A program made the translations under genes and the position numbers. Below, piece after piece: positions 1 to 64,000 of a stretch of DNA of 64,000 nt. Origin of the DNA: Blastococcus aggregatus (GTDB lineage: Bacteria > Actinomycetota > Actinomycetes > Mycobacteriales > Geodermatophilaceae). Each line of letters begins with the position of its first letter. Position 1 is the stretch's first letter. A model generated the notes under the pieces. That model was not told where the DNA came from. It was given only the letters and a program-made list of their open reading frames with translations, and searched no databases. The stretch lies in contig NZ_OBQI01000005.1 of assembly GCF_900221005.1 (NCBI RefSeq), positions 248,001-312,000 on the forward strand, written 5' to 3'.

Positions 1-593
1 GCAGGAGGCAGCGCTCCGATGGCCGCGAGCGCCGCGGCGGTCGCGGCGTCGTCCGGACCGGGGTCGTCGACGGCCAGGGGGACGACCCCGGCGGGGGGCT
101 CCCCCGTGACGGTGTCGAAGAGCACACCCCGCGCGTCCAGCAGGGAGCGGCGGCCCGGTTCGCCCACGACCGCCAGCGGCGTCCGCTCCACCAGCGTGAT
201 GACCACGCGGCTGGGCCAGCCGCGGCTGACCGTCACCGACTCGACCTGCGGGAGCTCCGCCACGGCCTCGCGGGCGGCGTCGACGTCGACCCGCAGCAAC
301 GGGGTGCCGTCCGCGATGCCTGCGGCCTCGCGCACCAGGTCGGTCGGCAGCGTGGTGGCCCCGTCGACCTGGACCGAGCGCACCGACAGCAGGGGGCCGG
401 CCCAGAGCGCCCAGGCGAGCACACCCAGCACCAGGACGCCGGCAGCGGCCTGCACCGCGCGCCGCCGGCGGCCCGACGTCCCCCGGCGGCGGCGGTCGCG
501 CAGCGGGGTGACCGGGGCGGTGCCGCGGCGCTCGGACGGCCGCCGCGGCGCGCCGCGGTCGCGGTCGCGGGTGGTCGTCCCCGTGCGGCTCAC
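1..593 (-). CDS. ftsQ: Cell division protein FtsQ (3' end cut by window edge)
   Basis: Bitopic inner-membrane divisome protein that links FtsL/FtsB and recruits later septal proteins. The 197 visible residues have an Arg-rich cytoplasmic N-terminus (1-46), one hydrophobic segment (about 47-70) and a POTRA-type domain beginning SVRSVQVDGATTLP and containing TPLLRVDVDAA. The C-terminal beta domain runs off the window. The GTG start at 593 overlaps the murC stop by 4 bases (GTGA), the coupling used throughout this cluster. Identification rests on the fold pattern plus its position directly after murC. Actinobacterial FtsQ is usually 250-320 aa, so roughly the last third is missing. Confidence 0.92.
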   Translation of the reverse strand, partial: MSRTGTTTRDRDRGAPRRPSERRGTAPVTPLRDRRRRGTSGRRRRAVQAAAGVLVLGVLAWALWAGPLLSVRSVQVDGATTLPTDLVREAAGIADGTPLLRVDVDAAREAVAELPQVESVTVSRGWPSRVVITLVERTPLAVVGEPGRRSLLDARGVLFDTVTGEPPAGVVPLAVDDPGPDDAATAAALAAIGALPP

Positions 594-2062
594 CGGGGTG
601 CGCCCGTCGCGTCGCCCGCCCCGCCTTCCCCGTCCCGGTCGGCCGCACGGGCCGTCAGCGCCTGCAGCACCTCGGGGCCGACCATCGAGATGTCGCCGGC
701 CCCCATCGTCATGACCAGGTCACCGGCCCGCGCCCGGTCCGCGAGCGCCGGGGCGGCCGCCGACCAGGACGGCTCGAAGAGCACCTGTCCGGCGGGCAGC
801 GGAACGGCGTCCGCGACCATCGCGCCGGTCACGCCGGGCACCGGGTCCTCCCGCGCGCCGTAGACGTCCATGACGACGACCTCGTCCGCGAGGCCGAGTG
901 CCTCGCCGAACCCGGCGGCGAACTCCCGCGTCCGGCTGTAGAGGTGCGGCTGGAAGGCCACGACGAGCCGCCCGTCCCCCGCGACCGCGCGCGCGGCCCG
1001 CAGCTGGGCGCGCACCTCGGTCGGGTGGTGGGCGTAGTCGTCGTAGACCCGCACGCCGTCGACGACGCCCTTCAGCTCGAACCGGCGGTGCACGCCGCCG
1101 AAGCGGCCCAGCCCGTCGATCAGCCCCTCCGCCGGCAGCCCGAGCTCCAGGCCCGTGAGCAGCGCCGCGGCGCTGTTGAGGGCCATGTGCTCGCCCGGCA
1201 CGAGGATCCGCACCCGGCCGAGCTCGGCGCCGTCGAGCACCGCGGTGTAGCTGGTCGCGTCCCCCTCGACCCGCAGGTCGTCCAGGCGCAGGTCGGCGTC
1301 GGCGGAACGGCCGTAGGTCCGCAGCCGCGCCGGGCACGGCACGCCGCGCAGCCGGGCGGAGCCGGGGTCGTCGGCGCAGACGACGACGAAGCCGCCGGGG
1401 TCGACGGTCTGCAGGAAGCGCTCGAACGCCACCTCGACCGCGGCGAGGTCGCCGTAGTTGTCCAGGTGGTCGGCCTCGACGTTGGTGACGATCCCGGCGA
1501 ACGGGGCCAGCAGCAGGAAGGAGCGGTCGCTCTCGTCGGCCTCGGCGACGAAGACGTCACCCTCGCCGGAGTGCGCGTTGCTGCCCGACTCGTTGAGGTC
1601 GCCGCCGATGGCGAAGGAGGGATCGACGCCGCAGGCCTGCACGGCGACGGTGAGCATCGAGGTCGTCGAGGTCTTGCCGTGGGTCCCCGCCACCGCCACG
1701 CTGCGCAGGCCCGCCATGACCGAGGCCAGCGCCACCGCCCGCGGCAGCACGCGCAGCCCGCGGGCCCGGGCCGCGGCGAGCTCGGGGTTGTCGTCCCGGA
1801 TCGCGGTGGAGACGACGACGGTGTCGGCATCGCCCAGGTGGTCCTCGGCGTGGCCGACCTCGACCCGCGCACCCAGGGCGCGCAGGGCCAGCAGCGTCGG
1901 GGTGTCCCGGCGGTCGCTGCCGGAGACGCGCACGCCGCGGGCGAGCAGGATGCGGGCGATGCCGCTCATGCCGGCGCCGCCGATGCCCACGAAGTGCACC
2001 GCGCCCAGTTCCGGGGGCGAGGGCACGGGGCCCGTCCAGGCAGCGACGTCCGCGGCGCTCAC
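590..2062 (-). CDS. murC: UDP-N-acetylmuramate--L-alanine ligase
   Basis: Cytoplasmic ATP-dependent ligase that adds L-Ala to UDP-MurNAc, the first peptide step of the peptidoglycan precursor. 490 aa, a normal length. Seen: the N-terminal UDP-binding motif [15 protein letters not shown] (about residues 20-34), the ATP-binding loop [13 protein letters not shown], the central EADESDRSF and the [10 protein letters not shown] motif near residue 350. The GTG start at 2062 overlaps the murG stop (GTGA). A reading frame extends far upstream inside murG but carries no MurC homology, so the short start is chosen. Followed by ftsQ with another 4-base overlap. Confidence 0.97.
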
Positions 2063-3183
2063 GTGCCTGCTCCAGCCACGTCGAGCACGATCCCAGCCAG
2101 CCGCTCGTCGGCGTCGGGCGCCCCCGCCGCGGCCGCGTGCCGGGCGTACCCGGCGAGCGCGTCGGCGTCGGTGAGCAGCGGGACGAGGTGCTCGGCGATC
2201 CAGGCCGGGGTCAGCTCGGCATCCTCCACCAGCAGCCCTCCCCCGGCCTCGACCACCGGGAGGGCGTTGCGGCGCTGCTCCCCGTTGCCGATGGGCAGCG
2301 GGACGAAGGCGCCGGGCAGCCCGACGGCGGAGAGCTCCGCGACGGTCACCGCGCCGGACCGGCACAGGGCGAGGTCGGCGGCGGCGTAGGCGAGGTCCAT
2401 GCGCTCCAGGTAGTCGACGACGACGTAGGGCGCCGCCCCGGCGGTGCGGCCGGGGGCGACGACATCGGTGTTCTTCGGACCGCGGGCGTGCAGCACCTGG
2501 ATCCCGGCGGCGCCGAGCGCATCTGCGGCGCCCACGGCCGCCCGGTTGAGCGTGGCCGCGCCCTGCGAGCCGCCGAACACCAGCAGCGTGGGGCGGTCCG
2601 CGTCCAGCCCGAAGGCGACGCGCGCCTCGGCCCGCATCGCTGCCCGGTCCAGCGAGCTGATCGCGGTGCGCAGCGGCATGCCCACGTGCTCGCCGCGGTG
2701 CAGCGGCGTCCCCGGGGTCGTGACCGCCACCCGCGCCGCGAGCCGAGCGCCGATCCGGTTGGCCAGGCCCGGCAGCGCGTTCTGCTCGTGCACCACGACC
2801 GGCACCCCGGCCCGCCGCGCCGCCAGGTAGGCCGGCAGGGCCACGTATCCCCCGAAGCCCACGACGACGTCGGCGTGCAGCTCGTCGAGCAGGGCGCGCG
2901 TCTCGGCGACCGCGCGCCACACCCGCCCGGGCACCCGGAGCAGGTCGGGCGTCGGCTTCCGCGGCAGCGGCACGGGCGGGATCAGCCGCAGGTCGTAGCC
3001 GCGCGCCGGGACCAGCCGGGTCTCCATGCCGCGTTCGGTGCCGAGGCAGGTGATCCGCAGCCCGGTGCCGGCGGCCGGGGAGCGGCGCAGGGCGTCGGCG
3101 AGGGCGAGCATCGGCTCGATGTGCCCGCCGGTGCCCCCGCCGGCGAGGACGACCGAGAGCGGCCGGGACGTCAGAGCACTCAC
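2059..3183 (-). CDS. murG: UDP-GlcNAc:undecaprenyl-PP-MurNAc-pentapeptide GlcNAc transferase
   Basis: Membrane-associated GT28 glycosyltransferase that converts lipid I to lipid II. 374 aa. Seen: the glycine-rich loop [12 protein letters not shown] near the N-terminus, [25 protein letters not shown], and the donor-site segment [18 protein letters not shown] followed by [13 protein letters not shown], where many actinobacterial homologues have a DHQxxNA-like stretch. The GTG start at 3183 overlaps the ftsW stop. It lies between the flippase/polymerase gene ftsW and murC in the standard dcw order. Confidence 0.97.
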
Positions 3184-4607
3184 CGCTGTCCCCCGGGCCG
3201 GCGGGCCGGCGGCGGAGGGGTGCGCGCGGGGCGCTCGGCGGGGCGCTGCGAGCGGGCCGGTGCGCTGCGGGCGTGCACCAGGGTGCGGCCGCTGCCGACG
3301 ACCCGGCTGCGGGCGTCCCGGTCCTCCGGACGGCGGCGCGGCCGGACGGGCTCGACGGCGGCCGCGGGCGCCGGCAGCAGGAGCCGCGAGATCCGCCCGC
3401 GGTCCCGGGAGCTCAGGGACTCCACCGCGGCCGGCTCGGTGCAGGCGAAGCGGGCGAGGAGACCGACGACCGCGAGGGTGAGGATGAGCGACGTGCCACC
3501 GGCGGAGATCAGCGGGAGGGTCACGCCGGTCACCGGGAGGAGACCGACCACGTAGCCCATGTTCATGGTGGCCTGGCCGACCAGCCACACGGTGATGGCG
3601 ACGCAGGACAGCTGCACGAAGCGGTCGGCGGCCCGGCGGGCGATGCGGAAGCCGGCGTAGGCCAGCACCCCGTAGAGGGTGACGACGACGAGGCAGCCGA
3701 GGAAGCCCAGCTCCTCGCCGATGATCGCGAAGATGTAGTCCGACTCGGCCTCGGGGAGGATGTTCCACTTCATCGCGCTGTTGCCCAGGCCCACGCCCCA
3801 CAGCCCGCCGCTGGCCAGCGCGTACATGCCGCGGATCGCCTGGAAGCCGCTGTCGGTCGGGTCGGCGAACGGGTCCATGAACGAGGTGAGGCGGTCCCGG
3901 CGCTCGGCCGAGACGGTCACCACGACGGCCAGCAGGGCGGCGCCGCCGGCGGCCGCCAGGCCGAACCAGCGCAGCGGCATGCCGCCGGCCCAGAGCAGCC
4001 CGGTGAGCACCAGCCCCAGGCTCACGACCCCACCGAAGTCCGGCTCGGCGATGATCAGCAGCGAGAGGACGCCGAACACCGGCAGCACCGGCACCAGCAG
4101 CGAGGACGTCGTCAGGTAGCGCTCGCGCAGCGCGAGGACGTGCGCACCCCAGAGCGCGAACACGATCTTCGCCAGCTCGGAGGGCTGGAACAGCGTGAAG
4201 CCCAGGTCGATCCACTGCCGCGCGCCGTTGAGCCGCACGCCGATGCCGGGCACCAGCACCAGGAGCAGCAGGACGGCGACGACCACCAGGCCGATGGGCG
4301 ACCAGCGGCGGATCAGCCCGATCGGCAGCCGCATCGTCACCAGCATCGCGCCGAGGCCCAGGCCCGCCCAGATCAGCTGCTGCACGCCGGGCGCCCAGGC
4401 GGGCTCGTCGGCCAGCGCGGCCTCGATCGAGGAGGCGGAGAACACCATGACCAGGCCGATGAGCAGCAGCAGGCCGGCCGAGCCCAGCACCAGGTGGCAG
4501 CTGGTCATCGGCCCGTCGAGCCAGGCCGGGCCCGACCAGCGCCGGACCGGCGCCCGCTCCTCGCGCGCGGCGCGGCCGGGACGAGGACGGGTCTGCGTCG
4601 TCGTCAT
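3180..4607 (-). CDS. ftsW: Septal peptidoglycan glycosyltransferase FtsW (SEDS family)
   Basis: Polytopic SEDS glycosyltransferase that polymerises lipid II at the septum together with FtsI. 475 aa with about ten hydrophobic segments; [14 protein letters not shown], the [19 protein letters not shown] loop and [14 protein letters not shown] are SEDS signatures. The C-terminal 90 residues are Pro/Arg-rich and cytoplasmic, as in other actinobacteria. ATG at 4607 is chosen because it follows the murD stop (4612-4614) by 4 bases; an upstream in-frame start would lie inside murD. Confidence 0.95.
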
Positions 4608-4611
4608 GGCC

Positions 4612-6033
4612 TCAGCCCAGCGCCCGGACCGCGTCGGCGAAGGCCGTGCCCCGGTGGGCGTAGTCGCGGTAGACGTCCATGGACGCGGCCGCGGGGGCGA
4701 GCAGCACGGTGTCCCCGGGGCGCGCCAGGCCACGCGCGGCGGCCACCACGCGCGCCGTCGTCGCCTCGGCAGTCACACCCGTCCCATCCATCCCGCCATC
4801 GTCGCCGCTGGGGACCGTCACGACGGGGACCGCCGGGGCGTGTCGCGCCAGCGCTGCGGCGATCCGGTCCCGATCGCGGCCCAGCAGGACCACTCCGGCG
4901 AGCCTCGACGCCACGGCGGCGACCAGCGGATCGACGTCGGCGCCCTTGAGCAGCCCCCCGGCGATCCACACCACGCGCGGGTAGGAGGCCAGCGACGCCC
5001 CGGCCGCGTGCGGGTTGGTGGCCTTGCTGTCGTCGACCCAGTCCACCCCGTCGACGGTGGCGACCCGCACGTTGCGGTGGGCGCCGCCGCGGAAACCGGC
5101 CAGGCCCCGGCCGACGGCCTCGGCGGGGACGCCGGCGGCGCGGGCCAGCGCCGCGGCGACCAGCGCGTTGATCGTGTTGTGCGGCCCGGGTACCTGCAGC
5201 AGGCCGGCCTCGAGCAGCACCTCCCCCGCGGGTTCGGTGGCGAAGGCCCGGTCGACCAGATCCCCGGCGCGCACGCCGAGCTGGCCCGGCCCGGGCTCGC
5301 CGAGGGTGACCGTCACCGGGTGCGGGTGGGCGGCGGCCAGGGCGGCCGCCACCGGGTCGCCCGCGTCGGCGACGGCGACCGGCGTGCGCTCGAGGATCCG
5401 GGCCTTCGCGTCGCGGTAGGCGGCGAAGGAGCCGTGCCAGTCGGTGTGGTCGTCGGCGACGTTGAGCACCGCGGCGGCGGCCGGCGCGAGGGTCGAGGAC
5501 CAGTGCAGCTGGAAGCTGGACAGCTCGACGGCGATCGCGTCGAAGGTCGGCGTCCCGTCGGGGTCGCGGGCGGTGACCACCTCGACCAGGGGCCGGCCGA
5601 CGTTCCCCGCGGCCACGGCCCGGCGGCCGGCAGCGAGCAGGACCGCCTCCAGCATGGTGACCGTCGTCGTCTTGCCGTTGGTGCCGGTGACCGCCAGCCA
5701 GGGCGCGGGGACGCCGTCGGGGCCGGCGATCCGCAGCCGCCAGGCGAGCTCCGGCTCCCCCACCACCTCGACGCCGCGGCGGGCGGCGTCGGCGAGCAGG
5801 GGGTGGTCGGGACGCCAGCCCGGGGAGGTGACCACGAGGTCGGTGCCGTCGGGCACCGCCGACAGCTCGCCCAGCCAGGTCGCGCCGGCCGCGGTGAGTT
5901 CCGCGACCACCGGGCGCTCCTGGGCGTCACTGAGCGCCACGGTCGTGCCGAGGCCCAGGAGCACCCGCGCCGCGGCGACGCCGGAGACCCCGAGGCCCGC
6001 GACCAGGACCGTGGCATCCCGGAGATCGGTCAC
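4612..6033 (-). CDS. murD: UDP-N-acetylmuramoyl-L-alanine--D-glutamate ligase
   Basis: Cytoplasmic Mur ligase that adds D-Glu to UDP-MurNAc-L-Ala. 473 aa. Seen: the N-terminal Rossmann segment LVAGLGVSGVAAARVL, the P-loop VTGTNGKTTTVTMLE, AVELSSFQL, and the DDSKATNPHAA signature near residue 335. GTG start at 6033, one base from the mraY stop. The sequence between about residues 395 and 425 is a short Gly/Thr-rich insertion and probably a surface loop. Confidence 0.97.
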   Translation of the reverse strand: MTDLRDATVLVAGLGVSGVAAARVLLGLGTTVALSDAQERPVVAELTAAGATWLGELSAVPDGTDLVVTSPGWRPDHPLLADAARRGVEVVGEPELAWRLRIAGPDGVPAPWLAVTGTNGKTTTVTMLEAVLLAAGRRAVAAGNVGRPLVEVVTARDPDGTPTFDAIAVELSSFQLHWSSTLAPAAAAVLNVADDHTDWHGSFAAYRDAKARILERTPVAVADAGDPVAAALAAAHPHPVTVTLGEPGPGQLGVRAGDLVDRAFATEPAGEVLLEAGLLQVPGPHNTINALVAAALARAAGVPAEAVGRGLAGFRGGAHRNVRVATVDGVDWVDDSKATNPHAAGASLASYPRVVWIAGGLLKGADVDPLVAAVASRLAGVVLLGRDRDRIAAALARHAPAVPVVTVPSGDDGGMDGTGVTAEATTARVVAAARGLARPGDTVLLAPAAASMDVYRDYAHRGTAFADAVRALG

Positions 6034-6034
6034 C

Positions 6035-7111
6035 TCAGAGCCCCGCGAAGGAGAGCCAGTCGGCGTAGAACAGCCCCAGCCCGAAGGCGACGGCCATGCC
6101 GGTGACCAGCCAGAACCGCACGATCACGGTGTTCTCGGTCCAGCCGGCCAGCTCGAAGTGGTGGTGCAGCGGCGCCATGCGGAACACCCGGCGCCGGGTC
6201 GCCCGGAAGAAGGCGACCTGGATGACCACCGAGAGCGTGACGGCGACGAACAACCCGCCCAGGACGACCAGCAGCAGCTCGGTGCGCGTGACGATGGCCA
6301 GCCCCGCGATGAGCCCGCCGAGGGCCAGCGAGCCGGTGTCGCCCATGAAGATGCGCGCCGGGCTGGTGTTCCACCACAGGAAGCCCAGGCACGCGCCCAT
6401 GGCGGAGGCCGCGACGAGGGTGATGTCCAGCGGGTCGCGCACCTGGTAGCAGCCGTCGATGAGCTCGCTGGCGCAGTCGTGGGTGAACTGCCAGAACGAG
6501 ATGACGATGTAGGACGCCAGCACCATGGCCGAGGAGCCGGCCGCCAGCCCGTCCAGGCCGTCGGTCAGGTTCACGGCGTTGGAGAACCCGGCGATGAACA
6601 GGTAGGCCAGGATCACGAAGCCGATCGACCCCAGCGCCAGCGGCTCGATGTCGCGGACGTAGGAGACGACGGTCGAGGCCGGCGTGAGCCCGTTGCTGGG
6701 GAAGTTGATCGCGAGCACCGCGAAGGTCACGCCGACGATCAGCTGACCGACCAGCTTGGCGGTCTTGTTCAGGCCCAGGCTGCGGCGGTGCCGGATCTTG
6801 AGGTAGTCGTCGAGGAAGCCGACGGTGCCCATGCCGACCATCAGGAACAGCAGCAGCAGGCCGGTGGCGCTGAAGCCCCAGCCGTCGTCGCCGACGAACG
6901 CCAGGTGTGCGACGAGGTAGCCGACCAGGGTGGCGCCGACGATCACCGTCCCGCCCATGGTGGGCGTGCCCTTCTTGGACAGGTGGCTCTCGGGGCCGTC
7001 GTCCCGGATCTCCTGCCCGAGCCCCTGCCGCCGGAAGGCGCGGATGGCCACCGGGGTGAGCAGGATCGACATGATCAGGCCGATGCCCGCGGCGATGAGG
7101 ACGCTCCTCAT
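6035..7111 (-). CDS. mraY: Phospho-N-acetylmuramoyl-pentapeptide transferase
   Basis: Integral membrane enzyme that transfers phospho-MurNAc-pentapeptide to undecaprenyl phosphate, giving lipid I. 358 aa with about ten membrane segments. Seen: KKGTPTMGG after TM1, the NLTDGLDGLAAG motif with the Mg-binding aspartates, FMGDTGSLALGG, and the MAPLHHHFEL histidine motif. The ATG at 7111 overlaps the murF stop by 4 bases (ATGA). A long upstream open frame in murF sequence is not part of the gene. Confidence 0.97.
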   Translation of the reverse strand: MRSVLIAAGIGLIMSILLTPVAIRAFRRQGLGQEIRDDGPESHLSKKGTPTMGGTVIVGATLVGYLVAHLAFVGDDGWGFSATGLLLLFLMVGMGTVGFLDDYLKIRHRRSLGLNKTAKLVGQLIVGVTFAVLAINFPSNGLTPASTVVSYVRDIEPLALGSIGFVILAYLFIAGFSNAVNLTDGLDGLAAGSSAMVLASYIVISFWQFTHDCASELIDGCYQVRDPLDITLVAASAMGACLGFLWWNTSPARIFMGDTGSLALGGLIAGLAIVTRTELLLVVLGGLFVAVTLSVVIQVAFFRATRRRVFRMAPLHHHFELAGWTENTVIVRFWLVTGMAVAFGLGLFYADWLSFAGL

Positions 7112-8505
7112 CGCGGAACCCCCTCCTCGAGCAGGTCGGCGGCGAGCAGCTCCAAGCCGTAGGAACGGCTGGCCTTCACGAGGACGACGTCCCCGGGGCG
7201 CAGCACCTCCGACATCAGCTGACGGGCAGCGGCCCGGTCCGGCACGAGCACCGACTCCTCTCCTGGACGACGCCCGGCTGCGGCCGCTCCGTCGGCTATG
7301 CCTACCGCATCGGGGCCGACGGCCACGACGAGGTCGATCCCGGCGGCCGCGGCGTCGCGGCCCAGCCGCTCGTGCTCGGCGGTGGCGCCGGGCCCCAGCT
7401 CGGCCATGGCGCCCAGCACCGCGATCCGCCGGGTGGCGGTCAGCCCGGCGAGAGCGGCCAGCGCGGCCCGCATCGACTCGGGGTTGGCGTTGTACGCGTC
7501 GTTGACCACGGTGACGCCGTCGGCCCGGCGCTCGACCTCCATGCGCCAGCGGCTGCGCGGACCGGCCGCGGAGAGCGCGGCGGCGACGTCCGCCGGTGCC
7601 AGGCCGGCGGCGAGCGCGGCCGCCGCCGCGGACAGCGCGTTGGCGACCTGGTGCTCCCCCACGACCTGCAGCGCGACCGGGTGCTCCTCGCCCCCCGCGA
7701 CGAGCGTGAACCGGCCGCGGGCGGAGCCGTCCAGGGTGACGTCGACGGCGCGGACGTCCGCGGTCGGGCCCCGGCCGGTGGTCACCACGCGGGCGCGGGT
7801 GCGCGGGGCCATGCCCAGCACTCGGGGGTCGTCGGCGTTGAGGACGGCGGTGCCGCCCTCGGGCAGCGCCTCCACCAGCTCGCCCTTGGCCTGCGCGATG
7901 ACGTCCGCGCTGCCGAACTCGCCCAGGTGCGCCGAGCCGACGTTGAGGACGACGCCGATGTCGGGCCGGGCGACGCCGCACAGCCGGGCGATGTGGCCGA
8001 CGCCGCGGGCGCCCATCTCCAGCACGAGGTAGCGGGTGGTCTCGCCGGCCGAGAGCACGGTGAGCGGCAGGCCGATGTCGTTGTTGTACGAGCCGGGCGG
8101 GCTCACCGTCTCGCCGGCCGCCCCGAGCACCTGGCCGAGCAGGTCCTTGGTCGAGGTCTTGCCCGACGAGCCGGTCAGCCCGATCGTGATCAGGCCGCTG
8201 CCCGCGAGCCGGGCGTGCACACCGGCGGCGAGCCGGCCGAGGGCCACCACGGGGTCATCGACGACGACACAGGGCAGGGCGGGGTCGGTCCGGCTGCCGA
8301 GGGCGGCGACGGCGCCCGCCGCGGCAGCGGCGCCGAGGAAGTCGTGCCCGTCGACCCGCTCGCCGGCCACGGCGACGAAGAGGTCGCCCGGGGCGACGGT
8401 GCGCGAGTCGAGGGTGACGGCCCCGGTCACGGCGGTGGCCGGGTCGCCGCCGGTGAGCGTGCCGCCGGTCAGGTCGGCCACCTCGGCCAGGGTCAGCCGG
8501 ATCAC
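7108..8505 (-). CDS. murF: UDP-MurNAc-tripeptide--D-alanyl-D-alanine ligase
   Basis: Cytoplasmic Mur ligase that adds D-Ala-D-Ala and completes the pentapeptide. 465 aa. Seen: the N-terminal substrate domain with DSRTVAPGDLFVAVAGE, the P-loop LTGSSGKTSTKDLL, SYNNDIGLPLTVL, LEMGARGVGHIA and NDAYNANPESM. GTG start at 8505 overlaps the murE stop by 4 bases; murF in turn overlaps mraY. Confidence 0.97.
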   Translation of the reverse strand: MIRLTLAEVADLTGGTLTGGDPATAVTGAVTLDSRTVAPGDLFVAVAGERVDGHDFLGAAAAAGAVAALGSRTDPALPCVVVDDPVVALGRLAAGVHARLAGSGLITIGLTGSSGKTSTKDLLGQVLGAAGETVSPPGSYNNDIGLPLTVLSAGETTRYLVLEMGARGVGHIARLCGVARPDIGVVLNVGSAHLGEFGSADVIAQAKGELVEALPEGGTAVLNADDPRVLGMAPRTRARVVTTGRGPTADVRAVDVTLDGSARGRFTLVAGGEEHPVALQVVGEHQVANALSAAAAALAAGLAPADVAAALSAAGPRSRWRMEVERRADGVTVVNDAYNANPESMRAALAALAGLTATRRIAVLGAMAELGPGATAEHERLGRDAAAAGIDLVVAVGPDAVGIADGAAAAGRRPGEESVLVPDRAAARQLMSEVLRPGDVVLVKASRSYGLELLAADLLEEGVPR

Positions 8506-10067
8506 CGCGGCACCCCCGCGGCGAGGACCTCGCGCAGCACGGCGCGGTCGTCGAAGGGGTGCACGGTGCCGGCGATCTCCTGGCCGGTCTCGTGCCCCTT
8601 GCCCGCGACCAGCACGGTGTCGCCGGGCCGGGCCAGGGCCACGGCCGCCGCGATGGCCTCGCGGCGGTCGCCGACCTCGTGCACCTCCGCGCGCCGGTCC
8701 TCCGGCACGTCGAGGACGCCGGCGAGCATGGCGGCCCGGATGACGGCCGGCTCCTCCGAGCGCGGGTTGTCGTCGGTGACGACCAGGACGTCGCTGCCGG
8801 CGGCGGCGGCCGCGCCCATGGCCGCCCGCTTGCCGGGATCGCGGTCACCGCCGCAGCCGAGGACGGTGATCAGCCGCCCCGCCGTCGCCGTCCGCAGGGC
8901 GCCGAGCGCGGTGGCGACGGCGTCGGGGGTGTGCGCGTAGTCGACCGCGGCGACGAAGGGCTGGCCGGCCTCGACCGGCTCCATCCGCCCGGGGACCACC
9001 GTGCTCGCGATGCCCTCCAGCGCCGCGTCGACCGGGACACCGACGGCGTCGAGCAGGGCGACGGCGAGCACCGCGTTGGCCACGTTGAACCGGCCCGGCA
9101 GCCGCACGCTGCCCTGCCGGCGCAGCCCGTCGGGGCCGTGCAGCGTGAAGGTGGAGCCGCCGTCGGCCCCCGGGGCGACGTCGGTGGCCCGCCAGTCGGC
9201 GTGCGCGCCCTCGGTGGAGACGGTGACCGGGCGGGGGCGGCCGGGCCGGTCGAGCAGCCGCCGGCCGTGCTCGTCGTCGACGTCGACCACCTCGACGGCC
9301 GCGCGGCCGTCGAAGAGCAGCGACTTCGCCCGGAAGTACTCCTCGAGGTCGCCGTGGAAGTCCAGGTGGTCGCGGCCGAGGTTGGTGAAGCCGGCGGCGG
9401 CGAAGCGGACCGCGCCCACCCGGCCCAGGACCAGCGCGTGGCTGGAGACCTCCATGACCACGCTCGACACCCCGGCCTCGGCCATGGCCGCCAGCAATGC
9501 GTGCACCGCGGGGGCCTCGGGCGTGGTGCGGACGCTGGGCAGCGCGGTGACGCCGCCGTCCGCCGCACGGGTCTGGGTCTGCACCGTGCCGATCAGCCCC
9601 GTGGCGCGGCCGGCCGCGGCGAGCCCGGCCTCGACCAGGTACGCCGTCGTCGTCTTGCCGTTGGTGCCGGTGATCCCGATGACCTGCATCCGCTCGCTCG
9701 GCCGGTCGTAGATGCGGTCGGCGACCTCCCCGAGGACGGCGCGCGGGTCGTCGACCACGCACACGGGCAGCCCGGTCGCGGCCGCCTCCTGCCGGCCGGA
9801 GGGGTCGGTCAGCACGGCGACGGCGCCCCGTTCGACGGCGTCGCCGACGTACCGGACGCCGTGGGTGCGGGCGCCGGGCAGGGCCGCGTACAGGTCGCCG
9901 GGGCAGACCTCCGCCGACGCCAGCGTGAGGCCGGAGACGACGACGTCCGACGCCTCGGAGGAGGGCCGGCCGACGAGGTCGGCGAGCCCGGAGAGCGGCA
10001 CGGGGCGCGGGGTGCGGGGGCGGCTTCCCACGGGCGGGGGCACCGACCCGCCGTCGGACGTGGTCAC
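8502..10067 (-). CDS. murE: UDP-MurNAc-L-Ala-D-Glu--2,6-diaminopimelate ligase
   Basis: Cytoplasmic Mur ligase that adds the third amino acid. Seen: GITGTNGKTTTAYLVEAG (P-loop), EVSSHALVLGRV, NLGRDHLDFHGD, and VTDDNPRSEEP. The DNPR motif is the established marker of meso-diaminopimelate specificity, so the wall is predicted to be meso-DAP type. Start chosen at GTG 10067 (521 aa) because a GGAG ribosome site lies 4 bases upstream; an in-frame ATG at 10127 would add 20 residues of unconserved sequence. A 94-bp gap to ftsI is the largest break among the mur/fts genes here and could hold an internal promoter, though none is obvious. Confidence 0.95.
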   Translation of the reverse strand: MTTSDGGSVPPPVGSRPRTPRPVPLSGLADLVGRPSSEASDVVVSGLTLASAEVCPGDLYAALPGARTHGVRYVGDAVERGAVAVLTDPSGRQEAAATGLPVCVVDDPRAVLGEVADRIYDRPSERMQVIGITGTNGKTTTAYLVEAGLAAAGRATGLIGTVQTQTRAADGGVTALPSVRTTPEAPAVHALLAAMAEAGVSSVVMEVSSHALVLGRVGAVRFAAAGFTNLGRDHLDFHGDLEEYFRAKSLLFDGRAAVEVVDVDDEHGRRLLDRPGRPRPVTVSTEGAHADWRATDVAPGADGGSTFTLHGPDGLRRQGSVRLPGRFNVANAVLAVALLDAVGVPVDAALEGIASTVVPGRMEPVEAGQPFVAAVDYAHTPDAVATALGALRTATAGRLITVLGCGGDRDPGKRAAMGAAAAAGSDVLVVTDDNPRSEEPAVIRAAMLAGVLDVPEDRRAEVHEVGDRREAIAAAVALARPGDTVLVAGKGHETGQEIAGTVHPFDDRAVLREVLAAGVPR

Positions 10068-10161
10068 GGGGCTCCAATCTACCGGCGTCGTGGGCCGGAC
10101 CCGTGCAGCTGCGCTCTCCCCGGGCACGCCGTCGGCCTCCGCCCCACGGGGGCCGGCGCGG

Positions 10162-12012
10162 TCAGGGGGTGGAGGTGAGCTCGAATTCCGGCCGCGCCGT
10201 GCCCGACGGGACGACGCCGTCGGCGGTCAGCGCATACCGGAGGATGTCGCGGAACACCGGCGCGGCGACCTGGCCGCCCTCGGCGGAGCTCGTCGGCCGC
10301 TCCAGGTCGACGGCGATCACGTACTGCGGGTCGTCGGCGGGGGCGAAGCCGGCGAACGTCGTGAAGTAGCCGCCGCCCTCGTACCGGCCGGTCTCCGGGT
10401 TCGTCCGCTGCGCGGTGCCGGTCTTGCCGGCGACCCGGAATCCTTCGATCTGCCCGAGCGGCGCGGTGCCGCCGGGGCCGACCACGGCCTCGAGCATGTA
10501 CGCCATGGCGTCGGCGGTCTCCTCGCTGACCACCCGGGTCGGCTCGGGGCGCTCCGCCCGTTCCACCCGGCCGTCCGGCGAGGTCACCGAGCGGACGATC
10601 CGCGGCTCGACGCGCACGCCGCCGTTGGCGATCGCCTGGTAGACCGAGGCCAGCTGCAGCGTGGTCGTCGAGACGCCCTGCCCGATGGCCACGTTGGCGG
10701 CCTGGATCTCGCTCCACTCGTCGGACTCCTGGAAGATGCCCTTGCTCTCGCCGGGCAGCTCGATGCCGGTGCGGCTGCCCAGGCCGAAGGCGCGCAGGTA
10801 CCGCTCGAGCGTGGCGTCGCCCACCCTGCGGGCCAGCATGATCGTCCCGACGTTGCTGGACTTGGCCAGGATGCCGGTGACGGTCCAGTCGACCGGCGCG
10901 TGGTCGTGCGCGTCGGTGACCACCCGGTTGCCGGCCTGGATGTGCCCGTCGACGGGGAAGGACTCGTCCGGCGTCGCCTTCCCCTCCTCCAGGGCCGCCG
11001 CGAGCGTGACCGCCTTGAGCACCGAGCCGGGCTCGAAGACGTCGGACACCGTGGGGTTCTTCAGCTGCTCCGGCGTGGCACCGTAGTTCCCGGGGTCGTA
11101 GCCGGGGCAGGACGCCATGGCGACGACCTCACCGGTCGTCACGTCCAGGACCACCGCCGATGCCCGCGTCGTCGCGCCGTCGGCGCACGCCTCGGCCAGC
11201 CGCTGCTCGGTGACGTACTGCAGGTCCTGGTCGATGGTCAGCGTGACGTCGCTGCCGTCGGTGGCGGGGAGCTCCTCGTCGATGCCGCGGGAGGGGATGG
11301 GGTTGCCCCCGCTGCCCACCTCGACCCGGCGGGTGCCCGGGGTCCCGGCGAGGACGTCCTCGAAGGTCTGCTCGATGCCGGCCAGGCCGGTGCCGTCCAC
11401 GCCGATGAAGCCGACCGTCTGGCCGCCCACCGCGCCGGCCGGATAGCGCCGCACCGGGTCGTCCTCGAGGAAGACCCCCGGCAGCTCGAGCTCCTCGACG
11501 GCGTTCGCCACCTCGGGGGGCAGCTGTGGCTTGAGCACGACGTGGCGGCGCTCGGCGGTGAGCTGCTCGGTCAGCTCGGCGACCGGCACTCCCAGCACGG
11601 TGGTCAGCGCCAGGGCCGTCCGGGCCGGGTCGCCGACCACGGTGGGGTCGGCGACGACGCGGAAGGCGTCGGCGGTGTAGGCGAACGGCCGGCCCTCGCG
11701 GTCGGTGATCTCGCCGCGGACCGCGGCGATCGGATAGGTGCGCAGCCGGTCCTGGGAGGCTGCGCTGGCGTACGCCGCGCCGTCGATGCCCTGGACGACG
11801 GCGAGCCGGCCGACGACCACGACCAGCAGCACCACCAGCAGGATCAGCCCGATCCGGTTGCGCCGGGTGCGCTGGGCCAGGGAGAGCCCCGCTCCCCCGC
11901 TGCGCCGGCTGCCCGGGGCGCGGCGCGAGGTGAAGGCCCCCGGGCCCGTGCGCGGTGCCGGCCGGCCGCCGTTGCGCGGTCCCGCCCCGGGGCCGCGGAC
12001 GGTGCCCGCCAC
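10162..12012 (-). CDS. ftsI: Septal class B penicillin-binding protein (FtsI/PbpB)
   Basis: Transpeptidase that cross-links septal peptidoglycan; anchored by one N-terminal membrane helix. 616 aa. Order: a basic Pro/Gly-rich cytoplasmic tail (1-50), a membrane segment (NRIGLILLVVLLVVVVGRL), a PBP dimerisation domain starting near RGEITDREGRPFAYT, and the transpeptidase domain with EPGSVLKAV (SxxK, catalytic Ser), SSNVGT (SxN) and AGKTGTAQ (KTG). GTG start at 12012, two bases after the ftsL stop; the much longer upstream frame has no homology. The SxxK motif reads SVLK where mycobacterial and streptomycete homologues usually have STFK. Confidence 0.95.
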   Translation of the reverse strand: MAGTVRGPGAGPRNGGRPAPRTGPGAFTSRRAPGSRRSGGAGLSLAQRTRRNRIGLILLVVLLVVVVGRLAVVQGIDGAAYASAASQDRLRTYPIAAVRGEITDREGRPFAYTADAFRVVADPTVVGDPARTALALTTVLGVPVAELTEQLTAERRHVVLKPQLPPEVANAVEELELPGVFLEDDPVRRYPAGAVGGQTVGFIGVDGTGLAGIEQTFEDVLAGTPGTRRVEVGSGGNPIPSRGIDEELPATDGSDVTLTIDQDLQYVTEQRLAEACADGATTRASAVVLDVTTGEVVAMASCPGYDPGNYGATPEQLKNPTVSDVFEPGSVLKAVTLAAALEEGKATPDESFPVDGHIQAGNRVVTDAHDHAPVDWTVTGILAKSSNVGTIMLARRVGDATLERYLRAFGLGSRTGIELPGESKGIFQESDEWSEIQAANVAIGQGVSTTTLQLASVYQAIANGGVRVEPRIVRSVTSPDGRVERAERPEPTRVVSEETADAMAYMLEAVVGPGGTAPLGQIEGFRVAGKTGTAQRTNPETGRYEGGGYFTTFAGFAPADDPQYVIAVDLERPTSSAEGGQVAAPVFRDILRYALTADGVVPSGTARPEFELTSTP

Positions 12013-12014
12013 GA

Positions 12015-12533
12015 TCAGTTCCCGCCCGCGGGGGGCGCCGCTGCCGGCGGCACCTCGGCGGGCGCCGGCGGCGCCTCGGCCGGAACCGGCTCGCCGCGGA
12101 GGACCGGCGCGCCGTCGGGGCCGAGCACGAGGTAGGCAGCCGGTCCTGCGGGAACCAGTCGGGCCTCGATCGCGGCCTGCGCGATCGCGGCGGGGGTGTT
12201 GCCGTCGATGACCTGCTGCTCGAGGCGCTGCACCTCCTGCGCCCGCGAGGTGTTCTCCGCCCGGAGCCGGCTGGCCTCGAGCGAATCGACCGCGATGGCG
12301 GTGTTGAGGACGAGGAGACCCAGGGTGGTGCCGGCCAGCAGGGCCACCACGAGCAGCACGAAGGGCGCCCGGCGGGAGCGCAGGGACCGGCGGGGGCTCC
12401 GGCGCGGCCGGGCGGCCGGCGGGGCCACGACGCTCAGCTGCGGCCGGGACGGCCGCGGCGCGGTCCGGGGCACGGGGCGCGAGGGTGCGGTCCGCGGTGC
12501 TGCCGCGACACGGGCAGTGGCTCGGGTGCTCAT
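12015..12533 (-). CDS. ftsL: FtsL-like septum formation protein
   Basis: Small bitopic divisome protein. 172 aa: a basic Pro/Arg-rich N-terminus (1-58), one membrane helix ([20 protein letters not shown]), a short coiled coil ([20 protein letters not shown]) and a Pro/Ala-rich extracellular tail. Sequence conservation of FtsL is very low, so the call rests on topology and on its position between rsmH and ftsI. The ATG at 12533 overlaps the rsmH stop (ATGA). Confidence 0.85.
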
Positions 12534-13525
12534 GCCGCTCTCCGGATGCGCTCGGCCGCGCGGACGCGGGCCGAGGCCGCGCGCGAGTTCGCGGCGACCT
12601 CGTCGTCGGAGGCGGCCTCGCCGCCACGGGTCAGGAGCCGGAGCACGGGGCCGTGCTCCGGCAGGGGCACGGGCATGCCGTGGGGGGTGTGGTCGGTCGC
12701 GCCCTCGGCGAGGGTCTGCTTGACGATGCGGTCCTCGAGCGAGTGGAAGGTGATGACGGCGATCCGCCCGCCGACGGCCAGTGCCTCGATCGCCGCCGGC
12801 AGGGCGCGCTCGAGGACGCCGAGCTCGTCGTTGACCTCGATCCGCAGGGCCTGGAAGGTCCGCTTGGCGGGGTGGCCGCCGGTTCGCCGGGTGGCGGCCG
12901 GGATCGCGTCGCGCACGAGCTCGGCCAGCCGGGCGGTGGAGGTGAAGGGCTCGCGGGCGCGCTCGCGGTCGATGGCGGCGGCGATGCGCGAGGCGAACCG
13001 CTCCTCGCCGTAGACGCGGAGCACCCGGGCCAGCTCCTTCGGCGGGTAGGTGTTCACGATCTCGGCCGCGGTGCGCCCGGTCTCGGGGTTCATCCGCATG
13101 TCCAGCGGCGCGTCGGCGGAGTAGCTGAAGCCGCGGTCGGGCCGGTCCAGCTGCAGCGAGGAGACGCCGAGGTCGAACAGGACGGCCTGCACCTCGGCGA
13201 TGCCGAGGCGGTCGAGGACGTCGGGCAGCTCGTCGAAGACGGCGGGGACCAGGGTGACCCGGTCGGTGTGGCCGGCGGCCTCGATGCGGCGGGCGGCCTC
13301 GGCGCGGGCGTCGGGGTCGCGGTCCAGGCCGACGAGCCGGAGACCGGGGTGGGCGTCCAGCAGGGCCAGCGAGTGGCCGGCGAGGCCGAGGGTCGCGTCG
13401 ACGAGCACGGCGCCGGGGGCGGCGCAGGCCGGGCCGAGCAGCTCGGTGATCCGCTGCAGCAGGACGGGCACGTGCACCGGGGGCCGGGGCGCGTCCGGCG
13501 CCGCGGCGGATCCGGTGCTGCTCAT
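12530..13525 (-). CDS. rsmH: 16S rRNA (cytosine(1402)-N(4))-methyltransferase
   Basis: SAM-dependent methyltransferase (formerly MraW) that modifies C1402 in the ribosomal P site. 331 aa. Seen: [13 protein letters not shown], the SAM loop [56 protein letters not shown] and [12 protein letters not shown]. The glycine-rich loop reads GLAGH instead of the usual GxGGH, a mild deviation. ATG start at 13525 with a GAGAGG-type ribosome site about 9 bases upstream. It heads the overlapping ftsL-ftsI block and is separated from mraZ by an unusual 429-bp spacer. Confidence 0.96.
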
Positions 13526-13954
13526 CGTCGACTGCCTCTCGGGACCGATTCGTGGACTGGGATGGTGCCGCGCCCCGGGGGGCGCCGGGGGGATGTGGTG
13601 CCTGCCGGCGGAACGGGATCGGTCGGGTGGGGCGGAGTGGGGCCGGTGGGGCGGGGTGGGGCCGGTGGGCCCGGGTGGTGCGGCAGTGGGGTGGTCGGTG
13701 GGGATCCGGCCCCCGCGGGGCGCCGCCTGGCGTCGGGGAAGAGCGTCAGGTGGTGCCCCGCGGGGCCGGGTGGTCGCCGGTGCCGGTCCGCCGGGGAGGG
13801 CGGAGCCGGTCGCACCCGCCGGTACGGCGGTCCTCCGGGGAGCGGGACCCAGCAGCGGGGAAGGCGGCTGGGGCCGAATCCGGTCGAGCCGCGGGGAAGG
13901 CGGCTCGAACGGTGCTCCCGGGGCCCGGGTGGGGGCGGGTGGGGCGGCCTGGGA
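13526..13954. other. 429-bp G-rich spacer between mraZ and rsmH
   Basis: No convincing gene. On the plus strand 13622-13703 holds many closely spaced runs of 3-4 G (units such as GTGGGGCGG and TGGGGCCGG), an obvious G-quadruplex candidate; on the dcw sense strand the leader would be C-rich. A 15-bp direct repeat GCGGGGAAGGCGGCT occurs at 13855-13869 and 13891-13905, 36 bases apart. A proline-rich 97-codon frame (13522-13815, minus) ends on the rsmH start but looks like a by-product of the C-rich composition. The spacer may act as a leader or transcription-attenuation region before rsmH. Confidence 0.6.
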
Positions 13955-14389
13955 TCACGACAGCGTCGGCATCCCCTCGCTCTCCATGTCGGCGTAGGCG
14001 GCTTCCAGTTCGGCCACGTAGGCCTCCCAGTTGCCGGCGTCCCAGATCTCGAAGCGGGTGTCCACGCCGACGATGACGACGTCGCGGTCCAGCCCGGCGT
14101 ACTCGCGGAGGCTCGCGGGGATGGTGATGCGGCCGGTCTTGTCCGGCTCGATCTCGACCATCGACCCGAAGCTCATGCGGGCGGCCATGCGCGCCCGTGC
14201 GGTGTCGGAGGGGGCCATCGCGGCCATCGCGGCGCTCTGCTCGGCGACGCGGGCCATGGTGAGGCCGTAGACGCAGCGCTCCTGGCCCTTCTTGATCACC
14301 ATGCCGCCGGCCACCTGGTCGCGGAAGCGGACCGGCAGGGCGAGCCGGCCCTTCTCGTCGAGGCGCAGGGGGTAGCTGCCGACGAACAC
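13955..14389 (-). CDS. mraZ: Transcriptional regulator MraZ
   Basis: AbrB-fold DNA-binding protein that in other bacteria represses its own promoter and the dcw operon. 144 aa with two tandem SpoVT/AbrB-type repeats: VFVGSYPLRLDEKGRLALPV at the N-terminus and EPDKTGRITIPASLREYAGL near residue 80. GTG at 14389 is chosen because MraZ proteins begin almost exactly at this FxGxxxxxLDEKGR motif and because a GGGGGGTGAT ribosome-site-like run precedes it; an upstream ATG at 14467 would add 26 residues and place the operator repeats inside the gene. First gene of the dcw cluster. Confidence 0.95.
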   Translation of the reverse strand: MFVGSYPLRLDEKGRLALPVRFRDQVAGGMVIKKGQERCVYGLTMARVAEQSAAMAAMAPSDTARARMAARMSFGSMVEIEPDKTGRITIPASLREYAGLDRDVVIVGVDTRFEIWDAGNWEAYVAELEAAYADMESEGMPTLS

Positions 14390-14413
14390 CGGATCACCCC
14401 CCGCATCTGTCCT

Positions 14414-14498
14414 CCACTGGCTCCGCAGCGACCCCTGAGCGGTCCCTGCCTCCCCACCAGGCGACACAGTAACCCACTAGCCCCCACTGGACACCACT
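14414..14498 (-). promoter_or_regulatory. Probable MraZ operator: 10-bp-phased AGTGG repeats
   Basis: Reading the minus strand, AGTGG occurs at 14498-14494, 14488-14484 and 14478-14474, exactly 10 bases apart, again at 14418-14414, and as GGTGG at 14458-14454. All five share one 10-bp phase. MraZ binds tandem GTGG-type repeats upstream of its own gene in other bacteria, with about 10-bp spacing in E. coli and Mycoplasma. The array lies 25-109 bases upstream of the mraZ GTG, between it and the divergent moxR gene. Phasing and sequence are seen; MraZ binding is inferred. Confidence 0.75.
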
Positions 14499-14599
14499 TG
14501 CCGCCGTGTCGTGGTCGCCCTCCCCACCGCGCCACCCGGCCGTCGCCGTCCCGGGTGCCGGGGGCGATCGGGCACCCCTCCGGAGCGCCCCGATCCACG

Positions 14600-14605
14600 T
14601 ACCGT
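14600..14605 (+). promoter_or_regulatory. -10 box (TACCGT) of probable leaderless moxR transcript
   Basis: TACCGT fits the actinobacterial TANNNT -10 pattern and lies exactly 7 bases before the GTG at 14613, the geometry of leaderless transcripts in actinobacteria. No convincing Shine-Dalgarno is present. Confidence 0.5.
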
Positions 14606-14612
14606 GGGTGGG

Positions 14613-15596
14613 GTGACCGAGGTGACGCGCACGCCCGGCGAAGTGACCGGTCCCCCCGTGGACATCGCCGCCGCAGCCGGCCGCATCGCAGCCAACGTCG
14701 GCCGGGTCGTGCAGGGCAAGGACGCCGTCGTCCGCCTGGCCCTGGTGACGCTGTTGGCCGAGGGCCATCTGCTGATCGAGGACGTCCCCGGCGTCGGCAA
14801 GACCACCCTGGCCAAGGCGCTCGCGGCGTCGGTCGACGCGACGGTCCGCCGCATCCAGTTCACGCCCGACCTGCTGCCCAGCGACGTCACCGGGGTCGCC
14901 GTCTACGACCAGGAGTCGCGCGAGTTCGAGTTCAAGCCCGGCGCGATCTTCGCCAACGTCGTGGTGGCCGACGAGATCAACCGGGCCTCCCCGAAGACGC
15001 AGTCGGCGCTGCTGGAGTGCATGGAGGAGCGCCAGGTGACCGTGGACGGCGTCAGCTACGAGCTGGCGCGGCCGTTCCTGGTGATGGCGACGCAGAACCC
15101 GCTGGAGATGGAGGGCACCTATCCCCTGCCCGAGGCCCAGCGCGACCGGTTCACGACGCGGGTCTCGATGGGCTATCCGGACCGCACGGCGGAGCTGGCG
15201 ATGCTCGACGACCGCGCCACCACCGATCCGCTGGCCGACCTCGAGCCGGTCGCCGACGCGGCCTCGGTGCGCGACCTGATCGCGGCGGTCGGCCGGCTGC
15301 ACGTGTCCGAGAACGTGCGCCGCTACGTCGTCGACCTGGTGGAGGGCACCCGCCGCTCGCCCGCGCTGCGGCTGGGCGCCTCCCCCCGGGCCGGGCTGCA
15401 GCTGCTCCGCGCCGCCCGCGCCTCGGCGGCGCTGGCCGGCCGGGACATGGTGCTCGCCGACGACGTCAAGGAGCTGGCCGGACCGGTGCTGGCGCACCGG
15501 CTGCTGATGGCGCCGGAGTCCGTCGGGGGCGGTCGCACCGCCGAGCACGTGGTCGCCGAGCTGGTCGTCACGCTGCCCGTCCCGCGCGGGCGCTGA
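14613..15596 (+). CDS. MoxR-family AAA+ ATPase
   Basis: AAA+ chaperone-like ATPase of the MoxR family; such proteins act with neighbouring DUF58/VWA and transglutaminase-like partners, probably in maturation or assembly of envelope proteins. 327 aa. Seen: Walker A EDVPGVGKTTLAKAL, Walker B VVVADEINRASPKTQSALLE, MEERQVTVDG, a sensor segment MATQNPLEMEGTYPLPEAQRDRF, and a C-terminal lid domain. GTG at 14613 is chosen because a -10 box sits 7 bases upstream and the MoxR homology starts about 20 residues later. First gene of a three-gene operon with the DUF58 and transglutaminase genes. Confidence 0.93.
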   Translation: MTEVTRTPGEVTGPPVDIAAAAGRIAANVGRVVQGKDAVVRLALVTLLAEGHLLIEDVPGVGKTTLAKALAASVDATVRRIQFTPDLLPSDVTGVAVYDQESREFEFKPGAIFANVVVADEINRASPKTQSALLECMEERQVTVDGVSYELARPFLVMATQNPLEMEGTYPLPEAQRDRFTTRVSMGYPDRTAELAMLDDRATTDPLADLEPVADAASVRDLIAAVGRLHVSENVRRYVVDLVEGTRRSPALRLGASPRAGLQLLRAARASAALAGRDMVLADDVKELAGPVLAHRLLMAPESVGGGRTAEHVVAELVVTLPVPRGR

Positions 15597-15601
15597 CACC
15601 G

Positions 15602-16936
15602 GTGCGGGCACCGGGCAGGCCGCGGACCGCGCTGACGCGCCGCGGCCGCTGGCTGCCCGCCGGCGGCGCCGCCCTGCTCGCGGCCGGCGCGCTGATGGGC
15701 GAGCGGCCGGTGGTGCGGCTCGCCGTCTTCGTCCTGGCGCTCCCCCTCGTCTCGGCCGTCGTGGTGGCGCGCGAGCGGTTCCGGCCCACGGTCGAGCGGA
15801 CGGCGGCGCCGGCCCGGGTGCGCCGCGGGGAGAGCACCGAGGTCACCCTCGAGCTGTCCAACGCCGGCCGCCGTCCCGGGGCCACCTGGCTGCTCACCGA
15901 GCACCTGCCGGCCGCGCTCGGCCCCGAACCGCGGTTCGCCGTCGGCCGGGCGGGCACCGGCCGGCGCACCGCCCTGCGGTACCGGCTCACCCCCCGGCGC
16001 CGGGGCCACTTCACCCTCGGGCCGCTGCGCTCGCGCGTCGTGGACCCCTTCGGGCTGGTCGAGCGCAGCAGCGCCGGCACGGGCACCGCGCCGCTGCTCG
16101 TCGTCCCCCGGGTGCAGCCGCTCGGCCCGACCTCGGCGCTGGACGGGCACGGCGGCGAGGGCTCCCGTCGGGCGATCGCCGTGCACGGCGAGGACGACGT
16201 GAGCATCCGCGAGTACCGCCGGGGTGACGACCTGCGCAAGGTGCACTGGCGAGCCACGGCGCGGACGGGCGAGCTGAAGGTCCGGCTCGAGGAGCGGCCC
16301 TGGCGGGCACGGACCACGGTCCTGCTCGACGCCCGCCGGCCCGCGCACCTGATCGCCGGCCAGCACGACCCGGACCCGGCCGACAGCCTCGAGTGGGTGG
16401 TGGAGGCGACGGCCAGCATCGCCGTCGGGCTGGGCCGGCGGGGTCACGAGATCCGGGTGGTCACCGAGGAGGGTGAGCTGCACGGCTCGGGCCGGCTCCC
16501 GGCCGGGCCGCTCGGCGCCGCACCCGAGGAGCTGCTCGACCGGCTCGGCGCGCTCGTCCCCTCCGCCCGGACGGATCTCGGCCCCGGGATCGAGGCGCTG
16601 CGCCGCATCGGGGGCGACGGGCAGGTGGTCTGCCTGCTCGGGGCGCTGGGGCCCGACGACGTCGCCGAGGTGCTCCGCGCCCGGCCCGGCCCGGCGGCGA
16701 ACCTCGCCGTGCTGCTCGACCTGGGCAGCTTCCTGCCCGCCGTCCGGGGGCACCGGCGCGGGTCGTCGGCCGCGGGCACGGCGCTGGCCGACCAGCGCGA
16801 GGAGTCCGCCGACCTCCTCCGGGCGGCCGGGTGGCGGGTCGCCGTGGCGCGGGCCGGCGATCCGGTCGAGCAGGTCTGGGCAGCGCTCGGCGCGCCGGCG
16901 GTGGCGGGCCCCTCGGTGGCGGGTGCGGTCCGATGA
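15602..16936 (+). CDS. DUF58 domain-containing protein
   Basis: Membrane-anchored protein of the DUF58 family, the usual partner of MoxR ATPases. 444 aa. A pair of hydrophobic segments at the N-terminus ([17 protein letters not shown] and VVRLAVFVLALPLVSAVVV) is followed by a beta-rich domain. Then comes the DUF58 core containing DDVSIREYRRGDDLRKVHWRATAR, and a VWA-like C-terminal half (TVLLDARRP, VVCLLGALGPDD). GTG start at 15602, five bases after the moxR stop. Function beyond the MoxR partnership is not known. Confidence 0.9.
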   Translation: MRAPGRPRTALTRRGRWLPAGGAALLAAGALMGERPVVRLAVFVLALPLVSAVVVARERFRPTVERTAAPARVRRGESTEVTLELSNAGRRPGATWLLTEHLPAALGPEPRFAVGRAGTGRRTALRYRLTPRRRGHFTLGPLRSRVVDPFGLVERSSAGTGTAPLLVVPRVQPLGPTSALDGHGGEGSRRAIAVHGEDDVSIREYRRGDDLRKVHWRATARTGELKVRLEERPWRARTTVLLDARRPAHLIAGQHDPDPADSLEWVVEATASIAVGLGRRGHEIRVVTEEGELHGSGRLPAGPLGAAPEELLDRLGALVPSARTDLGPGIEALRRIGGDGQVVCLLGALGPDDVAEVLRARPGPAANLAVLLDLGSFLPAVRGHRRGSSAAGTALADQREESADLLRAAGWRVAVARAGDPVEQVWAALGAPAVAGPSVAGAVR

Positions 16937-19275
16937 CGGCCGGCGACGTCCGCACCGCGCTGGCTGCCGCGGCCGCCACGCTGCTCGGCGCGCTCGCCCT
17001 CTCCCCCGTGCTGTCGTCGGGGACGTGGGTCCGCCCGGTGGTGAACGTCCTGCTCGTCGTCCTGCTGACCGGGCTGGCGCTGCGGTTCGCCGGGGCGGTG
17101 ATCGCGGCCCGCGCCTTCCCCGGCCGGCCCGTCCCGGCCGTGCTCGCCGCGCTCGGGACCGTGCTGGTGCCGCTGGGCCAGCTGGCCGCGGTGACCGGCT
17201 ACCTCGCGCGGCGCTTCACCGAGGCCGGCGGCCTCCTCCCCACCCCCGCCGGCGTCCGGGAGCTCGTCGTCGTCCTGCGCGACGGGATGGACGAGATCGC
17301 CGAGCAGGTGGCACCCGCCCTGCCCGTGGCCTCGCTCACCGCCCTGATCGCCGGCTTCGTGGGGCTGGTCGCGGTGCTGGTCGACCTGCTCGCGGTCGCG
17401 GTCCGGCAGGGCGCCCTCGCCGGCCTGGCGCTGCTGGCCCTGGTCGGCGTGCCGGTGTTCACCCTCGGCGGTGACATCGGCCTCGTGCCGGTCGTCGCCC
17501 CGGCCGCAGGGTTCGCGCTGCTGCTGTGGGCCGACCAGGCCGGGCGGCTGGAGGCGGCCGGCCGGGTGAGCGGGCCACGGAGCGTCGGCGGGAGCACCGC
17601 GCTGCGCATCGGCGGGGTGGCGGTGCTGGTCGGCGTGCTCGCCGGCGGGGTGCTGCCGACCCTCCCCGAGGGGACCGTGAGCGGCGGCGAGGGCCCCGGG
17701 TCCACCGGGACGCGGCTCGACCCGGTGGCGGACATGTACGGGCAGCTGACCCGCAACGACCCCGTCGATCTCCTCCGGATGGACGCCTCGGTCCCCGACC
17801 CCGGGTACCTGCGCGCGGTCACGGTCGACCGGTACGACGCCGAGGACGGGTGGACGCTGAACGGTCCCGAGGCCCAGCTGCCGCTGACCTCCCAGCTGCC
17901 GACGGGGCACTACCCGGAGTCCGGTCGGGCGTTCACCGCCACCATCGAGGCGATCGGGCACGACGACCGGTTCCTGCCGGTACCGGTCGCGCCGCAGTCG
18001 GTGGACATGACCGGTGGGGAGAACGGCTGGCGCTTCGACCCGGTCACCGACACCGTCGTGGGTAGGGACGTCTCCAGCCGGGGCCGGCGCTACGAGGTGG
18101 CCGCCTCGGAGGTCCGTCCCTCGCCGGAGCAGCTGCAGGCCGCACCCGCCCTGCCCGCGGACCATCCCGACCGGGTGCGCTTCACGGCCCTGCCCGAGGA
18201 TCTCGACCCCCGGGTGGCCGCCCAGGTGCAGGAGCTGGTCGACGGTGTCGAGGGCGGGTACGACCGCGTCCGGCGGATCCTGGACTTCCTGACCGACGGG
18301 GCCAACCGCTTCCGCTACGCCCTCTCCACCTCCCCGGGTACCAGCGGGGACGACCTGGTCGACTTCCTGACCGAGCGTCGGGGGTACTGCGAGCAGTACG
18401 CCGGGGCGATGGCGGTCATGGTGCGGGCGGCGGGGATGCCGGCCCGGGTCGCGCTCGGGTACACGCCGGGGACCCTGCAGGAGGACGGCGACCGGCTGAT
18501 CACCAGCGACGACGCGCATGCGTGGGTGGAGGTCTTCTTCGTCGACCTGGGCTGGGTGCCCTTCGACCCGACGCCGATCGACATCGGTCGCCGGGCCGAC
18601 CTGCCGTGGGCTCCGCGGATCGCGACCGAGGACCTGCCGGAGCAGACCCCCGAGCTGCAGCAGGACATCCCGCCGGAACTGCTCCTGCTGGACCCGCAGT
18701 ACCCGCTGATCCCGGGCGGCGAGGCGACCGACGGGCCGGTTCCCGACGCGGCACCCGACGCCGAGTCGTCGTGGGCGCCCCCGGCGGGTCTGGCGCTGCT
18801 GGTCGGGGCGGCCGCCGCGGTCCCGGCCGGCGCCCGGCTGCTGCAGCGTCGTCGCCGGCTGTCGCTGGGGACGGCGGCCGCGCTGTGGGACGAGGTCACC
18901 GCCACCGCCGACGACCTCGGCGTTCCCCGCGATCCGGCCTGGACCCCGCGCGAGGCCGGCCGGGCGCTCGCGGAGCGGACCGGCCCCGAGGGCGCCGCGG
19001 CGATCGCGCGGCTGGCGCGGGCCGAGGAGCTGGCCGGCTACGGGCCGGCGACCTCCGTGCAGGAGGACGGGCTGGATGCGGCGCTCCACACGGCCCGGCG
19101 CGAGCTGCGCGGGAGCGTGGACCGCCGGGCCCGGCTGCGGGCGGCGTTCTGGCCGGCGTCGCTCCCGGCCGCGGTGCGCGCCGCGCTGCCGGCGTGGATG
19201 CGCGGGTGGGCCGAGATGCGACGCAGCCGCCGTCCCGGAGGACGACGGCTGCGGGCGGGAGATGCCGGGAGCTGA
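16933..19275 (+). CDS. Membrane transglutaminase-like protein (DUF3488-TgpA type)
   Basis: Polytopic protein with an extracytoplasmic transglutaminase-like domain. 780 aa: about six to seven membrane helices in residues 10-250, an extracellular domain, then the transglutaminase core around residues 470-550 with RRGYCEQYAGAMAVMVRAAGMPARV (catalytic Cys), DDAHAWVEVFF (His) and PFDPTP (Asp region). A further helix (about 615-640) precedes a DUF4129-like C-terminal cytoplasmic region. The ATG overlaps the DUF58 stop (ATGA). The family is associated with MoxR/DUF58; the substrate is unknown. Confidence 0.92.
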   Translation: MTAGDVRTALAAAAATLLGALALSPVLSSGTWVRPVVNVLLVVLLTGLALRFAGAVIAARAFPGRPVPAVLAALGTVLVPLGQLAAVTGYLARRFTEAGGLLPTPAGVRELVVVLRDGMDEIAEQVAPALPVASLTALIAGFVGLVAVLVDLLAVAVRQGALAGLALLALVGVPVFTLGGDIGLVPVVAPAAGFALLLWADQAGRLEAAGRVSGPRSVGGSTALRIGGVAVLVGVLAGGVLPTLPEGTVSGGEGPGSTGTRLDPVADMYGQLTRNDPVDLLRMDASVPDPGYLRAVTVDRYDAEDGWTLNGPEAQLPLTSQLPTGHYPESGRAFTATIEAIGHDDRFLPVPVAPQSVDMTGGENGWRFDPVTDTVVGRDVSSRGRRYEVAASEVRPSPEQLQAAPALPADHPDRVRFTALPEDLDPRVAAQVQELVDGVEGGYDRVRRILDFLTDGANRFRYALSTSPGTSGDDLVDFLTERRGYCEQYAGAMAVMVRAAGMPARVALGYTPGTLQEDGDRLITSDDAHAWVEVFFVDLGWVPFDPTPIDIGRRADLPWAPRIATEDLPEQTPELQQDIPPELLLLDPQYPLIPGGEATDGPVPDAAPDAESSWAPPAGLALLVGAAAAVPAGARLLQRRRRLSLGTAAALWDEVTATADDLGVPRDPAWTPREAGRALAERTGPEGAAAIARLARAEELAGYGPATSVQEDGLDAALHTARRELRGSVDRRARLRAAFWPASLPAAVRAALPAWMRGWAEMRRSRRPGGRRLRAGDAGS
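19223..19252. terminator. Hairpin at the 3' end of the transglutaminase gene
   Basis: GCAGCCGCCGTCC (19223-19235) pairs with GGACGACGGCTGC (19240-19252) with one mismatch around a 4-base loop. It lies in the last codons of the transglutaminase gene, just before the convergent DUF3040 stop at 19279, so it may stop transcription from both sides. No T-tract is present. Confidence 0.4.
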
Positions 19276-19278
19276 GGG

Positions 19279-19689
19279 CTACTGGTCGTAGCGGCGGCGG
19301 AACCGCTCCTCGAGCCGGTTCTTCAGCGGCTGACGGCCGCCGCGGTTCCCGCGGCCGGCCCGCGCGGGGCCGGCCGGACCGCGGCCGCCGGCCGGTGCGG
19401 GACCGGACTCGACCGCCCCGGTGGCGACCTTGTAGTTCAGGACGGCGAGAGCAGCGCCGGCGAAGGCGACGAGAAAGCCGAGCACCCCCAGGATCACCGA
19501 CTCGGCGACCGCGCCGCCGACCAGCACGGCGAAGCCGACGACGACGAGGGCGGCGCCTATCTGCAGCCGGCGTCGGGCCTTCAGGCGGCGGTCCCCGGTG
19601 CGGACGGACGACGCGAACTTCGGGTCGTCGTCGACGAGGGCGCGCTCGATCTGCTCCAGCAGCCGTTGTTCGTGCTCGGAGAGCGGCAC
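19279..19689 (-). CDS. DUF3040 family membrane protein
   Basis: Small actinobacterial membrane protein of unknown role, typically located near the dcw cluster or dinB. 136 aa: N-terminal MPLSEHEQRLLEQIERAL and LVDDDPKFASSVR signature, two close membrane helices (LQIGAALVVVGFAVLVGG and SVILGVLGFLVAFAGAALAVL), then a basic Gly/Arg-rich cytoplasmic tail. GTG at 19689 is supported by GGAGG 6 bases upstream. A possible -10 (TATCCT) lies in the gap before dinB, but no clear -35 was found. Confidence 0.9.
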   Translation of the reverse strand: MPLSEHEQRLLEQIERALVDDDPKFASSVRTGDRRLKARRRLQIGAALVVVGFAVLVGGAVAESVILGVLGFLVAFAGAALAVLNYKVATGAVESGPAPAGGRGPAGPARAGRGNRGGRQPLKNRLEERFRRRYDQ

Positions 19690-19815
19690 GTCGACCTCCA
19701 GGTGGGCGGAGCCATGGCCGTCGGAGGCTCCCGCCGACGGTGACTTCGAGGATACGAGCCCTTTGCGGGGCGCGAAAGGTGACGATACGGCGAGCCGTGG
19801 GCGAACTGTCGGTGA

Positions 19816-21066
19816 TCACCCCTCCGGGTGCCGGACAGCGGGTCGGACGCGGGCTCCGGAGGCCCCTCCGGAGCGCCCCGGCCGCCCGTCGCGGTGCAGC
19901 AGCGTGGCCGGGCGGACCGCGCCCGCACCGAACCGGCGGGCGGCACGGTCGGCGGCCAGCTCGGCGTCGCGCCGGCCGTGCTCGCGGGCGCCGAGCTCCA
20001 GCTGCTGGGGCGCCGACCCGGCCTCCACCAGGCGTTCGGCGCGCACGCCGACCAGCCGGATGCGGGCCCGCTCGAGCCCCAGCGCGTCGAACAGCGACCG
20101 GGCGGTGTCGTAGAGCTCCTGCCCGACGTCGGTCGGGACGTCGAGGGTGCGGCTGCGGGTGATCGTGGCGAAGTCGGCGAAGCGCACCTTGATGCTCACC
20201 GTCCGGGCCAGCCAGCCGCCCGAGCGCAGCCGGCCCGCCGTCCGCTCGGCGAGCAGCAGCAGCTCGCGGTGGATGACCACCGGGTCGTCGACGTCGGTGC
20301 CGAAGGTCTCCTCGTGGCCGGCCGACTTCTCCGGCTCGTTCGGGACCACCCGGCGCGGGTCCCGTCCCCAGGCCAGCTCGTGCAGGTGGCCACCGGCCGC
20401 TGGGCCCAGCGCCCGCTGCAGCGTCCGCGCCGGCACGTGCGCGAGGTCGCCCACGGTGCGCAGCCCCAGCCGCAGCAGCTGCTCCTCGGTCTTGGGGCCC
20501 ACGCCCCACAACGCGCCGACCGGCAGCGGGTGCAGGAAGTCCATCACCTCGGCCGGGCGGACGATCCGCATCCCGTCGGGCTTGGCGGAGGTGGAGGCCA
20601 GCTTGGCGACGAACTTGCTGCTCGCCACGCCGACCGAGCAGGTGATCCCCTGCTCGTCGAACACGCGGGCGCGGAGGTACTCCCCGATCTCGGCGGCGTC
20701 GCCCAGCCGGCGGCCGGCGCCCTGCACGTCGAGGAACGCCTCGTCCAGGCTCAGCGGCTCCACCAGCGGGGTGATCGAGCGGAACAGGGCCATCACCGAG
20801 CGGGAGACCTCGCCGTAGAGCGCCAGGTCGCCGGGGACCACCGTCGCCGTCGGGCACAGCCGCAGGGCGCGCGCGGTGGGCATGGCCGCGTGCACGCCGT
20901 AGCGCCGGGCCTCGTAGGTGGCCGAGGTGACCACGCCGCGGTTGCCCGCCCCGCCCACGATCACCGGCGTGCCGGCCAGCTCCGGCCGCCGCCGCACCTC
21001 GACGCTGGCGAAGAACGCGTCCATGTCGACGTGCAGCACGGTGCACCCCTGCGCGCGACCGACCAC
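19816..21066 (-). CDS. dinB: DNA polymerase IV (Y family)
   Basis: Error-prone translesion polymerase. 416 aa. Seen: HVDMDAFFASVE (first catalytic Asp), SLDEAFLDV (Asp-Glu pair), a palm/fingers region with ARRYGVHAAMPT, the thumb helix-hairpin-helix around LWGVGPKTEEQLLRLGL, and a little-finger domain. A QQLELG segment near residue 350 could be a beta-clamp contact. GTG start at 21066 is supported by a GAGGGGGCGGA run just upstream; in-frame sequence further upstream is antisense to the repeat-peptide gene and has no homology. Preceded by a LexA box, so damage-inducible expression is expected. Confidence 0.95.
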   Translation of the reverse strand: MVGRAQGCTVLHVDMDAFFASVEVRRRPELAGTPVIVGGAGNRGVVTSATYEARRYGVHAAMPTARALRLCPTATVVPGDLALYGEVSRSVMALFRSITPLVEPLSLDEAFLDVQGAGRRLGDAAEIGEYLRARVFDEQGITCSVGVASSKFVAKLASTSAKPDGMRIVRPAEVMDFLHPLPVGALWGVGPKTEEQLLRLGLRTVGDLAHVPARTLQRALGPAAGGHLHELAWGRDPRRVVPNEPEKSAGHEETFGTDVDDPVVIHRELLLLAERTAGRLRSGGWLARTVSIKVRFADFATITRSRTLDVPTDVGQELYDTARSLFDALGLERARIRLVGVRAERLVEAGSAPQQLELGAREHGRRDAELAADRAARRFGAGAVRPATLLHRDGRPGRSGGASGARVRPAVRHPEG

Positions 21067-21081
21067 TCCGCCCCCTCGTGT

Positions 21082-21097
21082 TCGAACACCTGTTCGG
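21082..21097. promoter_or_regulatory. SOS (LexA) box upstream of dinB
   Basis: TCGAACACCTGTTCGG matches the actinobacterial LexA site TCGAAC-N4-GTTCGA at 11 of 12 fixed positions. It lies 16-31 bases upstream of the dinB start codon. Confidence 0.85.
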
Positions 21098-21282
21098 TTC
21101 CGGTGTCGACGGTAACCGCCTCCCGGGCGGGTGGGCGCGGCGACCCCGCGGCCGTGACGCACTCGTGACCGGCGCCGCCGTCCATGGAGGAGAGTGCGCA
21201 TGTGTCGGACCTCGACGGGCGAGGTAGACAGCGACGGAGAGCCGCCGACCGGCGGCCGATCCCTGACGGAGCGGAGGAGCCC

Positions 21283-21537
21283 ATGGCTCTGGACGACGAG
21301 ATGACCAGCGGCGACGGCGGTGCCGACGGCGGCGCGGACAGCGGCGCCCACGGCCCGGCCGACGGCAGCGCGGGCGCGGCCGACCACGGCGCGGCCGGTA
21401 CGCCCGGCGGGCACGACGGCGGTGCCGATGGTGGCGCGGACGGCGGCGCCGATGGCAGTGCCGACGGTGGCGCGGACGGTGGTGCCGATGGTGGTGCCGA
21501 CGGTGGCGCCGACGGTGGCGCGGACGGTTCGGCCTGA
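21283..21537 (+). CDS. Gly-Gly-Ala-Asp repeat peptide (84 aa), possible oxygenase substrate
   Basis: Unrecognised small acidic protein. After a short leader-like stretch (MALDDEMTSGDGG) it is nearly all Gly, Ala, Asp and Ser, with ten GGAD tetrads (two early, eight in the C-terminal half) plus GSAD/GSA variants and three isolated His. It has no Lys, Arg, Cys or aromatic residues, no signal peptide and no membrane helix. The ATG at 21283 has a strong GGAGGAG site 5 bases upstream. Its stop overlaps the first codon of the cupin oxygenase frame (CTGA), and that gene overlaps the next. The simple repeat and this coupling suggest it is a substrate, scaffold or metal-binding partner of the neighbouring enzymes. 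Function unknown. Confidence 0.7.
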   Translation: MALDDEMTSGDGGADGGADSGAHGPADGSAGAADHGAAGTPGGHDGGADGGADGGADGSADGGADGGADGGADGGADGGADGSA

Positions 21538-22817
21538 GCGAGCAGCCCGCCCCGCAGGGCCGGGCGGAGCAGCTGCTCCGCCCGGCCCTGCGGCGGTGCA
21601 CGAACGCCGACCCCGAGGTCTTCGCCCGCGATCACTGGGGGCACACCCCTCTGCTGACCCGCGCCGCGGACACCGGTAACACCTTCACCGACCTGCTCGA
21701 CCTCGCCGCGGTCGACGAGCTGCTCTCCCGCCGCGGGCTGCGCACGCCCTTCCTGCGCATCGCGAAGGACGGCCAGGTCGTCGACCCGAAGCGCTTCACC
21801 GGCCCCGGTGGCGCCGGCGCCGAGATCGCCGACCAGGTCAGCTCGGACGCGGTGCTTCGACTGTTCGCCGACGGCAGCACGGTGGTCCTGCAGGGCCTGC
21901 ACCGGCTGTGGCCGCCGCTGATCGAGTTCGCCGACCAGCTGGCCGCCGACCTCGGCCACCCCACCCAGGTCAACGCGTACGTCACCCCGCCGTCCTCGCG
22001 CGGGTTCGACGCCCACTACGACGTGCACGACGTCTTCGTGCTGCAGGTCGCCGGGCAGAAGCACTGGACCATCCACGAGCCGGTGCTGCGCGACCCGCTG
22101 CGCACCCAGGTCTGGACCGACCGCCGCGAGGACGTCGCCGCCGCGGCCGCCCGCGAGCCGGTGATCGACGCCGTCCTCGAGCCGGGTGACGTCCTCTACC
22201 TGCCCCGCGGCTTCCTGCACTCGGCCACCGCGCTCGGCGAGATCAGCGCCCACCTGACCATCGGCATCCACTCGGTCACCCGCTGGGGCGCGGCCGAGGC
22301 GGCGCTCGAGCTCGTCCGCACCCTGGCCGCCGAGGACCCCGCGCTGCGCGGCTCGCTGCCGCTGGGCGTCGATCTCGCCGACCCCGACAGCCTCCGCGAG
22401 GACATCACCGCCGTCGTCGAGGGCCTGCGCGCGTGGCTGGGCCGGGTGGATCCCGCCGAGGTCGCCGAGCAGCTGCGCGCCCGCACCTGGGCGCAGGTGC
22501 GCCCCGAGCCGGTCGCGCCGCTGGCCTCGTCGGCCGCCGCGGCCGCCCTCACCCCCGACACCGTCGTCCGGCTCCGCCCGCGGCTGCGCTGCGTCCTGCG
22601 CGACGAGGACGACGGCCGCCTGACGCTGCTGGGCGGGCGCCGGACGCACTCCTTCCCGGGCTCGGTCCGCGCGGCGCTGACCGAGCTCCTGGCCGTCGGC
22701 GAGCTGAAGGTGGGCGACCTGCCCGGGCTCGAGCCGGACGAGCGGATCACCCTCGCGCGGCGCCTGGTCACCGAGGCCGTCGTCGTCGTCCCGGACGCCG
22801 CAGTCGCCGGACCGTGA
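21534..22817 (+). CDS. JmjC/cupin-4 type Fe(II)/2-oxoglutarate oxygenase-like protein
   Basis: Resembles the ribosomal-oxygenase (YcfD/ROXA-like) cupin-4 family, which hydroxylates protein side chains. With the CTG start at 21534 it is 427 aa: VFARDHWGHTPLL near residue 30, GFDAHYDVHDVFVLQVAGQK with the HxD iron ligands (about His161, Asp163), YLPRGFLHSATA with the distal His (about 229), then a winged-helix-like C-terminal part. No ATG, GTG or TTG exists in frame between the stop at 21264 and GTG 21852, and starting at 21852 would delete the conserved N-terminal motif. A CTG start coupled to the upstream stop, a frameshift, or a sequencing error are the options. The stop overlaps the next gene (GTGA). 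2OG use is inferred from family. Confidence 0.8.
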   Translation: MSEQPAPQGRAEQLLRPALRRCTNADPEVFARDHWGHTPLLTRAADTGNTFTDLLDLAAVDELLSRRGLRTPFLRIAKDGQVVDPKRFTGPGGAGAEIADQVSSDAVLRLFADGSTVVLQGLHRLWPPLIEFADQLAADLGHPTQVNAYVTPPSSRGFDAHYDVHDVFVLQVAGQKHWTIHEPVLRDPLRTQVWTDRREDVAAAAAREPVIDAVLEPGDVLYLPRGFLHSATALGEISAHLTIGIHSVTRWGAAEAALELVRTLAAEDPALRGSLPLGVDLADPDSLREDITAVVEGLRAWLGRVDPAEVAEQLRARTWAQVRPEPVAPLASSAAAAALTPDTVVRLRPRLRCVLRDEDDGRLTLLGGRRTHSFPGSVRAALTELLAVGELKVGDLPGLEPDERITLARRLVTEAVVVVPDAAVAGP

Positions 22818-23800
22818 CTCCCCCCGCGCCCCTCCCCCCGGACGACCTCTGCCGCGCCGACGTCCCGCCCCGCCCTGCCGGGCGGCTGGACGCCGCGCGC
22901 TGCTCGGTGCAGGCGCTCGCGCGCGGTGACTCGGGCGTCGCCACGGCCTCCCCCGTGCAGCGCTGGCTGCTGGTGGAGCAGCCCGGGCCGTGGGGCCGGG
23001 ACGCCCTGCTGCAGTCCCGGTTCGACGCGCGGGTGGCGCCGCTGCTGGCGGAGCGGGCCCGGCGGGAGGACGTCCGCGTGCTCCTCGTCCGCCGTCCCGG
23101 TGACCGGCTCGCCGACGCCGGGGGCCGGTGGGCGTACGCCGACAGCCGCCCCGGGCGCGAGGGGATGTGGTGGTCGGTGCGGACGTCGGACGCCGACCTG
23201 CTGACCGCGCCCTGGGACGGCTCGGTCGGCGAACCGGCGGCGGGGCCGGCCTACCTGGTCTGCACGCACGGCGGGCACGACGCCTGCTGCGCGCTCCGTG
23301 GCCGGCCGCTGGCGCGCGCCATGCCGGCGCCCGGACCGGCCGACGTGTGGGAGTGCAGCCACCTCGGCGGCGACCGCTTCGCCGCCAACGTCGTCGTCCT
23401 CCCCCACGGCTTCTACTACGGGCAGGTGCCCGGCGACGGCGGCCTGCTGGTGGCCGCCCACCAGCAGGGACAGGTGGCGCTGGCGTGGCTGCGCGGCCGG
23501 GCCGGGCTGCCGGCGCACGTGCAGGCCGCCCAGCACGGCGCCCGCGAGGAGCTCGGACTGCTCGGGGTCGACGACCTGGCTCCCCTGGAGGCCACCCGGC
23601 TGCCCGATCCCGCCCCCGACGTGGAGCGCTGGCAGGTCGCGCTGGCCGGCACCCCGGGACCGGTGACCGTCGTCGTGGAGAGCCGCCCCTCGCCCGAGGC
23701 CGTGCACCTCACCTGCTCGGCAGCCCGGCCGGGCCGGGTGCGCACCTGGCACCGGCTGTCGGTCAGCCGGGACGACGGGCGACCCGGCTCAGGTCAGTGA
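22814..23800 (+). CDS. Sucrase/ferredoxin-like protein (thioredoxin-fold [2Fe-2S] type)
   Basis: Member of the Suc_Fer-like family, which has a thioredoxin-like ferredoxin fold. 328 aa. The segment AYLVCTHGGHDACCALRGRP (Cys150, Cys158, Cys159) and WECSHLGGDRFAANVVVLP are the conserved parts; Cys13 and Cys30 near the N-terminus could be further ligands. GTG start overlaps the cupin gene stop, so the three genes are probably translated as a unit. An electron-transfer role for the oxygenase is conceivable but unproven. The 3' end overlaps the convergent phosphodiesterase gene by 12 bases. Confidence 0.85.
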   Translation: MTPPAPLPPDDLCRADVPPRPAGRLDAARCSVQALARGDSGVATASPVQRWLLVEQPGPWGRDALLQSRFDARVAPLLAERARREDVRVLLVRRPGDRLADAGGRWAYADSRPGREGMWWSVRTSDADLLTAPWDGSVGEPAAGPAYLVCTHGGHDACCALRGRPLARAMPAPGPADVWECSHLGGDRFAANVVVLPHGFYYGQVPGDGGLLVAAHQQGQVALAWLRGRAGLPAHVQAAQHGAREELGLLGVDDLAPLEATRLPDPAPDVERWQVALAGTPGPVTVVVESRPSPEAVHLTCSAARPGRVRTWHRLSVSRDDGRPGSGQ

Positions 23801-24991
23801 CGCGCCGGACGCGACGAGCAGCGGGATGGCCAGCTCGGTCGCGGTGAGCGAGCCGTGGAAGGCGGTCAACCGGCTGGGCCCGGGTTCGCGCTCGGAGGCG
23901 GTGAGCGCCCAGGTGCCCCGGGCGAGCGCGACGACGTCGCCGATGCGGGCGGCCACGCCGGGGTCGACCGGGCCGAAGATGCCGCTGCCGACCGCCTCCT
24001 CGCGGGAGACGACCCAGGCCCGCTCCCCCAGCACCTCCCGCCACCGGTCCAGCACGTCGGCGGCCGCGCCAGGGAGGGCGTGCACGTAGCGCGCCCGCGG
24101 TTCGCCGGCCAGCAGCCGGACGCCGTCGTGCAGCTCCGGGACGACGTCGAGGTCGAGCCGGGTGCCGGCCGGGACGTCGAGCATGCCGTGGTCGGCGGTG
24201 ACCAGGAGGGCGGCGTCGCCGGGGAGCCCGGCCACGATGTGCTCGACCATGCGGTCGACCAGCCGGAGCTGGGCCCGCCAGCTGTCGGAGTCGACGCCGC
24301 GGACGTGCCCGGTGAGGTCGAGGTCGGCGAAGTAGCCGTAGACCAGGGCGCGCGGCGTGGCCCGGAGCGCCCGCAGGACCAGGGCGGCGAGGTCGCCGGC
24401 GCCGACGGTGCCGGTGTAGGCGGCGCCGCGGTAGGCCGCCCGGCTCAGCCCGCTGCCGGTGTAGGCGTACGGGGCGACGACGGTCGCGGGCACGCCGGCC
24501 GCCGCGGCCCGCCCGAAGACGGTCGGCTGCGGCGCCCAGGTGTCGGGGTCGGGGTCGTCGCGCCACTGGGTGTGGTTGAGGGCCCGGTCCTCCCCCGTTG
24601 CGCTGACTTCTCCGGGAACGATGGTGACGAAGCCCAGCACGCCGTGGCTGCCCGGCGGGAGGCCGGTGCCGAGGGTGGTGAGGCTGACCGGGGTGGTGCT
24701 CGGGCACGGTGCGGAGAGGTCGCCGGCCGGGCTGGCCAGGCCGGCGAGGGTCGGTGCGAGGTCGGCGTGCTGCCGCACGAGGTCGGCGCCGAGCCCGTCG
24801 ACGAGCAGCACTGCCACCCGCCGTGCCCCCGCGAGCGCGGTGGCCAGGCCCAGCGGGTCCGCGGGGGCGTCGCCACGGTCCATCGGGACGCCGAGCGCCG
24901 CCGCGGCGCCCGGCAGGACGTCGGCCAGGGTCGCGGTGCCGTAGGCCGGCCGGTGGAGGTCGGCGGGCAGGGGCGTGGAGGCCGGCGGCAT
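23789..24991 (-). CDS. Alkaline phosphatase superfamily protein (type I phosphodiesterase/nucleotide pyrophosphatase)
   Basis: Metal-dependent phosphohydrolase; exact substrate unknown. 400 aa. Seen: VAVLLVDGLGADLVRQHA (metal Asp), PSTTPVSLTTLGTG (catalytic Thr region), GYFADLDLTGHVRGVDS (Asp/His ligands) and LLVTADHGML (Asp-His). No signal peptide is evident, so it is probably cytoplasmic. The ATG shares one base with the methyltransferase stop (TGATG), so it is the second gene of a two-gene unit. Confidence 0.88.
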   Translation of the reverse strand: MPPASTPLPADLHRPAYGTATLADVLPGAAAALGVPMDRGDAPADPLGLATALAGARRVAVLLVDGLGADLVRQHADLAPTLAGLASPAGDLSAPCPSTTPVSLTTLGTGLPPGSHGVLGFVTIVPGEVSATGEDRALNHTQWRDDPDPDTWAPQPTVFGRAAAAGVPATVVAPYAYTGSGLSRAAYRGAAYTGTVGAGDLAALVLRALRATPRALVYGYFADLDLTGHVRGVDSDSWRAQLRLVDRMVEHIVAGLPGDAALLVTADHGMLDVPAGTRLDLDVVPELHDGVRLLAGEPRARYVHALPGAAADVLDRWREVLGERAWVVSREEAVGSGIFGPVDPGVAARIGDVVALARGTWALTASEREPGPSRLTAFHGSLTATELAIPLLVASGASLT

Positions 24992-25746
24992 CAGGGGTGG
25001 GCGGCGAGGACGTGCAGGCCCGTGGCCACCTCGCGGTAGGGCGACGTGCCGGCCAGGGCGAGCTCGAGGGCGCGGACCGCACCGGGGTCGGCTCCCGAGG
25101 AGGCGTCGAGCAGGTCAGCGACGACCGAGACGCCGCGCCAGGGCCCGGGACGCAGGCCGGCTCCCTCGACGAGCGCGAGGAGGTCGGCGGGGGTGAACCG
25201 GCGCCGGGCGATGGGCCGGGTGCGACCGACCGCCGGGTCGCGGTCCTCCAGCAGGGCCAGCGCCTCGACCGGGTGCCCGGCGACGGCGCGGGCGAGGACG
25301 GCGCCGGCGCGGTTCGCCGCGGCGACGCTCACCTGGCCGCCGGGGCGCAGCGCGCCGGCGATCTCCCGGAGGGTGAGGGCGGGGTCGTCGACGACCTCGA
25401 GCACGGAGTGGCAGAGGGCCAGGTCGTAGCCGCCGCCGTCCGGGAGAAGCGTGGCGAGCAGCTCGCCGAGCTGGTCGCCGTCGCCCTGCATCCCGCGGAC
25501 GCGGTCGCCGACGCCGGCCGTCGAGGCGCGCCGGGCGAGCGTGGCCAGCGCATCGGCGCTGGGGTCGACGACGGTGACCGAGTGGCCGAGCCGTGCGAGC
25601 GGGACGGCGAACATGCCGCTGCCGCCGCCGACGTCGAGCACGCGCAGCGGGGTGCCGGCGCCGATGACCGGATCCAGCGCCGCCCAGACGGCCGCGCTCC
25701 GCGGGGGGAGCTGCTCGGCGGGCGAGGGAGCGGACGGGGTCGGCAC
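24991..25746 (-). CDS. Class I SAM-dependent methyltransferase
   Basis: 251 aa Rossmann-fold methyltransferase with motif I LRVLDVGGGSGMFAVPLA, the acidic residue at the end of beta 2 in VTVVDPSADAL, and the motif IV region YDLALCHSVLEVV. Resembles CmoM/SmtA-like enzymes but the substrate cannot be told. A Pro-rich N-terminus precedes the fold. Upstream lies the 25771-25801 hairpin, which separates it from the glyoxalase-fold gene. Confidence 0.85.
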   Translation of the reverse strand: MPTPSAPSPAEQLPPRSAAVWAALDPVIGAGTPLRVLDVGGGSGMFAVPLARLGHSVTVVDPSADALATLARRASTAGVGDRVRGMQGDGDQLGELLATLLPDGGGYDLALCHSVLEVVDDPALTLREIAGALRPGGQVSVAAANRAGAVLARAVAGHPVEALALLEDRDPAVGRTRPIARRRFTPADLLALVEGAGLRPGPWRGVSVVADLLDASSGADPGAVRALELALAGTSPYREVATGLHVLAAHP

Positions 25747-25770
25747 AGTCGGAGCCTAGTGGCGCGCGAC

Positions 25771-25801
25771 GGCGCCCACCGCTTCCCCGCCGGTGGGCGC
25801 C
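25771..25801. terminator. GC hairpin between glyoxalase-fold and methyltransferase genes
   Basis: GGCGCCCACCG (25771-25781) and CGGTGGGCGCC (25791-25801) form a perfect 11-bp stem with a 9-base loop, 10 bases past the stop of the minus-strand glyoxalase-fold gene. A likely intrinsic-type stop for that gene, without a T-tract. Confidence 0.55.
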
Positions 25802-25810
25802 GCGCGCGGG

Positions 25811-26299
25811 TCAGGCGCCGGTGTCGTCCGCGGCCCGCTGGATCTCGGCGATGTCGATGCGGCGCATCCGCAGCATCGCCTGCGTCGCGCGCTGGGCCCG
25901 GCCCGGATCGGGGTCGCCGAGCAGGGCGGTGAGCTGGACCGGGTTCACCTGCCAGGAGACGCCGAACCGGTCCTTGAGCCAGCCGCACTGGCTCTCCTCG
26001 CCGCCGCCCTCGAGCAGGCCGTACCAGTAGTGGTCGGCCTCCTCCTGGTCGGCGCACATGATCTGGAAGGAGACGGCCTCGGTGAACGGGAACTGCGGAC
26101 CGCCGTTGAGCGCCGTGTACTCCTGGCCGTCGAGGGTGAAGCTCACGGTCATCACGTCGCCCTCCTTCATCGGCGGGGGCATGTCGGGCCCGTAGCGGGT
26201 GACGTCGCCGACGCTCGAGTTCGGGAAGAGCGAGGTGTAGAGCGTCGCGGCCTCCTCGGCCTGGCCGTCGAACCACAGGCACGGGATCTGCTTGGGCAT
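25811..26299 (-). CDS. PhnB-like VOC (glyoxalase-fold) family protein
   Basis: 162 aa single VOC-fold protein of the PhnB/3-demethylubiquinone-like group: MPKQIPCLWFDGQAEEAATL at the start, then FPNSSVGDVTRYG, FTLDGQEYTALNGGPQFPFT, and CGWLKDRFGVSWQVNP near the middle. Role not known; these proteins are usually soluble. ATG at 26299 follows a GAGAGGA site by about 9 bases; upstream in-frame sequence lacks homology. Confidence 0.88.
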   Translation of the reverse strand: MPKQIPCLWFDGQAEEAATLYTSLFPNSSVGDVTRYGPDMPPPMKEGDVMTVSFTLDGQEYTALNGGPQFPFTEAVSFQIMCADQEEADHYWYGLLEGGGEESQCGWLKDRFGVSWQVNPVQLTALLGDPDPGRAQRATQAMLRMRRIDIAEIQRAADDTGA

Positions 26300-26413
26300 G
26301 GTGGGAGTCCTCTCTGGCCGTGCGGTCGCTGTCGGAGATAGGACGCCGCCGAGCCCTCGAACTGATCGGCGGCCGGCCGGAGGAAACGGCGGGCGTCGCG
26401 GCGCGGGTCCACC

Positions 26414-26419
26414 TACGGT
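26414..26419 (+). promoter_or_regulatory. -10 box (TACGGT) of probable leaderless GNAT transcript
   Basis: TACGGT sits exactly 7 bases before the ATG at 26427, and no Shine-Dalgarno is present. This matches the leaderless geometry seen at other genes in the window. Confidence 0.5.
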
Positions 26420-26426
26420 GCCGGGC

Positions 26427-26840
26427 ATGCGGGAGAACCCGGCGGTGGTGATCGCCTGGCGTGGGCCGCTGTCCGACGACGAGATGGTGGACCTCGTCGC
26501 CTCGCACGGCGGGACGCCGGTGCCGGGCTGGTGGGACCGGATCCGCCCGCACAGCCTCGGGTGGGTGACCGCCCGGACGGGCGGCAGCCTCGTCGGCTTC
26601 GTGAACGTCGCGTGGGACGGCGGTGACCACGCCTTCCTGATCGACACGAAGACCCGGGGCGACCGCCAGCGGCAGGGCATCGGCGCCATGGTCGTACGGG
26701 CCGCGGCCGAGGGGGCCAGGACAGCGGGCTGCGAGTGGCTGCACGTCGACTACCGGCCGGAGCTGCGGTCCTTCTACGTCGGCGCCTGCGGGTTCCGGGA
26801 GACCGACGCGGGCCTGGTCCACCTGCCCTCGCTCCGGTAG
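26427..26840 (+). CDS. GNAT family acetyltransferase
   Basis: 137 aa N-acetyltransferase. The acetyl-CoA loop is in RGDRQRQGIGAMVVRAAAEGA (R/Q-x-x-G-x-G/A pattern), followed by FYVGACGFRET typical of the last strand. Substrate unknown. ATG 26427 is chosen over an in-frame start 45 codons upstream because homology begins here and the -10 box lies 7 bases before it. Confidence 0.85.
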   Translation: MRENPAVVIAWRGPLSDDEMVDLVASHGGTPVPGWWDRIRPHSLGWVTARTGGSLVGFVNVAWDGGDHAFLIDTKTRGDRQRQGIGAMVVRAAAEGARTAGCEWLHVDYRPELRSFYVGACGFRETDAGLVHLPSLR

Positions 26841-26914
26841 GGGCGATCGCCCGTTTGCCGGTACCCCGCCGGCGGGCACGAGTCCCTGGACCGTTGCCGT
26901 CCCGAGGAGTCGCC

Positions 26915-27115
26915 ATGACCAGCGCCACCCGCCCCCGCCGTCGCCTGCTCCGCACCACCGCGGCCGCGTTCGCCATCGCCGCCGCGTCCCTCACGACCGT
27001 CGCCTGCGGGTCCGACGTCGTCGATGACGACGTCGAGCAGAACATCGAGGAAGGCGTCGACGACGCCGAGCGCGAGGTCGAGGACGCGACCGACGGCGAG
27101 GACAGCGAGGGCTGA
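26915..27115 (+). CDS. Small acidic lipoprotein
   Basis: 66 aa. An Arg-rich start (RPRRRLLR) and hydrophobic core (AAAFAIAAASLTTVAC) end in a lipobox-like TTVAC, after which the mature protein is about 38 residues and strongly acidic (runs of Asp/Glu, e.g. VVDDDVEQNIEEGVDDAE). Predicted to be secreted and lipid-anchored. ATG 26915 has GAGGAG 5-10 bases upstream. No known family; conserved small acidic lipoproteins like this occur in related actinobacteria, function unknown. Confidence 0.75.
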   Translation: MTSATRPRRRLLRTTAAAFAIAAASLTTVACGSDVVDDDVEQNIEEGVDDAEREVEDATDGEDSEG

Positions 27116-27122
27116 GACCGGA

Positions 27123-27163
27123 CCGGCTGACCGGGGGGCCGCGCACTCCCCCCGGTCAGCCGG
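27123..27163. terminator. Strong 16-bp hairpin between convergent genes
   Basis: CCGGCTGACCGGGGGG (27123-27138) pairs perfectly with CCCCCCGGTCAGCCGG (27148-27163) around a 9-base loop. It begins 7 bases after the lipoprotein stop and covers the stop of the minus-strand GDSL gene, so it can serve both. No T-tract. Confidence 0.7.
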
Positions 27164-27758
27164 CGAGCCAGCGCTGCCAGTGCGGGCGGACGAGGCCGGC
27201 GAGCACGGCGTAGCCGTCGGCCCCCGGGTGGGCACCGTCGCCGACGGCCAGCTCCGCCATCCAGGTCGGGTCGGCGGCCAGAGCTGTCACGACGGGGACG
27301 TACGGCACGTCGTGCTCGGCGCAGACGCGGGTGAAGCGGTCGTCGAGGTCGGCTATCCGGTCGTTCTGGGCTGCGTCGGCGACGGCCGGCGGCCCGACCA
27401 CGAGCACCGGCCATCCGGCGTCCGCCGCACCGGCCAGCATCCGGGTGAGCGCCGCGACCGACTCCTGGGGCGCGAGGCGCGGGGCGCCGTCCTCCTCGGT
27501 GGTGTCGTTGACGCCCGTGGAGAGGACGACCCGCGACTCCCACCCGCCGCCGGCCAGACGGACCCGGCACTCGGCAGCCCACCGCTCGGCGACCTCGGCG
27601 GTGGTCTGCCGCCGCACGCCCAGGACGTACCGCGTGAGCGGCAGACCGTCGCGCTCACTGCCGACGGCCAGCCGACCCACCCAGCCCAGGTGCCCGGGGT
27701 CACCGACGCCGGCCACGAGGGAGTCGCCGACGAAGCACACGCGCAGATCCCGGGTCAC
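27156..27758 (-). CDS. GDSL-family (SGNH) hydrolase
   Basis: 200 aa SGNH esterase/lipase-like protein. Block I CFVGDSLVAGVGD carries the catalytic Ser; Gly and Asn of blocks II/III are in VRRQTTAEVAERW and LSTGVNDTTEEDG; the catalytic Asp-His pair is in VGDGAHPGADGY. No signal peptide, so probably cytoplasmic. The last codons fall in a strong hairpin shared with the convergent lipoprotein gene. Confidence 0.88.
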   Translation of the reverse strand: MTRDLRVCFVGDSLVAGVGDPGHLGWVGRLAVGSERDGLPLTRYVLGVRRQTTAEVAERWAAECRVRLAGGGWESRVVLSTGVNDTTEEDGAPRLAPQESVAALTRMLAGAADAGWPVLVVGPPAVADAAQNDRIADLDDRFTRVCAEHDVPYVPVVTALAADPTWMAELAVGDGAHPGADGYAVLAGLVRPHWQRWLAG

Positions 27759-27783
27759 GGCGCCATCCTGCCGAGTCCTCCGC

Positions 27784-30700
27784 TCAGTGCCCGGAGCTGC
27801 CCGGGCTGGAGTGCCACAGCTTGCGGGGCGGGCCGGCCGCCGCCCGCCGCGCTGCCGTCCCGGCGTCGTCGCCGGCCGGTTTGATGTCGGCGTAGGGCGA
27901 CATCCGGAAGCCGGTGGGGTGCACCAGCACCGGGCGGACCACGACCGGCCGCGGCCCGTGCGAGGCCGCCGCCCCGGCGATCGCCTGCTCGGTGTACTCC
28001 CCGGGGGCGGCCATCAGGTCGCGGACCGCGTCCAGCCCGCCGGTCTCCCAGGCCTCGTGCAGCGCCGGGAGCTCCCACGCCCCCGTCGCCCGCAGGGAGA
28101 CCCCCCGCGCGCCGGTGCGGCGCAGCACGCCGCGGATCACCAGCAGCCACGAGTGGAAGACCGTCGCGGCGTAGGGGCCCTGGGCGTCCTCGAAGAAGGT
28201 GGAGTCGGTGCAGCCGGTCCCGTCGTCCAGGGTCACGAAGACCACCCGGCGTCCCGACCGGATCGGCGGGGTCTGGGTGGCCACCTTCACCCCGGCGACC
28301 AGCAGCTCCGATCCGCTGCGGCAGCCGAGCAGGTCGTCGGCCGGCACCGCCCCGAGCGCGGCGAGGAACGGCTTGTAGAAGTCGACGACGTGCCGGCTGG
28401 CGTCCAGGCCGAGCACCTCGAGCTCGGCGCGCACCAGTTCGGCGTCGGTGAACTCCGGCAACCCGCTGCCCTCGGCCCAGCCGGGACCCGCGCCGAGCCC
28501 GCCGGCGCGCTCGTCCTGCCCCTCCACCTCGTCGAGCCCGAACAGCGCGTCCTGCCCGGCGCCGTCCTCCTCCATGCCCAGGAGGTCCAGGCTCAGCTGC
28601 CCGGCGGAGCTCGCCCGCGCACCGCTGCGGCTCCACCGGTCGAGCTCGCCGATCTGCAGCAGCAGGTCGCGACGGGTCAGCTGCCGACGCCGGTGCGCGG
28701 GGCGGTGCGACTCGCGGTCGCGCATGCCGAAGCCGTACAGCGAGTCGAACCCACCGGCCAGCACCAGTCGCTCCACCACCGGGCGGGACACCGACGCCCG
28801 GGACCAGAAGTCGGTCAGCGAGCGGTAGGGCTGCCCGGTGACGACGCGGGCGACCTCGTCGTCGGAGATGCCCTTCACGTCGGCCAGGGACAGCCGGATG
28901 CCGTACCGGGAGGGATCGGACATCGTCGCCGGCATCCACTCCGGCCGCCGCCAGCCCCCGGCGGAACTCCCGGGCGGGGTTTCGTCACACCCCTCTTCCC
29001 CTCCACCCTCCTCGCGATCCAGGCGCTCGACCCGGTACGTCGCGCCCGAGGCGTTGACGTCGAGGCCGAGCACCCGGATGCCGAAGTTGCGGGCGTCGTC
29101 GAGGATCAGCCGCTTCGGGTACATGCCGGGGTCGTGGGTGAGCACCCCGGCGAGGAACGCCGCCGGATGGTGGGTCTTGAGCCAGGCCGACTGGTAGGTG
29201 GGCAGCGCGAACGCCGCCGCGTGGGCCTTGCAGAAGCCGAACGACCCGAAGGCCACCAGCACCTGCCAGACCTGTTCGGCCACCGCCTCCGGGTAGCCGG
29301 CGTCCAGCACCCGGGGCATGAACCACGCCCGCACCTCGGGATGGGCGTCCTTCTCCCCCAGCGCCCGGCGCACCTCGTCGGCCTCGGCCAGCGAGCAGCC
29401 GGTCATCCGGGACACCACCTGCAGCACCTGCTCGTGGAAGACCACCACTCCCGCGGTCTCCGCGAGCGCGAACTCCAGGTCGGGGTGGGGGTACTCGGCC
29501 TCGCGCCAGCCGTTCCGGGCCAGCAGGAACGGGGTGACCATGTCGCTCTTCACCGGGCCGGGCCGGAACAGCGAGATGTCGACGATGATGTCCTCGAAGG
29601 TCTGCGGCCCGAACTTGCCGACCAGTTCGCGCTGGCCCGGCGACTCGATCTGGAACATGCCCAGCGTGCGGGTGCTGCGGATCAGCTCGAAGGTCGTCGG
29701 GTCGTCGCGCGGGACGGCGTCGATGTCGAGGGTCTCGCCGTCGACCCGGGCCACCTCGTCCAGGGCGTGCGCGATCGCCGACTGCATCCGGATGCCGAGC
29801 AGGTCGAGCTTGAGCAGGCCGAGCTCCTCGACGTCGTCCTTGTCGAACTGGCTCATCGGATAGCCGAGGTAGCTGCTCTCGACGGGCGTGCGGTCGAGCA
29901 GGGTGGCGTCGGAGAGCAGCACGCCGCACGGGTGCAGCGCGATGTGCCGGGGCAGCCCGTCGAGCCGGGCGACCAGGTCGAACAGCAGGTCCAGATCCCC
30001 CGAGCCGCCGGCGCGCCTGGACCCGTACCGGCTGGCCCGCAGCTCGGGCAGGTCGCGGAGCGCGGCGTGCACCTGGTTGGCGCGGATGTGCGGGAAGGCC
30101 TTGGCGACGGCGTCGATCTCGGCCTGCGGCAGGCTGAGCGCGGCGCCCACGTCGCGGATCGCGTGCCGCACCCGGTAGGTGTCCATCATCGAGATGCAGC
30201 TGACCCGGTCGGCGCCGAAGCGGTCGAGGACGGCGTCGTAGACCTCCATCCGCCGGGCGGACTCCACGTCGATGTCGATGTCGGGCAGCTGGTGGCGCAG
30301 CGGCGAGAGGAACCGCTCCATCAGCAGGCCGTAGCGGATCGGGTCGACGTCGGAGATGCCGAGCAGGTAGGTGACCAGGCTGCCGGCGCCCGAGCCGCGC
30401 GCCGCCGCCCGAACCCTCAAGCTCTTGATGAGGTCGACCACGTCGGCGACGGTGAGGAAGTAGGAGGGATAGCCGAGCGAGTCGATCACCGCCAGCTCCT
30501 CGTCGAGGCGGGCGCGCACCCGCTCCGACGACGGCATCCCGCGCCGGCCCATCCCTGCCTCGCAGCGCGCCCGCAGCACCTCCGACGAGGTCAGCCCCCG
30601 CTCGGTGGGCGTGGTGACGACGTCGAGCTCGGGATAGCGGACGCTGCCGATGCCGAGGTCGTCCCGGGGATCGACGGCGCACTGCTCGGCGAGCCGCGCG

Positions 30701-31617
30701 GTGCGCTCGAGCAACCGCAGGGCGGCGTCCCGGTCGGGGCCGACGAGGTCCTCGGCGACCTGCTCCATCTCCTTGCCCGACTTCAGGTAGCCCTCGGCGG
30801 TGCGCCGGTCGACGTGCCGCAGGTCCAGCGGCACCAGCCGGCGCGCGGCGTCGAGGACGTCGGCGGTCGGCGCGTCCAGGGCGTCGACGTACCGGACGGC
30901 GTTGCTGAGCACGGCCGGCACGCCCTGCTCGGCGGCGAACCGGAGCATCGCCTGCGCCCGCTGCCGGTCCCCCCGGCCGCGGTGGTGCACCACCTCCAGG
31001 ACCAGGTTCGAGCCGAAGACCGCCCGCCAGGTGTCCAGTAGTGCTGCGGCGTGGTCGGCGCGGCCGGCGACCAGCGCCCGCCCCACCGCGGAGTCGGGAC
31101 CGAGCAGCGCGGTCAGCCCGGTGGCGTGCTCGGCGGCCGTGGCCAGCGAGCTGACCGGCTCGCCGCGGGTGCCGCGCAGGTGGGTGCTGCTGGTGAGCCG
31201 GCACAGCGACGCCCAGCCGGCGCCGTCCCGGGCGAGGAAGGTGGCGCGGGGCAGCCGGGCGTCGACGGCCGCGCCTCCCCGGGCCGGCGCCCGGCGGGTG
31301 CCCGCCGGGGCAGCGGGGTGCAGCCGGGGCGGCCGGGCTCCGGACGTCGCGCCGCCGAGGGCGCGGGCGAGCGCCGGTGGCGCGGTGGTGTCCAGCGCCG
31401 GCGCGACGGCGAGGTCGACCCCGAAGATGGGCCGGATCCCCGCCGTGCGGCAGGCCAGGGCGAACTTGACCGCCCCGTACAGCCCGTCGCGGTCGGTGAG
31501 GGCCAGGGCCCCCATCCCGTGCTCGGCGGCGCGGGCCACGAGGTCGGCGGGGTGGTTGGCCCCGAACCGCATGGAGTAGCCCGACGCGACGTGCAGGTGG
31601 ACGAAGGGGTCACTCAC
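27784..31617 (-). CDS. dnaE2: Error-prone DNA polymerase III alpha-type subunit (DnaE2-like)
   Basis: C-family DNA polymerase, 1277 aa. Order: PHP domain (HLHVASGYSMRFGANHPADL at the start; GALALTDRDGLYGAVKFA), polymerase palm with PDIDIDVESARR (catalytic Asps, near residue 445), fingers with FGFCKAHAAAFALPTYQSAW, helix-hairpin-helix region, and a C-terminal OB fold (VVFVTLDDGTGCTDSTFF). GTG 31617 overlaps the HEPN gene stop. The C-terminus ends soon after the OB fold, as in DnaE2. It is about 200 aa longer than usual DnaE2, partly from an Arg/Ala/Pro-rich insert in the PHP domain. The SOS box upstream of the operon supports a translesion role; a housekeeping DnaE1 cannot be fully excluded. 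Confidence 0.85.
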   Translation of the reverse strand: MSDPFVHLHVASGYSMRFGANHPADLVARAAEHGMGALALTDRDGLYGAVKFALACRTAGIRPIFGVDLAVAPALDTTAPPALARALGGATSGARPPRLHPAAPAGTRRAPARGGAAVDARLPRATFLARDGAGWASLCRLTSSTHLRGTRGEPVSSLATAAEHATGLTALLGPDSAVGRALVAGRADHAAALLDTWRAVFGSNLVLEVVHHRGRGDRQRAQAMLRFAAEQGVPAVLSNAVRYVDALDAPTADVLDAARRLVPLDLRHVDRRTAEGYLKSGKEMEQVAEDLVGPDRDAALRLLERTARLAEQCAVDPRDDLGIGSVRYPELDVVTTPTERGLTSSEVLRARCEAGMGRRGMPSSERVRARLDEELAVIDSLGYPSYFLTVADVVDLIKSLRVRAAARGSGAGSLVTYLLGISDVDPIRYGLLMERFLSPLRHQLPDIDIDVESARRMEVYDAVLDRFGADRVSCISMMDTYRVRHAIRDVGAALSLPQAEIDAVAKAFPHIRANQVHAALRDLPELRASRYGSRRAGGSGDLDLLFDLVARLDGLPRHIALHPCGVLLSDATLLDRTPVESSYLGYPMSQFDKDDVEELGLLKLDLLGIRMQSAIAHALDEVARVDGETLDIDAVPRDDPTTFELIRSTRTLGMFQIESPGQRELVGKFGPQTFEDIIVDISLFRPGPVKSDMVTPFLLARNGWREAEYPHPDLEFALAETAGVVVFHEQVLQVVSRMTGCSLAEADEVRRALGEKDAHPEVRAWFMPRVLDAGYPEAVAEQVWQVLVAFGSFGFCKAHAAAFALPTYQSAWLKTHHPAAFLAGVLTHDPGMYPKRLILDDARNFGIRVLGLDVNASGATYRVERLDREEGGGEEGCDETPPGSSAGGWRRPEWMPATMSDPSRYGIRLSLADVKGISDDEVARVVTGQPYRSLTDFWSRASVSRPVVERLVLAGGFDSLYGFGMRDRESHRPAHRRRQLTRRDLLLQIGELDRWSRSGARASSAGQLSLDLLGMEEDGAGQDALFGLDEVEGQDERAGGLGAGPGWAEGSGLPEFTDAELVRAELEVLGLDASRHVVDFYKPFLAALGAVPADDLLGCRSGSELLVAGVKVATQTPPIRSGRRVVFVTLDDGTGCTDSTFFEDAQGPYAATVFHSWLLVIRGVLRRTGARGVSLRATGAWELPALHEAWETGGLDAVRDLMAAPGEYTEQAIAGAAASHGPRPVVVRPVLVHPTGFRMSPYADIKPAGDDAGTAARRAAAGPPRKLWHSSPGSSGH

Positions 31618-32090
31618 CTCGGCGACTCGGACGAGGTGCCGCCGACGACCCGCGGCCGCGGGTAGGCGGGCCGGGCGCTGACGCCCAGGCAGTTCTCCAC
31701 GACCGCGAGGAAGGTGCCGACGTCCCGGACCAGGTCGTCGGCCTCCCGGTCGGTGACCGCGGAGGAGAGACCGGCCTCGGCTGCGGCCCGCTTGGCCGCG
31801 CCGGCGGCGAAGAAGGCGGCCCACTCCCCCAGTTCGGGGGCGACCTGCTCGAGCAGCACCCAGGCGCTGCGCGGCCGGCGCCGCCCGGACTCGGGGCGGG
31901 TGCGGGCAGCCAGCACGGCCGCCGCGGCCCGCAGTGCGCCGAGGTGCGCGGTGGCGTAGCGCTCCCGGACATCGCTGCTCGCGGCGGCCTCGACCAGCCC
32001 GCGCCGCGCCTGGTCCAGCAGCGTGACGGCGGCGGCGGGCAGCGCCGGGGGCAGGGGCAGCTGGTCGGCCATCAGCGGTCGGGCGCCCAT
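31614..32090 (-). CDS. SAV_6107-type HEPN protein
   Basis: 158 aa, mainly helical. Contains RERYATAHLGALRAAAAVLA near residues 42-61, with Arg44-x4-His49 matching the R-x(4-6)-H motif of HEPN RNases, and RSAWVLLEQVAPELGEWAAFF. HEPN folds occur in RNases, toxins and nucleic-acid scaffolds; this family is known mainly as an actinobacterial neighbour of polymerase genes. ATG 32090 shares one base with the DUF6504 stop (TGATG); its own stop overlaps dnaE2 (GTGA). Tight coupling suggests it works with the polymerase. Activity unknown. Confidence 0.75.
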   Translation of the reverse strand: MGARPLMADQLPLPPALPAAAVTLLDQARRGLVEAAASSDVRERYATAHLGALRAAAAVLAARTRPESGRRRPRSAWVLLEQVAPELGEWAAFFAAGAAKRAAAEAGLSSAVTDREADDLVRDVGTFLAVVENCLGVSARPAYPRPRVVGGTSSESPR

Positions 32091-32413
32091 CAGTCGTGCA
32101 CCCGGACGAGCCACCAGCGGTTCGCGGCGGCGTCCCAGGACAGGTCGAAGACGCCGGCGAAGTCCGTCCGCGAGCGCCCGGCCCGCACCGCCTCCACCCG
32201 CCACACCTCGCGCGCGGCGACCAGGTCGGCCGACGCTCCCCCGGCCCCGGCGTCGCGCTGCCACCAGGGGGAGGTCTCCAGCCACGAGTCGAGCAGCTCC
32301 CCCACGAGGTAGCGGGACTGCCCGCGCCAGAACTGCACCGGACCGAGGGCACCCCGCTCCACCTGCACCTCTTCGCCGACCCGTTCGACGGCCTCACCGA
32401 GCACCCGGCTCAT
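32090..32413 (-). CDS. DUF6504 family protein
   Basis: 107 aa soluble protein with several Trp: RGALGPVQFWRGQSRYLVGE, LLDSWLETSPWWQRD and DAAANRWWLVRVHD. The family has no assigned biochemical role and is often encoded beside Y-family or DnaE2 polymerase genes in actinobacteria. ATG 32413 is preferred over GTG 32440 because GGGGAGG lies 7 bases before it. First gene of the SOS-boxed operon. Confidence 0.8.
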   Translation of the reverse strand: MSRVLGEAVERVGEEVQVERGALGPVQFWRGQSRYLVGELLDSWLETSPWWQRDAGAGGASADLVAAREVWRVEAVRAGRSRTDFAGVFDLSWDAAANRWWLVRVHD

Positions 32414-32507
32414 CGACCGACCTCCCCACGTCTCCGACACCCCGCCGTCCGCACCACCCCGTGGGGAAGGCCGGGGACGGGTGCGGGTGGCGACTGGAAC
32501 TCCTCGT

Positions 32508-32523
32508 TCGAACGTCTGTTCGA
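32508..32523. promoter_or_regulatory. Perfect SOS (LexA) box upstream of the DnaE2 operon
   Basis: TCGAACGTCTGTTCGA is a perfect match to TCGAAC-N4-GTTCGA, extended to GTTCGAAC at both ends (32506-32525). It lies about 95 bases upstream of the DUF6504 ATG and 150 bases from the divergent ybaK start. The 260-bp gap 32414-32673 otherwise holds nothing recognised. Confidence 0.9.
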
Positions 32524-32673
32524 ACGCTGTCCAGTAGACCGGAGCGCGGGTGCGTCGTCAAGACGACGCGCGCCCTCAGAACTGCGGCCGCTCCGGTGAG
32601 CCGGTGCGGCGGTCCGCACGCCCCGGGCGGACGGGGCACGCACGCCTCCGGGACCGGTGGCAGGATCAGGCGC

Positions 32674-33204
32674 ATGTCCTCGCCCGCGCACCCCCGGGTC
32701 GCGGTGGTCAGCCGCCTGCTGCAGGAGGCGGGCGCGGCCGGCGAGGTGCGCGTGCTCCCGGCCGAGGTCCGCACCGCCGCCGCGGCCGCCGCCGAACTGG
32801 GCGTGCCGGTGGGCGCGATCGCCAACAGCCTGGTGTTCGTCGCCGCCGGCGAACCGCTGCTCGTCCTGACCAGCGGCGCGCACCGGGTCGACGAAACCAA
32901 GGTCGCCGGCCTGCTCGGCGTCCCCTCCGTCTCCCGGGCGCCGGCCGAGCTCGTCCGGCGGGTGACCGGCCAGCCGATCGGCGGCGTCGCCCCCGTCGGC
33001 CACCCCGAACCCCTCGGCACCCTCGTCGACGTCGAGCTCGCCCGCCACGCGCGGGTGTGGGCGGCCGCGGGCCACCCGGCGACGGTCTTCCCCACCACCT
33101 ACGACGAGCTGCTCCGGCTCACCGACGGCATCCCCGCCGAGGTCGGCGACGACACCCCCGCCGCCCCCCGTCCCCACGACATCGAGGAGGCGGTCGGCAC
33201 GTGA
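32674..33204 (+). CDS. ybaK: YbaK/EbsC-type aminoacyl-tRNA deacylase-like protein
   Basis: 176 aa; editing-domain fold that hydrolyses mischarged tRNA (Cys-tRNAPro-type activity in YbaK). Seen: ANSLVFVAAGEPLLVLTSG, HRVDETKVAGLLG, TGQPIGGVAPVGHP and VWAAAGHPATVFPTTYDEL. ATG 32674 has CAGGAT (a TANNNT-like box with C at position 1) 7 bases upstream, hinting at a leaderless transcript. First gene of a six-gene plus-strand run with mostly 4-base overlaps. Confidence 0.88.
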   Translation: MSSPAHPRVAVVSRLLQEAGAAGEVRVLPAEVRTAAAAAAELGVPVGAIANSLVFVAAGEPLLVLTSGAHRVDETKVAGLLGVPSVSRAPAELVRRVTGQPIGGVAPVGHPEPLGTLVDVELARHARVWAAAGHPATVFPTTYDELLRLTDGIPAEVGDDTPAAPRPHDIEEAVGT

Positions 33205-33794
33205 CCGACACCAGGCCGGACACCCGGATCACCGAGCTGCCGATCCCGTGGCTGCGCGACCACATGCACGAGGCGCTGGCGATCTACGGCCTCGCGATGG
33301 ACTACGACTCCGCGGTCGTCGCGGGCCGGTACGGCTACGCCATCCAGCACACCGACCGTCCCGGCTTCCGCGCCGTCGGCGCCTTCGCCGCCACCGGGGC
33401 GGGTGGGGGCGAGCAGCTGGTCGGCTTCGGCTACGGCTACGAGATCGCACCGGGCCAGTGGTGGCACGACCAGGTGCGGGCGGCGCTGGACCGGCGGACG
33501 GCGAAGAAGTGGCTGCCCGGCGCCTTCGAGGTCTGCGAGCTGCACGTCCACCCGGACGCGCAGAGCCGGGGCCTGGGCCGGCAGCTGCTGCACGCCCTGG
33601 TCGCCGACCTGCCGCACCCCGTCGCCCTGCTCTCGACCCCGGACGCCGACACGAAGGCGTTCCGGCTGTACCACGCCGACGGCTTCGTCGACCTCGCCCG
33701 CGGCTACCACTTCCCCGGCGACGCGCGGCCGTTCGCCATCCTCGGCGCGGAGCTCCCGCTGCATCCGCGCACCCCGCATCCGGCGAACAGCTGA
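33201..33794 (+). CDS. GNAT family acetyltransferase
   Basis: 197 aa. The acetyl-CoA signature is FEVCELHVHPDAQSRGLGRQ, with LLHALVADL after it; the FRLYHADGFVDLARGYHFPG end is typical of GNAT strand 6-7. GTG start overlaps the ybaK stop (GTGA). Substrate unknown. It lies between a tRNA-editing gene and carotenoid genes, without an obvious functional link. Confidence 0.83.
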   Translation: MTDTRPDTRITELPIPWLRDHMHEALAIYGLAMDYDSAVVAGRYGYAIQHTDRPGFRAVGAFAATGAGGGEQLVGFGYGYEIAPGQWWHDQVRAALDRRTAKKWLPGAFEVCELHVHPDAQSRGLGRQLLHALVADLPHPVALLSTPDADTKAFRLYHADGFVDLARGYHFPGDARPFAILGAELPLHPRTPHPANS

Positions 33795-33795
33795 G

Positions 33796-35469
33796 GTGAA
33801 CCCAGCTCCGGACACCGCCGTCGACGTCGTCGTGATCGGCTCGGGCCACAACGGCCTGGTCGCGGCCTGCTATCTGGCGCGGGCCGGGCTGTCGGCCGAG
33901 GTCGTCGAGTCCGACGACGTGCTCGGCGGGGCGGTGTCGACCGTCGAGCGCTGGCCGGGCGTGCGCGTCGACCGCGGCTCGAGCGCGCACGTGATCATCC
34001 GGCACAGCGGCATCGTCGAGGAGCTCGACCTCGCCGCCTCCGGCCTGCGCTACATCGACTGCGACCCGTGGGGCTTCGCGCCCGCACCCGCGCCCGGGAA
34101 CGAGGGCCCGGAGGGCCGGCCGCTGGTCTTCTCCGTCGACCTCGACGCGACCTGCGCCTCGATCGCGGCCGCGTGCGGGGAGGACGACGCCGCCGCCTAC
34201 CGGGAGTTCGTCGCGGTGTGGGGCCCCCGCAGCCGCGCCGTCGTCGCCTCGTTCGGGCGGCGGCCGAGCGCCGGCGGGCTGGTCCGCTCCTTCTGGCCGC
34301 TCGGCGCGCCCGGCGAGGGCCGCGCGCGGACGCCCGGTGGCGACCTCGCGGTCGACTTCCTGGGATCCGGCGACGCCCTGCTGGACCGCTGGTTCCGCAG
34401 CGAGCGGCTCAAGGCGGCGCTGGCCTGGTTCGGCGCCCAGTCCGGCCCCCCGATGTCCGAGCCCGGCACCGCCGCGATGGTCGGCTGGGTCGCGCTGCTG
34501 CACGACGTCCCGCCCGGCCACCCGGTCGGCGGCTCCGGCGGGCTCACCGAGGCACTCCGCCGCCGGCTCGAGGACGACGGCGGCCGGGTCGTGCTCGGCG
34601 ACGGCGCCGCCCGCCTGCTCGTCGACGACGACGGCACCGGTCCGCGCGTCACCGGCGTGGAGACGGAGTCGGGACGGCGGATCCATGCCGGCACCGTCGT
34701 CGCCGCCTGCCACATCGGCGTGACCCGCCGGCTCGCCGGCGCGGACGCACCCCCGGCGCTGGCCGACGCCGATCCGCCGGTGGGCAACGGGTTCGGCCTG
34801 GTGGTGCGGGCCCTCACGACCGCGCCGCCGAGCTATCCCGGCGCCACGCCGGAGGAGTCGTTACAGGGACTGCAACTGCTGTGCACCGATCGCGGTCAGC
34901 TCGCCGCTGCGCACGGCGACTGGGGCGCCGGCCGGGTGCCGCGGGAGCCGGTGCCGCTGGCCATGTCCTTCTCCGCCAGCGACGACACGCTCGCCCCGCC
35001 CGGGCAGCACGTCGTCACCCTCTGGGGCCAGTGGTACCCCTACGCCCTCGCGGACGGCGGCGACTGGGACGCCCTCGCCGAGGCCGAGGCGCAGCGTCTG
35101 GTCGAGGCGGTCGACCGGTTCGCCCCCGGTTTCGCCGACTCGGTACAGCGGCTGTACGTCCAGACGCCCCTGGCGCTCGAGCGGGAACTGTCCCTGCCCC
35201 GTGGCAACGTCATGCACGTGGAGATGGGTCTGGCCAGCATGTTCGGGTTCCGGCCCACCCCCGCGCTCTCCGGCTACCGGGTTCCCGGCCTTCCGGGGCT
35301 CTACCTGGCCGGCGCCTCCACCCACCCCGGGGGCGGCGTGTCCGGCAACTCCGGCCGCAGCGCCGCCCGCGTGGTGCTCGGTGACCGCGGTGCCCTGCCC
35401 CGGGCCCGGGCCGCGACGGGCCGCTCGCTGCGCCGCGCGGCGGGTCGGCTGGTGCGGAGGCGCTCGTGA
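33796..35469 (+). CDS. FAD-dependent oxidoreductase, possible CrtO-type carotenoid ketolase
   Basis: 557 aa protein of the phytoene-dehydrogenase-related family. N-terminal dinucleotide site VVVIGSGHNGLVAACYLA, then VLGGAVSTVERWPG, and a C-terminal FAD motif (GLYLAGASTHPGGGVSGNSG). The spacing and the segment VEELDLAASGLRYIDCDP resemble CrtO beta-carotene ketolases more than CrtI desaturases (compare the CrtI at 45112). Encoded directly before cruF (GTGA overlap), which supports a carotenoid role; other family members act on unrelated substrates, so the ketolase idea is tentative. Start GTG 33796 lies 1 base after the GNAT stop. Confidence 0.7.
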   Translation: MNPAPDTAVDVVVIGSGHNGLVAACYLARAGLSAEVVESDDVLGGAVSTVERWPGVRVDRGSSAHVIIRHSGIVEELDLAASGLRYIDCDPWGFAPAPAPGNEGPEGRPLVFSVDLDATCASIAAACGEDDAAAYREFVAVWGPRSRAVVASFGRRPSAGGLVRSFWPLGAPGEGRARTPGGDLAVDFLGSGDALLDRWFRSERLKAALAWFGAQSGPPMSEPGTAAMVGWVALLHDVPPGHPVGGSGGLTEALRRRLEDDGGRVVLGDGAARLLVDDDGTGPRVTGVETESGRRIHAGTVVAACHIGVTRRLAGADAPPALADADPPVGNGFGLVVRALTTAPPSYPGATPEESLQGLQLLCTDRGQLAAAHGDWGAGRVPREPVPLAMSFSASDDTLAPPGQHVVTLWGQWYPYALADGGDWDALAEAEAQRLVEAVDRFAPGFADSVQRLYVQTPLALERELSLPRGNVMHVEMGLASMFGFRPTPALSGYRVPGLPGLYLAGASTHPGGGVSGNSGRSAARVVLGDRGALPRARAATGRSLRRAAGRLVRRRS

Positions 35470-36275
35470 TCCCCTCGATCGCCGCCCTCCCGCTCCCCCG
35501 CGCCTGGTCCGCACGACAGGTCGCACCGCTGGTCCTGGCGCTCGCCCTCGTGGGCACGGCGATCGCCTATCCCCTCACCGACGGCGACACCCGGGACGCG
35601 GTCAGCTGGGCCATCGTCCTGCTCGGCGCGACCCTCTCTGTGGTCCACGCCGCGCTCAGCCGTGGGGTGCGCACCGGCCTCGGCGTGCTCGTGCTCGTCG
35701 GGGTGGTCGCGGTGCTGTTCGAGAGCGTCGGCCTGGCCACCGGAATCCCCTACGGCAGCTACTCCTACAGCGACAGCCTGGGCCCGACGCTGCTCGGTGT
35801 CCCGTTCCTGGTGCCCCTGGCCTGGTTGATGATGGCCTGGCCGAGCTGGCTGCTGGCCGGCCGGCTGGCCCGTCCGGTCCGCCGGGAGCGACGGCGGGCC
35901 GCCCGCATCGCGTGGGCCGCGGCGCTCTTCGCCGCCTGGGACGTCGTGCTGGACCCGCAGATGGTGGACGCCGGCTACTGGACGTGGGAGCACCCCGACC
36001 CGGGGCTTCCCGGCATCGACACGGTCCCGCTCACCAACCTGGCCGGCTGGCTGCTGGCCGGCGTGGTGCTCATGACGTTGCTCGACCTGCTCGTGGCGCG
36101 GACCGCCGCCCGGCCGGCCATCGGGGATGCCGCTCCGCTGCTCGCGCTGGCCTGGATGACCCTCGGCGGGGCGCTCGCCCACGCCGGCTGGCTGGGCCTG
36201 CCCGGCTCGGCGGCGTGGGGTGCCGGGCTGGGCGCGGTGGTGCTCGTCGTCCTGGCGCTCCAGCGGTCGCGGTGA
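35466..36275 (+). CDS. cruF: Carotenoid 1',2'-hydratase (CruF family)
   Basis: Polytopic membrane protein, 269 aa, of the carotenoid biosynthesis family that contains CruF and bisanhydrobacterioruberin hydratase. Seven or eight hydrophobic helices; conserved FESVGLATGIPYGSYSYSD and AAWDVVLDPQMVDAGYWTWE are family signatures. It would add water to the acyclic psi end of a carotenoid. Start GTG overlaps the oxidoreductase stop and its stop overlaps the glycosyltransferase start. Confidence 0.85.
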   Translation: MIPSIAALPLPRAWSARQVAPLVLALALVGTAIAYPLTDGDTRDAVSWAIVLLGATLSVVHAALSRGVRTGLGVLVLVGVVAVLFESVGLATGIPYGSYSYSDSLGPTLLGVPFLVPLAWLMMAWPSWLLAGRLARPVRRERRRAARIAWAAALFAAWDVVLDPQMVDAGYWTWEHPDPGLPGIDTVPLTNLAGWLLAGVVLMTLLDLLVARTAARPAIGDAAPLLALAWMTLGGALAHAGWLGLPGSAAWGAGLGAVVLVVLALQRSR

Positions 36276-37420
36276 GCGGTCGGCTGCTCCGCGCGCTCGC
36301 CGGGCTGTCCGTCGCCGGCGCCGCGCACGCCGCGCTGAACGCCGCCCTGCTGCGCCGCCCCCCGGCCGCCGCGCCGCCGGTGCGGCGCGCGGTCACCGTC
36401 GTCCTGCCGGTGCGCGACGAGGCGGCGGACGTCGTCGACTGCCTGGCCGCGGTCCTCGACCAGCGCGGCGTCCCGGACCTGCGGGTGGTCGTGGTCGACG
36501 ACGGGTCGACCGACGGCACCCCCGATCTCGTCGCGGCCTGCCCCGACCCGCGCGTACGGCTCGTCCCCGCCCGGGCCCCGCAGGCGGGCTGGCTCGGCAA
36601 GCCGAACGCCTGCGCCCAGGGCGCGGCGGCCGCGGGCGACACCGACGTCCTGGTCTTCCTCGACGCCGACGTGCGGCTGATGCCCGATGCCCTCGCCGCG
36701 GCGATCGCCGTCCTCGACGACACCGGGCTGGACCTGGTCTCCCCCTGGCCGCGGCAGCTGACGGTGAGCGCGGCCGAGCGGCTGGTCCAGCCCCTCCAGC
36801 AGTGGCTCTGGGCGACGCTGCTGCCGCTGCGGCTCGCCGAGCGGTCGCCGCGGCCGTCGCTGGCGGCCGCGAACGGGCAGTTCCTGGTCGTGCGGCGCGC
36901 GGCCTACGCGCGGGCCGGCGGGCACGGGGCGGTGCGCGGCGAGGTCATCGAGGACGTCGCGCTGCTGCGCGCGGTCAAGGCAGCGGGCGGGCGCGGCGCC
37001 GTCGTCGACGGCTCGACCCTCGCCGTCTGCCGCATGTACGACGGGTGGGCCGGGGTGCGGGAGGGCTACGGCAAGTCGCTGTGGGCCGCGGTCGGTGGCT
37101 CGCCCGCGGCCGGCCTGGTCACCGCCGGCGCCCTCACCGCGGTCTGGGTGCTGCCGGCGGTCGCCGCGGTGCGCGGGTCGCGCGCGGGGCTCGTCGGCTA
37201 CGCGTTCGGGGTGGCGGGTCGGGCGATCAGCGCCGCCGCGACCGGCGGCCGGGTGTGGCCCGATGCGCTGGCGCATCCGGTGTCCGTCCTGGCCCTCGAC
37301 GCCCTGATGCTGCGGTCGGTGATCGGGCACCGCCGCGGCACCCTGCGCTGGCGGGGCCGGGCCGTCGACGCCGCACCGCCCGCGCCGGGCCGGGCGGCTG
37401 CGGCGAGGATGGTGCGGTGA
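36272..37420 (+). CDS. cruG: GT2 glycosyltransferase, CruG-like
   Basis: 382 aa family-2 glycosyltransferase: hydrophobic N-terminal segment, VVLPVRDEAADVVDCLAAVL, VVVDDGSTDGTPD, VFLDADVRLM (DxD-like), then a Q-R-W-like region and three C-terminal hydrophobic segments. Adjacent cruF-cruG pairs in cyanobacteria and other bacteria hydrate and then glycosylate the acyclic end of carotenoids, so the neighbour supports a carotenoid sugar-transferase role. The sugar and regiochemistry cannot be read. Confidence 0.72.
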   Translation: MSGRLLRALAGLSVAGAAHAALNAALLRRPPAAAPPVRRAVTVVLPVRDEAADVVDCLAAVLDQRGVPDLRVVVVDDGSTDGTPDLVAACPDPRVRLVPARAPQAGWLGKPNACAQGAAAAGDTDVLVFLDADVRLMPDALAAAIAVLDDTGLDLVSPWPRQLTVSAAERLVQPLQQWLWATLLPLRLAERSPRPSLAAANGQFLVVRRAAYARAGGHGAVRGEVIEDVALLRAVKAAGGRGAVVDGSTLAVCRMYDGWAGVREGYGKSLWAAVGGSPAAGLVTAGALTAVWVLPAVAAVRGSRAGLVGYAFGVAGRAISAAATGGRVWPDALAHPVSVLALDALMLRSVIGHRRGTLRWRGRAVDAAPPAPGRAAAARMVR

Positions 37421-38073
37421 CCCAGCCGGCGGCGCGCGACCGCGTCCACTTCGACCCCGATGCCATGGAGACCCGTGCCTTCTACCGGGTGCTCAACTCC
37501 GTCGTCGTCCCCCGGCCGATCGCGTGGGTCTGCACCCGGTCGGCCGCGGGCGTGCACAACCTGGCACCGCACTCCTTCTACACGGTCGCCTGCGTGGATC
37601 CGCCGGTCGTCCAGTTCACCTCGGTGGGCCGCAAGGACTCGCTGCGCAACGCGGAGGCGACCGGCGAGTTCACCGTCAACCTGACCCCCGAGGCGCTGTT
37701 CGAGCAGATCAACGCCACGGGCACCGACTTCCCGCCGGACCACAGCGAGGCCGAGCACACCGGCGTGCGGCTGGAGCCGGCCGAGACCGTCGGCGCGTTG
37801 CGCGTCGCCGACTCCCCCGTCTCCATCGAGTGCGTGCTGCACAGCACCCTCCGCCTCGGCGACAGCACGGTGGTGTTCGGCCGGGTGCGGCACATCAGCG
37901 TCTGGGCCGAGGCCGTGCGCGACGGGCGCCCCCGCATCGAGCACCTGCGCCCGCTGGCCCGCCTCGGCGGCAACGAGTGGGCGACGCTCGGCGAGGTGCG
38001 GGAGATCCCGCGCATCTCCTACCGGACGTGGGCGGCCGACCCCAGCATCGGCGAGCGGCTGCGCGGCGAGTAG
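37417..38073 (+). CDS. Flavin reductase-like FMN-binding protein
   Basis: 218 aa split-barrel flavin reductase-like protein: RAFYRVLNSVVVPRPIAWVC at the start, NLAPHSFYTVACVDPPVVQF, and NLTPEALFEQIN. Members reduce or bind FMN and may supply reduced flavin to oxygenases. GTG start overlaps the glycosyltransferase stop. Ends 3 bases before the convergent adoK stop. A link to carotenoid modification is only positional. Confidence 0.82.
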   Translation: MTQPAARDRVHFDPDAMETRAFYRVLNSVVVPRPIAWVCTRSAAGVHNLAPHSFYTVACVDPPVVQFTSVGRKDSLRNAEATGEFTVNLTPEALFEQINATGTDFPPDHSEAEHTGVRLEPAETVGALRVADSPVSIECVLHSTLRLGDSTVVFGRVRHISVWAEAVRDGRPRIEHLRPLARLGGNEWATLGEVREIPRISYRTWAADPSIGERLRGE

Positions 38074-38076
38074 ACG

Positions 38077-39054
38077 CTAGGCCGGGAGGTGCGCGGCGAC
38101 CTCGGCTGCGGCCTCGTCGCCGAAGGCCTCGGCGAAGCGGCCCAGGAAGCTCTCCCGCGGCAGGCTGTACTCCTGCGTGCCGATGACCTCGACCGCCGCG
38201 GTCGCGACGGCGGAACCCAGCTGGGTGGCCCGCTCGAGGCTCAGCCCCCACATGCGGCCGGCGATGAACCCGGCGCGCAGCGCGTCGCCGCCGCCGGTCG
38301 GCTCGACCGGCTTGGTCTCCGGGACGGCGATGACCTCGATCGGCTCGGCGTCGACCTGGCGCACCAGCACGCCGTCCTTCGCCCGCGTGGTCACCCAGGT
38401 ACCCACCCGGGCCAGGACCTCGTCGGCGTTCCAGCCGGTCTTCTGCTGGAGCAGGTGGGACTCGTACTCGTTGGTGAACAGCAGGTCCGCGCCGTCGACG
38501 AGCTCGCGGATCATCGCGCCGTCGGCCCAGGCCAGCTGCTGGCTCGGGTCGGCGGCGAACGCGTAACCGCGGGTCCGGCACTCCTCGGTGTGGCGGACCA
38601 TCGCGGTGGGGTCGTTCGGCCCGATGACGACGAGGTCCGGTGCGCCCAGGCGCCCGGCGACCGGCCCCAGCTCGATCTGCGAGGCCTCGCTCATGGCGCC
38701 CGAGTAAAACGAGGCGATCTGGTTGTTGGCGGCGTCGGTGGTGCAGACGAAGCGCGCGGTGTGCTTGAGCTCCGACCAGTGCACGCTGGCGGTGTCGACG
38801 CCGTGCCGGCTGAGCCAGGCCTCGTAGTCGGCGAAGTCGCTGCCGACGGCGCCGACGAGCACCGGGGACAGGCCGAGCAGGCCCAGGCCGTAGGCCATGT
38901 TCGCGCCGGCGCCGCCGCGGTGCTGGACGAGGTCGTCGACCAGGAAGGAGAGCGAGACGTTCTCCATCTGGCCCTCGACGAACTGCTCCGTGAACTTCCC
39001 GGGGAAGGTCATGAGGTGATCGGTGGCGATCGAGCCGGTGACGACGACGGGCAC
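38077..39054 (-). CDS. adoK: Adenosine kinase (actinobacterial AdoK/PfkB family)
   Basis: 325 aa carbohydrate-kinase-fold enzyme. From memory it closely resembles mycobacterial AdoK: VTGSIATDHLMTFPGKF, VSLSFLVDDLVQHRGG, HTARFVCTTDAANNQIASF, AMSEASQIELGPV, FTNEYESHLL, and the catalytic-Asp motif EPTGGGDALRAGF, where many homologues have GxGDAF. Phosphorylates adenosine for purine salvage. GTG 39054 is chosen because AGGAG lies 6 bases upstream; the 164-bp gap upstream to 39218 holds nothing recognised. Confidence 0.9.
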   Translation of the reverse strand: MPVVVTGSIATDHLMTFPGKFTEQFVEGQMENVSLSFLVDDLVQHRGGAGANMAYGLGLLGLSPVLVGAVGSDFADYEAWLSRHGVDTASVHWSELKHTARFVCTTDAANNQIASFYSGAMSEASQIELGPVAGRLGAPDLVVIGPNDPTAMVRHTEECRTRGYAFAADPSQQLAWADGAMIRELVDGADLLFTNEYESHLLQQKTGWNADEVLARVGTWVTTRAKDGVLVRQVDAEPIEVIAVPETKPVEPTGGGDALRAGFIAGRMWGLSLERATQLGSAVATAAVEVIGTQEYSLPRESFLGRFAEAFGDEAAAEVAAHLPA

Positions 39055-39218
39055 GTGCTGCTCCTGGGGGTGTGGCTCCGGAGGGGCGCGGGCGCCCGGC
39101 TCGCGAGCGGGCCTGGGTGACGGAGTGGCGAACGGAGGGGGTCGGGCACGCACACAGTAGGCGGCGCTCCGGGCGGTGGGGGGCACGAGGTGCTCGCCCG
39201 CACCCGGTCGGGCGGCGC

Positions 39219-39920
39219 TCAGCCGGGGGCGTCGGCGCCCGGTCCGGCGAGTTCCGAGCGCAGCCACCAGCCCAGTTGCACCGTCGCGACCGCGCCGAGC
39301 AGCGCACCCACCGCGGCTCCGGCGGTCACGGTCAGGACGTCGCCGTCGACACCACGCACCTCCAGGCCCGACACGACCCCCGCGCCACCGAGGGTGAAAC
39401 CGGCCATGAGGACGCGGGTGGGCCGTTCCCACAGCGAGATCGGGCCGGTCCGGTCGACCCCCGCCTGACCGGCGCGGGCCCGCACGTAGTCGGGCAGCCA
39501 GCACAGCGCGCCGAAGAGGACGGCCAGCCAGCCGGGCGCCCCGGCGCCCCAGAGCGCGGCCGCGTAGGCCACCTCGGTGAGCCGGTCGACGACCGAGTCG
39601 AGCACGTAGCCCCGCTGCGAGGCGCGGCCGGCGCCGATGGCGAGCGCGCCGTCGAGGCTGTCCAGCAGCCCGGAGAGCCCGACGAGCAGCCCGGCGGCGA
39701 TCAGCCAGCCGCCCCCGGCCGCGGCGGGGAGGACGGCGGCCGCGGCCACGAGCAGCCCCGCGGCGGTGGCCACCGCGGGGTGCATCCCCGCCAGCGGGCG
39801 GGCGAGGGTGTGCGCCAGCGTCAGCCAGCCGCGCACCAGCGGCGAGGACGTGTCGCTGCCGCCGTGCCAGCGCGACCAGGCGGCCAGGTACTCGTCACGG
39901 CTCAGCACAACGCCCATCAT
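39219..39920 (-). CDS. CDP-alcohol phosphatidyltransferase family protein
   Basis: Integral membrane enzyme family that transfers a phosphatidyl group from CDP-diacylglycerol-like donors. About 233 aa with six hydrophobic segments. The signature region is LDSLDGALAIGAGRASQRGY followed by VLDSVVDR: the aspartates and glycine of DG-x2-AR-x8-G-x3-D-x3-D are present, but the Arg after Ala is Ile. Substrate unknown. Start is ambiguous among ATG 39920, ATG 39917 and GTG 39908; the first is used. Confidence 0.82.
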   Translation of the reverse strand: MMGVVLSRDEYLAAWSRWHGGSDTSSPLVRGWLTLAHTLARPLAGMHPAVATAAGLLVAAAAVLPAAAGGGWLIAAGLLVGLSGLLDSLDGALAIGAGRASQRGYVLDSVVDRLTEVAYAAALWGAGAPGWLAVLFGALCWLPDYVRARAGQAGVDRTGPISLWERPTRVLMAGFTLGGAGVVSGLEVRGVDGDVLTVTAGAAVGALLGAVATVQLGWWLRSELAGPGADAPG

Positions 39921-40118
39921 CCGTGACCAGCTCGTCGCGGTGCCGATCCGCGGGTCGGTGGGTCCCGTGGTCACCTCGGGCCCCATCCGGCGCGGCGCTG
40001 TCGCGGCTGCCCCGGGTGCACCGACGTGCCGGCATCGAAGACGCCAGGACCAGCACGAGGTCATCCGGTGGTTCTGGCGCGCCGAGCACTGTGCCCCAGG
40101 CCTTGTCGAGAATCCCGT

Positions 40119-40134
40119 TCGAACGTATGATCGA
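40119..40134. promoter_or_regulatory. SOS box overlapping the -10 element of the HNH gene
   Basis: TCGAACGTATGATCGA matches TCGAAC-N4-GTTCGA at 11 of 12 fixed positions. Inside it, TATGAT (40126-40131) is a near-consensus -10 box that ends 7 bases before the ATG at 40139, giving leaderless spacing. LexA bound here would cover the promoter directly. Confidence 0.82.
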
Positions 40135-40138
40135 ATGC

Positions 40139-42226
40139 ATGGCCACGAAGTCGGTGACGGGTGATTGGTACACCGAAGCTCGCCGGCGGGCCGAGGCAGC
40201 TGGTCGAGGACGTCGGCCGCGTACGGAGTCCGCGGAGTGGCCGGAGTTCGCGCCTCCGGTCACGCTGGCCGACGGTCCGCTCGGCGCCGTCCAGGCAGCC
40301 GACCGCGAGATCGCGCGACAGACCGCACTCAAGGCCCGCGCGGTGGCCGAGTTCGCCGCGACCCGGCCGGCGAGCGAGGACCGCGCACAGGGCGAGCGGG
40401 GCGCCATGAGTGCCGAGCGCTGGGCTGCCCGTCCGGCCTGCCTCCGCAGCGTGAGCGAGTGGGCCACCCAGGAGCTCGTGGTGGCGCTGTCGATCAGTGC
40501 ACAGGCCGCCGAGGCGCTGCTGACCAGGTCGCTGGACCTGGTGCACCAGCTGCCGGGGACGCTGGCCGCGCTCGAGGCCGGAGCGCTCCACCCCGGCCAC
40601 CTCTGGTCGATGCTCGACAAGGTGGCCCCCATCGAGGACGCCACGATCCGTGCGGAGGTCGAGGCCGAGCTGCTGCGCTGGGCAGCAGGGCGGGTGGTCG
40701 CACCGGCCGCATTGGGCGACAAGGTGCGGCGGGAAGTGGCTCGGCGGGACGTCCGCGCCGCCGCCCGGCGCCTGGAGAAGGCGCTGAAGGCCCGCGGCAT
40801 CCATCTCCGGCCGCACGACGACGACGGCATGGCGACCCTGACCGTGGTCGCAACGCTTCCCGAGGCGCAGGCGCTGTACCGAGCACTGCTGGCGTGCGCG
40901 GAGTCTCTGGACGGGGGCGACGATCCGCGAACGCGCGGGCAGAAGATGATCGACTGCCTGCTCGATCTGGTGCTGCGCCCCGGGGAGAGCGACCTGCCAC
41001 CTGTGCAGGTGCTGCTGACCGTGGTCGCCTCGATCGCCACGCTGGCGGGCGGTGACGAGCCGGGCGAGATCGGTGGCCAGGTCGTCCCCGCCGACATGGT
41101 CCGGCAGCTCCTCGCCGCGCTGACCGGCACCGGCCTGGACATCCCGACCGATCAAGACCCCGACGTGACCCCGCCTCCGAACCCGGACGGGGCCGCGGCG
41201 ATGGGGTGGGCTGAGCGCGAGCAACGGGAGCTGGAGACCTGGTGGGCCGAGATGGAACGGCGGGTGGTGACCGGCGAACTGGTCGATCCGGATCCCGAGC
41301 GGTGCCCGCTCTCCTCGGAAGATCTCGACCACCTACCGCTCGAACGCGAGCTGTGGTTCGGGGGCGGCGGGACGACCTCGCCCGCGGACTCCTCGTCCGC
41401 CCTCGGGGACCACCCGCCCCAGGACGTCGACGACCGTCCCCTCTTCCCCGCTGACGGCCCACCGGAGCCGTCCAGGTCCGAGTCCGGCGAGTCCGGCGAG
41501 TCCGAGTGGTGGGCCACGGCCGACCGGGCGCTGGACGACGCCGGACAGGCAGTGGAGGAGGCCCGCCGCACCCTGGCCCGGGCCGAGCGCACCGTCCGCA
41601 CCGCGGCAGCAGCCGACGCCGCGGACGAGGACGCCTGGCAAGCAGGTGTCGGCGGACGCCTGGCGGACGCCGAGGACGCGCTCGCGGTGCTCAGGTCGGC
41701 CAGCAGCGCACAACGCGATCTGGTCGCCGATCTGCTGGCGATGACCGGTGGAGGCGGGCTGGCCGAACGCCCGCGCATCGCCTTGACCGACGCACTCACC
41801 GGGGCACTGGTCGCGCTCAGCGACCTCCCCGGCCTGCGCCGAGTGGGAAGCTGCGGCCGGGCCGCGTGCCGGCGGTCCGGGGCATGCTGCGACCACGAGC
41901 TCACGGATCGCCCGGGGCTCGGTCCGCCCGGCCCCACGGACGGCTACCGGCCTGGGGCCGAACTCGACCGCTTCGTCCGCGGCCGCGACCGGCGCTGCCG
42001 GTTCCCTGGCTGTCGTCGACGCGTGCCCCGAGGCGGAGAGCTCGACCACAGCGTCCCGTACCCGCTGGGATCGACCAGCGCCGCCAACCTCGCCGGCTAC
42101 TGCACCACCGACCACCGAGGCAAGCACCAGGCACCCGGGTGGGAGCACCGTCTCGATGCGGACGGCACGCTGACCGTCACCACCCCCACCGGGCTCATCG
42201 CCGTCACCACTCCCCCGCCGTACTGA
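40139..42226 (+). CDS. DUF222/HNH endonuclease-like protein (13E12 repeat family)
   Basis: 695 aa. DUF222 region about residues 40-330 (VSEWATQELVVALSISAQAAEALL, LPGTLAALEAGALHPGHLW). A long acidic/Ala-rich linker (about 390-540) follows, then a C-terminal HNH domain with CRFPGC, ELDHSVPYPLGSTSAANL and CTTDHRGKHQ, the H-N-H residues. Members are multi-copy in mycobacteria (13E12 elements) and several are SOS-induced; DNA cleavage is expected but targets are unknown. ATG 40139 is chosen because ATG 40127 lies inside the LexA box and a -10 sits 7 bases before 40139. The acidic linker makes it longer than the usual 400-500 aa. Confidence 0.85.
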   Translation: MATKSVTGDWYTEARRRAEAAGRGRRPRTESAEWPEFAPPVTLADGPLGAVQAADREIARQTALKARAVAEFAATRPASEDRAQGERGAMSAERWAARPACLRSVSEWATQELVVALSISAQAAEALLTRSLDLVHQLPGTLAALEAGALHPGHLWSMLDKVAPIEDATIRAEVEAELLRWAAGRVVAPAALGDKVRREVARRDVRAAARRLEKALKARGIHLRPHDDDGMATLTVVATLPEAQALYRALLACAESLDGGDDPRTRGQKMIDCLLDLVLRPGESDLPPVQVLLTVVASIATLAGGDEPGEIGGQVVPADMVRQLLAALTGTGLDIPTDQDPDVTPPPNPDGAAAMGWAEREQRELETWWAEMERRVVTGELVDPDPERCPLSSEDLDHLPLERELWFGGGGTTSPADSSSALGDHPPQDVDDRPLFPADGPPEPSRSESGESGESEWWATADRALDDAGQAVEEARRTLARAERTVRTAAAADAADEDAWQAGVGGRLADAEDALAVLRSASSAQRDLVADLLAMTGGGGLAERPRIALTDALTGALVALSDLPGLRRVGSCGRAACRRSGACCDHELTDRPGLGPPGPTDGYRPGAELDRFVRGRDRRCRFPGCRRRVPRGGELDHSVPYPLGSTSAANLAGYCTTDHRGKHQAPGWEHRLDADGTLTVTTPTGLIAVTTPPPY

Positions 42227-42267
42227 CCCCGCGGGTGAAATCGCGCAGCTCGGGGCATGCTCCGACC

Positions 42268-42906
42268 ATGGCTGCCCCGATCAGTGACGCCGTCGTCGTC
42301 GACGTCCTCCGCCGAGTGGACCGCCTGGCGTCCCCGCTGGCCGGCCGGCTCGGCCGGCCACCGGAGCTGCCGCAGGCGCAGCGCGACCAGTGGTGGGCCG
42401 ACCGGGTCTCCCGGATCGCGGCCGTCGTCTCGGCGGCGCCGCGCTTCGCCGGGAAGCTCGCCGACCTGCTGCCCCTGCAGAACACCGTCGGGACGGCGGT
42501 GCAGTCCGTCCTCGTGCTCGGCGTCGCCGGGGAGCACGGCGTCACCGGGTCCGCCGAGCGGGTGTCCCTGCTCGCCCGCGTCCTGCTCGACCGCGACCTG
42601 CCGCCGTCCGCCGTCGAGCCGCTGCTCGTGAAGAGCCGGGGCACCTACCGCGAGGAGGCGTTCGGCGCCGCCGACGAGCGGAAGGGCGCCCGCGGTGCCG
42701 TCCGCACGGTGTGGCGGGTCGCCCGCCTGCTGAGCCGGATCGACGAGGCGCTCGACGCCCGCCCGAAGGGCAAGCTCCGCCACCGGGCGCTGTCCAACAT
42801 CCCCGTCGTGGGCGTGATCGGCGGCTACTCCGCCGAGCGCGAGGGTCTGCGCCGGGCCGCCGCGAAGGCCGCGGCGGCGCTCGACCGGATCAGCTCGGCG
42901 TCGTGA
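42268..42906 (+). CDS. Conserved hypothetical protein
   Basis: 212 aa, no family recognised. It looks helical, with [20 protein letters not shown], a moderately hydrophobic middle ([20 protein letters not shown]) and a basic C-terminal helix ([18 protein letters not shown]). No clear signal peptide or full membrane helix. It starts 42 bases after the HNH gene stop and may be co-transcribed with it. Its 3' end overlaps the convergent metF by 17 bases. Codon use is like that of its neighbours. Confidence 0.65.
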
Positions 42907-43801
42907 TCGACGGGTTGCCGACCAGGTTGGTGTAGACGTCCCGCGTCGCCGTCGACCGGTTCATGGTGATGAAGTGGATCCCGGGCACGCCCTCGTCCAG
43001 CAGCGTGCTGCACAGCTCGGTGGCCACCTCGACCCCGAAGGCCCGCACCGCCGCCTTGTCCTCCGGCCGCTCGCCGTCGAGCGCCTCGAACCGCTCGGCG
43101 AGGTCGGCCGGGAACGCCTGACCGGACAGCTGCACGATGCGCTTGATCTGCCGCGCGCTGGTCACCGGCATGACGCCGGCGATGATCGGCACGTCGCAGC
43201 CCCGGTGGGCCACGCGGTCGCGCATCCGCAGGTAGTCCTCGGCGCGGAAGAACATCTGGGTGATCGCGAAGTCGGCCCCGGCCCGGCACTTGGCCACGAA
43301 CATGTCGATGTCGGTGTCGAAGTCCGGCGAGCGGGGGTGCCGCTCCGGGAAGGCGGCGACGCCGACGGAGAAGTCGCCCATCGACTTGATCAGCTCGACC
43401 AGCTCGGCGGCGTAGGACAGGCCCTCGGGGTGGGCCACCCACTCGGCCTGCGGGTCCGAACCGGGCGGGTCGCCGCGCAGCGCGATGATGTTGCGGACCC
43501 CGGCGGCCGCCAGCCGGCTGACCACGTGCCGCAGCTCGGCGATGCTGTGGTCGACGGCGGTCAGGTGCGCCATCGGGGTCATCGTGGTCTCGGTCGCGAT
43601 CCGCTCGGTGACCGAGACCGTGCCCTCGCGGGTGGAGCCCCCGGCGCCGTAGGTCACCGACACGAACGAGGGCCGCAGCCGCTCCAGCTCGCGCAGCGCC
43701 GTCCACAGCTGCGGCTCGGCCTCGGGCGTCTTCGGCGGGAAGAACTCGAAGGACCAGGTCGGCCGCTCCGAGGCCAGCAGCTCACGCACGGTCTGGGTCA
43801 C
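42890..43801 (-). CDS. metF: Methylenetetrahydrofolate reductase (NAD(P)H)
   Basis: 303 aa TIM-barrel flavoenzyme that makes 5-methyl-THF for methionine synthesis. Seen: [61 protein letters not shown] and [18 protein letters not shown] start at 43801; a TACCCT box (43815-43810) lies 8 bases upstream, suggesting a short or leaderless mRNA. Shares the one-carbon theme with glyA at 49759. It occupies the place of Rv2172c next to the prenyl synthase gene. Confidence 0.94.
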
Positions 43802-43910
43802 GGGCAACGAGGGTACGGAGCCTGCGGGGAAATCTCCCGACCGACCGCATCCGGAACCACCCGTGACGGTGAAGAAGGGCGAGCGGACGACCCGGGAAGG
43901 CGGAACCCCC

Positions 43911-45110
43911 ATGAACGGCAGCACCCTGACGACCCGCGCTGGATCAGCCCGTCCGGCGACGTGGGGCGATACTGACCCGGTGACCCTCGGGACCCCGCAC
44001 GGGACGGCCATCGCCCATCGGGCGCCGTCACCGGCCGCCGCCGATCTCGACCGGCTCAACGCTGCGGTCACCGCCGCCCTCACCGAGTTCCTCGAGCGCC
44101 AGCGCACCACCCTCGCCGGCATGGACGGGAGCCTGATCCCGCTCGTCGACGAGGTCGCCGCCCTCGCGGCGGGCGGCAAGCGGCTGCGGCCCTCGTTCGC
44201 CTACTGGGGCTGGCGCGGTGCCCGCGACACCGGCCCGGGCTCGGGCGAGGACGAGGCCGCCGTGCTGCGCGCGGTCTCCGCGCTGGAGTTCGTGCACGCC
44301 AGCGCGCTGGTCCACGACGACGTCATGGACGGCGCCACCACCCGCCGCGGCCGGCCGGCCACGCACATCGGTTTCGCCAGCCGGCACGCCGCCCACGCGC
44401 TCACCGGCGACGGCGAGCTGTTCGGCACCGGCGCGGCGATCCTGGTCGGCGACCTGGCGCTGGTGTGGTCCGACGAGCTGCTGCGCTGCTCGGGGATCTC
44501 CGAGGGCGCCCTCAGCCGGGCCCGCGCCGTCTGGGACACCATGCGCACCGAGGTCACCGCCGGCCAGTACCTCGACCTGCTCCGCGCCGCCGGCGGCCTG
44601 CCCGGCCCGGAGGGCGCGCTCACCGTGGCCCGCTACAAGAGCGCCGGCTACACCGTCCAGCGCCCCCTGCAGCTCGGCGTCGCCATCGCCGGCGCCGGCC
44701 CGGACGTGGTCGAGGCGACCACCGCCATCGGCCTGCCACTCGGCGAGGCCTTCCAGCTGCGGGACGACGTCCTCGGTGTCTTCGGCGACCCGGCCGTCAC
44801 CGGCAAGTCCGCCGACGACGACCTGCGCGAGGGCAAGCAGACTCTGCTCATCGCCCTGGCGGAGGAGGCCGCCGACTCCGCCGGCCGCCGGCTGCTGGCC
44901 GACCTGCTCGGCAACACCGCCGCCCGCCAGGAGGACTTCGAGGCCCTGCGGGCACTGATCGAGAGCACCGGCGCCCGGGACCGCGTGGAGCAGCGCATCG
45001 CCGAGAGCACCGCGCGCGCCCGCACCGCCATCGCCGACGCCCCGCTGGCCGACGACGCCAAGGCGGCCCTCGACGCGCTCGCCGTCGCGGCCACCACCCG
45101 CACCTCCTGA
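43911..45110 (+). CDS. crtE: Geranylgeranyl-type polyprenyl diphosphate synthase
   Basis: Trans-isoprenyl diphosphate synthase that supplies the C20 (or C15-C25) precursor for phytoene. About 399 aa from ATG 43911, which has GGAAGG about 10 bases upstream; a GTG at 43863 is possible. Seen: [17 protein letters not shown], first Asp motif [24 protein letters not shown], and second motif [13 protein letters not shown] (DDxxG, common in actinobacteria), followed by [13 protein letters not shown]. Placed directly before crtI-crtB and at the position of mycobacterial idsA2. Confidence 0.9.
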
Positions 45111-45111
45111 C

Positions 45112-46602
45112 GTGCGGACCGTTCCCGGACCCACGGACCGCGTCGTCGTCATCGGCGCCGGGCTGGCCGGCCTCGCGACGGCCCTGCGGCTGCGCGGCGC
45201 CGGCCGCGAGGTCACCGTCGTCGAGCGCGGGGACGGCCCCGGTGGCCGCGCCGGTCGCATCGAGCAGGGCGGCTACGCGCTGGACACCGGCCCGTCGGTC
45301 TTCACCGCGCCCGAGGTGCTCGCCGACACCCTGGCCGCCGTCGGCGAGGGGCTGACCGACCGGCTGACCCTGACCCCGCTGGAGACCAGCTACCGGGCGC
45401 AGTTCGCCGACGGCAGCTCCCTCGACGTGCACGCCGCCCCGGACGCGTTCGCCGCCGAGGTCGCCCGCATCTGCGGGCCGGCCGAGGCCGACGCCCTGCG
45501 CCGCTACCTCGCCGACCTGGCCGAGCTCTACCGGCTGCAGCTGGCCACGTTCATCGACCGCAACCTCGACTCCCCGCTCGACCTGCTCGGCCCCGAGCTG
45601 GTGCAGCTCGCCCGCCGCGGTGGCTTCGGCCGGCTCTCCTCGCACGTCGCGAAGTACTTCGCCGACGACCGGCTGCGCCGGCTGTTCAGCTTCCAGGCGC
45701 TCTACGCCGGGGTCTCCCCGTTCAAGGCGATCGCCGCGTACGCGGTCATCGCGCAGCTCGACATCGGCGCCGGGGTCTGGCACCCCGAGGGTGGCATCGG
45801 CGCGGTGCCCCGTGCCCTGGCCGGCGCGGCGGCCGACGCCGGGGTGACGTTCCGCTACGGCTCCACCGTCACCGAGCTGCCCACGTCGGGGCGACGGATC
45901 AGCGGCGTGCGGCTGGCCGACGGCGAGGTGCTGCCCGCCGACGCCGTCGTCGTCACCACCGACGCCCCGTGGCGGCTGGTGCCGGGGGTGCCCGCCCCGC
46001 GCCGCCCCGTGTACTCGCCGTCCTGCGTGGCCCTGCACGTCGGCGTGAAGGCCGAGCTGCCCGGCCAGGCGCACCACACGATCAGCTTCGGGGAGTCCTG
46101 GCGCGGGGTCTTCGACGAGCTGACCCGCGACGGCCGGCCCATGACCGATCCCAGCCTCCTGATCAGCATGCCGTCGGTCACCGACCGGACGCTGGCACCC
46201 GAGGGCGGGCAGGTGGTGAGCGTCGTCGCCCCGACCCCGAACCTGGACCCGCGCAGCGGGGGCAACGCGAACCTGGACTGGGCGGCCCTCGGCCCGCGCT
46301 ACCGCGAGGAGCTGCTGGCCACGCTGGACGCGCGCGGGTGGTCCGGTATCGCCGAGGCGATCGAGGTGGAGCACATGGACACGCCCCTGACCTGGGCCGA
46401 GCAGGGCATGGCCGCCGGCACCCCGTTCGCTCTCGCCCACACCTTCGGGCAGACCGGCCCGTTCCGGCCCTCCACGCTCCCCCGCCGCGGGCCGGAGAAC
46501 GTGGTGCTGGCCGGCTCGTCGGTGCAGCCCGGCGTCGGCGTGCCGATGGTGCTGATCAGCGGCCGGCTCGCCGCCGAGCGGATCACGGGGGCACAGCGAT
46601 GA
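45112..46602 (+). CDS. crtI: Phytoene desaturase
   Basis: 496 aa FAD-dependent desaturase that converts phytoene to lycopene by successive double-bond insertion. N-terminal FAD site VVVIGAGLAGLATALRL, then GPGGRAGRIEQGGYALDTGP; DPSLLISMPSVTDRTLAPEGG near residue 345; C-terminal GSSVQPGVGVPMVLISGRL, the bacterial carotenoid-desaturase signature. GTG 45112 follows the crtE stop by one base; the stop overlaps crtB (ATGA). Confidence 0.93.
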   Translation: MRTVPGPTDRVVVIGAGLAGLATALRLRGAGREVTVVERGDGPGGRAGRIEQGGYALDTGPSVFTAPEVLADTLAAVGEGLTDRLTLTPLETSYRAQFADGSSLDVHAAPDAFAAEVARICGPAEADALRRYLADLAELYRLQLATFIDRNLDSPLDLLGPELVQLARRGGFGRLSSHVAKYFADDRLRRLFSFQALYAGVSPFKAIAAYAVIAQLDIGAGVWHPEGGIGAVPRALAGAAADAGVTFRYGSTVTELPTSGRRISGVRLADGEVLPADAVVVTTDAPWRLVPGVPAPRRPVYSPSCVALHVGVKAELPGQAHHTISFGESWRGVFDELTRDGRPMTDPSLLISMPSVTDRTLAPEGGQVVSVVAPTPNLDPRSGGNANLDWAALGPRYREELLATLDARGWSGIAEAIEVEHMDTPLTWAEQGMAAGTPFALAHTFGQTGPFRPSTLPRRGPENVVLAGSSVQPGVGVPMVLISGRLAAERITGAQR

Positions 46603-47552
46603 CGCTGGTCCACCCGCCCGGAACGCAGGCGGCGCAGCAGCAGCAGCTCGAAGCGGCCTACGCGCACTGCGCCGCGATCGCCGCCCGGCACGGCAAGAGC
46701 TACTTCCTGGCCACCCGGCTGCTGACCCCCGACCGGCGGCCCGCCGTCCACGCGCTCTACGCCGCCGCCCGCACCGCCGACGACCTCGTCGACCTGCCCG
46801 GAGCCGACCCGCAGGGCGACCTCGCCGAGTGGTCGCGGGCGTTGCTCGCCGAGCTCGAGGCCGGCTGGTCGGAGGACCCGGTCCGGCTGGCCATGGTGCA
46901 CACCTACCGCCGCTACGCCATCCCGGTCGAGCACCTGGTCGACTTCCTCGCCGCCATGACCAGCGACCTCGACGTCGACTCCTACGCCGACCTCGCCGCG
47001 CTCGACCGGTACATGTGGGGCTCGGCGTCGGTCATCGGCCTGCAGGTGCTGCCGGTCCTGGGCACCGCGCCCGGCGTCGCCCGCGAGGAGGCCGCGCCGC
47101 ACGCCATCGCCCTCGGCGAGGCCTTCCAGCTGACCAACTTCCTGCGCGACGTCGCCGAGGACATCGACCGCGGCCGCGTCTACCTGCCCGCCGATCTCAT
47201 GGCGGCGCACGGGGTGACCCGCGAGCAGCTCGCCGAGAAGCGGCACTCCCCAGGGTTCGAGGCGCTGATGCGCGAGATGGTCGAGGTCACCCGCCGCCGC
47301 TACGACGACGCCGCCCTCGGCACGCCGATGCTCGCCCCCGAGTCCCGCGACTGCGTCCGCGCGGCCACCGACCTCTACGGCGGCATCCTCGGCGAGATCG
47401 AGCGCGCGGACTACCGGGTGCTCGACGGCCGGGTGTCGGTGTCCAAGCCCCGCCGCCTGGCGGTGTTCGCCCGCCGGTTGACCGCCGCCCAGCTGGCCAG
47501 GGTCAGGGTCACCATGGCGAAGCCGAAGAGCAGGTCCTCGACCGGCGCGTAG
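46599..47552 (+). CDS. crtB: Phytoene synthase
   Basis: 317 aa squalene/phytoene-synthase-family enzyme that condenses two GGPP. Seen: KSYFLATRLLTPDRRPAVHAL, the first Asp motif AARTADDLVD (DxxxD), MWGSASVIGLQVL, the second motif FLRDVAEDIDRGRVYLP and VSVSKPRRLAVFARRL. ATG overlaps the crtI stop. The last 47 codons are antisense to the 3' end of crtYd, a 142-base convergent overlap; the conserved enzyme body ends near the start of that overlap. Confidence 0.94.
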   Translation: MTLVHPPGTQAAQQQQLEAAYAHCAAIAARHGKSYFLATRLLTPDRRPAVHALYAAARTADDLVDLPGADPQGDLAEWSRALLAELEAGWSEDPVRLAMVHTYRRYAIPVEHLVDFLAAMTSDLDVDSYADLAALDRYMWGSASVIGLQVLPVLGTAPGVAREEAAPHAIALGEAFQLTNFLRDVAEDIDRGRVYLPADLMAAHGVTREQLAEKRHSPGFEALMREMVEVTRRRYDDAALGTPMLAPESRDCVRAATDLYGGILGEIERADYRVLDGRVSVSKPRRLAVFARRLTAAQLARVRVTMAKPKSRSSTGA

Positions 47553-47758
47553 GCGATCCGCGGACCCCAGATGGCCCGCTCGTCGTAGACCACGACGTCC
47601 AGGCCGGTGAGCACGCCGTTCATCAGCAGCTGGAAGAACACGATGATCGCGTAGGCGGTCCAGAAGACCTTCCGGGTCACCATCCGGGTCCGGTAGACGG
47701 CCAGGTCCACGACCAGGACGGCGACGACGGCGACGATCGCCAGGGCGCTGTAGCTCAT
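47411..47758 (-). CDS. crtYd: Lycopene cyclase domain protein, small subunit B (CrtYd type)
   Basis: 115 aa membrane protein with three hydrophobic segments (SALAIVAVVAVLVVDLAV; FWTAYAIIVFFQLLMNGVL; and the segment after YAPVEDLLFGFAMVTLTL). The PxE(E/D)xxF motif is present as PVEDLLF. Together with CrtYc it forms a heterodimeric lycopene cyclase that makes beta (or C50 epsilon/beta) rings. ATG 47758 overlaps the crtYc stop. The 3' end runs 142 bases into crtB on the opposite strand. Confidence 0.85.
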   Translation of the reverse strand: MSYSALAIVAVVAVLVVDLAVYRTRMVTRKVFWTAYAIIVFFQLLMNGVLTGLDVVVYDERAIWGPRIAYAPVEDLLFGFAMVTLTLASWAAVNRRANTARRRGLDTDTRPSSTR

Positions 47759-48099
47759 GCGTCGGCCTCCTCGGGGGGATAGCCGGCGTCCCAGCCGGTC
47801 ACCCGGCGGACCGCCTCCAGCGCCAGCACCGAGCACAGCGGGACCACGAGGAAGAACAGCGCCTCCTCGACCGGGATCCCCCCGGGCAACCGGACGTCGA
47901 GGGTGCGCACGGACGAGTAGTCCCAGTGCCCCTGGTCGATCGCGTAGAGCACCCAGACGACGAAGACGGTGAACTCGGGCAGCACCGCCAGCAGGAACCG
48001 CCGCCAGCGGGCGTAGACCCGCACCCGGAGCACCAGCTCCAGGGGTGCGGTGACGACCAGGCAGCCGACGAGCAGGCCGAGGTAGGTCAGCTGCTCCAC
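47755..48099 (-). CDS. crtYc: Lycopene cyclase domain protein, small subunit A (CrtYc type)
   Basis: 114 aa membrane protein with three hydrophobic segments (YLGLLVGCLVVTAPLELVL; FLLAVLPEFTVFVVWVLYAI; and ALFFLVVPLCSVLALEAV), and IPVEEALFF, the PxEExxF motif of the small lycopene cyclase subunits. GTG 48099 has a GGAAGGA site about 7 bases upstream. It is transcribed toward crtB, opposite to crtE-crtI-crtB. Confidence 0.85.
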   Translation of the reverse strand: MEQLTYLGLLVGCLVVTAPLELVLRVRVYARWRRFLLAVLPEFTVFVVWVLYAIDQGHWDYSSVRTLDVRLPGGIPVEEALFFLVVPLCSVLALEAVRRVTGWDAGYPPEEADA

Positions 48100-48170
48100 G
48101 ACAGGTCCTTCCCCGTGGGCACCGGGGCCGGATGCACCCTGCTCACGACGCCGGGCTCAGGAGGACGAGG

Positions 48171-48494
48171 TCAGAACGCCAGGGCCTGCGCCCGGCGGGT
48201 GACCTCGGTGTGCCGGTCGTCGCGCAACGCCTGGACCGGGGTGCCGGGGAGCGTGTCGTCCTCCCGGAACAGCCAGTCGAAGGCCTGCTCGTCGGTGAAG
48301 CCGCCGTCCTGGAGCACGGTCAGCAGCCCGGGCAGGTGCTTGAGGATGATGCCGTCCTGGACGAAAGCGGCCGGGATCTTGCCGTTGCCGCTGCCGGGGA
48401 CGGCCATCAGCTTGCGGTCGCGCAGCAGCTGCCGGACCCGGTTCGGCGAGGTACCCAGGAGCTGGGCGACCTCCGCGGGGGTGAACGTGTCCAT
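48171..48494 (-). CDS. Rv2175c-family DNA-binding protein
   Basis: 107 aa. An N-terminal winged or MerR-like helix-turn-helix (FTPAEVAQLLGTSPNRVRQL, residues 4-23) is followed by a helical C-terminal domain (LPGLLTVLQDGGFTDEQAFDW, DDTLPGTPVQALRDDRHTEV) characteristic of mycobacterial Rv2175c, which is a DNA-binding substrate of the kinase PknL. A Ser/Thr kinase gene in the same relative position lies at 51345. ATG 48494 overlaps the -10 box of the divergent gene. Confidence 0.85.
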   Translation of the reverse strand: MDTFTPAEVAQLLGTSPNRVRQLLRDRKLMAVPGSGNGKIPAAFVQDGIILKHLPGLLTVLQDGGFTDEQAFDWLFREDDTLPGTPVQALRDDRHTEVTRRAQALAF

Positions 48495-48508
48495 AAGGTG
48501 CGAGCCTA
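48494..48508. promoter_or_regulatory. Interlocked divergent leaderless promoters
   Basis: On the plus strand TAAGGT (48494-48499) lies 8 bases before ATG 48508. On the minus strand TAGGCT (48508-48503) lies 8 bases before ATG 48494. Each -10 box overlaps the other gene's start codon, and the two start codons are only 13 bases apart, so there is no room for Shine-Dalgarno sites. Both genes are probably leaderless and their promoters should compete. Confidence 0.6.
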
Positions 48509-49644
48509 TGGCGCCTCCACGACCAGCCGACAGCCCGGTGCCGGGGCAGCGACGTCGCGCCGTGGGCGAGGAGACGCCGGAGGACGCCGGAGTCGAGCCG
48601 CCGTACCTCGACCTGGAGCGGCTCGAGGGCGGCGCGCTCGAGCTCCTGCCCGCCGACGTCTTCGACTACTACGCCGGCGGCGCGGAGTCCGAGACGACGT
48701 TGCGCGAGGCCCCGGGCTCCTGGCGTTCGTGGCGGCTGCGGCCGCGCGTGCTGCGCGGCGTCACGTCCGTGCCGCTGGACACCGAACTGCTCGGCAGCCC
48801 GGTCCGGTCCCCGATCGGCGTCGCACCGTGGGCCTACCAGGGCATGGCGCACCCGGACGGCGAGCTGGCCACGGCCCGGGGTGCGGCGGCGGCCGGCTCG
48901 CTCATGACCGTCTCGACCAGCGCCACGCACACCCTGGAGGAGGTGGCGGCCGCCGCGGCCGGCTCACCTGCCTGGTTCCAGCTCTACCGGCTGCACTCCG
49001 GCGCGCACACCGACGACCTCGCCCGCCGCGCCGGGGCCGCGGGCTACGCCGCCCTCGTGCTCACCGTCGACCTGCCGCTGCTCGGCCGCCGCCGCCGCGA
49101 CCTGCGGCACGACTTCGCGCTCCCGGCCGGCCTCCGGATGGCCAACCACCCGGCCGACGGTGACCGCCCCTCGCTGCAGGACCTGGCGACCGCGACCTGG
49201 ACCTTCGACGACATCGCCCGCTTCGGCGACCTCTCCGGCCTGCCGGTCGTGGTGAAGGGCGTGCTCCGCGGGGACGACGCCACGCGCTGCGTGCAGGCCG
49301 GCGCCGCCGCCGTCTGGGTCTCCACGCACGGTGGCCGCCAGGTCGACCCGGCGGTGGCCAGCGCGCACGCCCTGCCGGAGGTGGTCGACGCCGTCGGCGA
49401 CGAGGTCGAGGTCTACGCCGACGGCGGCATCCGCTCCGGCTCGGACGTGCTCACCGCCCTCGCCCTGGGCGCGCGGGCGGTCTTCGTCGGCCGGCCCACC
49501 ATCTGGGGGCTGGCCACCGGCGGGGCCGACGGGGTGGCCGGGGTCCTCACCGGGCTCGGCGAGGAGCTCGCGCACACGATGGCGCTCTGCGGCGTGACCG
49601 ACGTCCGGTCGGTGCCCCGCGACACCGTCGTCCCCGCGCGATAA
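48508..49644 (+). CDS. FMN-dependent alpha-hydroxy-acid oxidizing protein
   Basis: 378 aa TIM-barrel flavoprotein of the lactate/glycolate oxidase group; oxidises an L-2-hydroxy acid. Seen: FDYYAGGAESETTLREA, APWAYQGMAHPDGELATARG, WFQLYRLHSGAHTDDL, VVVKGVLRGDDATRCVQAG, and the active-site segment STHGGRQVD (usually SNHGGRQLD; catalytic His kept), then YADGGIRSGSDVLTALALGA. ATG 48508 is chosen from the -10 box 8 bases upstream; GTG 48562 is an alternative. Whether it is an oxidase or a dehydrogenase cannot be read. Confidence 0.88.
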   Translation: MAPPRPADSPVPGQRRRAVGEETPEDAGVEPPYLDLERLEGGALELLPADVFDYYAGGAESETTLREAPGSWRSWRLRPRVLRGVTSVPLDTELLGSPVRSPIGVAPWAYQGMAHPDGELATARGAAAAGSLMTVSTSATHTLEEVAAAAAGSPAWFQLYRLHSGAHTDDLARRAGAAGYAALVLTVDLPLLGRRRRDLRHDFALPAGLRMANHPADGDRPSLQDLATATWTFDDIARFGDLSGLPVVVKGVLRGDDATRCVQAGAAAVWVSTHGGRQVDPAVASAHALPEVVDAVGDEVEVYADGGIRSGSDVLTALALGARAVFVGRPTIWGLATGGADGVAGVLTGLGEELAHTMALCGVTDVRSVPRDTVVPAR

Positions 49645-49653
49645 CCTGACCCC

Positions 49654-49737
49654 TGGGCCGTGACTGGCGCGAAGAGGTGGGCACCCACCGGGGAGCGGTC
49701 CTGTTCCTCCCCTGCCGCGCGCCTGGGCGCCCCCTGT
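49654..49737 (+). ncRNA. ZTP riboswitch (pfl motif) upstream of glyA
   Basis: GGGCCGTGACTGGCG at the 5' side, ACCCACCGGGGAGCGG in the middle and GCCGCGCGCCTGGGCG at the 3' side match the conserved blocks of the pfl/ZTP aptamer (GUGACUGGCG, CCACCGGGGAGCG, CCGCxCGCCUGGGC). The motif ends about 22-28 bases before the glyA start. ZTP accumulates when 10-formyl-THF is low, so the switch is expected to raise SHMT expression then. Identified from memory of the consensus. Confidence 0.9.
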
Positions 49738-49758
49738 CGACGATCCCAGGAGACCCCC

Positions 49759-51234
49759 ATGACCACCGCGCCCTCCACCACCCCGTCGGCCACGCCCTTC
49801 GACGCGGCCACCGCCTCCGACGCGTACCGCAGCGCCCTGTCGGTGATCGGCGCGGTCGAGCCGCGGGTCGCCGCCGCGATCAGCCAGGAGCTCACCGACC
49901 AGCGCGAGTCGCTCAAGCTGATCGCCAGCGAGAACTACGCCAGCCCCGCCGTGCTGCTCACCATGGGCAACTGGTTCAGCGACAAGTACGCCGAGGGCAC
50001 CGTCGGGCACCGCTTCTACGCGGGCTGCCAGAACGTCGACACCGTGGAGGCGCTCGCCGCCGAGCACGCCCGCGAGCTGTTCGGCGCGCCCTACGCCTAC
50101 GTGCAGCCGCACTCGGGCATCGACGCCAACCTGGTCGCCTTCTGGGCCGTGCTGGCCCAGCGCGTCGAGCTGCCGGCGCTGCAGCAGGCCGGCGCCAAGC
50201 ACGTCAACGACCTCACCGACGCCGACTGGGCGACGCTGCGCCGGGCCCTGGGCGACCAGCGGATGCTCGGCATGTCCCTGGACGCCGGCGGCCACCTCAC
50301 GCACGGCTTCCGCCCCAACATCAGCGGCAAGATGTTCGAGCAGTCCTCCTACGGCACCGACCCGTCGACCGAACTGCTCGACTACGACGCCGTCCGGGCC
50401 CGGGCCCGGGAGTTCAAGCCGCTGATCCTCATGGCCGGCTACTCCGCCTACCCGCGCCGGGTGAACTTCGCGACGATGCGCGAGATCGCCGACGAGGTGG
50501 GCGCCACGCTCGTCGTCGACATGGCGCACTTCGCGGGCCTGGTGGCGGGCAAGGTGCTCACCGGCGACTTCGACCCGGTGCCGCACGCCCACGTCGTCAC
50601 CAGCACCAGCCACAAGTCGCTGCGCGGCCCGCGCGGCGGTTTCGTGCTGGCCCAGCCGGAGTTCGCCGACGCCGTCGACCGGGGCTGCCCGATGGTGCTC
50701 GGCGGCCCGCTCCCGCACGTGATGGCCGCCAAGGCCGTGGCCTTCGCCGAGGCCCGGCAGCCCGCGTTCGCCGGCTACGCCCAGGCCGTCGCCGACAACG
50801 CGCAGCGCCTCGCCGAGGGCCTGAGCAGCCGGGGCGCGCGCCTGGTCACCGGCGGCACCGACAACCACCTGGTGCTGCTCGACGTCACCGCCTTCGGCCT
50901 CACCGGCCGGCAGGCCGAGTCCGCGCTGCTCGACGCCGGCATCGTCACCAACCGCAACGCCATCCCGGCCGACCCGAACGGCGCCTGGTACACCTCCGGC
51001 GTCCGCCTGGGCACCCCGGCGCTGACCACCCGCGGGTTCGGCGCGGCCGAGTTCGACCGGACGGCGGAGCTCATCGTCGACGTCCTCACCGGTGCCACCC
51101 CGACCGCGACCCGCGACGGTGGCGTCTCCAAGGCGAAGTACGTGCTGACCGACGGCCTGGCCGACCGGACCCGCGCGGCCACCGCCGAGCTGCTCGCGGC
51201 GCACCCGCTCTACCCCGGCCTGGACCTGGGCTGA
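49759..51234 (+). CDS. glyA: Serine hydroxymethyltransferase
   Basis: 491 aa PLP enzyme that interconverts serine and glycine while charging THF with a one-carbon unit. Seen: [68 protein letters not shown], and the PLP-lysine segment [21 protein letters not shown] 40-50 residue insert after [15 protein letters not shown] ([17 protein letters not shown]) distinguishes this long subtype from E. coli GlyA (417 aa). ATG 49759 has AGGAG 6 bases upstream; an earlier in-frame start would lie within the ZTP riboswitch. Confidence 0.95.
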
Positions 51235-51331
51235 GCGGCCGGCTGTGACGCGGGTCGGTTGACCATCCGCACCACGGGTCCCGGGCGTCCCCCGCACAGC
51301 GTGGGAGGCCCCCCGGGCCCGTCGTCGCTCC

Positions 51332-51337
51332 TACACT
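51332..51337 (+). promoter_or_regulatory. -10 box (TACACT) of probable leaderless kinase transcript
   Basis: TACACT lies exactly 7 bases before GTG 51345 and there is no Shine-Dalgarno, so the mRNA probably starts at the initiation codon. Confidence 0.55.
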
Positions 51338-51344
51338 CGGCCAG

Positions 51345-53318
51345 GTGGACACCGCCGTGACCGACCCCGTGGTCGGCCTCGTTCTGGAGGGGCGCTATCG
51401 CCTCGAGGAGCGGGTGGCCCGCGGCGGCATGTCGACCGTCTACTCGGCCACCGACCTGCGGCTGCACAAGACCGTCGCGGTCAAGGTCATGGCCGAGCAC
51501 CTGGCGCACGACCCGACCTTCGTCGACCGGTTCACCCGCGAGGCGCGAGCCGCGGCGATGCTCAGCCACCCGAACGTCGTCGGCGTCAGCGACCAGGGCA
51601 GCGACCAGGGCCTGGTGTTCCTGGTCATGGAGCTGGTGCGCGGGCGGACGCTGCGTGACCTGCTCACCGCCCGCGGCCGGCTGACCGTCGGCGAGGCGTT
51701 CGCCGTCCTCGAGCCGGTGCTGTCCGGGCTGACGGCCGCGCACCGCGCCGGCATCGTGCACCGCGACATCAAGCCGGAGAACGTCCTCATCGGCATCGAC
51801 GGCGTGGTCAAGGTCGCCGACTTCGGCCTGGCGCGCGCCGTCGTCGGCACCGGCCAGACCAGCCAGACCGGCGGCGTGCTCATCGGCACGGTCGCCTACC
51901 TCTCCCCCGAGCAGCTCGAGCGGGGCCGCGCCGACGCCCGCTCCGACATCTACGCGGCCGGCATCGTGCTCTTCGAGATGCTCACCGGGCACCCGCCCTA
52001 CGGCGGTGACACCCCGCTCGCCATCGCCTACCAGCACGTGCACCACGACGTCCCCGCGCCGTCGACCGAGGTGCCGGGCCTGCCGTGGGCGGTCGACGAG
52101 CTTGTCGCCCGCGGCACCCGCCGCGACCCGGCCGGCCGGCCGATCGACGCCGGCGCGTTCCTCGCCGAGCTGTCCGACGTCCGCAAGGACCTGGGCATCG
52201 AGCCGGTGCCGGTGCCCACCGGGCGCAGCACCGCCGGCCCGGGCACGCTCCGCCCGACCAACCGGCCCACCCGCCCGCGGCACCCCAGCGACCCGGGCAC
52301 CGCCGTCCTCGGCGCCCAGCGCAGCGGGCGCACCAGCATGCTGCCCGCCATGGGCGCCGGCCCCACGACCGACGTCGGCGGCCGCCGGCCGGGGGTGGAC
52401 CGTGCCCGCCCCGGCGTGCCGCAGCACATCCGCCGGCGCCGGGCCCGCTTCGCCGTGGCGCTGGTGCTGCTGCTGGCGGTCACCATCGGGGCGATCGGCT
52501 GGTGGATGGGCAGCGGCCGGTGGACCGACGTCCCGACCCTGGTGGGCAAGTCGCGCGAGGCGGCCGTCGACATGCTGCAGGACGCCGGCCTGGACCCGAA
52601 GCCGGTCGTCGAGCAGTTCAGCGAGACGGTGCCCGCAGGCACCGTCATCTCCACCGACCCCGTGGCCGGCCGCGAGGCGATCCGGGGCACCGACGTGCAG
52701 GTGGTCGTCTCGAAGGGGCCGGAGCGCTACGTCGTCGCCACCGAGCTCGTGGGCCGGCCGGCCGACGAGGTCGAGGCCGAGCTGCAGGAGACCGTGCCGG
52801 TGCAGATCACCCGCAGCGACGTCTACGACGACGAGGTGGCGCCGGGCCTGGTCACCGGTTTCGACCCCGCCCCCGGCACGCAGCTGACCCGCGACCAGGT
52901 GGTCACGATGCTGGTCAGCAAGGGCCACGCGCCGGTGGCCGTGCCCGACGTGACCGGGCAGTCGCCGGAGCAGGCGGTGGCCAACCTCGAGGCGCTGGGC
53001 TTCACGGTCGAGCGGGCCGAGGACGGCCGCAGCGCCGCCGTCGACAAGGGCGAGGTCATGGCCGTCGACCCCGCACCGGGCCGCGAGGCGCCCTACCGCG
53101 GCACGGTGACGATCCAGGTCTCGGTCGGCGTGCCGCTGGTCGAGGTCCCCGACGTGGTCGGGATGAACGAGGCCGAGGCGACCGCCGCGCTCAAGGCGGT
53201 GGGCCTGCAGGTCGAGTCCACCCGGTTCTTCGGCGACCGGGTCTTCCGGCAGAGCGTGAGCCCCGGCGAGACCGTCGAACAGGGCTCCAAGATCACCATC
53301 CTCCTGACCTTCGGATAG
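51345..53318 (+). CDS. pknL: Membrane Ser/Thr protein kinase with PASTA repeats (PknL position)
   Basis: 657 aa Hanks-type kinase. Kinase domain residues 16-280: RVARGGMSTVY glycine loop, Lys47, HRD at 139-141, DFG at 159-161, activation loop with several Thr. A Pro/Thr-rich juxtamembrane linker follows, then one membrane helix (about 367-388) and four extracytoplasmic PASTA repeats (about 391-657), which bind muropeptide or lipid II fragments in related kinases. Synteny with Rv2175c and aroG points to PknL, but mycobacterial PknL lacks the PASTA array, so domain-wise it is closer to PknB. GTG 51345 preferred (-10 box 7 bases upstream); GTG 51357 possible. Confidence 0.88.
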   Translation: MDTAVTDPVVGLVLEGRYRLEERVARGGMSTVYSATDLRLHKTVAVKVMAEHLAHDPTFVDRFTREARAAAMLSHPNVVGVSDQGSDQGLVFLVMELVRGRTLRDLLTARGRLTVGEAFAVLEPVLSGLTAAHRAGIVHRDIKPENVLIGIDGVVKVADFGLARAVVGTGQTSQTGGVLIGTVAYLSPEQLERGRADARSDIYAAGIVLFEMLTGHPPYGGDTPLAIAYQHVHHDVPAPSTEVPGLPWAVDELVARGTRRDPAGRPIDAGAFLAELSDVRKDLGIEPVPVPTGRSTAGPGTLRPTNRPTRPRHPSDPGTAVLGAQRSGRTSMLPAMGAGPTTDVGGRRPGVDRARPGVPQHIRRRRARFAVALVLLLAVTIGAIGWWMGSGRWTDVPTLVGKSREAAVDMLQDAGLDPKPVVEQFSETVPAGTVISTDPVAGREAIRGTDVQVVVSKGPERYVVATELVGRPADEVEAELQETVPVQITRSDVYDDEVAPGLVTGFDPAPGTQLTRDQVVTMLVSKGHAPVAVPDVTGQSPEQAVANLEALGFTVERAEDGRSAAVDKGEVMAVDPAPGREAPYRGTVTIQVSVGVPLVEVPDVVGMNEAEATAALKAVGLQVESTRFFGDRVFRQSVSPGETVEQGSKITILLTFG

Positions 53319-53331
53319 GCCTCCTCCCGCA

Positions 53332-54231
53332 GTGAGCACTCCCCTCCGCGTGCCCCCGATCGGCGCGCACATCCAGATCAAGGGCGGCCTGGCCAAGGGC
53401 GGCCTCGCCTACGCCGACGCGGTCGGCGCCGCCGCCGTCCAGGTGTTCGTGGGCAACCCGCGGGGCTGGAAGCTGACCCCCGGCGACCCGGCGCAGGACG
53501 CGCTGTTCACCGCCGGGTGCACCGAGCGCGGCGTGCCCTCGTTCATCCACACGCCGTTCCTGGTGAACGTCGGCTCCCCCACCGAGGCGACCGTCGAGCA
53601 GTCGATCGCCTCCATCGCGCACAACCTGGCCCGTGGCGCGCAGCTCGGCTGTCAGGGCGTCGTGGTGCACGCGGGCTCGGCCGTCGGCGAGGACCGCTAC
53701 GCCGACGCGCTGCGCCAGCTGCACGAGCGGCTGCTGCCGGTGCTGGAGGCCGCCGACCCGGCCGGTCCGCGGCTGCTGATCGAGCCGACCGCCGGCGGCG
53801 GCAAGGCCCTGGCGGCGACGGTCGAGGAGCTCGGCCCGTACTTCGCCGCTCTCGAGGACCACCCGCTGGTCGGCGTCTGCTTCGACACCTGCCACATCTG
53901 GGCGGCCGGCCACGACCTGGCGACGCCGGGCGGCATGACCGCGACGCTGGACCTCGTGGCGGCGACCGTCGGTCCCGGCCGGCTGGGCCTGGTGCACGCC
54001 AACGACTCCCTCGACGGCTGCGGCTCCAAGCGCGACCGGCACACCACGATCGGTGAGGGCTCGATCGGCGTGACCCCGTTCGCCGAGCTGCTGGCCCACC
54101 CCTCGATGGCCGGCGTCCCCGTGGTGGTGGAGACCCCGTCGGAGAAGGACGGCGACCCGTGCGGCGGCCACGCCGCCGACATCAAGCTGCTCAACTCGCT
54201 GATACCCGACGCGCCCGCCGGGGTCGCGTGA
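53332..54231 (+). CDS. nfo: Endonuclease IV
   Basis: Zinc-dependent AP endonuclease/3'-phosphodiesterase for base-excision repair. 299 aa TIM barrel: IGAHIQIKGGLAKGGLAYAD, FVGNPRGWKL, GCQGVVVHAGSAVGED, GVCFDTCHIWAAGHDL, GLVHANDSLDGCGSKRDRH and VVETPSEKDG, containing the metal ligands. GTG start 13 bases after the kinase stop, so probably in the same transcript. Its TGA stop (54229-54231) lies in the first bases of the left 65-bp hairpin repeat. Confidence 0.93.
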   Translation: MSTPLRVPPIGAHIQIKGGLAKGGLAYADAVGAAAVQVFVGNPRGWKLTPGDPAQDALFTAGCTERGVPSFIHTPFLVNVGSPTEATVEQSIASIAHNLARGAQLGCQGVVVHAGSAVGEDRYADALRQLHERLLPVLEAADPAGPRLLIEPTAGGGKALAATVEELGPYFAALEDHPLVGVCFDTCHIWAAGHDLATPGGMTATLDLVAATVGPGRLGLVHANDSLDGCGSKRDRHTTIGEGSIGVTPFAELLAHPSMAGVPVVVETPSEKDGDPCGGHAADIKLLNSLIPDAPAGVA

Positions 54232-54292
54232 TCACCCCGCACTGAGGGCTGCCGAACGCACCGATCCAGCAGCCACCGGTGTGCGGTGATCA
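54228..54292. repeat. Left 65-bp hairpin repeat flanking the DUF559 gene
   Basis: Outer arms GTGATCACCCCGCACT (54228-54243) and GTGTGCGGTGATCA (54279-54292) are inverted with one extra base; an inner stem GGCTGC (54247-54252)/GCAGCC (54269-54274) sits inside. It starts on the nfo stop codon and ends on the start codon region of the DUF559 gene. It is clearly related to the copy at 55197-55261 (same arms and GGCTGC). Confidence 0.75.
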
Positions 54293-55200
54293 TGCTTGTG
54301 GACGACGCCGCGGCGCTCCGTCCCGGTCGACGATCGTCTCCGGGCGTGACACTCCCCCATGACGACGTCTTCCGGGGCAGCGATGCCCTCCGCCTCGGTC
54401 TCGTGAGCCGCGCGCAGCTGCGCGGGGCACGGTGGCACCGGCTGCGCCAGGACGTCTACTGCAACGCCCGCCTGCCGCTCACGCACGACCTCGTGGCGCG
54501 GGCGGTCGCCCTCGTAGCGCCGCCGCAGGCAGTGTTCGCCGGCATGACCGCGGCGTCGTGGTGGAGCATGCGTGGCCCCCTCGCCGGTCCGGACGATCCC
54601 GTCGAACTCGTCCTCCCGTCCGGGGTGCGCTGGAACCCCGGGCCCGGGGTCGTGGTCCGCCAGGCGGCGCCGTCCGGCGACGTGGTCACCGACGGCCGCC
54701 TGCGGTACACCGACCGGACCCGGACGGCGCTCGACCTCATCCGCCGGGGCCCGCTGGACGACGCCGTCGTGCTCCTCGACCGCCTCGTTCACCACCGGGT
54801 GACATTCCTCGGTGACGTGCGCGAGGCGGCCGCCCGGCTGCCCCGCTGCCGTGGCAGGCCTCAGGCCCGCCGGGTGGCCGGGCTCTCGGACGGTCTGGCC
54901 CAGTCGCCGCCGGAGACCCGTCTGCGACTGCTGATCCACCGGAGCTCCCTGCCAACCCCGGTCGCCCAGCTCGAGATCCGGCACGACCGGCGCTTCGTGG
55001 CGCAGGTGGACTTCGCGTTCCCGGAGCAGAGACTGGCCGTGGAGTACGACGGCGCCTGGCACGGGGAGCGGCTCACCGAGGACCGCGCCCGCATGAATCG
55101 GCTGCTGGCCGCCGGGTGGCGGGTCCTCTTCGTCACGGCCGCGGACATGCGGGATCCCGGAGCACTCCTCGCCCGGATCGCCGCGGCGCTGGCCGCGTGA
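54292..55200 (+). CDS. DUF559 domain protein (restriction-endonuclease-like)
   Basis: About 302 aa. N-terminal part resembles AbiEi-type winged-helix proteins (SDALRLGLVSRAQLRG, WHRLRQDVYCN); C-terminal DUF559 domain with VAQVDFAFPEQRLAVEYDGA, followed by HGERLTEDRARMNRLLAAGW and RVLFVTAADM, the pattern of a Vsr/PD-(D/E)XK-like nuclease fold (Asp, Glu-x-Asp, Arg). Function unproven; such genes are multi-copy in actinobacteria. Starts possible at GTG 54286, ATG 54292 or GTG 54346. Its TGA stop is the first part of the right hairpin repeat, as the nfo stop is of the left one. No transposase or target duplication is evident. Confidence 0.75.
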   Translation: MLVDDAAALRPGRRSSPGVTLPHDDVFRGSDALRLGLVSRAQLRGARWHRLRQDVYCNARLPLTHDLVARAVALVAPPQAVFAGMTAASWWSMRGPLAGPDDPVELVLPSGVRWNPGPGVVVRQAAPSGDVVTDGRLRYTDRTRTALDLIRRGPLDDAVVLLDRLVHHRVTFLGDVREAAARLPRCRGRPQARRVAGLSDGLAQSPPETRLRLLIHRSSLPTPVAQLEIRHDRRFVAQVDFAFPEQRLAVEYDGAWHGERLTEDRARMNRLLAAGWRVLFVTAADMRDPGALLARIAAALAA

Positions 55201-55261
55201 TCACCACGCACTCACGGCTGCTCGCGCGCCGACCTGATGACCATCGGTGCGTGGTGATCAC
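55197..55261. repeat. Right 65-bp hairpin repeat flanking the DUF559 gene
   Basis: GTGATCACCACGCAC (55197-55211) pairs perfectly over 15 bp with GTGCGTGGTGATCAC (55247-55261). It aligns with the left copy 54228-54292: the first 16 bases differ at one position, the GGCTGC block matches and the right arms match apart from small changes. It covers the DUF559 stop and ends 2 bases from the convergent threonine aldolase stop. Confidence 0.8.
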
Positions 55262-55263
55262 GC

Positions 55264-58685
<3,422 letters not shown>

Positions 58686-58732
58686 GCGTACCTCCGGGAA
58701 GGAGCGGGGGTGCTGCCGGGTTGGCACGGGTC

Positions 58733-59647
58733 ATGATGCCGCAGGTGGAGCGATCGCAGGGCCCCTCGCGCACGATCGCCGTCACCGGGGCCACCGGCGT
58801 CCTCGGCGGACGGGTCGCCGCCCGCCTCTCCGCCGCGGGCGCCTCGCTGCGGCTGGTGGTCCGCGACCCGGCCCGGGCGCCGTCGCTGCCCGGCGCCGAG
58901 GTAGCCGCGGCACCCGGCGGCTACGCGGACGGGGCCGGCCTGCAGGCGGCGCTCACCGGCGTCGACACCGTCTACCTGGTGTCGGCCGCCGAGGCCGCGG
59001 ACCGGCTGCAGCAGCACCTCACGGCGGTCGGTGCGGCCGCCGCGGCCGGGGTGCGGCGGATCGTCTACACGTCCTTCGTGGGCGCCTCCCCCGACGCCAC
59101 CTTCACCCTGGCGCGACAGCACGCCGCCACCGAGGACGCGATCGCGGCGACCGGCCTGCGCGCGACCTACCTGCGGCACGCCATGTATGCCGACTTCGTG
59201 CCGTTCTTCGCGACGCTGGAGGGGGACACCGCGGTCATCGCCGCGCCGGGCGGCGACGGCCGCGCCGGGTTCGTCTCGCGCGACGACCTCGCCGACGTCG
59301 GCGCCGCCGTCCTGCTCCGCGACGACGACGACCTGGCGGGCGCCACCCTCGACGTGACCGGGCCGGAGGCGCTGACCCTGGCCGAGGCCGCCGCGGTGCT
59401 CGCCGAGGTCACCGGCCGGCCCGCCGGCTACCGGGAGCAGACCGAGGCGCAGGCGTGGGAGACCCGGCGTCCCTCCGGGCATCCCGACTGGGAGATCGAG
59501 GGCTGGGTGAGCAGCTACCTGGCCATCGCCGCCGGTGAGTTGTCCGCCGTCACCGACGTCGTCCCGCGGTTGACCGGCTCCCCGGCCCGCAGCGTCGCCG
59601 AGCACCTGCGCGCGCACCCGGAGGACTGGGCACACCTGCGCCGCTGA
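58733..59647 (+). CDS. NmrA-like NAD(P)-binding reductase/regulator
   Basis: 304 aa Rossmann protein of the atypical SDR (NmrA/TMR) group: IAVTGATGVLGGRVAARL (GxxGxxG), VDTVYLVSAAEAADRL, and RRIVYTSFVGASPDATFTL, where the classical YxxxK is not present. Members are quinone or NAD(P) sensors/reductases. Start ATG 58733 or 58736; divergent from pfkA with about 47 bp between. Function not assignable. Confidence 0.8.
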   Translation: MMPQVERSQGPSRTIAVTGATGVLGGRVAARLSAAGASLRLVVRDPARAPSLPGAEVAAAPGGYADGAGLQAALTGVDTVYLVSAAEAADRLQQHLTAVGAAAAAGVRRIVYTSFVGASPDATFTLARQHAATEDAIAATGLRATYLRHAMYADFVPFFATLEGDTAVIAAPGGDGRAGFVSRDDLADVGAAVLLRDDDDLAGATLDVTGPEALTLAEAAAVLAEVTGRPAGYREQTEAQAWETRRPSGHPDWEIEGWVSSYLAIAAGELSAVTDVVPRLTGSPARSVAEHLRAHPEDWAHLRR

Positions 59648-59650
59648 CCC

Positions 59651-60235
59651 TCAGCCGGTCGCCATCGCCCAGCTCGTGGGGCCGTCGGGAGCCAGCTGCA
59701 CCTCGGCGTGGACGGTGAACCCGTGCGCTTCGTAGAAGGGCACGTTGGCCGGGTTCATGGTGTCCAGGCAGGCCACCAGCCCGGCGTCGCGGGTGGCGGC
59801 GAGGCCGCGCTCCAGCAGCTCTCCTCCGCCACCCCGGTGCCAGGACCCGGGGTCGATGCCGAGCAGGTGCAGGTAGGCGTGCGGCTGGGGCGGTCGCAGG
59901 GCCGGGAGCGTTCCCATCGCGGCACCCACCTCCATGGCCCGCTCGACGCCCATCAGGGCGGTCAGGAGGCCGCCGATCGAGGGCAGCTCCTCCGCACCGG
60001 TGTCCGGAGCGGCCTCCGCCGAGGGCCACTGCCACATCGCGACCCCCACCGGGTCCGGGCGCAGCAGGACGTCGACCCGGCCGTCGGCGAGGTAGTGCTC
60101 GGCGAACAGCCCGAACATCGCCGCGCACGCGTGCGGCCGGACCTCCTCGTCGGGGAAGAACCACACCATCAGGGGGTCCTCGACGAAGGCGCGGGCCAGC
60201 ACGGTGCGCGCCCGGACGGCGCTGATCTCTGCCAC
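59651..60235 (-). CDS. GNAT family acetyltransferase
   Basis: 194 aa. C-terminal acetyl-CoA motif YLHLLGIDPGSWHRGGGGEL, then LLERGLAATRDAGLVACLDT and NVPFYEAHGFTVHAEVQL. The N-terminal half has PLMVWFFPDEEVRPHA and YLADGRVDVLLRPDPVGVA. GTG 60235 chosen because family homology starts there; the longer upstream frame overlaps the RNase gene. Substrate unknown. Confidence 0.82.
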   Translation of the reverse strand: MAEISAVRARTVLARAFVEDPLMVWFFPDEEVRPHACAAMFGLFAEHYLADGRVDVLLRPDPVGVAMWQWPSAEAAPDTGAEELPSIGGLLTALMGVERAMEVGAAMGTLPALRPPQPHAYLHLLGIDPGSWHRGGGGELLERGLAATRDAGLVACLDTMNPANVPFYEAHGFTVHAEVQLAPDGPTSWAMATG

Positions 60236-60279
60236 GCCGTGCAGCGTCCCGGACCGGCCGTCCGGGCGCCAGGGCGGGG

Positions 60280-60765
60280 TCAGCCCCCGGCCGCCTCGAT
60301 GGCCCGCCAGCGCGCCAGGTTGTAGCGGGCGTCGACCAGCGCGTCGTGCGTGCCCTCCGGCTTGGGCGGCAGGGGAGGCTGACCGCGGTCGTCCCAGCGC
60401 TGCCGCAGCTCCCGGGTGAACCGCGGGATGGGCCGCGGCAGGGCGGGCATCGCGCCCCACAGCTGGGCCAGGACGACGTGGTCGTAGGCGGCGAACCAGG
60501 CCCACAGCTCGATCTCCTCGCCCGGCCCGGTGAGGAAGGCGAGCAGGTCGTCACGGATCCGCTCGCGGCTGCGCCACGCCTTGTCCGCCGGCGAGGGCAG
60601 CTGGTCGAGCACGTTGCGGCGCACCCACGGGACGGCCTTGCGCTCGTCGAACTGGGTGCTGACCGCGTAGAACTCCCGCCCGGTCTCGTCGACGACGCCG
60701 ATGGAGACGAGGTCGATGGTGGTGCCGTCCTCGATGAACTCGGTGTCGTAGAAGAAGCGGCGCAC
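60280..60765 (-). CDS. 3'-5' exoribonuclease (RNase AS / Rv2179c-like)
   Basis: 161 aa DnaQ-fold DEDDh exoribonuclease. FFYDTEFIEDGTTIDLVSIG (first acidic pair), AAYDHVVLAQLWG (third Asp), and THDALVDARYNLARW (His and last Asp). Mycobacterial RNase AS degrades polyadenylated RNA. GTG 60765 gives the usual 160-170 aa length, and a TACCGT -10 box lies 7 bases upstream. Same neighbourhood as Rv2179c near aroG. Confidence 0.9.
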   Translation of the reverse strand: MRRFFYDTEFIEDGTTIDLVSIGVVDETGREFYAVSTQFDERKAVPWVRRNVLDQLPSPADKAWRSRERIRDDLLAFLTGPGEEIELWAWFAAYDHVVLAQLWGAMPALPRPIPRFTRELRQRWDDRGQPPLPPKPEGTHDALVDARYNLARWRAIEAAGG

Positions 60766-60772
60766 GGCGACC

Positions 60773-60778
60773 ACGGTA
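60773..60778 (-). promoter_or_regulatory. -10 box (TACCGT) of probable leaderless RNase transcript
   Basis: On the minus strand TACCGT ends 7 bases before GTG 60765 and no Shine-Dalgarno is seen, the same geometry as the moxR and kinase promoters. Confidence 0.5.
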
Positions 60779-60787
60779 GGGGCGGGG

Positions 60788-61450
60788 TCAGACGCCCCGC
60801 AGGCTCGGTGGCCCGCCGGGCAGGTCGGCCTTCGCGACCGCCGCCTCGAGGACACCGTGGACGACCAGCCGCTCGCGGTTGGAGAACTTGGGGTGGCAGG
60901 TCGTCAGCGTGATGTACGCATCGTCCGCGTACGCCGCCGGATCCCCCGGGACCGCGGCCAGGACGCTCACCTCGGTGGGGCTGACGACCCGCTGCTCCGT
61001 CACCCGGTAGGTGAACCAGCTGTCGGCCGTCTCCACCACCAGCGCGTCGCCGTCCTCGAGCCGGTCCAGCTCGCCGAAGGGGCTGCCCTGGCCGACGCGG
61101 TGGCCGGCCAGCGAGAAGTTCCCGATCCCACCCGGCAGAGCGCTGCCCGGGTAGTGGCCGGGGCCCTCGGCGAGCTCGTCCGGGTCCACCCCCTCGACGA
61201 CCGCACGCGGGGCCCATCCGGCCCCGAACGCCGGGACGTGCAGGAAGGCGAAGGCGTCGCCGAGCACGGGCTGCTCCCGATCCGGGACCGGCGGGGCCAC
61301 CCACTCCTCGCGGAGGTCGTCGACGATGCGTTCCTGCTGGCGGTCGGAGAGCCAGTCGGTGACGTAGACCTGGTGGACGAGGAAGAGGAAGCCCACCAGG
61401 CCGGCGGTGAGCAGCAGCTGCGAGACGCCGCTGACGATCCTGCGGACCAC
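60788..61450 (-). CDS. srtE: Class E sortase
   Basis: Membrane-anchored cysteine transpeptidase that attaches surface proteins to peptidoglycan. 220 aa with an N-terminal membrane helix (LLLTAGLVGFLFLVHQVYV). Catalytic residues: His in GNFSLAGHRVGQGSPFGEL, Cys in YITLTTCHPKFSNRERLVVH (TLTxC, then Arg). Class E enzymes act mostly on LAxTG; its neighbour carries LPNTG. Encoded 30 bases downstream of that substrate gene, so probably a dedicated pair. Confidence 0.9.
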   Translation of the reverse strand: MVRRIVSGVSQLLLTAGLVGFLFLVHQVYVTDWLSDRQQERIVDDLREEWVAPPVPDREQPVLGDAFAFLHVPAFGAGWAPRAVVEGVDPDELAEGPGHYPGSALPGGIGNFSLAGHRVGQGSPFGELDRLEDGDALVVETADSWFTYRVTEQRVVSPTEVSVLAAVPGDPAAYADDAYITLTTCHPKFSNRERLVVHGVLEAAVAKADLPGGPPSLRGV

Positions 61451-61480
61451 GGGGGGCTCCCTCTTCCTACGACGGCCGGA

Positions 61481-62605
61481 TCAGACGGCGCTGTCGCTGC
61501 GACGACGGCGGGTGATGACCGTGCCGGCCCCACCGGCGACGACGGCCGCACCGGTCAGCGCCGCCAGCCCGATCACCGAGGCGCCGGTGTTGGGCAGCTT
61601 CGTGTCGGTGTTGACGGTGTTCGACGGCGGGGTCGCGGTGAAGTCCGCGGCCGCGGTCGAGGAGAGCCCGTCCCGGTCCGTGACGGTCAGGCCGGCCGTG
61701 TAGGTGCCCGGACCGTTGGGGACCGAGACCTCGTACTGGCTGGCCGCGCTGGTGCTCACGACGGCACCGGTCGCCTTGTCGGTGACCGTCCAGGCGTAGG
61801 AGAGGGCGTCCCCGTCGTCCGGGTCGGAGGACCCGCGGCCGGACAGGACGAAGGTCCGGTAGTCGGCGTCGCCCGCGTCGTCCACCGCGACCACGGCGCT
61901 GGGTGCGCGGTTGGCCAGGTCGAAGACGAACGTGTTGCAGCCGAAGGTCACCGAGTCGACCGAGGCCTGGAAGGCGCTGGCCGAGGTGCCGTTCAGGTTG
62001 ACGCCGAAGGACTGGATGACGGCATCCGGCTGGGCCAGGCTGATCTCGTCCAGCGTGCCCCAGTTGGGCGAGCCGTGGCCGGTCTTGTCCGGCAGGCCCG
62101 GCAGGTCCCGAGTGCTCCACCAGGTGTTCTGCTTGCCGGCCTGCGACTGGTAGTACGGCTCGAAGACCAGCGTCGTGAAGCCGCCGGCCACCGCCGGGCC
62201 GTTGAAGTCCAGCACCATCTCGTAGGTGACGTCGCCGCCGCCGGCCGAGCCGACCGGCAGCGCGTCGTTGCGCTGGAACTCGTACCCGTAGTTCGACTGC
62301 GCCGTCTGGCTCGCCAGCGGGACACCCTCGACCGAGATCGGGTAGGTGACGGTGACCTTGCCGTTGCCCTGCGCGGCGCTCAGCCAGAGGTTGTCCGGCT
62401 GGTCGCGGAGCTCGGCGGAGCCCAGGAGGCCCTGGACGTCGCCGTCCCGGGTCGTCACGACGAAGCCGCTGCCCGCGCCGAGGGCCTCGACCTTCTGGGG
62501 GCCGCACGCGGTTGCCGAGGCGATGGAGGGCGTGAGCGTGGCGAGGGCGGCGAAGGTGCCGGCGGCCAGGGCCCCGGTGAGCAGGGACGCGGTCGTGCGC
62601 TTCAT
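61481..62605 (-). CDS. LPXTG-anchored cell-surface protein with PKD-like domain
   Basis: 374 aa. Signal peptide (KRTTASLLTGALAAGTFAAL, cleavage near SIASATA). Extracellular region of unknown fold (residues about 33-225), then a PKD/Ig-like domain (FVLSGRGSSDPDDGDALSYA, about 240-330), and a sorting signal: LPNTGASVIGLAALTGAAVV plus RRRR tail. Two Cys near the ends of the globular part (ACGPQ, GCNTF) could form a disulphide. ATG 62605 chosen from signal-peptide logic. Substrate for the adjacent sortase. Confidence 0.88.
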   Translation of the reverse strand: MKRTTASLLTGALAAGTFAALATLTPSIASATACGPQKVEALGAGSGFVVTTRDGDVQGLLGSAELRDQPDNLWLSAAQGNGKVTVTYPISVEGVPLASQTAQSNYGYEFQRNDALPVGSAGGGDVTYEMVLDFNGPAVAGGFTTLVFEPYYQSQAGKQNTWWSTRDLPGLPDKTGHGSPNWGTLDEISLAQPDAVIQSFGVNLNGTSASAFQASVDSVTFGCNTFVFDLANRAPSAVVAVDDAGDADYRTFVLSGRGSSDPDDGDALSYAWTVTDKATGAVVSTSAASQYEVSVPNGPGTYTAGLTVTDRDGLSSTAAADFTATPPSNTVNTDTKLPNTGASVIGLAALTGAAVVAGGAGTVITRRRRSDSAV

Positions 62606-62882
62606 GCGAGGTGTCGCTTCCGTGAGGAGGGCGCTCCCAGCCGGCGCGTTCGGCGCCGAGCGGGCAGCCACCTGGGCGCACTCGAGCGACGACGCGACCG
62701 AAGCCGCTCCCCCGTCTGTGGTGTTCCCCCGTGGACTACGAGGAGGCAGTTACGAGTCGCCTCCGTCGAGCAAGGGGAGCGTCAACTACGCGCAGTGACC
62801 AGCAGAAGGGCGTTCACCCGTTGGATGAGCCGGTTCACCCGGATCTCACCCTCGCTCACTACTTTCTGTGATCGAGCAGGGC
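62606..62882. other. 277-bp intergenic region upstream of the LPXTG gene
   Basis: No coding sequence is convincing. It holds a small GGAGGC/GCCTCC stem at 62742-62764 and, on the minus strand, a TTGACG hexamer near 62780 without a properly spaced -10. It probably carries the promoter of the LPXTG protein gene and the 3' end of the RidA gene region. Confidence 0.4.
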
Positions 62883-63332
62883 TCAGGCCGTGAGCTGCTC
62901 CGCGTCGTGCGGCGGGCCGGGCTCCTGCCAGCTGTCGCGCACGGCCACGGCCTCCACCTCGACGAGCTGGTCGGGGTAGCCGAGCAGGGTCACCCCGGCC
63001 AGGGTGCTGGGCGCCTCGTGCTCGCCGAACGCCTCGCGGACGACCTGCCAGGCCGCGAGCAGGTCCGCGCGGTCGGCCGTCGCCACGTAGACCGTCGTCT
63101 TCAGCACGTCGCCGAGGCCGGCACCGGCCGCCTCGAGCGCCGTCGCCAGGTTGGCCATCACCTGCCGCGCCTGACCGGCCACGTCGCCGACGGCCACCGT
63201 GGCCCCGTCGGCGTCCAGCGGGCAGGCGCCGGCGGTGAACACCATGCGGCCCGGGTCGGTGACGGCGGCGTACGCGTACGGGACGGTCGCGCTCAGCGTC
63301 GGCGGGCGGACGAGCTCGATGCCTGTGGTCAC
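62883..63332 (-). CDS. ridA: RidA/YjgF-family protein
   Basis: 149 aa chorismate-mutase-like trimer family; RidA deaminates reactive enamines and imines such as 2-aminoacrylate. Seen: VPYAYAAVTDPGRMVFTAG, ARQVMANLATALEAAGAGLG, VLKTTVYVATADRADLL and YPDQLVEVEAVAVRDSWQ. The usual Arg105-type residue appears as a Glu/Val stretch (VEVEAVAV), so catalytic class is uncertain. GTG 63332. Confidence 0.85.
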   Translation of the reverse strand: MTTGIELVRPPTLSATVPYAYAAVTDPGRMVFTAGACPLDADGATVAVGDVAGQARQVMANLATALEAAGAGLGDVLKTTVYVATADRADLLAAWQVVREAFGEHEAPSTLAGVTLLGYPDQLVEVEAVAVRDSWQEPGPPHDAEQLTA

Positions 63333-63376
63333 CCGCCGATCCTCTCCTCCACTGGGGCCCGTGTCGTCCGGAGCGC

Positions 63377-63382
63377 TAGGTT
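63377..63382 (+). promoter_or_regulatory. -10 box (TAGGTT) of probable leaderless glpK transcript
   Basis: TAGGTT lies 6 bases before ATG 63389 with no Shine-Dalgarno, matching leaderless spacing. Confidence 0.45.
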
Positions 63383-63388
63383 CGCGGC

Positions 63389-64000
63389 ATGCCGGTCTTG
63401 GCCATCGACGCAGGTACCACCGGGGTGACCGCGCTGGTCGTGGGCGAGGACGGCGACGTCCTGTCCCGCGGCTACCGCGAGTTCGCGCAGCTGTTCCCCC
63501 GCCCGGGCTGGGTGGAGCACGAGCCCGACGACATCTGGACGGCGACGGTCGCGGCCTGCCGGGAGGCGCTCGCCGGCACGGAGGACCAGCCCACCTGCAT
63601 CGGGATCACCGACCAGCGGGAGACCGCCGTCCTCTGGGACCGGCGCACGCTGCACTCCCCCCGCCCGGCCATCGTCTGGCAGGACCGCCGCACCACCGGC
63701 ATCTGCGACCGGCTCCGCGGGGACGAGGAGCGCGTCTCCCAGCTGACCGGGCTGCGGATGGACCCGTACTTCACCGGCACGAAGTTCGCCTGGCTGGCCG
63801 AGCACGAACCGCGGACGTGGTCCGGGGTGCGCGACGGCGCGCTGGCGCTCGGCACCGTCGACTCCTACCTGATCGCCCGGCTCACCGGCGGCGCGCGGCA
63901 CGTGACCGATCCGAGCAACGCCAGCCGCACCCTGCTGTTCGACCTGGAGAAGGGCGCCTGGTCCGACGAGCTGTGCGACCTGTTCGACGTCCCGCGGTCG
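63389..64000 (+). CDS. glpK: Glycerol kinase (3' end beyond window)
   Basis: FGGY-family kinase that makes sn-glycerol 3-phosphate. The 204 visible residues show VLAIDAGTTGVTALVVGEDG (phosphate 1 motif), FPRPGWVEHEPDDIW, IGITDQRETAVLWDRRT, PAIVWQDRRTTGICDRL and YLIARLTGGARHVTDPSNAS. These are characteristic of glycerol kinase rather than other FGGY kinases. ATG 63389 has a -10 box 6 bases upstream. The C-terminal half lies beyond 64000. Confidence 0.88.
   Translation, partial: MPVLAIDAGTTGVTALVVGEDGDVLSRGYREFAQLFPRPGWVEHEPDDIWTATVAACREALAGTEDQPTCIGITDQRETAVLWDRRTLHSPRPAIVWQDRRTTGICDRLRGDEERVSQLTGLRMDPYFTGTKFAWLAEHEPRTWSGVRDGALALGTVDSYLIARLTGGARHVTDPSNASRTLLFDLEKGAWSDELCDLFDVPRS

Follow-up and report, generated by a model that had tools for sequence, protein, structure and literature searches.

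The window, a stretch of 64,000 nucleotides of the Blastococcus aggregatus contig NZ_OBQI01000005.1, contains an overlapping operon of three genes on the forward strand. The first gene (21283..21537, with codons at 21283-21534 and a TGA stop at 21535-21537) encodes an Asp/Gly/Ala repeat peptide of 84 aa, a putative precursor, and is preceded by the Shine-Dalgarno-like sequence GGAGGAG (21273..21279; GGAGG at 21273-21277). The peptide has a leader-like start (MALDDEMTS), a repeat core with ten GGAD tetrads and a conserved end (GGADGSA and stop), and all residues past MALDDEMTS are D, G, A, S, H, P or T, so that Lys and Arg are absent from the whole peptide. The second gene (21534..22817) encodes a 2-oxoglutarate oxygenase of the JmjC_2 family (PF08007) with the NO66/MINA53 fold, as indicated by Pfam, an AF2 model and fold comparison. 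A 42-nt perfect inverted repeat on the same strand, predicted to form a strong RNA hairpin, lies inside its first codons (21552..21593). The third gene (22814..23800) encodes a Suc_Fer-like protein (PF06999); its GTG start codon (22814-22816) overlaps the oxygenase stop in the sequence GTGA, and its frame closes at 23800. The initial annotation had described the ten GGAD tetrads, the iron ligands of the JmjC-like gene and both gene overlaps, and all of these were confirmed, though the likely start codon at the first overlap is unusual.

The oxygenase lies in frame 0, which has no stop codon between 21267 and its TGA (22815-22817) and contains no ATG, GTG or TTG upstream of 21852. Because the N-terminal block of the protein, conserved from residues ~16-21 on, needs a start before 21852, the likely start is the CTG at 21534-21536, which would overlap the peptide stop in the sequence CTGA (21534..21537). 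A CTG but no ATG, GTG or TTG near the junction was found at 28 of the 33 nearest loci and at 58 of 152 loci overall, and one further locus of the 152 had none of these four codons there.

The oxygenase matched JmjC_2 with an E value of 1.4e-28, and its AF2 model (mean pLDDT 91.8) aligned with NO66 (4y4r_A) at a VIA Z of 29.7 and an rmsd of 5.2 (392 aligned). It has the double-stranded beta-helix fold and the HxD...H ligands of the NO66/MINA53/RoxA group, with H161-x-D163 (22014..22022) and H229 (22218..22220) invariant in 32 of 32 aligned homologues. The PDB titles of the fold matches NO66, MINA53 and ycfD describe protein hydroxylases; where these titles give a substrate, the modified residues are His and Arg in ribosomal proteins, not Asp. 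The PqqD/RRE family (PF05402) gave no match in the 32 oxygenase members at E values up to 10. The model predicts strands at 344-374 followed by helices at 376-388 and 401-413, an arrangement compatible with a PqqD-like RRE. In PHROGs, the oxygenase matched phage families annotated as unknown function (phrog_8014, E 4.1e-21). A plasmid-borne mobile element was not evident, as just 18 plasmid records matched at E 1e-20, 16 of them from one Streptomyces species, with a best identity of 34.3%.

The Suc_Fer-like protein matched PF06999 with an E value of 4.6e-16, and 20 of 20 members of set A4 also matched this family. The best fold match of its AF2 model (pLDDT 86.1) was the thioredoxin-like [2Fe-2S] ferredoxin 1f37, with a probability of 0.98 and an E value of only 0.078; since this E value is weak, the fold label is based on the probability, the Pfam match and the similarity of a short stretch of sequence to 1m2d (E 7.5e-4). 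Column counts over 45 aligned proteins, compared with the Aim32 motif, place a cluster-ligand region at 23261..23374. It holds the ligand-like motif C150-x8-C159...H183-x3-D187 (23261-23263, 23288-23290, 23360-23362 and 23372-23374, respectively). In the portion of the Aim32 study considered here, the ligand motif is CX8CXnHX3H (PMC8482512). The window protein resembles Apd1/Aim32 in its CX8C...H motif and its thioredoxin-like ferredoxin fold match, but has HX3D in place of the bis-histidinyl HX3H. At the fourth ligand position, 40 of the 45 proteins have Asp, four have His and one has Glu, and an extra C-terminal domain is present.

Conservation of the peptide beside the oxygenase

We searched for Asp-rich peptides upstream of oxygenase homologues with a loose and a strict rule. 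By the loose rule, an Asp-rich peptide lies just upstream at 152 of 154 distinct loci, which are mostly from Actinomycetota plus a few distant bacteria; the other two loci lack flanking DNA. By the strict rule, which was fixed with the first peptides already known, an Asp-rich ORF was found at 147 of 162 oxygenase loci versus 2 of 3212 random windows from the same loci, a null that belongs to the strict rule only. Of the 15 loci missed by the strict rule, ten have sufficient flanking sequence, and a peptide is visible by eye at each of these ten. Absence or frameshifting of the repeat ORF beside most homologues, which the initial annotation had named as evidence against its proposal, was hence not observed.

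All 23 genomes of the genus contain the oxygenase, and all 23 loci have the peptide with the same end. In the family, 109 of 112 genomes contain the oxygenase, a count that includes two genomes (G071 and G096) with short or weak matches only. In the class sample, 75 of 394 genomes had an oxygenase match of at least 353 bits, and each of the 44 loci examined from these genomes had a peptide (42 by rule; L192 and L209 by eye). In one genus, the peptide was present in 7 of 7 genomes with the enzyme and in 0 of 10 without it; these 17 genomes were chosen and not corrected for kinship, so that they do not represent many independent events. Likewise, GGAD-type and DGTD-type cores are separated on the enzyme tree by a single change (support 99), which is one historical change rather than many independent events. 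For peptide presence, the enzyme tree contained 66 members with and 11 without the peptide, separated by two changes; three loci with little flank (L081, L094, L130) were left out, and the number of changes was two with or without them. These results support the repeat peptide and the oxygenase as a conserved pair.

Among weaker oxygenase matches, the repeat peptide was absent at 11 of 17. One of these peptide-less matches (L166) is nested among peptide-bearing rows in the tree, and a looser search found single-core-like ORFs at two of the 11. At another locus (L040/G250), the oxygenase match reached 436.7 bits, but the ORF was non-repetitive and atypical. In a sister group of JmjC enzymes (f91), a single-core peptide ending in D[SNT]DGTD[SG]SSDFI adjoins the enzyme at 13 of the 16 loci fetched, and a Peptidase_S9 (prolyl oligopeptidase) also adjoins it at both single-core loci inspected. 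With an ad hoc motif, single-core-like ORFs occurred at 8 of 25 weaker loci versus 85 of 1500 random windows, which is weak evidence. The notion that control JmjC relatives have no peptide was therefore dropped, since short single-core-like ORFs occur at several of them.

The gene neighbourhood was surveyed at 80 loci, within 6 kb, for ORFs of at least 90 aa. No family besides the oxygenase and Suc_Fer occurred in more than 16 of the 80 loci, and neither a protease nor a transporter was conserved nearby. An ABC-type ATPase ORF was seen by eye at 12 loci, on both strands. The survey did not support a fixed operon of more than three genes. Suc_Fer itself does not adjoin the oxygenase in 14 of 157 assessable loci, and in four of the genomes then chosen for the absence of an adjoining Suc_Fer (G315, G665, G389 and G390), the oxygenase is kept while Suc_Fer occurs nowhere in the genome. 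Suc_Fer is thus frequent but dispensable to the system.

Leader-like segment, core and downstream hairpin

In the nearest set, the peptides are 66-111 aa long. Their N-terminus is leader-like, and the regular expression D[DE][DE][ILMV]x(x)[TSV] matches 122 of 152 peptides. By eye, several of the other 30 have a near variant of this motif and some have none (e.g., L038, L045, L163). The cores drift among loci (GGAD, EGPADGG..HDGGADG, DADGTDGDATD), with Asp retained. Of the reactive side chains, only Asp occurs in all 61 cores tallied, preceded by A, T, G or S and followed by G, A or S; Cys occurs in none of these cores, Tyr in three, Phe in three and Trp in seven. No recognisable cleavage motifs were found in the acidic repeats. 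The locus pairs thus combine a short encoded precursor-like peptide with an adjoining putative modifying enzyme (152 of 154 loci), and a conserved leader with a variable core that differs by clade, as in RiPP systems.

At the 33 nearest loci, 2970 comparisons between adjacent GGAD units yielded 65, 43 and 475 differences at codon positions 1, 2 and 3, respectively, and this bias towards position 3 implies that the protein encoded in this frame is under selection. Pooled over all loci, the bias was mild (1795/2100/2692), and at three loci compared at fixed lag (L099, L133, L137) it was absent (31/58/50 of 387). Hence, protein-level bias is clear for the GGAD set only. The window peptide matched no Pfam or NCBIfam family at E values up to 1 and no PHROGs or PADLOC family; ten other peptides gave only weak matches of a low-complexity type (at best Pfam collagen, E 0.073, and NCBIfam FliH-type, E 0.26).

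The hairpin in the window begins 14 nt past the peptide stop. A stem of at least 14 pairs with at most one mismatch was found at 33 of the 33 nearest loci, with compensatory changes, and at 90 of 152 loci overall versus 8 of 304 null windows, whereas 38 of the 152 loci have no stem of at least 11 pairs. No U-tract terminator-like site occurs in 21000-24000, so that the locus has a leader ORF and a strong hairpin but lacks the intrinsic terminator of an attenuator. Because of the hairpin, fusion of the peptide to the enzyme by a programmed frameshift at the CTGA was considered as a less likely possibility; no conserved slippery sequence was seen in the junctions. Two Rfam microRNA models were discarded as chance matches: mir-3155, at the hairpin on both strands (26.4 bits versus a gathering score of 70), and a second model that matched elsewhere (E 0.1).

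A candidate RiPP-like system and its alternatives

We favour, with moderate confidence, a RiPP-like system in which the JmjC enzyme modifies the peptide, presumably by iterative beta-hydroxylation of Asp. The peptide lies directly upstream of the oxygenase, with translational overlap in many loci; the two co-occur, are jointly missing from genomes of the genus tested, and vary together in core type. The oxygenase would be the modifying enzyme of the peptide, would recognise its leader, possibly via its own C-terminal domain, and would iteratively hydroxylate the core at the Asp beta carbon. As all 61 cores contain Asp and share no other reactive side chain, its hydroxylation is our best guess, and this composition is consistent with an aspartyl/asparaginyl beta-hydroxylase function. 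The hairpin past the peptide stop would ensure that more peptide than enzyme is made, in line with a role of the peptide as substrate. Suc_Fer, a thioredoxin-like [2Fe-2S]-type protein, would be a frequent accessory, perhaps donating electrons to keep Fe(II) reduced or acting on product-bound metal. The initial annotation had proposed the peptide as substrate or scaffold of a small system with a redox partner; the conserved pair agrees with the former, while the loci without a neighbouring Suc_Fer and the four genomes without any weaken an obligate redox role.

Such modification would yield a poly-hydroxyaspartyl peptide that probably works inside the cell, since no dedicated protease or exporter was found alongside the system. 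In siderophores, hydroxyaspartate serves as an Fe(III) ligand, and the product could, speculatively, be a ligand of Fe, Ca or Mn. A further proposal, which we regard as tentative and rather doubtful, is a widespread and mostly chromosomal housekeeping system in which the JmjC enzyme converts numerous Asp residues of each peptide to hydroxyaspartate, so that the poly(beta-hydroxyaspartyl) peptide forms a genetically tunable metal buffer in the cell; its synthesis would depend on O2, Fe(II) and 2-oxoglutarate, and the ferredoxin-like protein would reduce the bound metal.

Alternatively, the peptide may be a partner and not a substrate, for instance an intrinsically disordered acidic scaffold or a metal (iron) donor or inhibitor to which the oxygenase binds, while the oxygenase acts on another protein, e.g., a ribosomal one. 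The nearest solved relatives of the oxygenase are indeed ribosomal oxygenases, peptide and enzyme are coupled, and Asp-rich cores could bind metal. We nevertheless consider this unlikely, as the repeats vary in number and sequence while the leader-like segment stays, some relatives consist of a leader with a single short core, which is the layout of a precursor and not of a scaffold, and the hairpin arrangement fits an excess substrate. It is also improbable that the enzyme performs another chemistry on the Asp-Gly or Asp-x-x-Asp motifs of the peptide, such as cross-linking, cyclisation, desaturation or backbone oxidation, because its fold group comprises hydroxylases and because cores with no Cys and few aromatic residues offer few cross-link partners.

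A regulatory leader peptide, in which ribosome progress through Asp, Gly and Ala codons controls the hairpin and thereby oxygenase expression by attenuation or coupling, would explain the strong hairpin in most loci and the overlap of enzyme start and peptide stop in many. It is very unlikely given the length of the peptides, the repeats through most of that length, the kept N-terminal motif in peptides that otherwise vary widely apart from Asp, the missing U-tract in the window region and the loci without a substantial stem. An ordinary hydrophilic stress protein (hydrophilin/LEA-like), merely co-operonic with a housekeeping oxygenase, would suit the Gly-rich, hydrophilic composition and the near-universal occurrence in one family, yet is highly improbable because the linkage spans phyla despite unrelated repeat sequences, peptide and enzyme are jointly absent in one genus, and core type follows enzyme clade.

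Relation to known systems

The oxygenase resembles NO66, MINA53 and RoxA (ycfD) of PF08007 in its fold over nearly the full length, its HxD...H ligands and its C-terminal domain. It differs from NO66 in sequence (~24% identity) and in its signature, DxHDV, invariant in 32 homologues, versus DDIEA in NO66. Unlike all three, it is encoded beside a small Asp-rich peptide, and a ribosomal substrate is not indicated.

Multi-core RiPP precursors combine a conserved leader, tandem cores and an adjacent modifying enzyme. The present peptides share the leader, the tandem cores and an adjoining putative modifying enzyme, but have acidic repeat cores without recognisable cleavage motifs and no conserved protease or exporter.

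In biphenomycin biosynthesis, the JmjC/cupin enzymes BipG/PbsQ hydroxylate a ribosomal precursor peptide, according to the sections of the two reports drawn on here (PMC12257519, PMC12707348). The system described here likewise pairs a JmjC enzyme with a probable ribosomal precursor peptide, whose modification is presumed. As presented in those sections, BipG/PbsQ acts on ornithine and shares the tailoring with MNIO, radical SAM and arginase enzymes, whereas the JmjC enzyme here is the sole evident modifier and the core needs no Arg or Orn.

We found no description of a peptide-JmjC-Suc_Fer system in the open-licence literature searched or among the family models compared. The earlier statement that no such system has been described was nearly right, the exception being one 2025 paper. 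In the portion of it considered here, Bregman et al. 2025 describe RRE-like JmjC proteins of PF08007 with closest bacterial homologues in 'RiPP-like genomic contexts' (PMC12710340). Their fusions share the Pfam domain and the RiPP-like setting of bacterial homologues with our system. Section 6 of that paper gives one sentence to the bacterial homologues and mentions no peptide, repeat or Suc_Fer.

If our interpretation is true, these loci would represent a peptide-modification system that is common but lacks annotation, with a single JmjC oxygenase as its sole evident modifier, and many orphan PF08007 enzymes would gain natural substrates. Multiply oxidised Asp polymers could be made with the repeat cores as simple templates, and the ribosomal-oxygenase fold of NO66 and MINA53 would be linked to RiPP-like biosynthesis.

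Linkage of the peptide to the oxygenase

The initial annotation had tied the GGAD-repeat peptide to the adjacent JmjC oxygenase, and this pairing held among homologues of the enzyme. An Asp-rich ORF was located upstream of the oxygenase at 147 of 162 loci, against 2 of 3212 random windows from the same loci, under a strict composition rule that was fixed once the first peptides were known. Of the 15 misses, ten offered 330 nt of flank or more, and Asp-rich repeats were visible by eye in each of them (10/10); the other five had a shorter flank. Under a loose rule, which has no null of its own, the peptide was present at 152 of 154 loci with enzymes more than 3% different, and the upstream DNA is missing at the two non-scoring loci (L094, L130). 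The 152 include two atypical peptides, one non-repetitive (L040) and one whose units are GGGLLGGGGDASGDT-like and whose flank is short (L081), and two partly masked loci (L066, L127).

The oxygenase occurred in all 23 genomes of the genus, in 109 of 112 genomes of the family (two of these as short or weak matches only), in 60 of the 396 phylum genomes sampled (single-sequence query) and in 133 of the 394 class genomes sampled (alignment query), of which 75 reached ≥353 bits. In 44 examined genomes of these 75, repeat peptides were found, 42 by rule and two by eye (L192, L209), with several loci re-sampled from the earlier set. Genome G250, among the 75 and outside the 44, carries the atypical L040. 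In a scan of named genomes, the best 80 loci of at least 573 relatives were mainly from Actinomycetota (many Nocardioides), with two Chloroflexi bins (L114, L117) and two Myxococcota-type bins (L113, L127), all four metagenome or draft assemblies.

Peptide and enzyme are also jointly absent. Among 17 genomes of a single genus in the same order (E ≤ 0.01), each of the seven enzyme-positive genomes (7/7) held exactly one peptide copy, at the enzyme locus, and none of the ten enzyme-negative genomes held one. In a quick tree built from 80 representatives, supported by SH-aLRT only and with several peptide-less rows long-branched, peptide presence changed twice among the 77 rows that could be assessed (66 positive, 11 negative); one peptide-less row (L166) was placed among peptide-bearing rows. 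Core type co-segregated with the enzyme, changing once at support 99 (15 GGAD-like, 43 DGTD-like, two others unclassed). This split is consistent with co-evolution of peptide and enzyme, but a single change is one event and therefore no proof.

Gene layout, hairpin and peptide anatomy

Three overlapping ORFs had been proposed from the sequence, and they were borne out. The peptide gene (21283-21537, forward strand), preceded by GGAGG, encodes an Asp/Gly/Ala repeat peptide of 84 aa with ten GGAD tetrads. Its TGA overlaps a CTG of the oxygenase frame in a CTGA junction (21534-21537, forward strand), and the oxygenase stop overlaps the GTG start, at 22814, of the Suc_Fer-like gene (22814-23800, forward strand; sequence and Pfam). 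The conserved oxygenase block begins at about residues 16-21, yet the JmjC_2 frame, which ends at 22817, has its first ATG, GTG or TTG not before 21852. The CTG at 21534-21536 is therefore the most plausible start of the JmjC_2 gene; a possible alternative is that a frameshift at the CTGA junction fuses peptide and enzyme. A CTG near the junction, with no ATG, GTG or TTG, was found at 58 of 152 loci. This overlap of a TGA stop with an apparent CTG start recurs within the window's own family and in loci of the Nocardioides type.

A perfect inverted repeat of 42 nt (21552-21593, forward strand) starts 14 nt past the peptide stop, in the first oxygenase codons. All 33 nearest loci (33/33) form a stem of 14 pairs or more, allowing one mismatch at most (median 18). 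The 3' arm codes for LLRPALR, the start of the conserved oxygenase block, and the 5' arm is a linker that is unconserved outside the family. Across these 33 loci, one stem pair was C-G in 24, G-C in 8 and G-G in 1, and three other pairs showed single double changes. Such compensatory changes, together with the non-conserved 5'-arm linker, place the selection for pairing at the level of the RNA. A stem of 14 pairs or more occurred in 90 of 152 loci vs 8 of 304 windows inside oxygenase genes, and z ≤ -3 in 114 of 152 vs 34 of 304. The hairpin is weak in several groups, with stems below 11 pairs in 38 loci. Most related loci have a strong hairpin, of differing sequence, past the peptide stop. The hairpin probably serves to keep the peptide in excess, or to allow re-initiation where the start overlaps the stop.

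The GGAD core is under protein-level selection: neighbouring last units differed 65, 43 and 475 times at codon positions 1, 2 and 3, respectively (2970 comparisons, 33 nearest loci). The repeat ORF is a protein and not a chance frame. Peptides of the nearest set measure 66-111 aa. A leader-like motif of the type D[DE][DE][ILMV]x(x)[TSV] was found in the N-terminal segment of 122 of 152 peptides (e.g., MALDDDDMTST, LSDDDMTT, LTDEDIRTV); the motif-negative peptides showed a near variant by eye in several cases and none in some. Cores were tallied in 61 representatives over the final 60 residues of each open frame, a stretch that in short peptides includes the leader or some upstream frame. They consisted mainly of D (27.5%), G (22.5%), A (16.1%), T (11.0%) and S (7.3%); of the 61, 14 contained Lys, 27 contained Arg and none contained Cys over these residues. 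Core Asp mostly follows A, T, G or S and precedes G, A or S, at Asp-to-Asp spacings of 3 (42%), 2 (33%) and 4 (9%). Asp and Ala were present in 61/61 cores. The core thus drifts in sequence while its Asp stays.

The oxygenase, the Suc_Fer protein and their neighbourhood

The oxygenase (21534-22817) was modelled at pLDDT 91.8. Its profile matched NO66 (E 6.4e-41), MINA53 (4.3e-34), cupin-4 4csw (9.1e-18) and ycfD (3e-15), and its model matched NO66 (Z 29.7, rmsd 5.2, 392 aligned) and ycfD (Z 20.0). The active site is intact, with H161, D163, H229, N147, Y149 and K176 invariant in 32 aligned homologues; the last three correspond to 2-oxoglutarate-binding residues in NO66/MINA53. DxHDV, invariant in the 32 oxygenases, stands where NO66 has DDIEA. 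The fold match and invariant ligands make a predicted active protein hydroxylase most likely, with a target residue that is unreadable from the fold. The oxygenase also matches phage protein families of unassigned function (phrog_8014, E 4.1e-21), and phage-encoded relatives may exist.

Suc_Fer lies downstream on the same strand at 143 of the 157 loci where enough DNA was available. The Aim32 ligand motif is CX8CXnHX3H (PMC8482512). Here the motif is CX8C...HX3D, with HX3D at 23360-23374, so that Asp mostly takes the place of the second cluster His of Aim32-type proteins: position 187 is D in 40 of 45 sequences, H in 4 and E in 1; C30, C158 and C301 are further invariant cysteines. Seven genomes were searched genome-wide: four selected for lacking Suc_Fer at the oxygenase locus (G315, G389, G250, G390), one relative of these (G665) and two with it (G000, G336). 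No Suc_Fer of this family occurred anywhere in G315, G665, G389 or G390; G250 held one at a distance from the oxygenase locus; and the window's genome held just the one described here. Suc_Fer is an accessory rather than a universal component. Five loci (L035, L123, L136, L140, L142) keep peptide and oxygenase with no Suc_Fer downstream, a natural third-gene deletion. Weak fold matches of the Suc_Fer model include several cystatin/affimer-like chains, which may belong to the C-terminal beta strands at residues 255-319.

The neighbourhood was scanned at 80 loci, up to 6 kb on each side, counting ORFs of at least 90 aa; large antisense clusters were mirror ORFs. The only recurrent one-strand members were the oxygenase (77/80 loci) and Suc_Fer (64/80), followed by a real-looking cluster (16/80) and, on both strands, an ABC-type ATPase by eye (12/80). 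No protease, exporter or iron gene was conserved within this range. Upstream of the peptide at L100 (relative -4277 to -1266) lies a large ORF, by eye an ATPase-type regulator, whose cluster covers 16 loci with 14 of 18 ORFs on the same strand.

Predicted chemistry and single-core relatives

The peptide is probably the substrate of the oxygenase. The fuller proposal, that the oxygenase acts on the peptide by Asp beta-hydroxylation, seems somewhat favoured, and the product could, at low probability, bind metal. No description of the peptide-oxygenase system was found in the open full-text literature searched; the closest papers concern RRE-like JmjC proteins (PMC12710340) and JmjC ornithine hydroxylases in biphenomycin (PMC12257519, PMC12707348). 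Beta-hydroxyaspartate is reported as a siderophore ligand (PMC7100376).

Among weaker JmjC relatives, 13 of 16 fetched loci of family f91 (L227, L230-L241) encode a short non-repetitive peptide with an end of the same kind as the repeat peptides, for example a leader EVEVEDLAEVTSRDITAG followed by GGDSDGTDSSSDFI; the other three (L223, L242, L248) held no such peptide. L223 has a short Cys-containing ORF (...LICDPDPSDDCWIVCNPNYCY), unlike other cores, before a divergent JmjC gene. A Peptidase_S9 gene adjoins the enzyme in both f91 loci opened (2/2), so that L251 (4841-8466) and L254 (5965-9840) each combine a single-core Asp peptide, a JmjC protein and a prolyl oligopeptidase, possibly a separate RiPP family; by eye, L251 appears to have its S9 gene split over two frames. 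Another relative, L252 (genome of L244), has a Suc_Fer adjacent to its JmjC gene but on the other strand; by eye, the frame preceding the enzyme ends in ADPDGSDG, unflagged by the motif rule. At L245 the end is SDSDGSDGLNYPEGQ. Other weak relatives held no recognisable peptide. Given these single-core peptides with the same kind of end, the repeat peptide is best understood as a leader-plus-core precursor that carries multiple cores.
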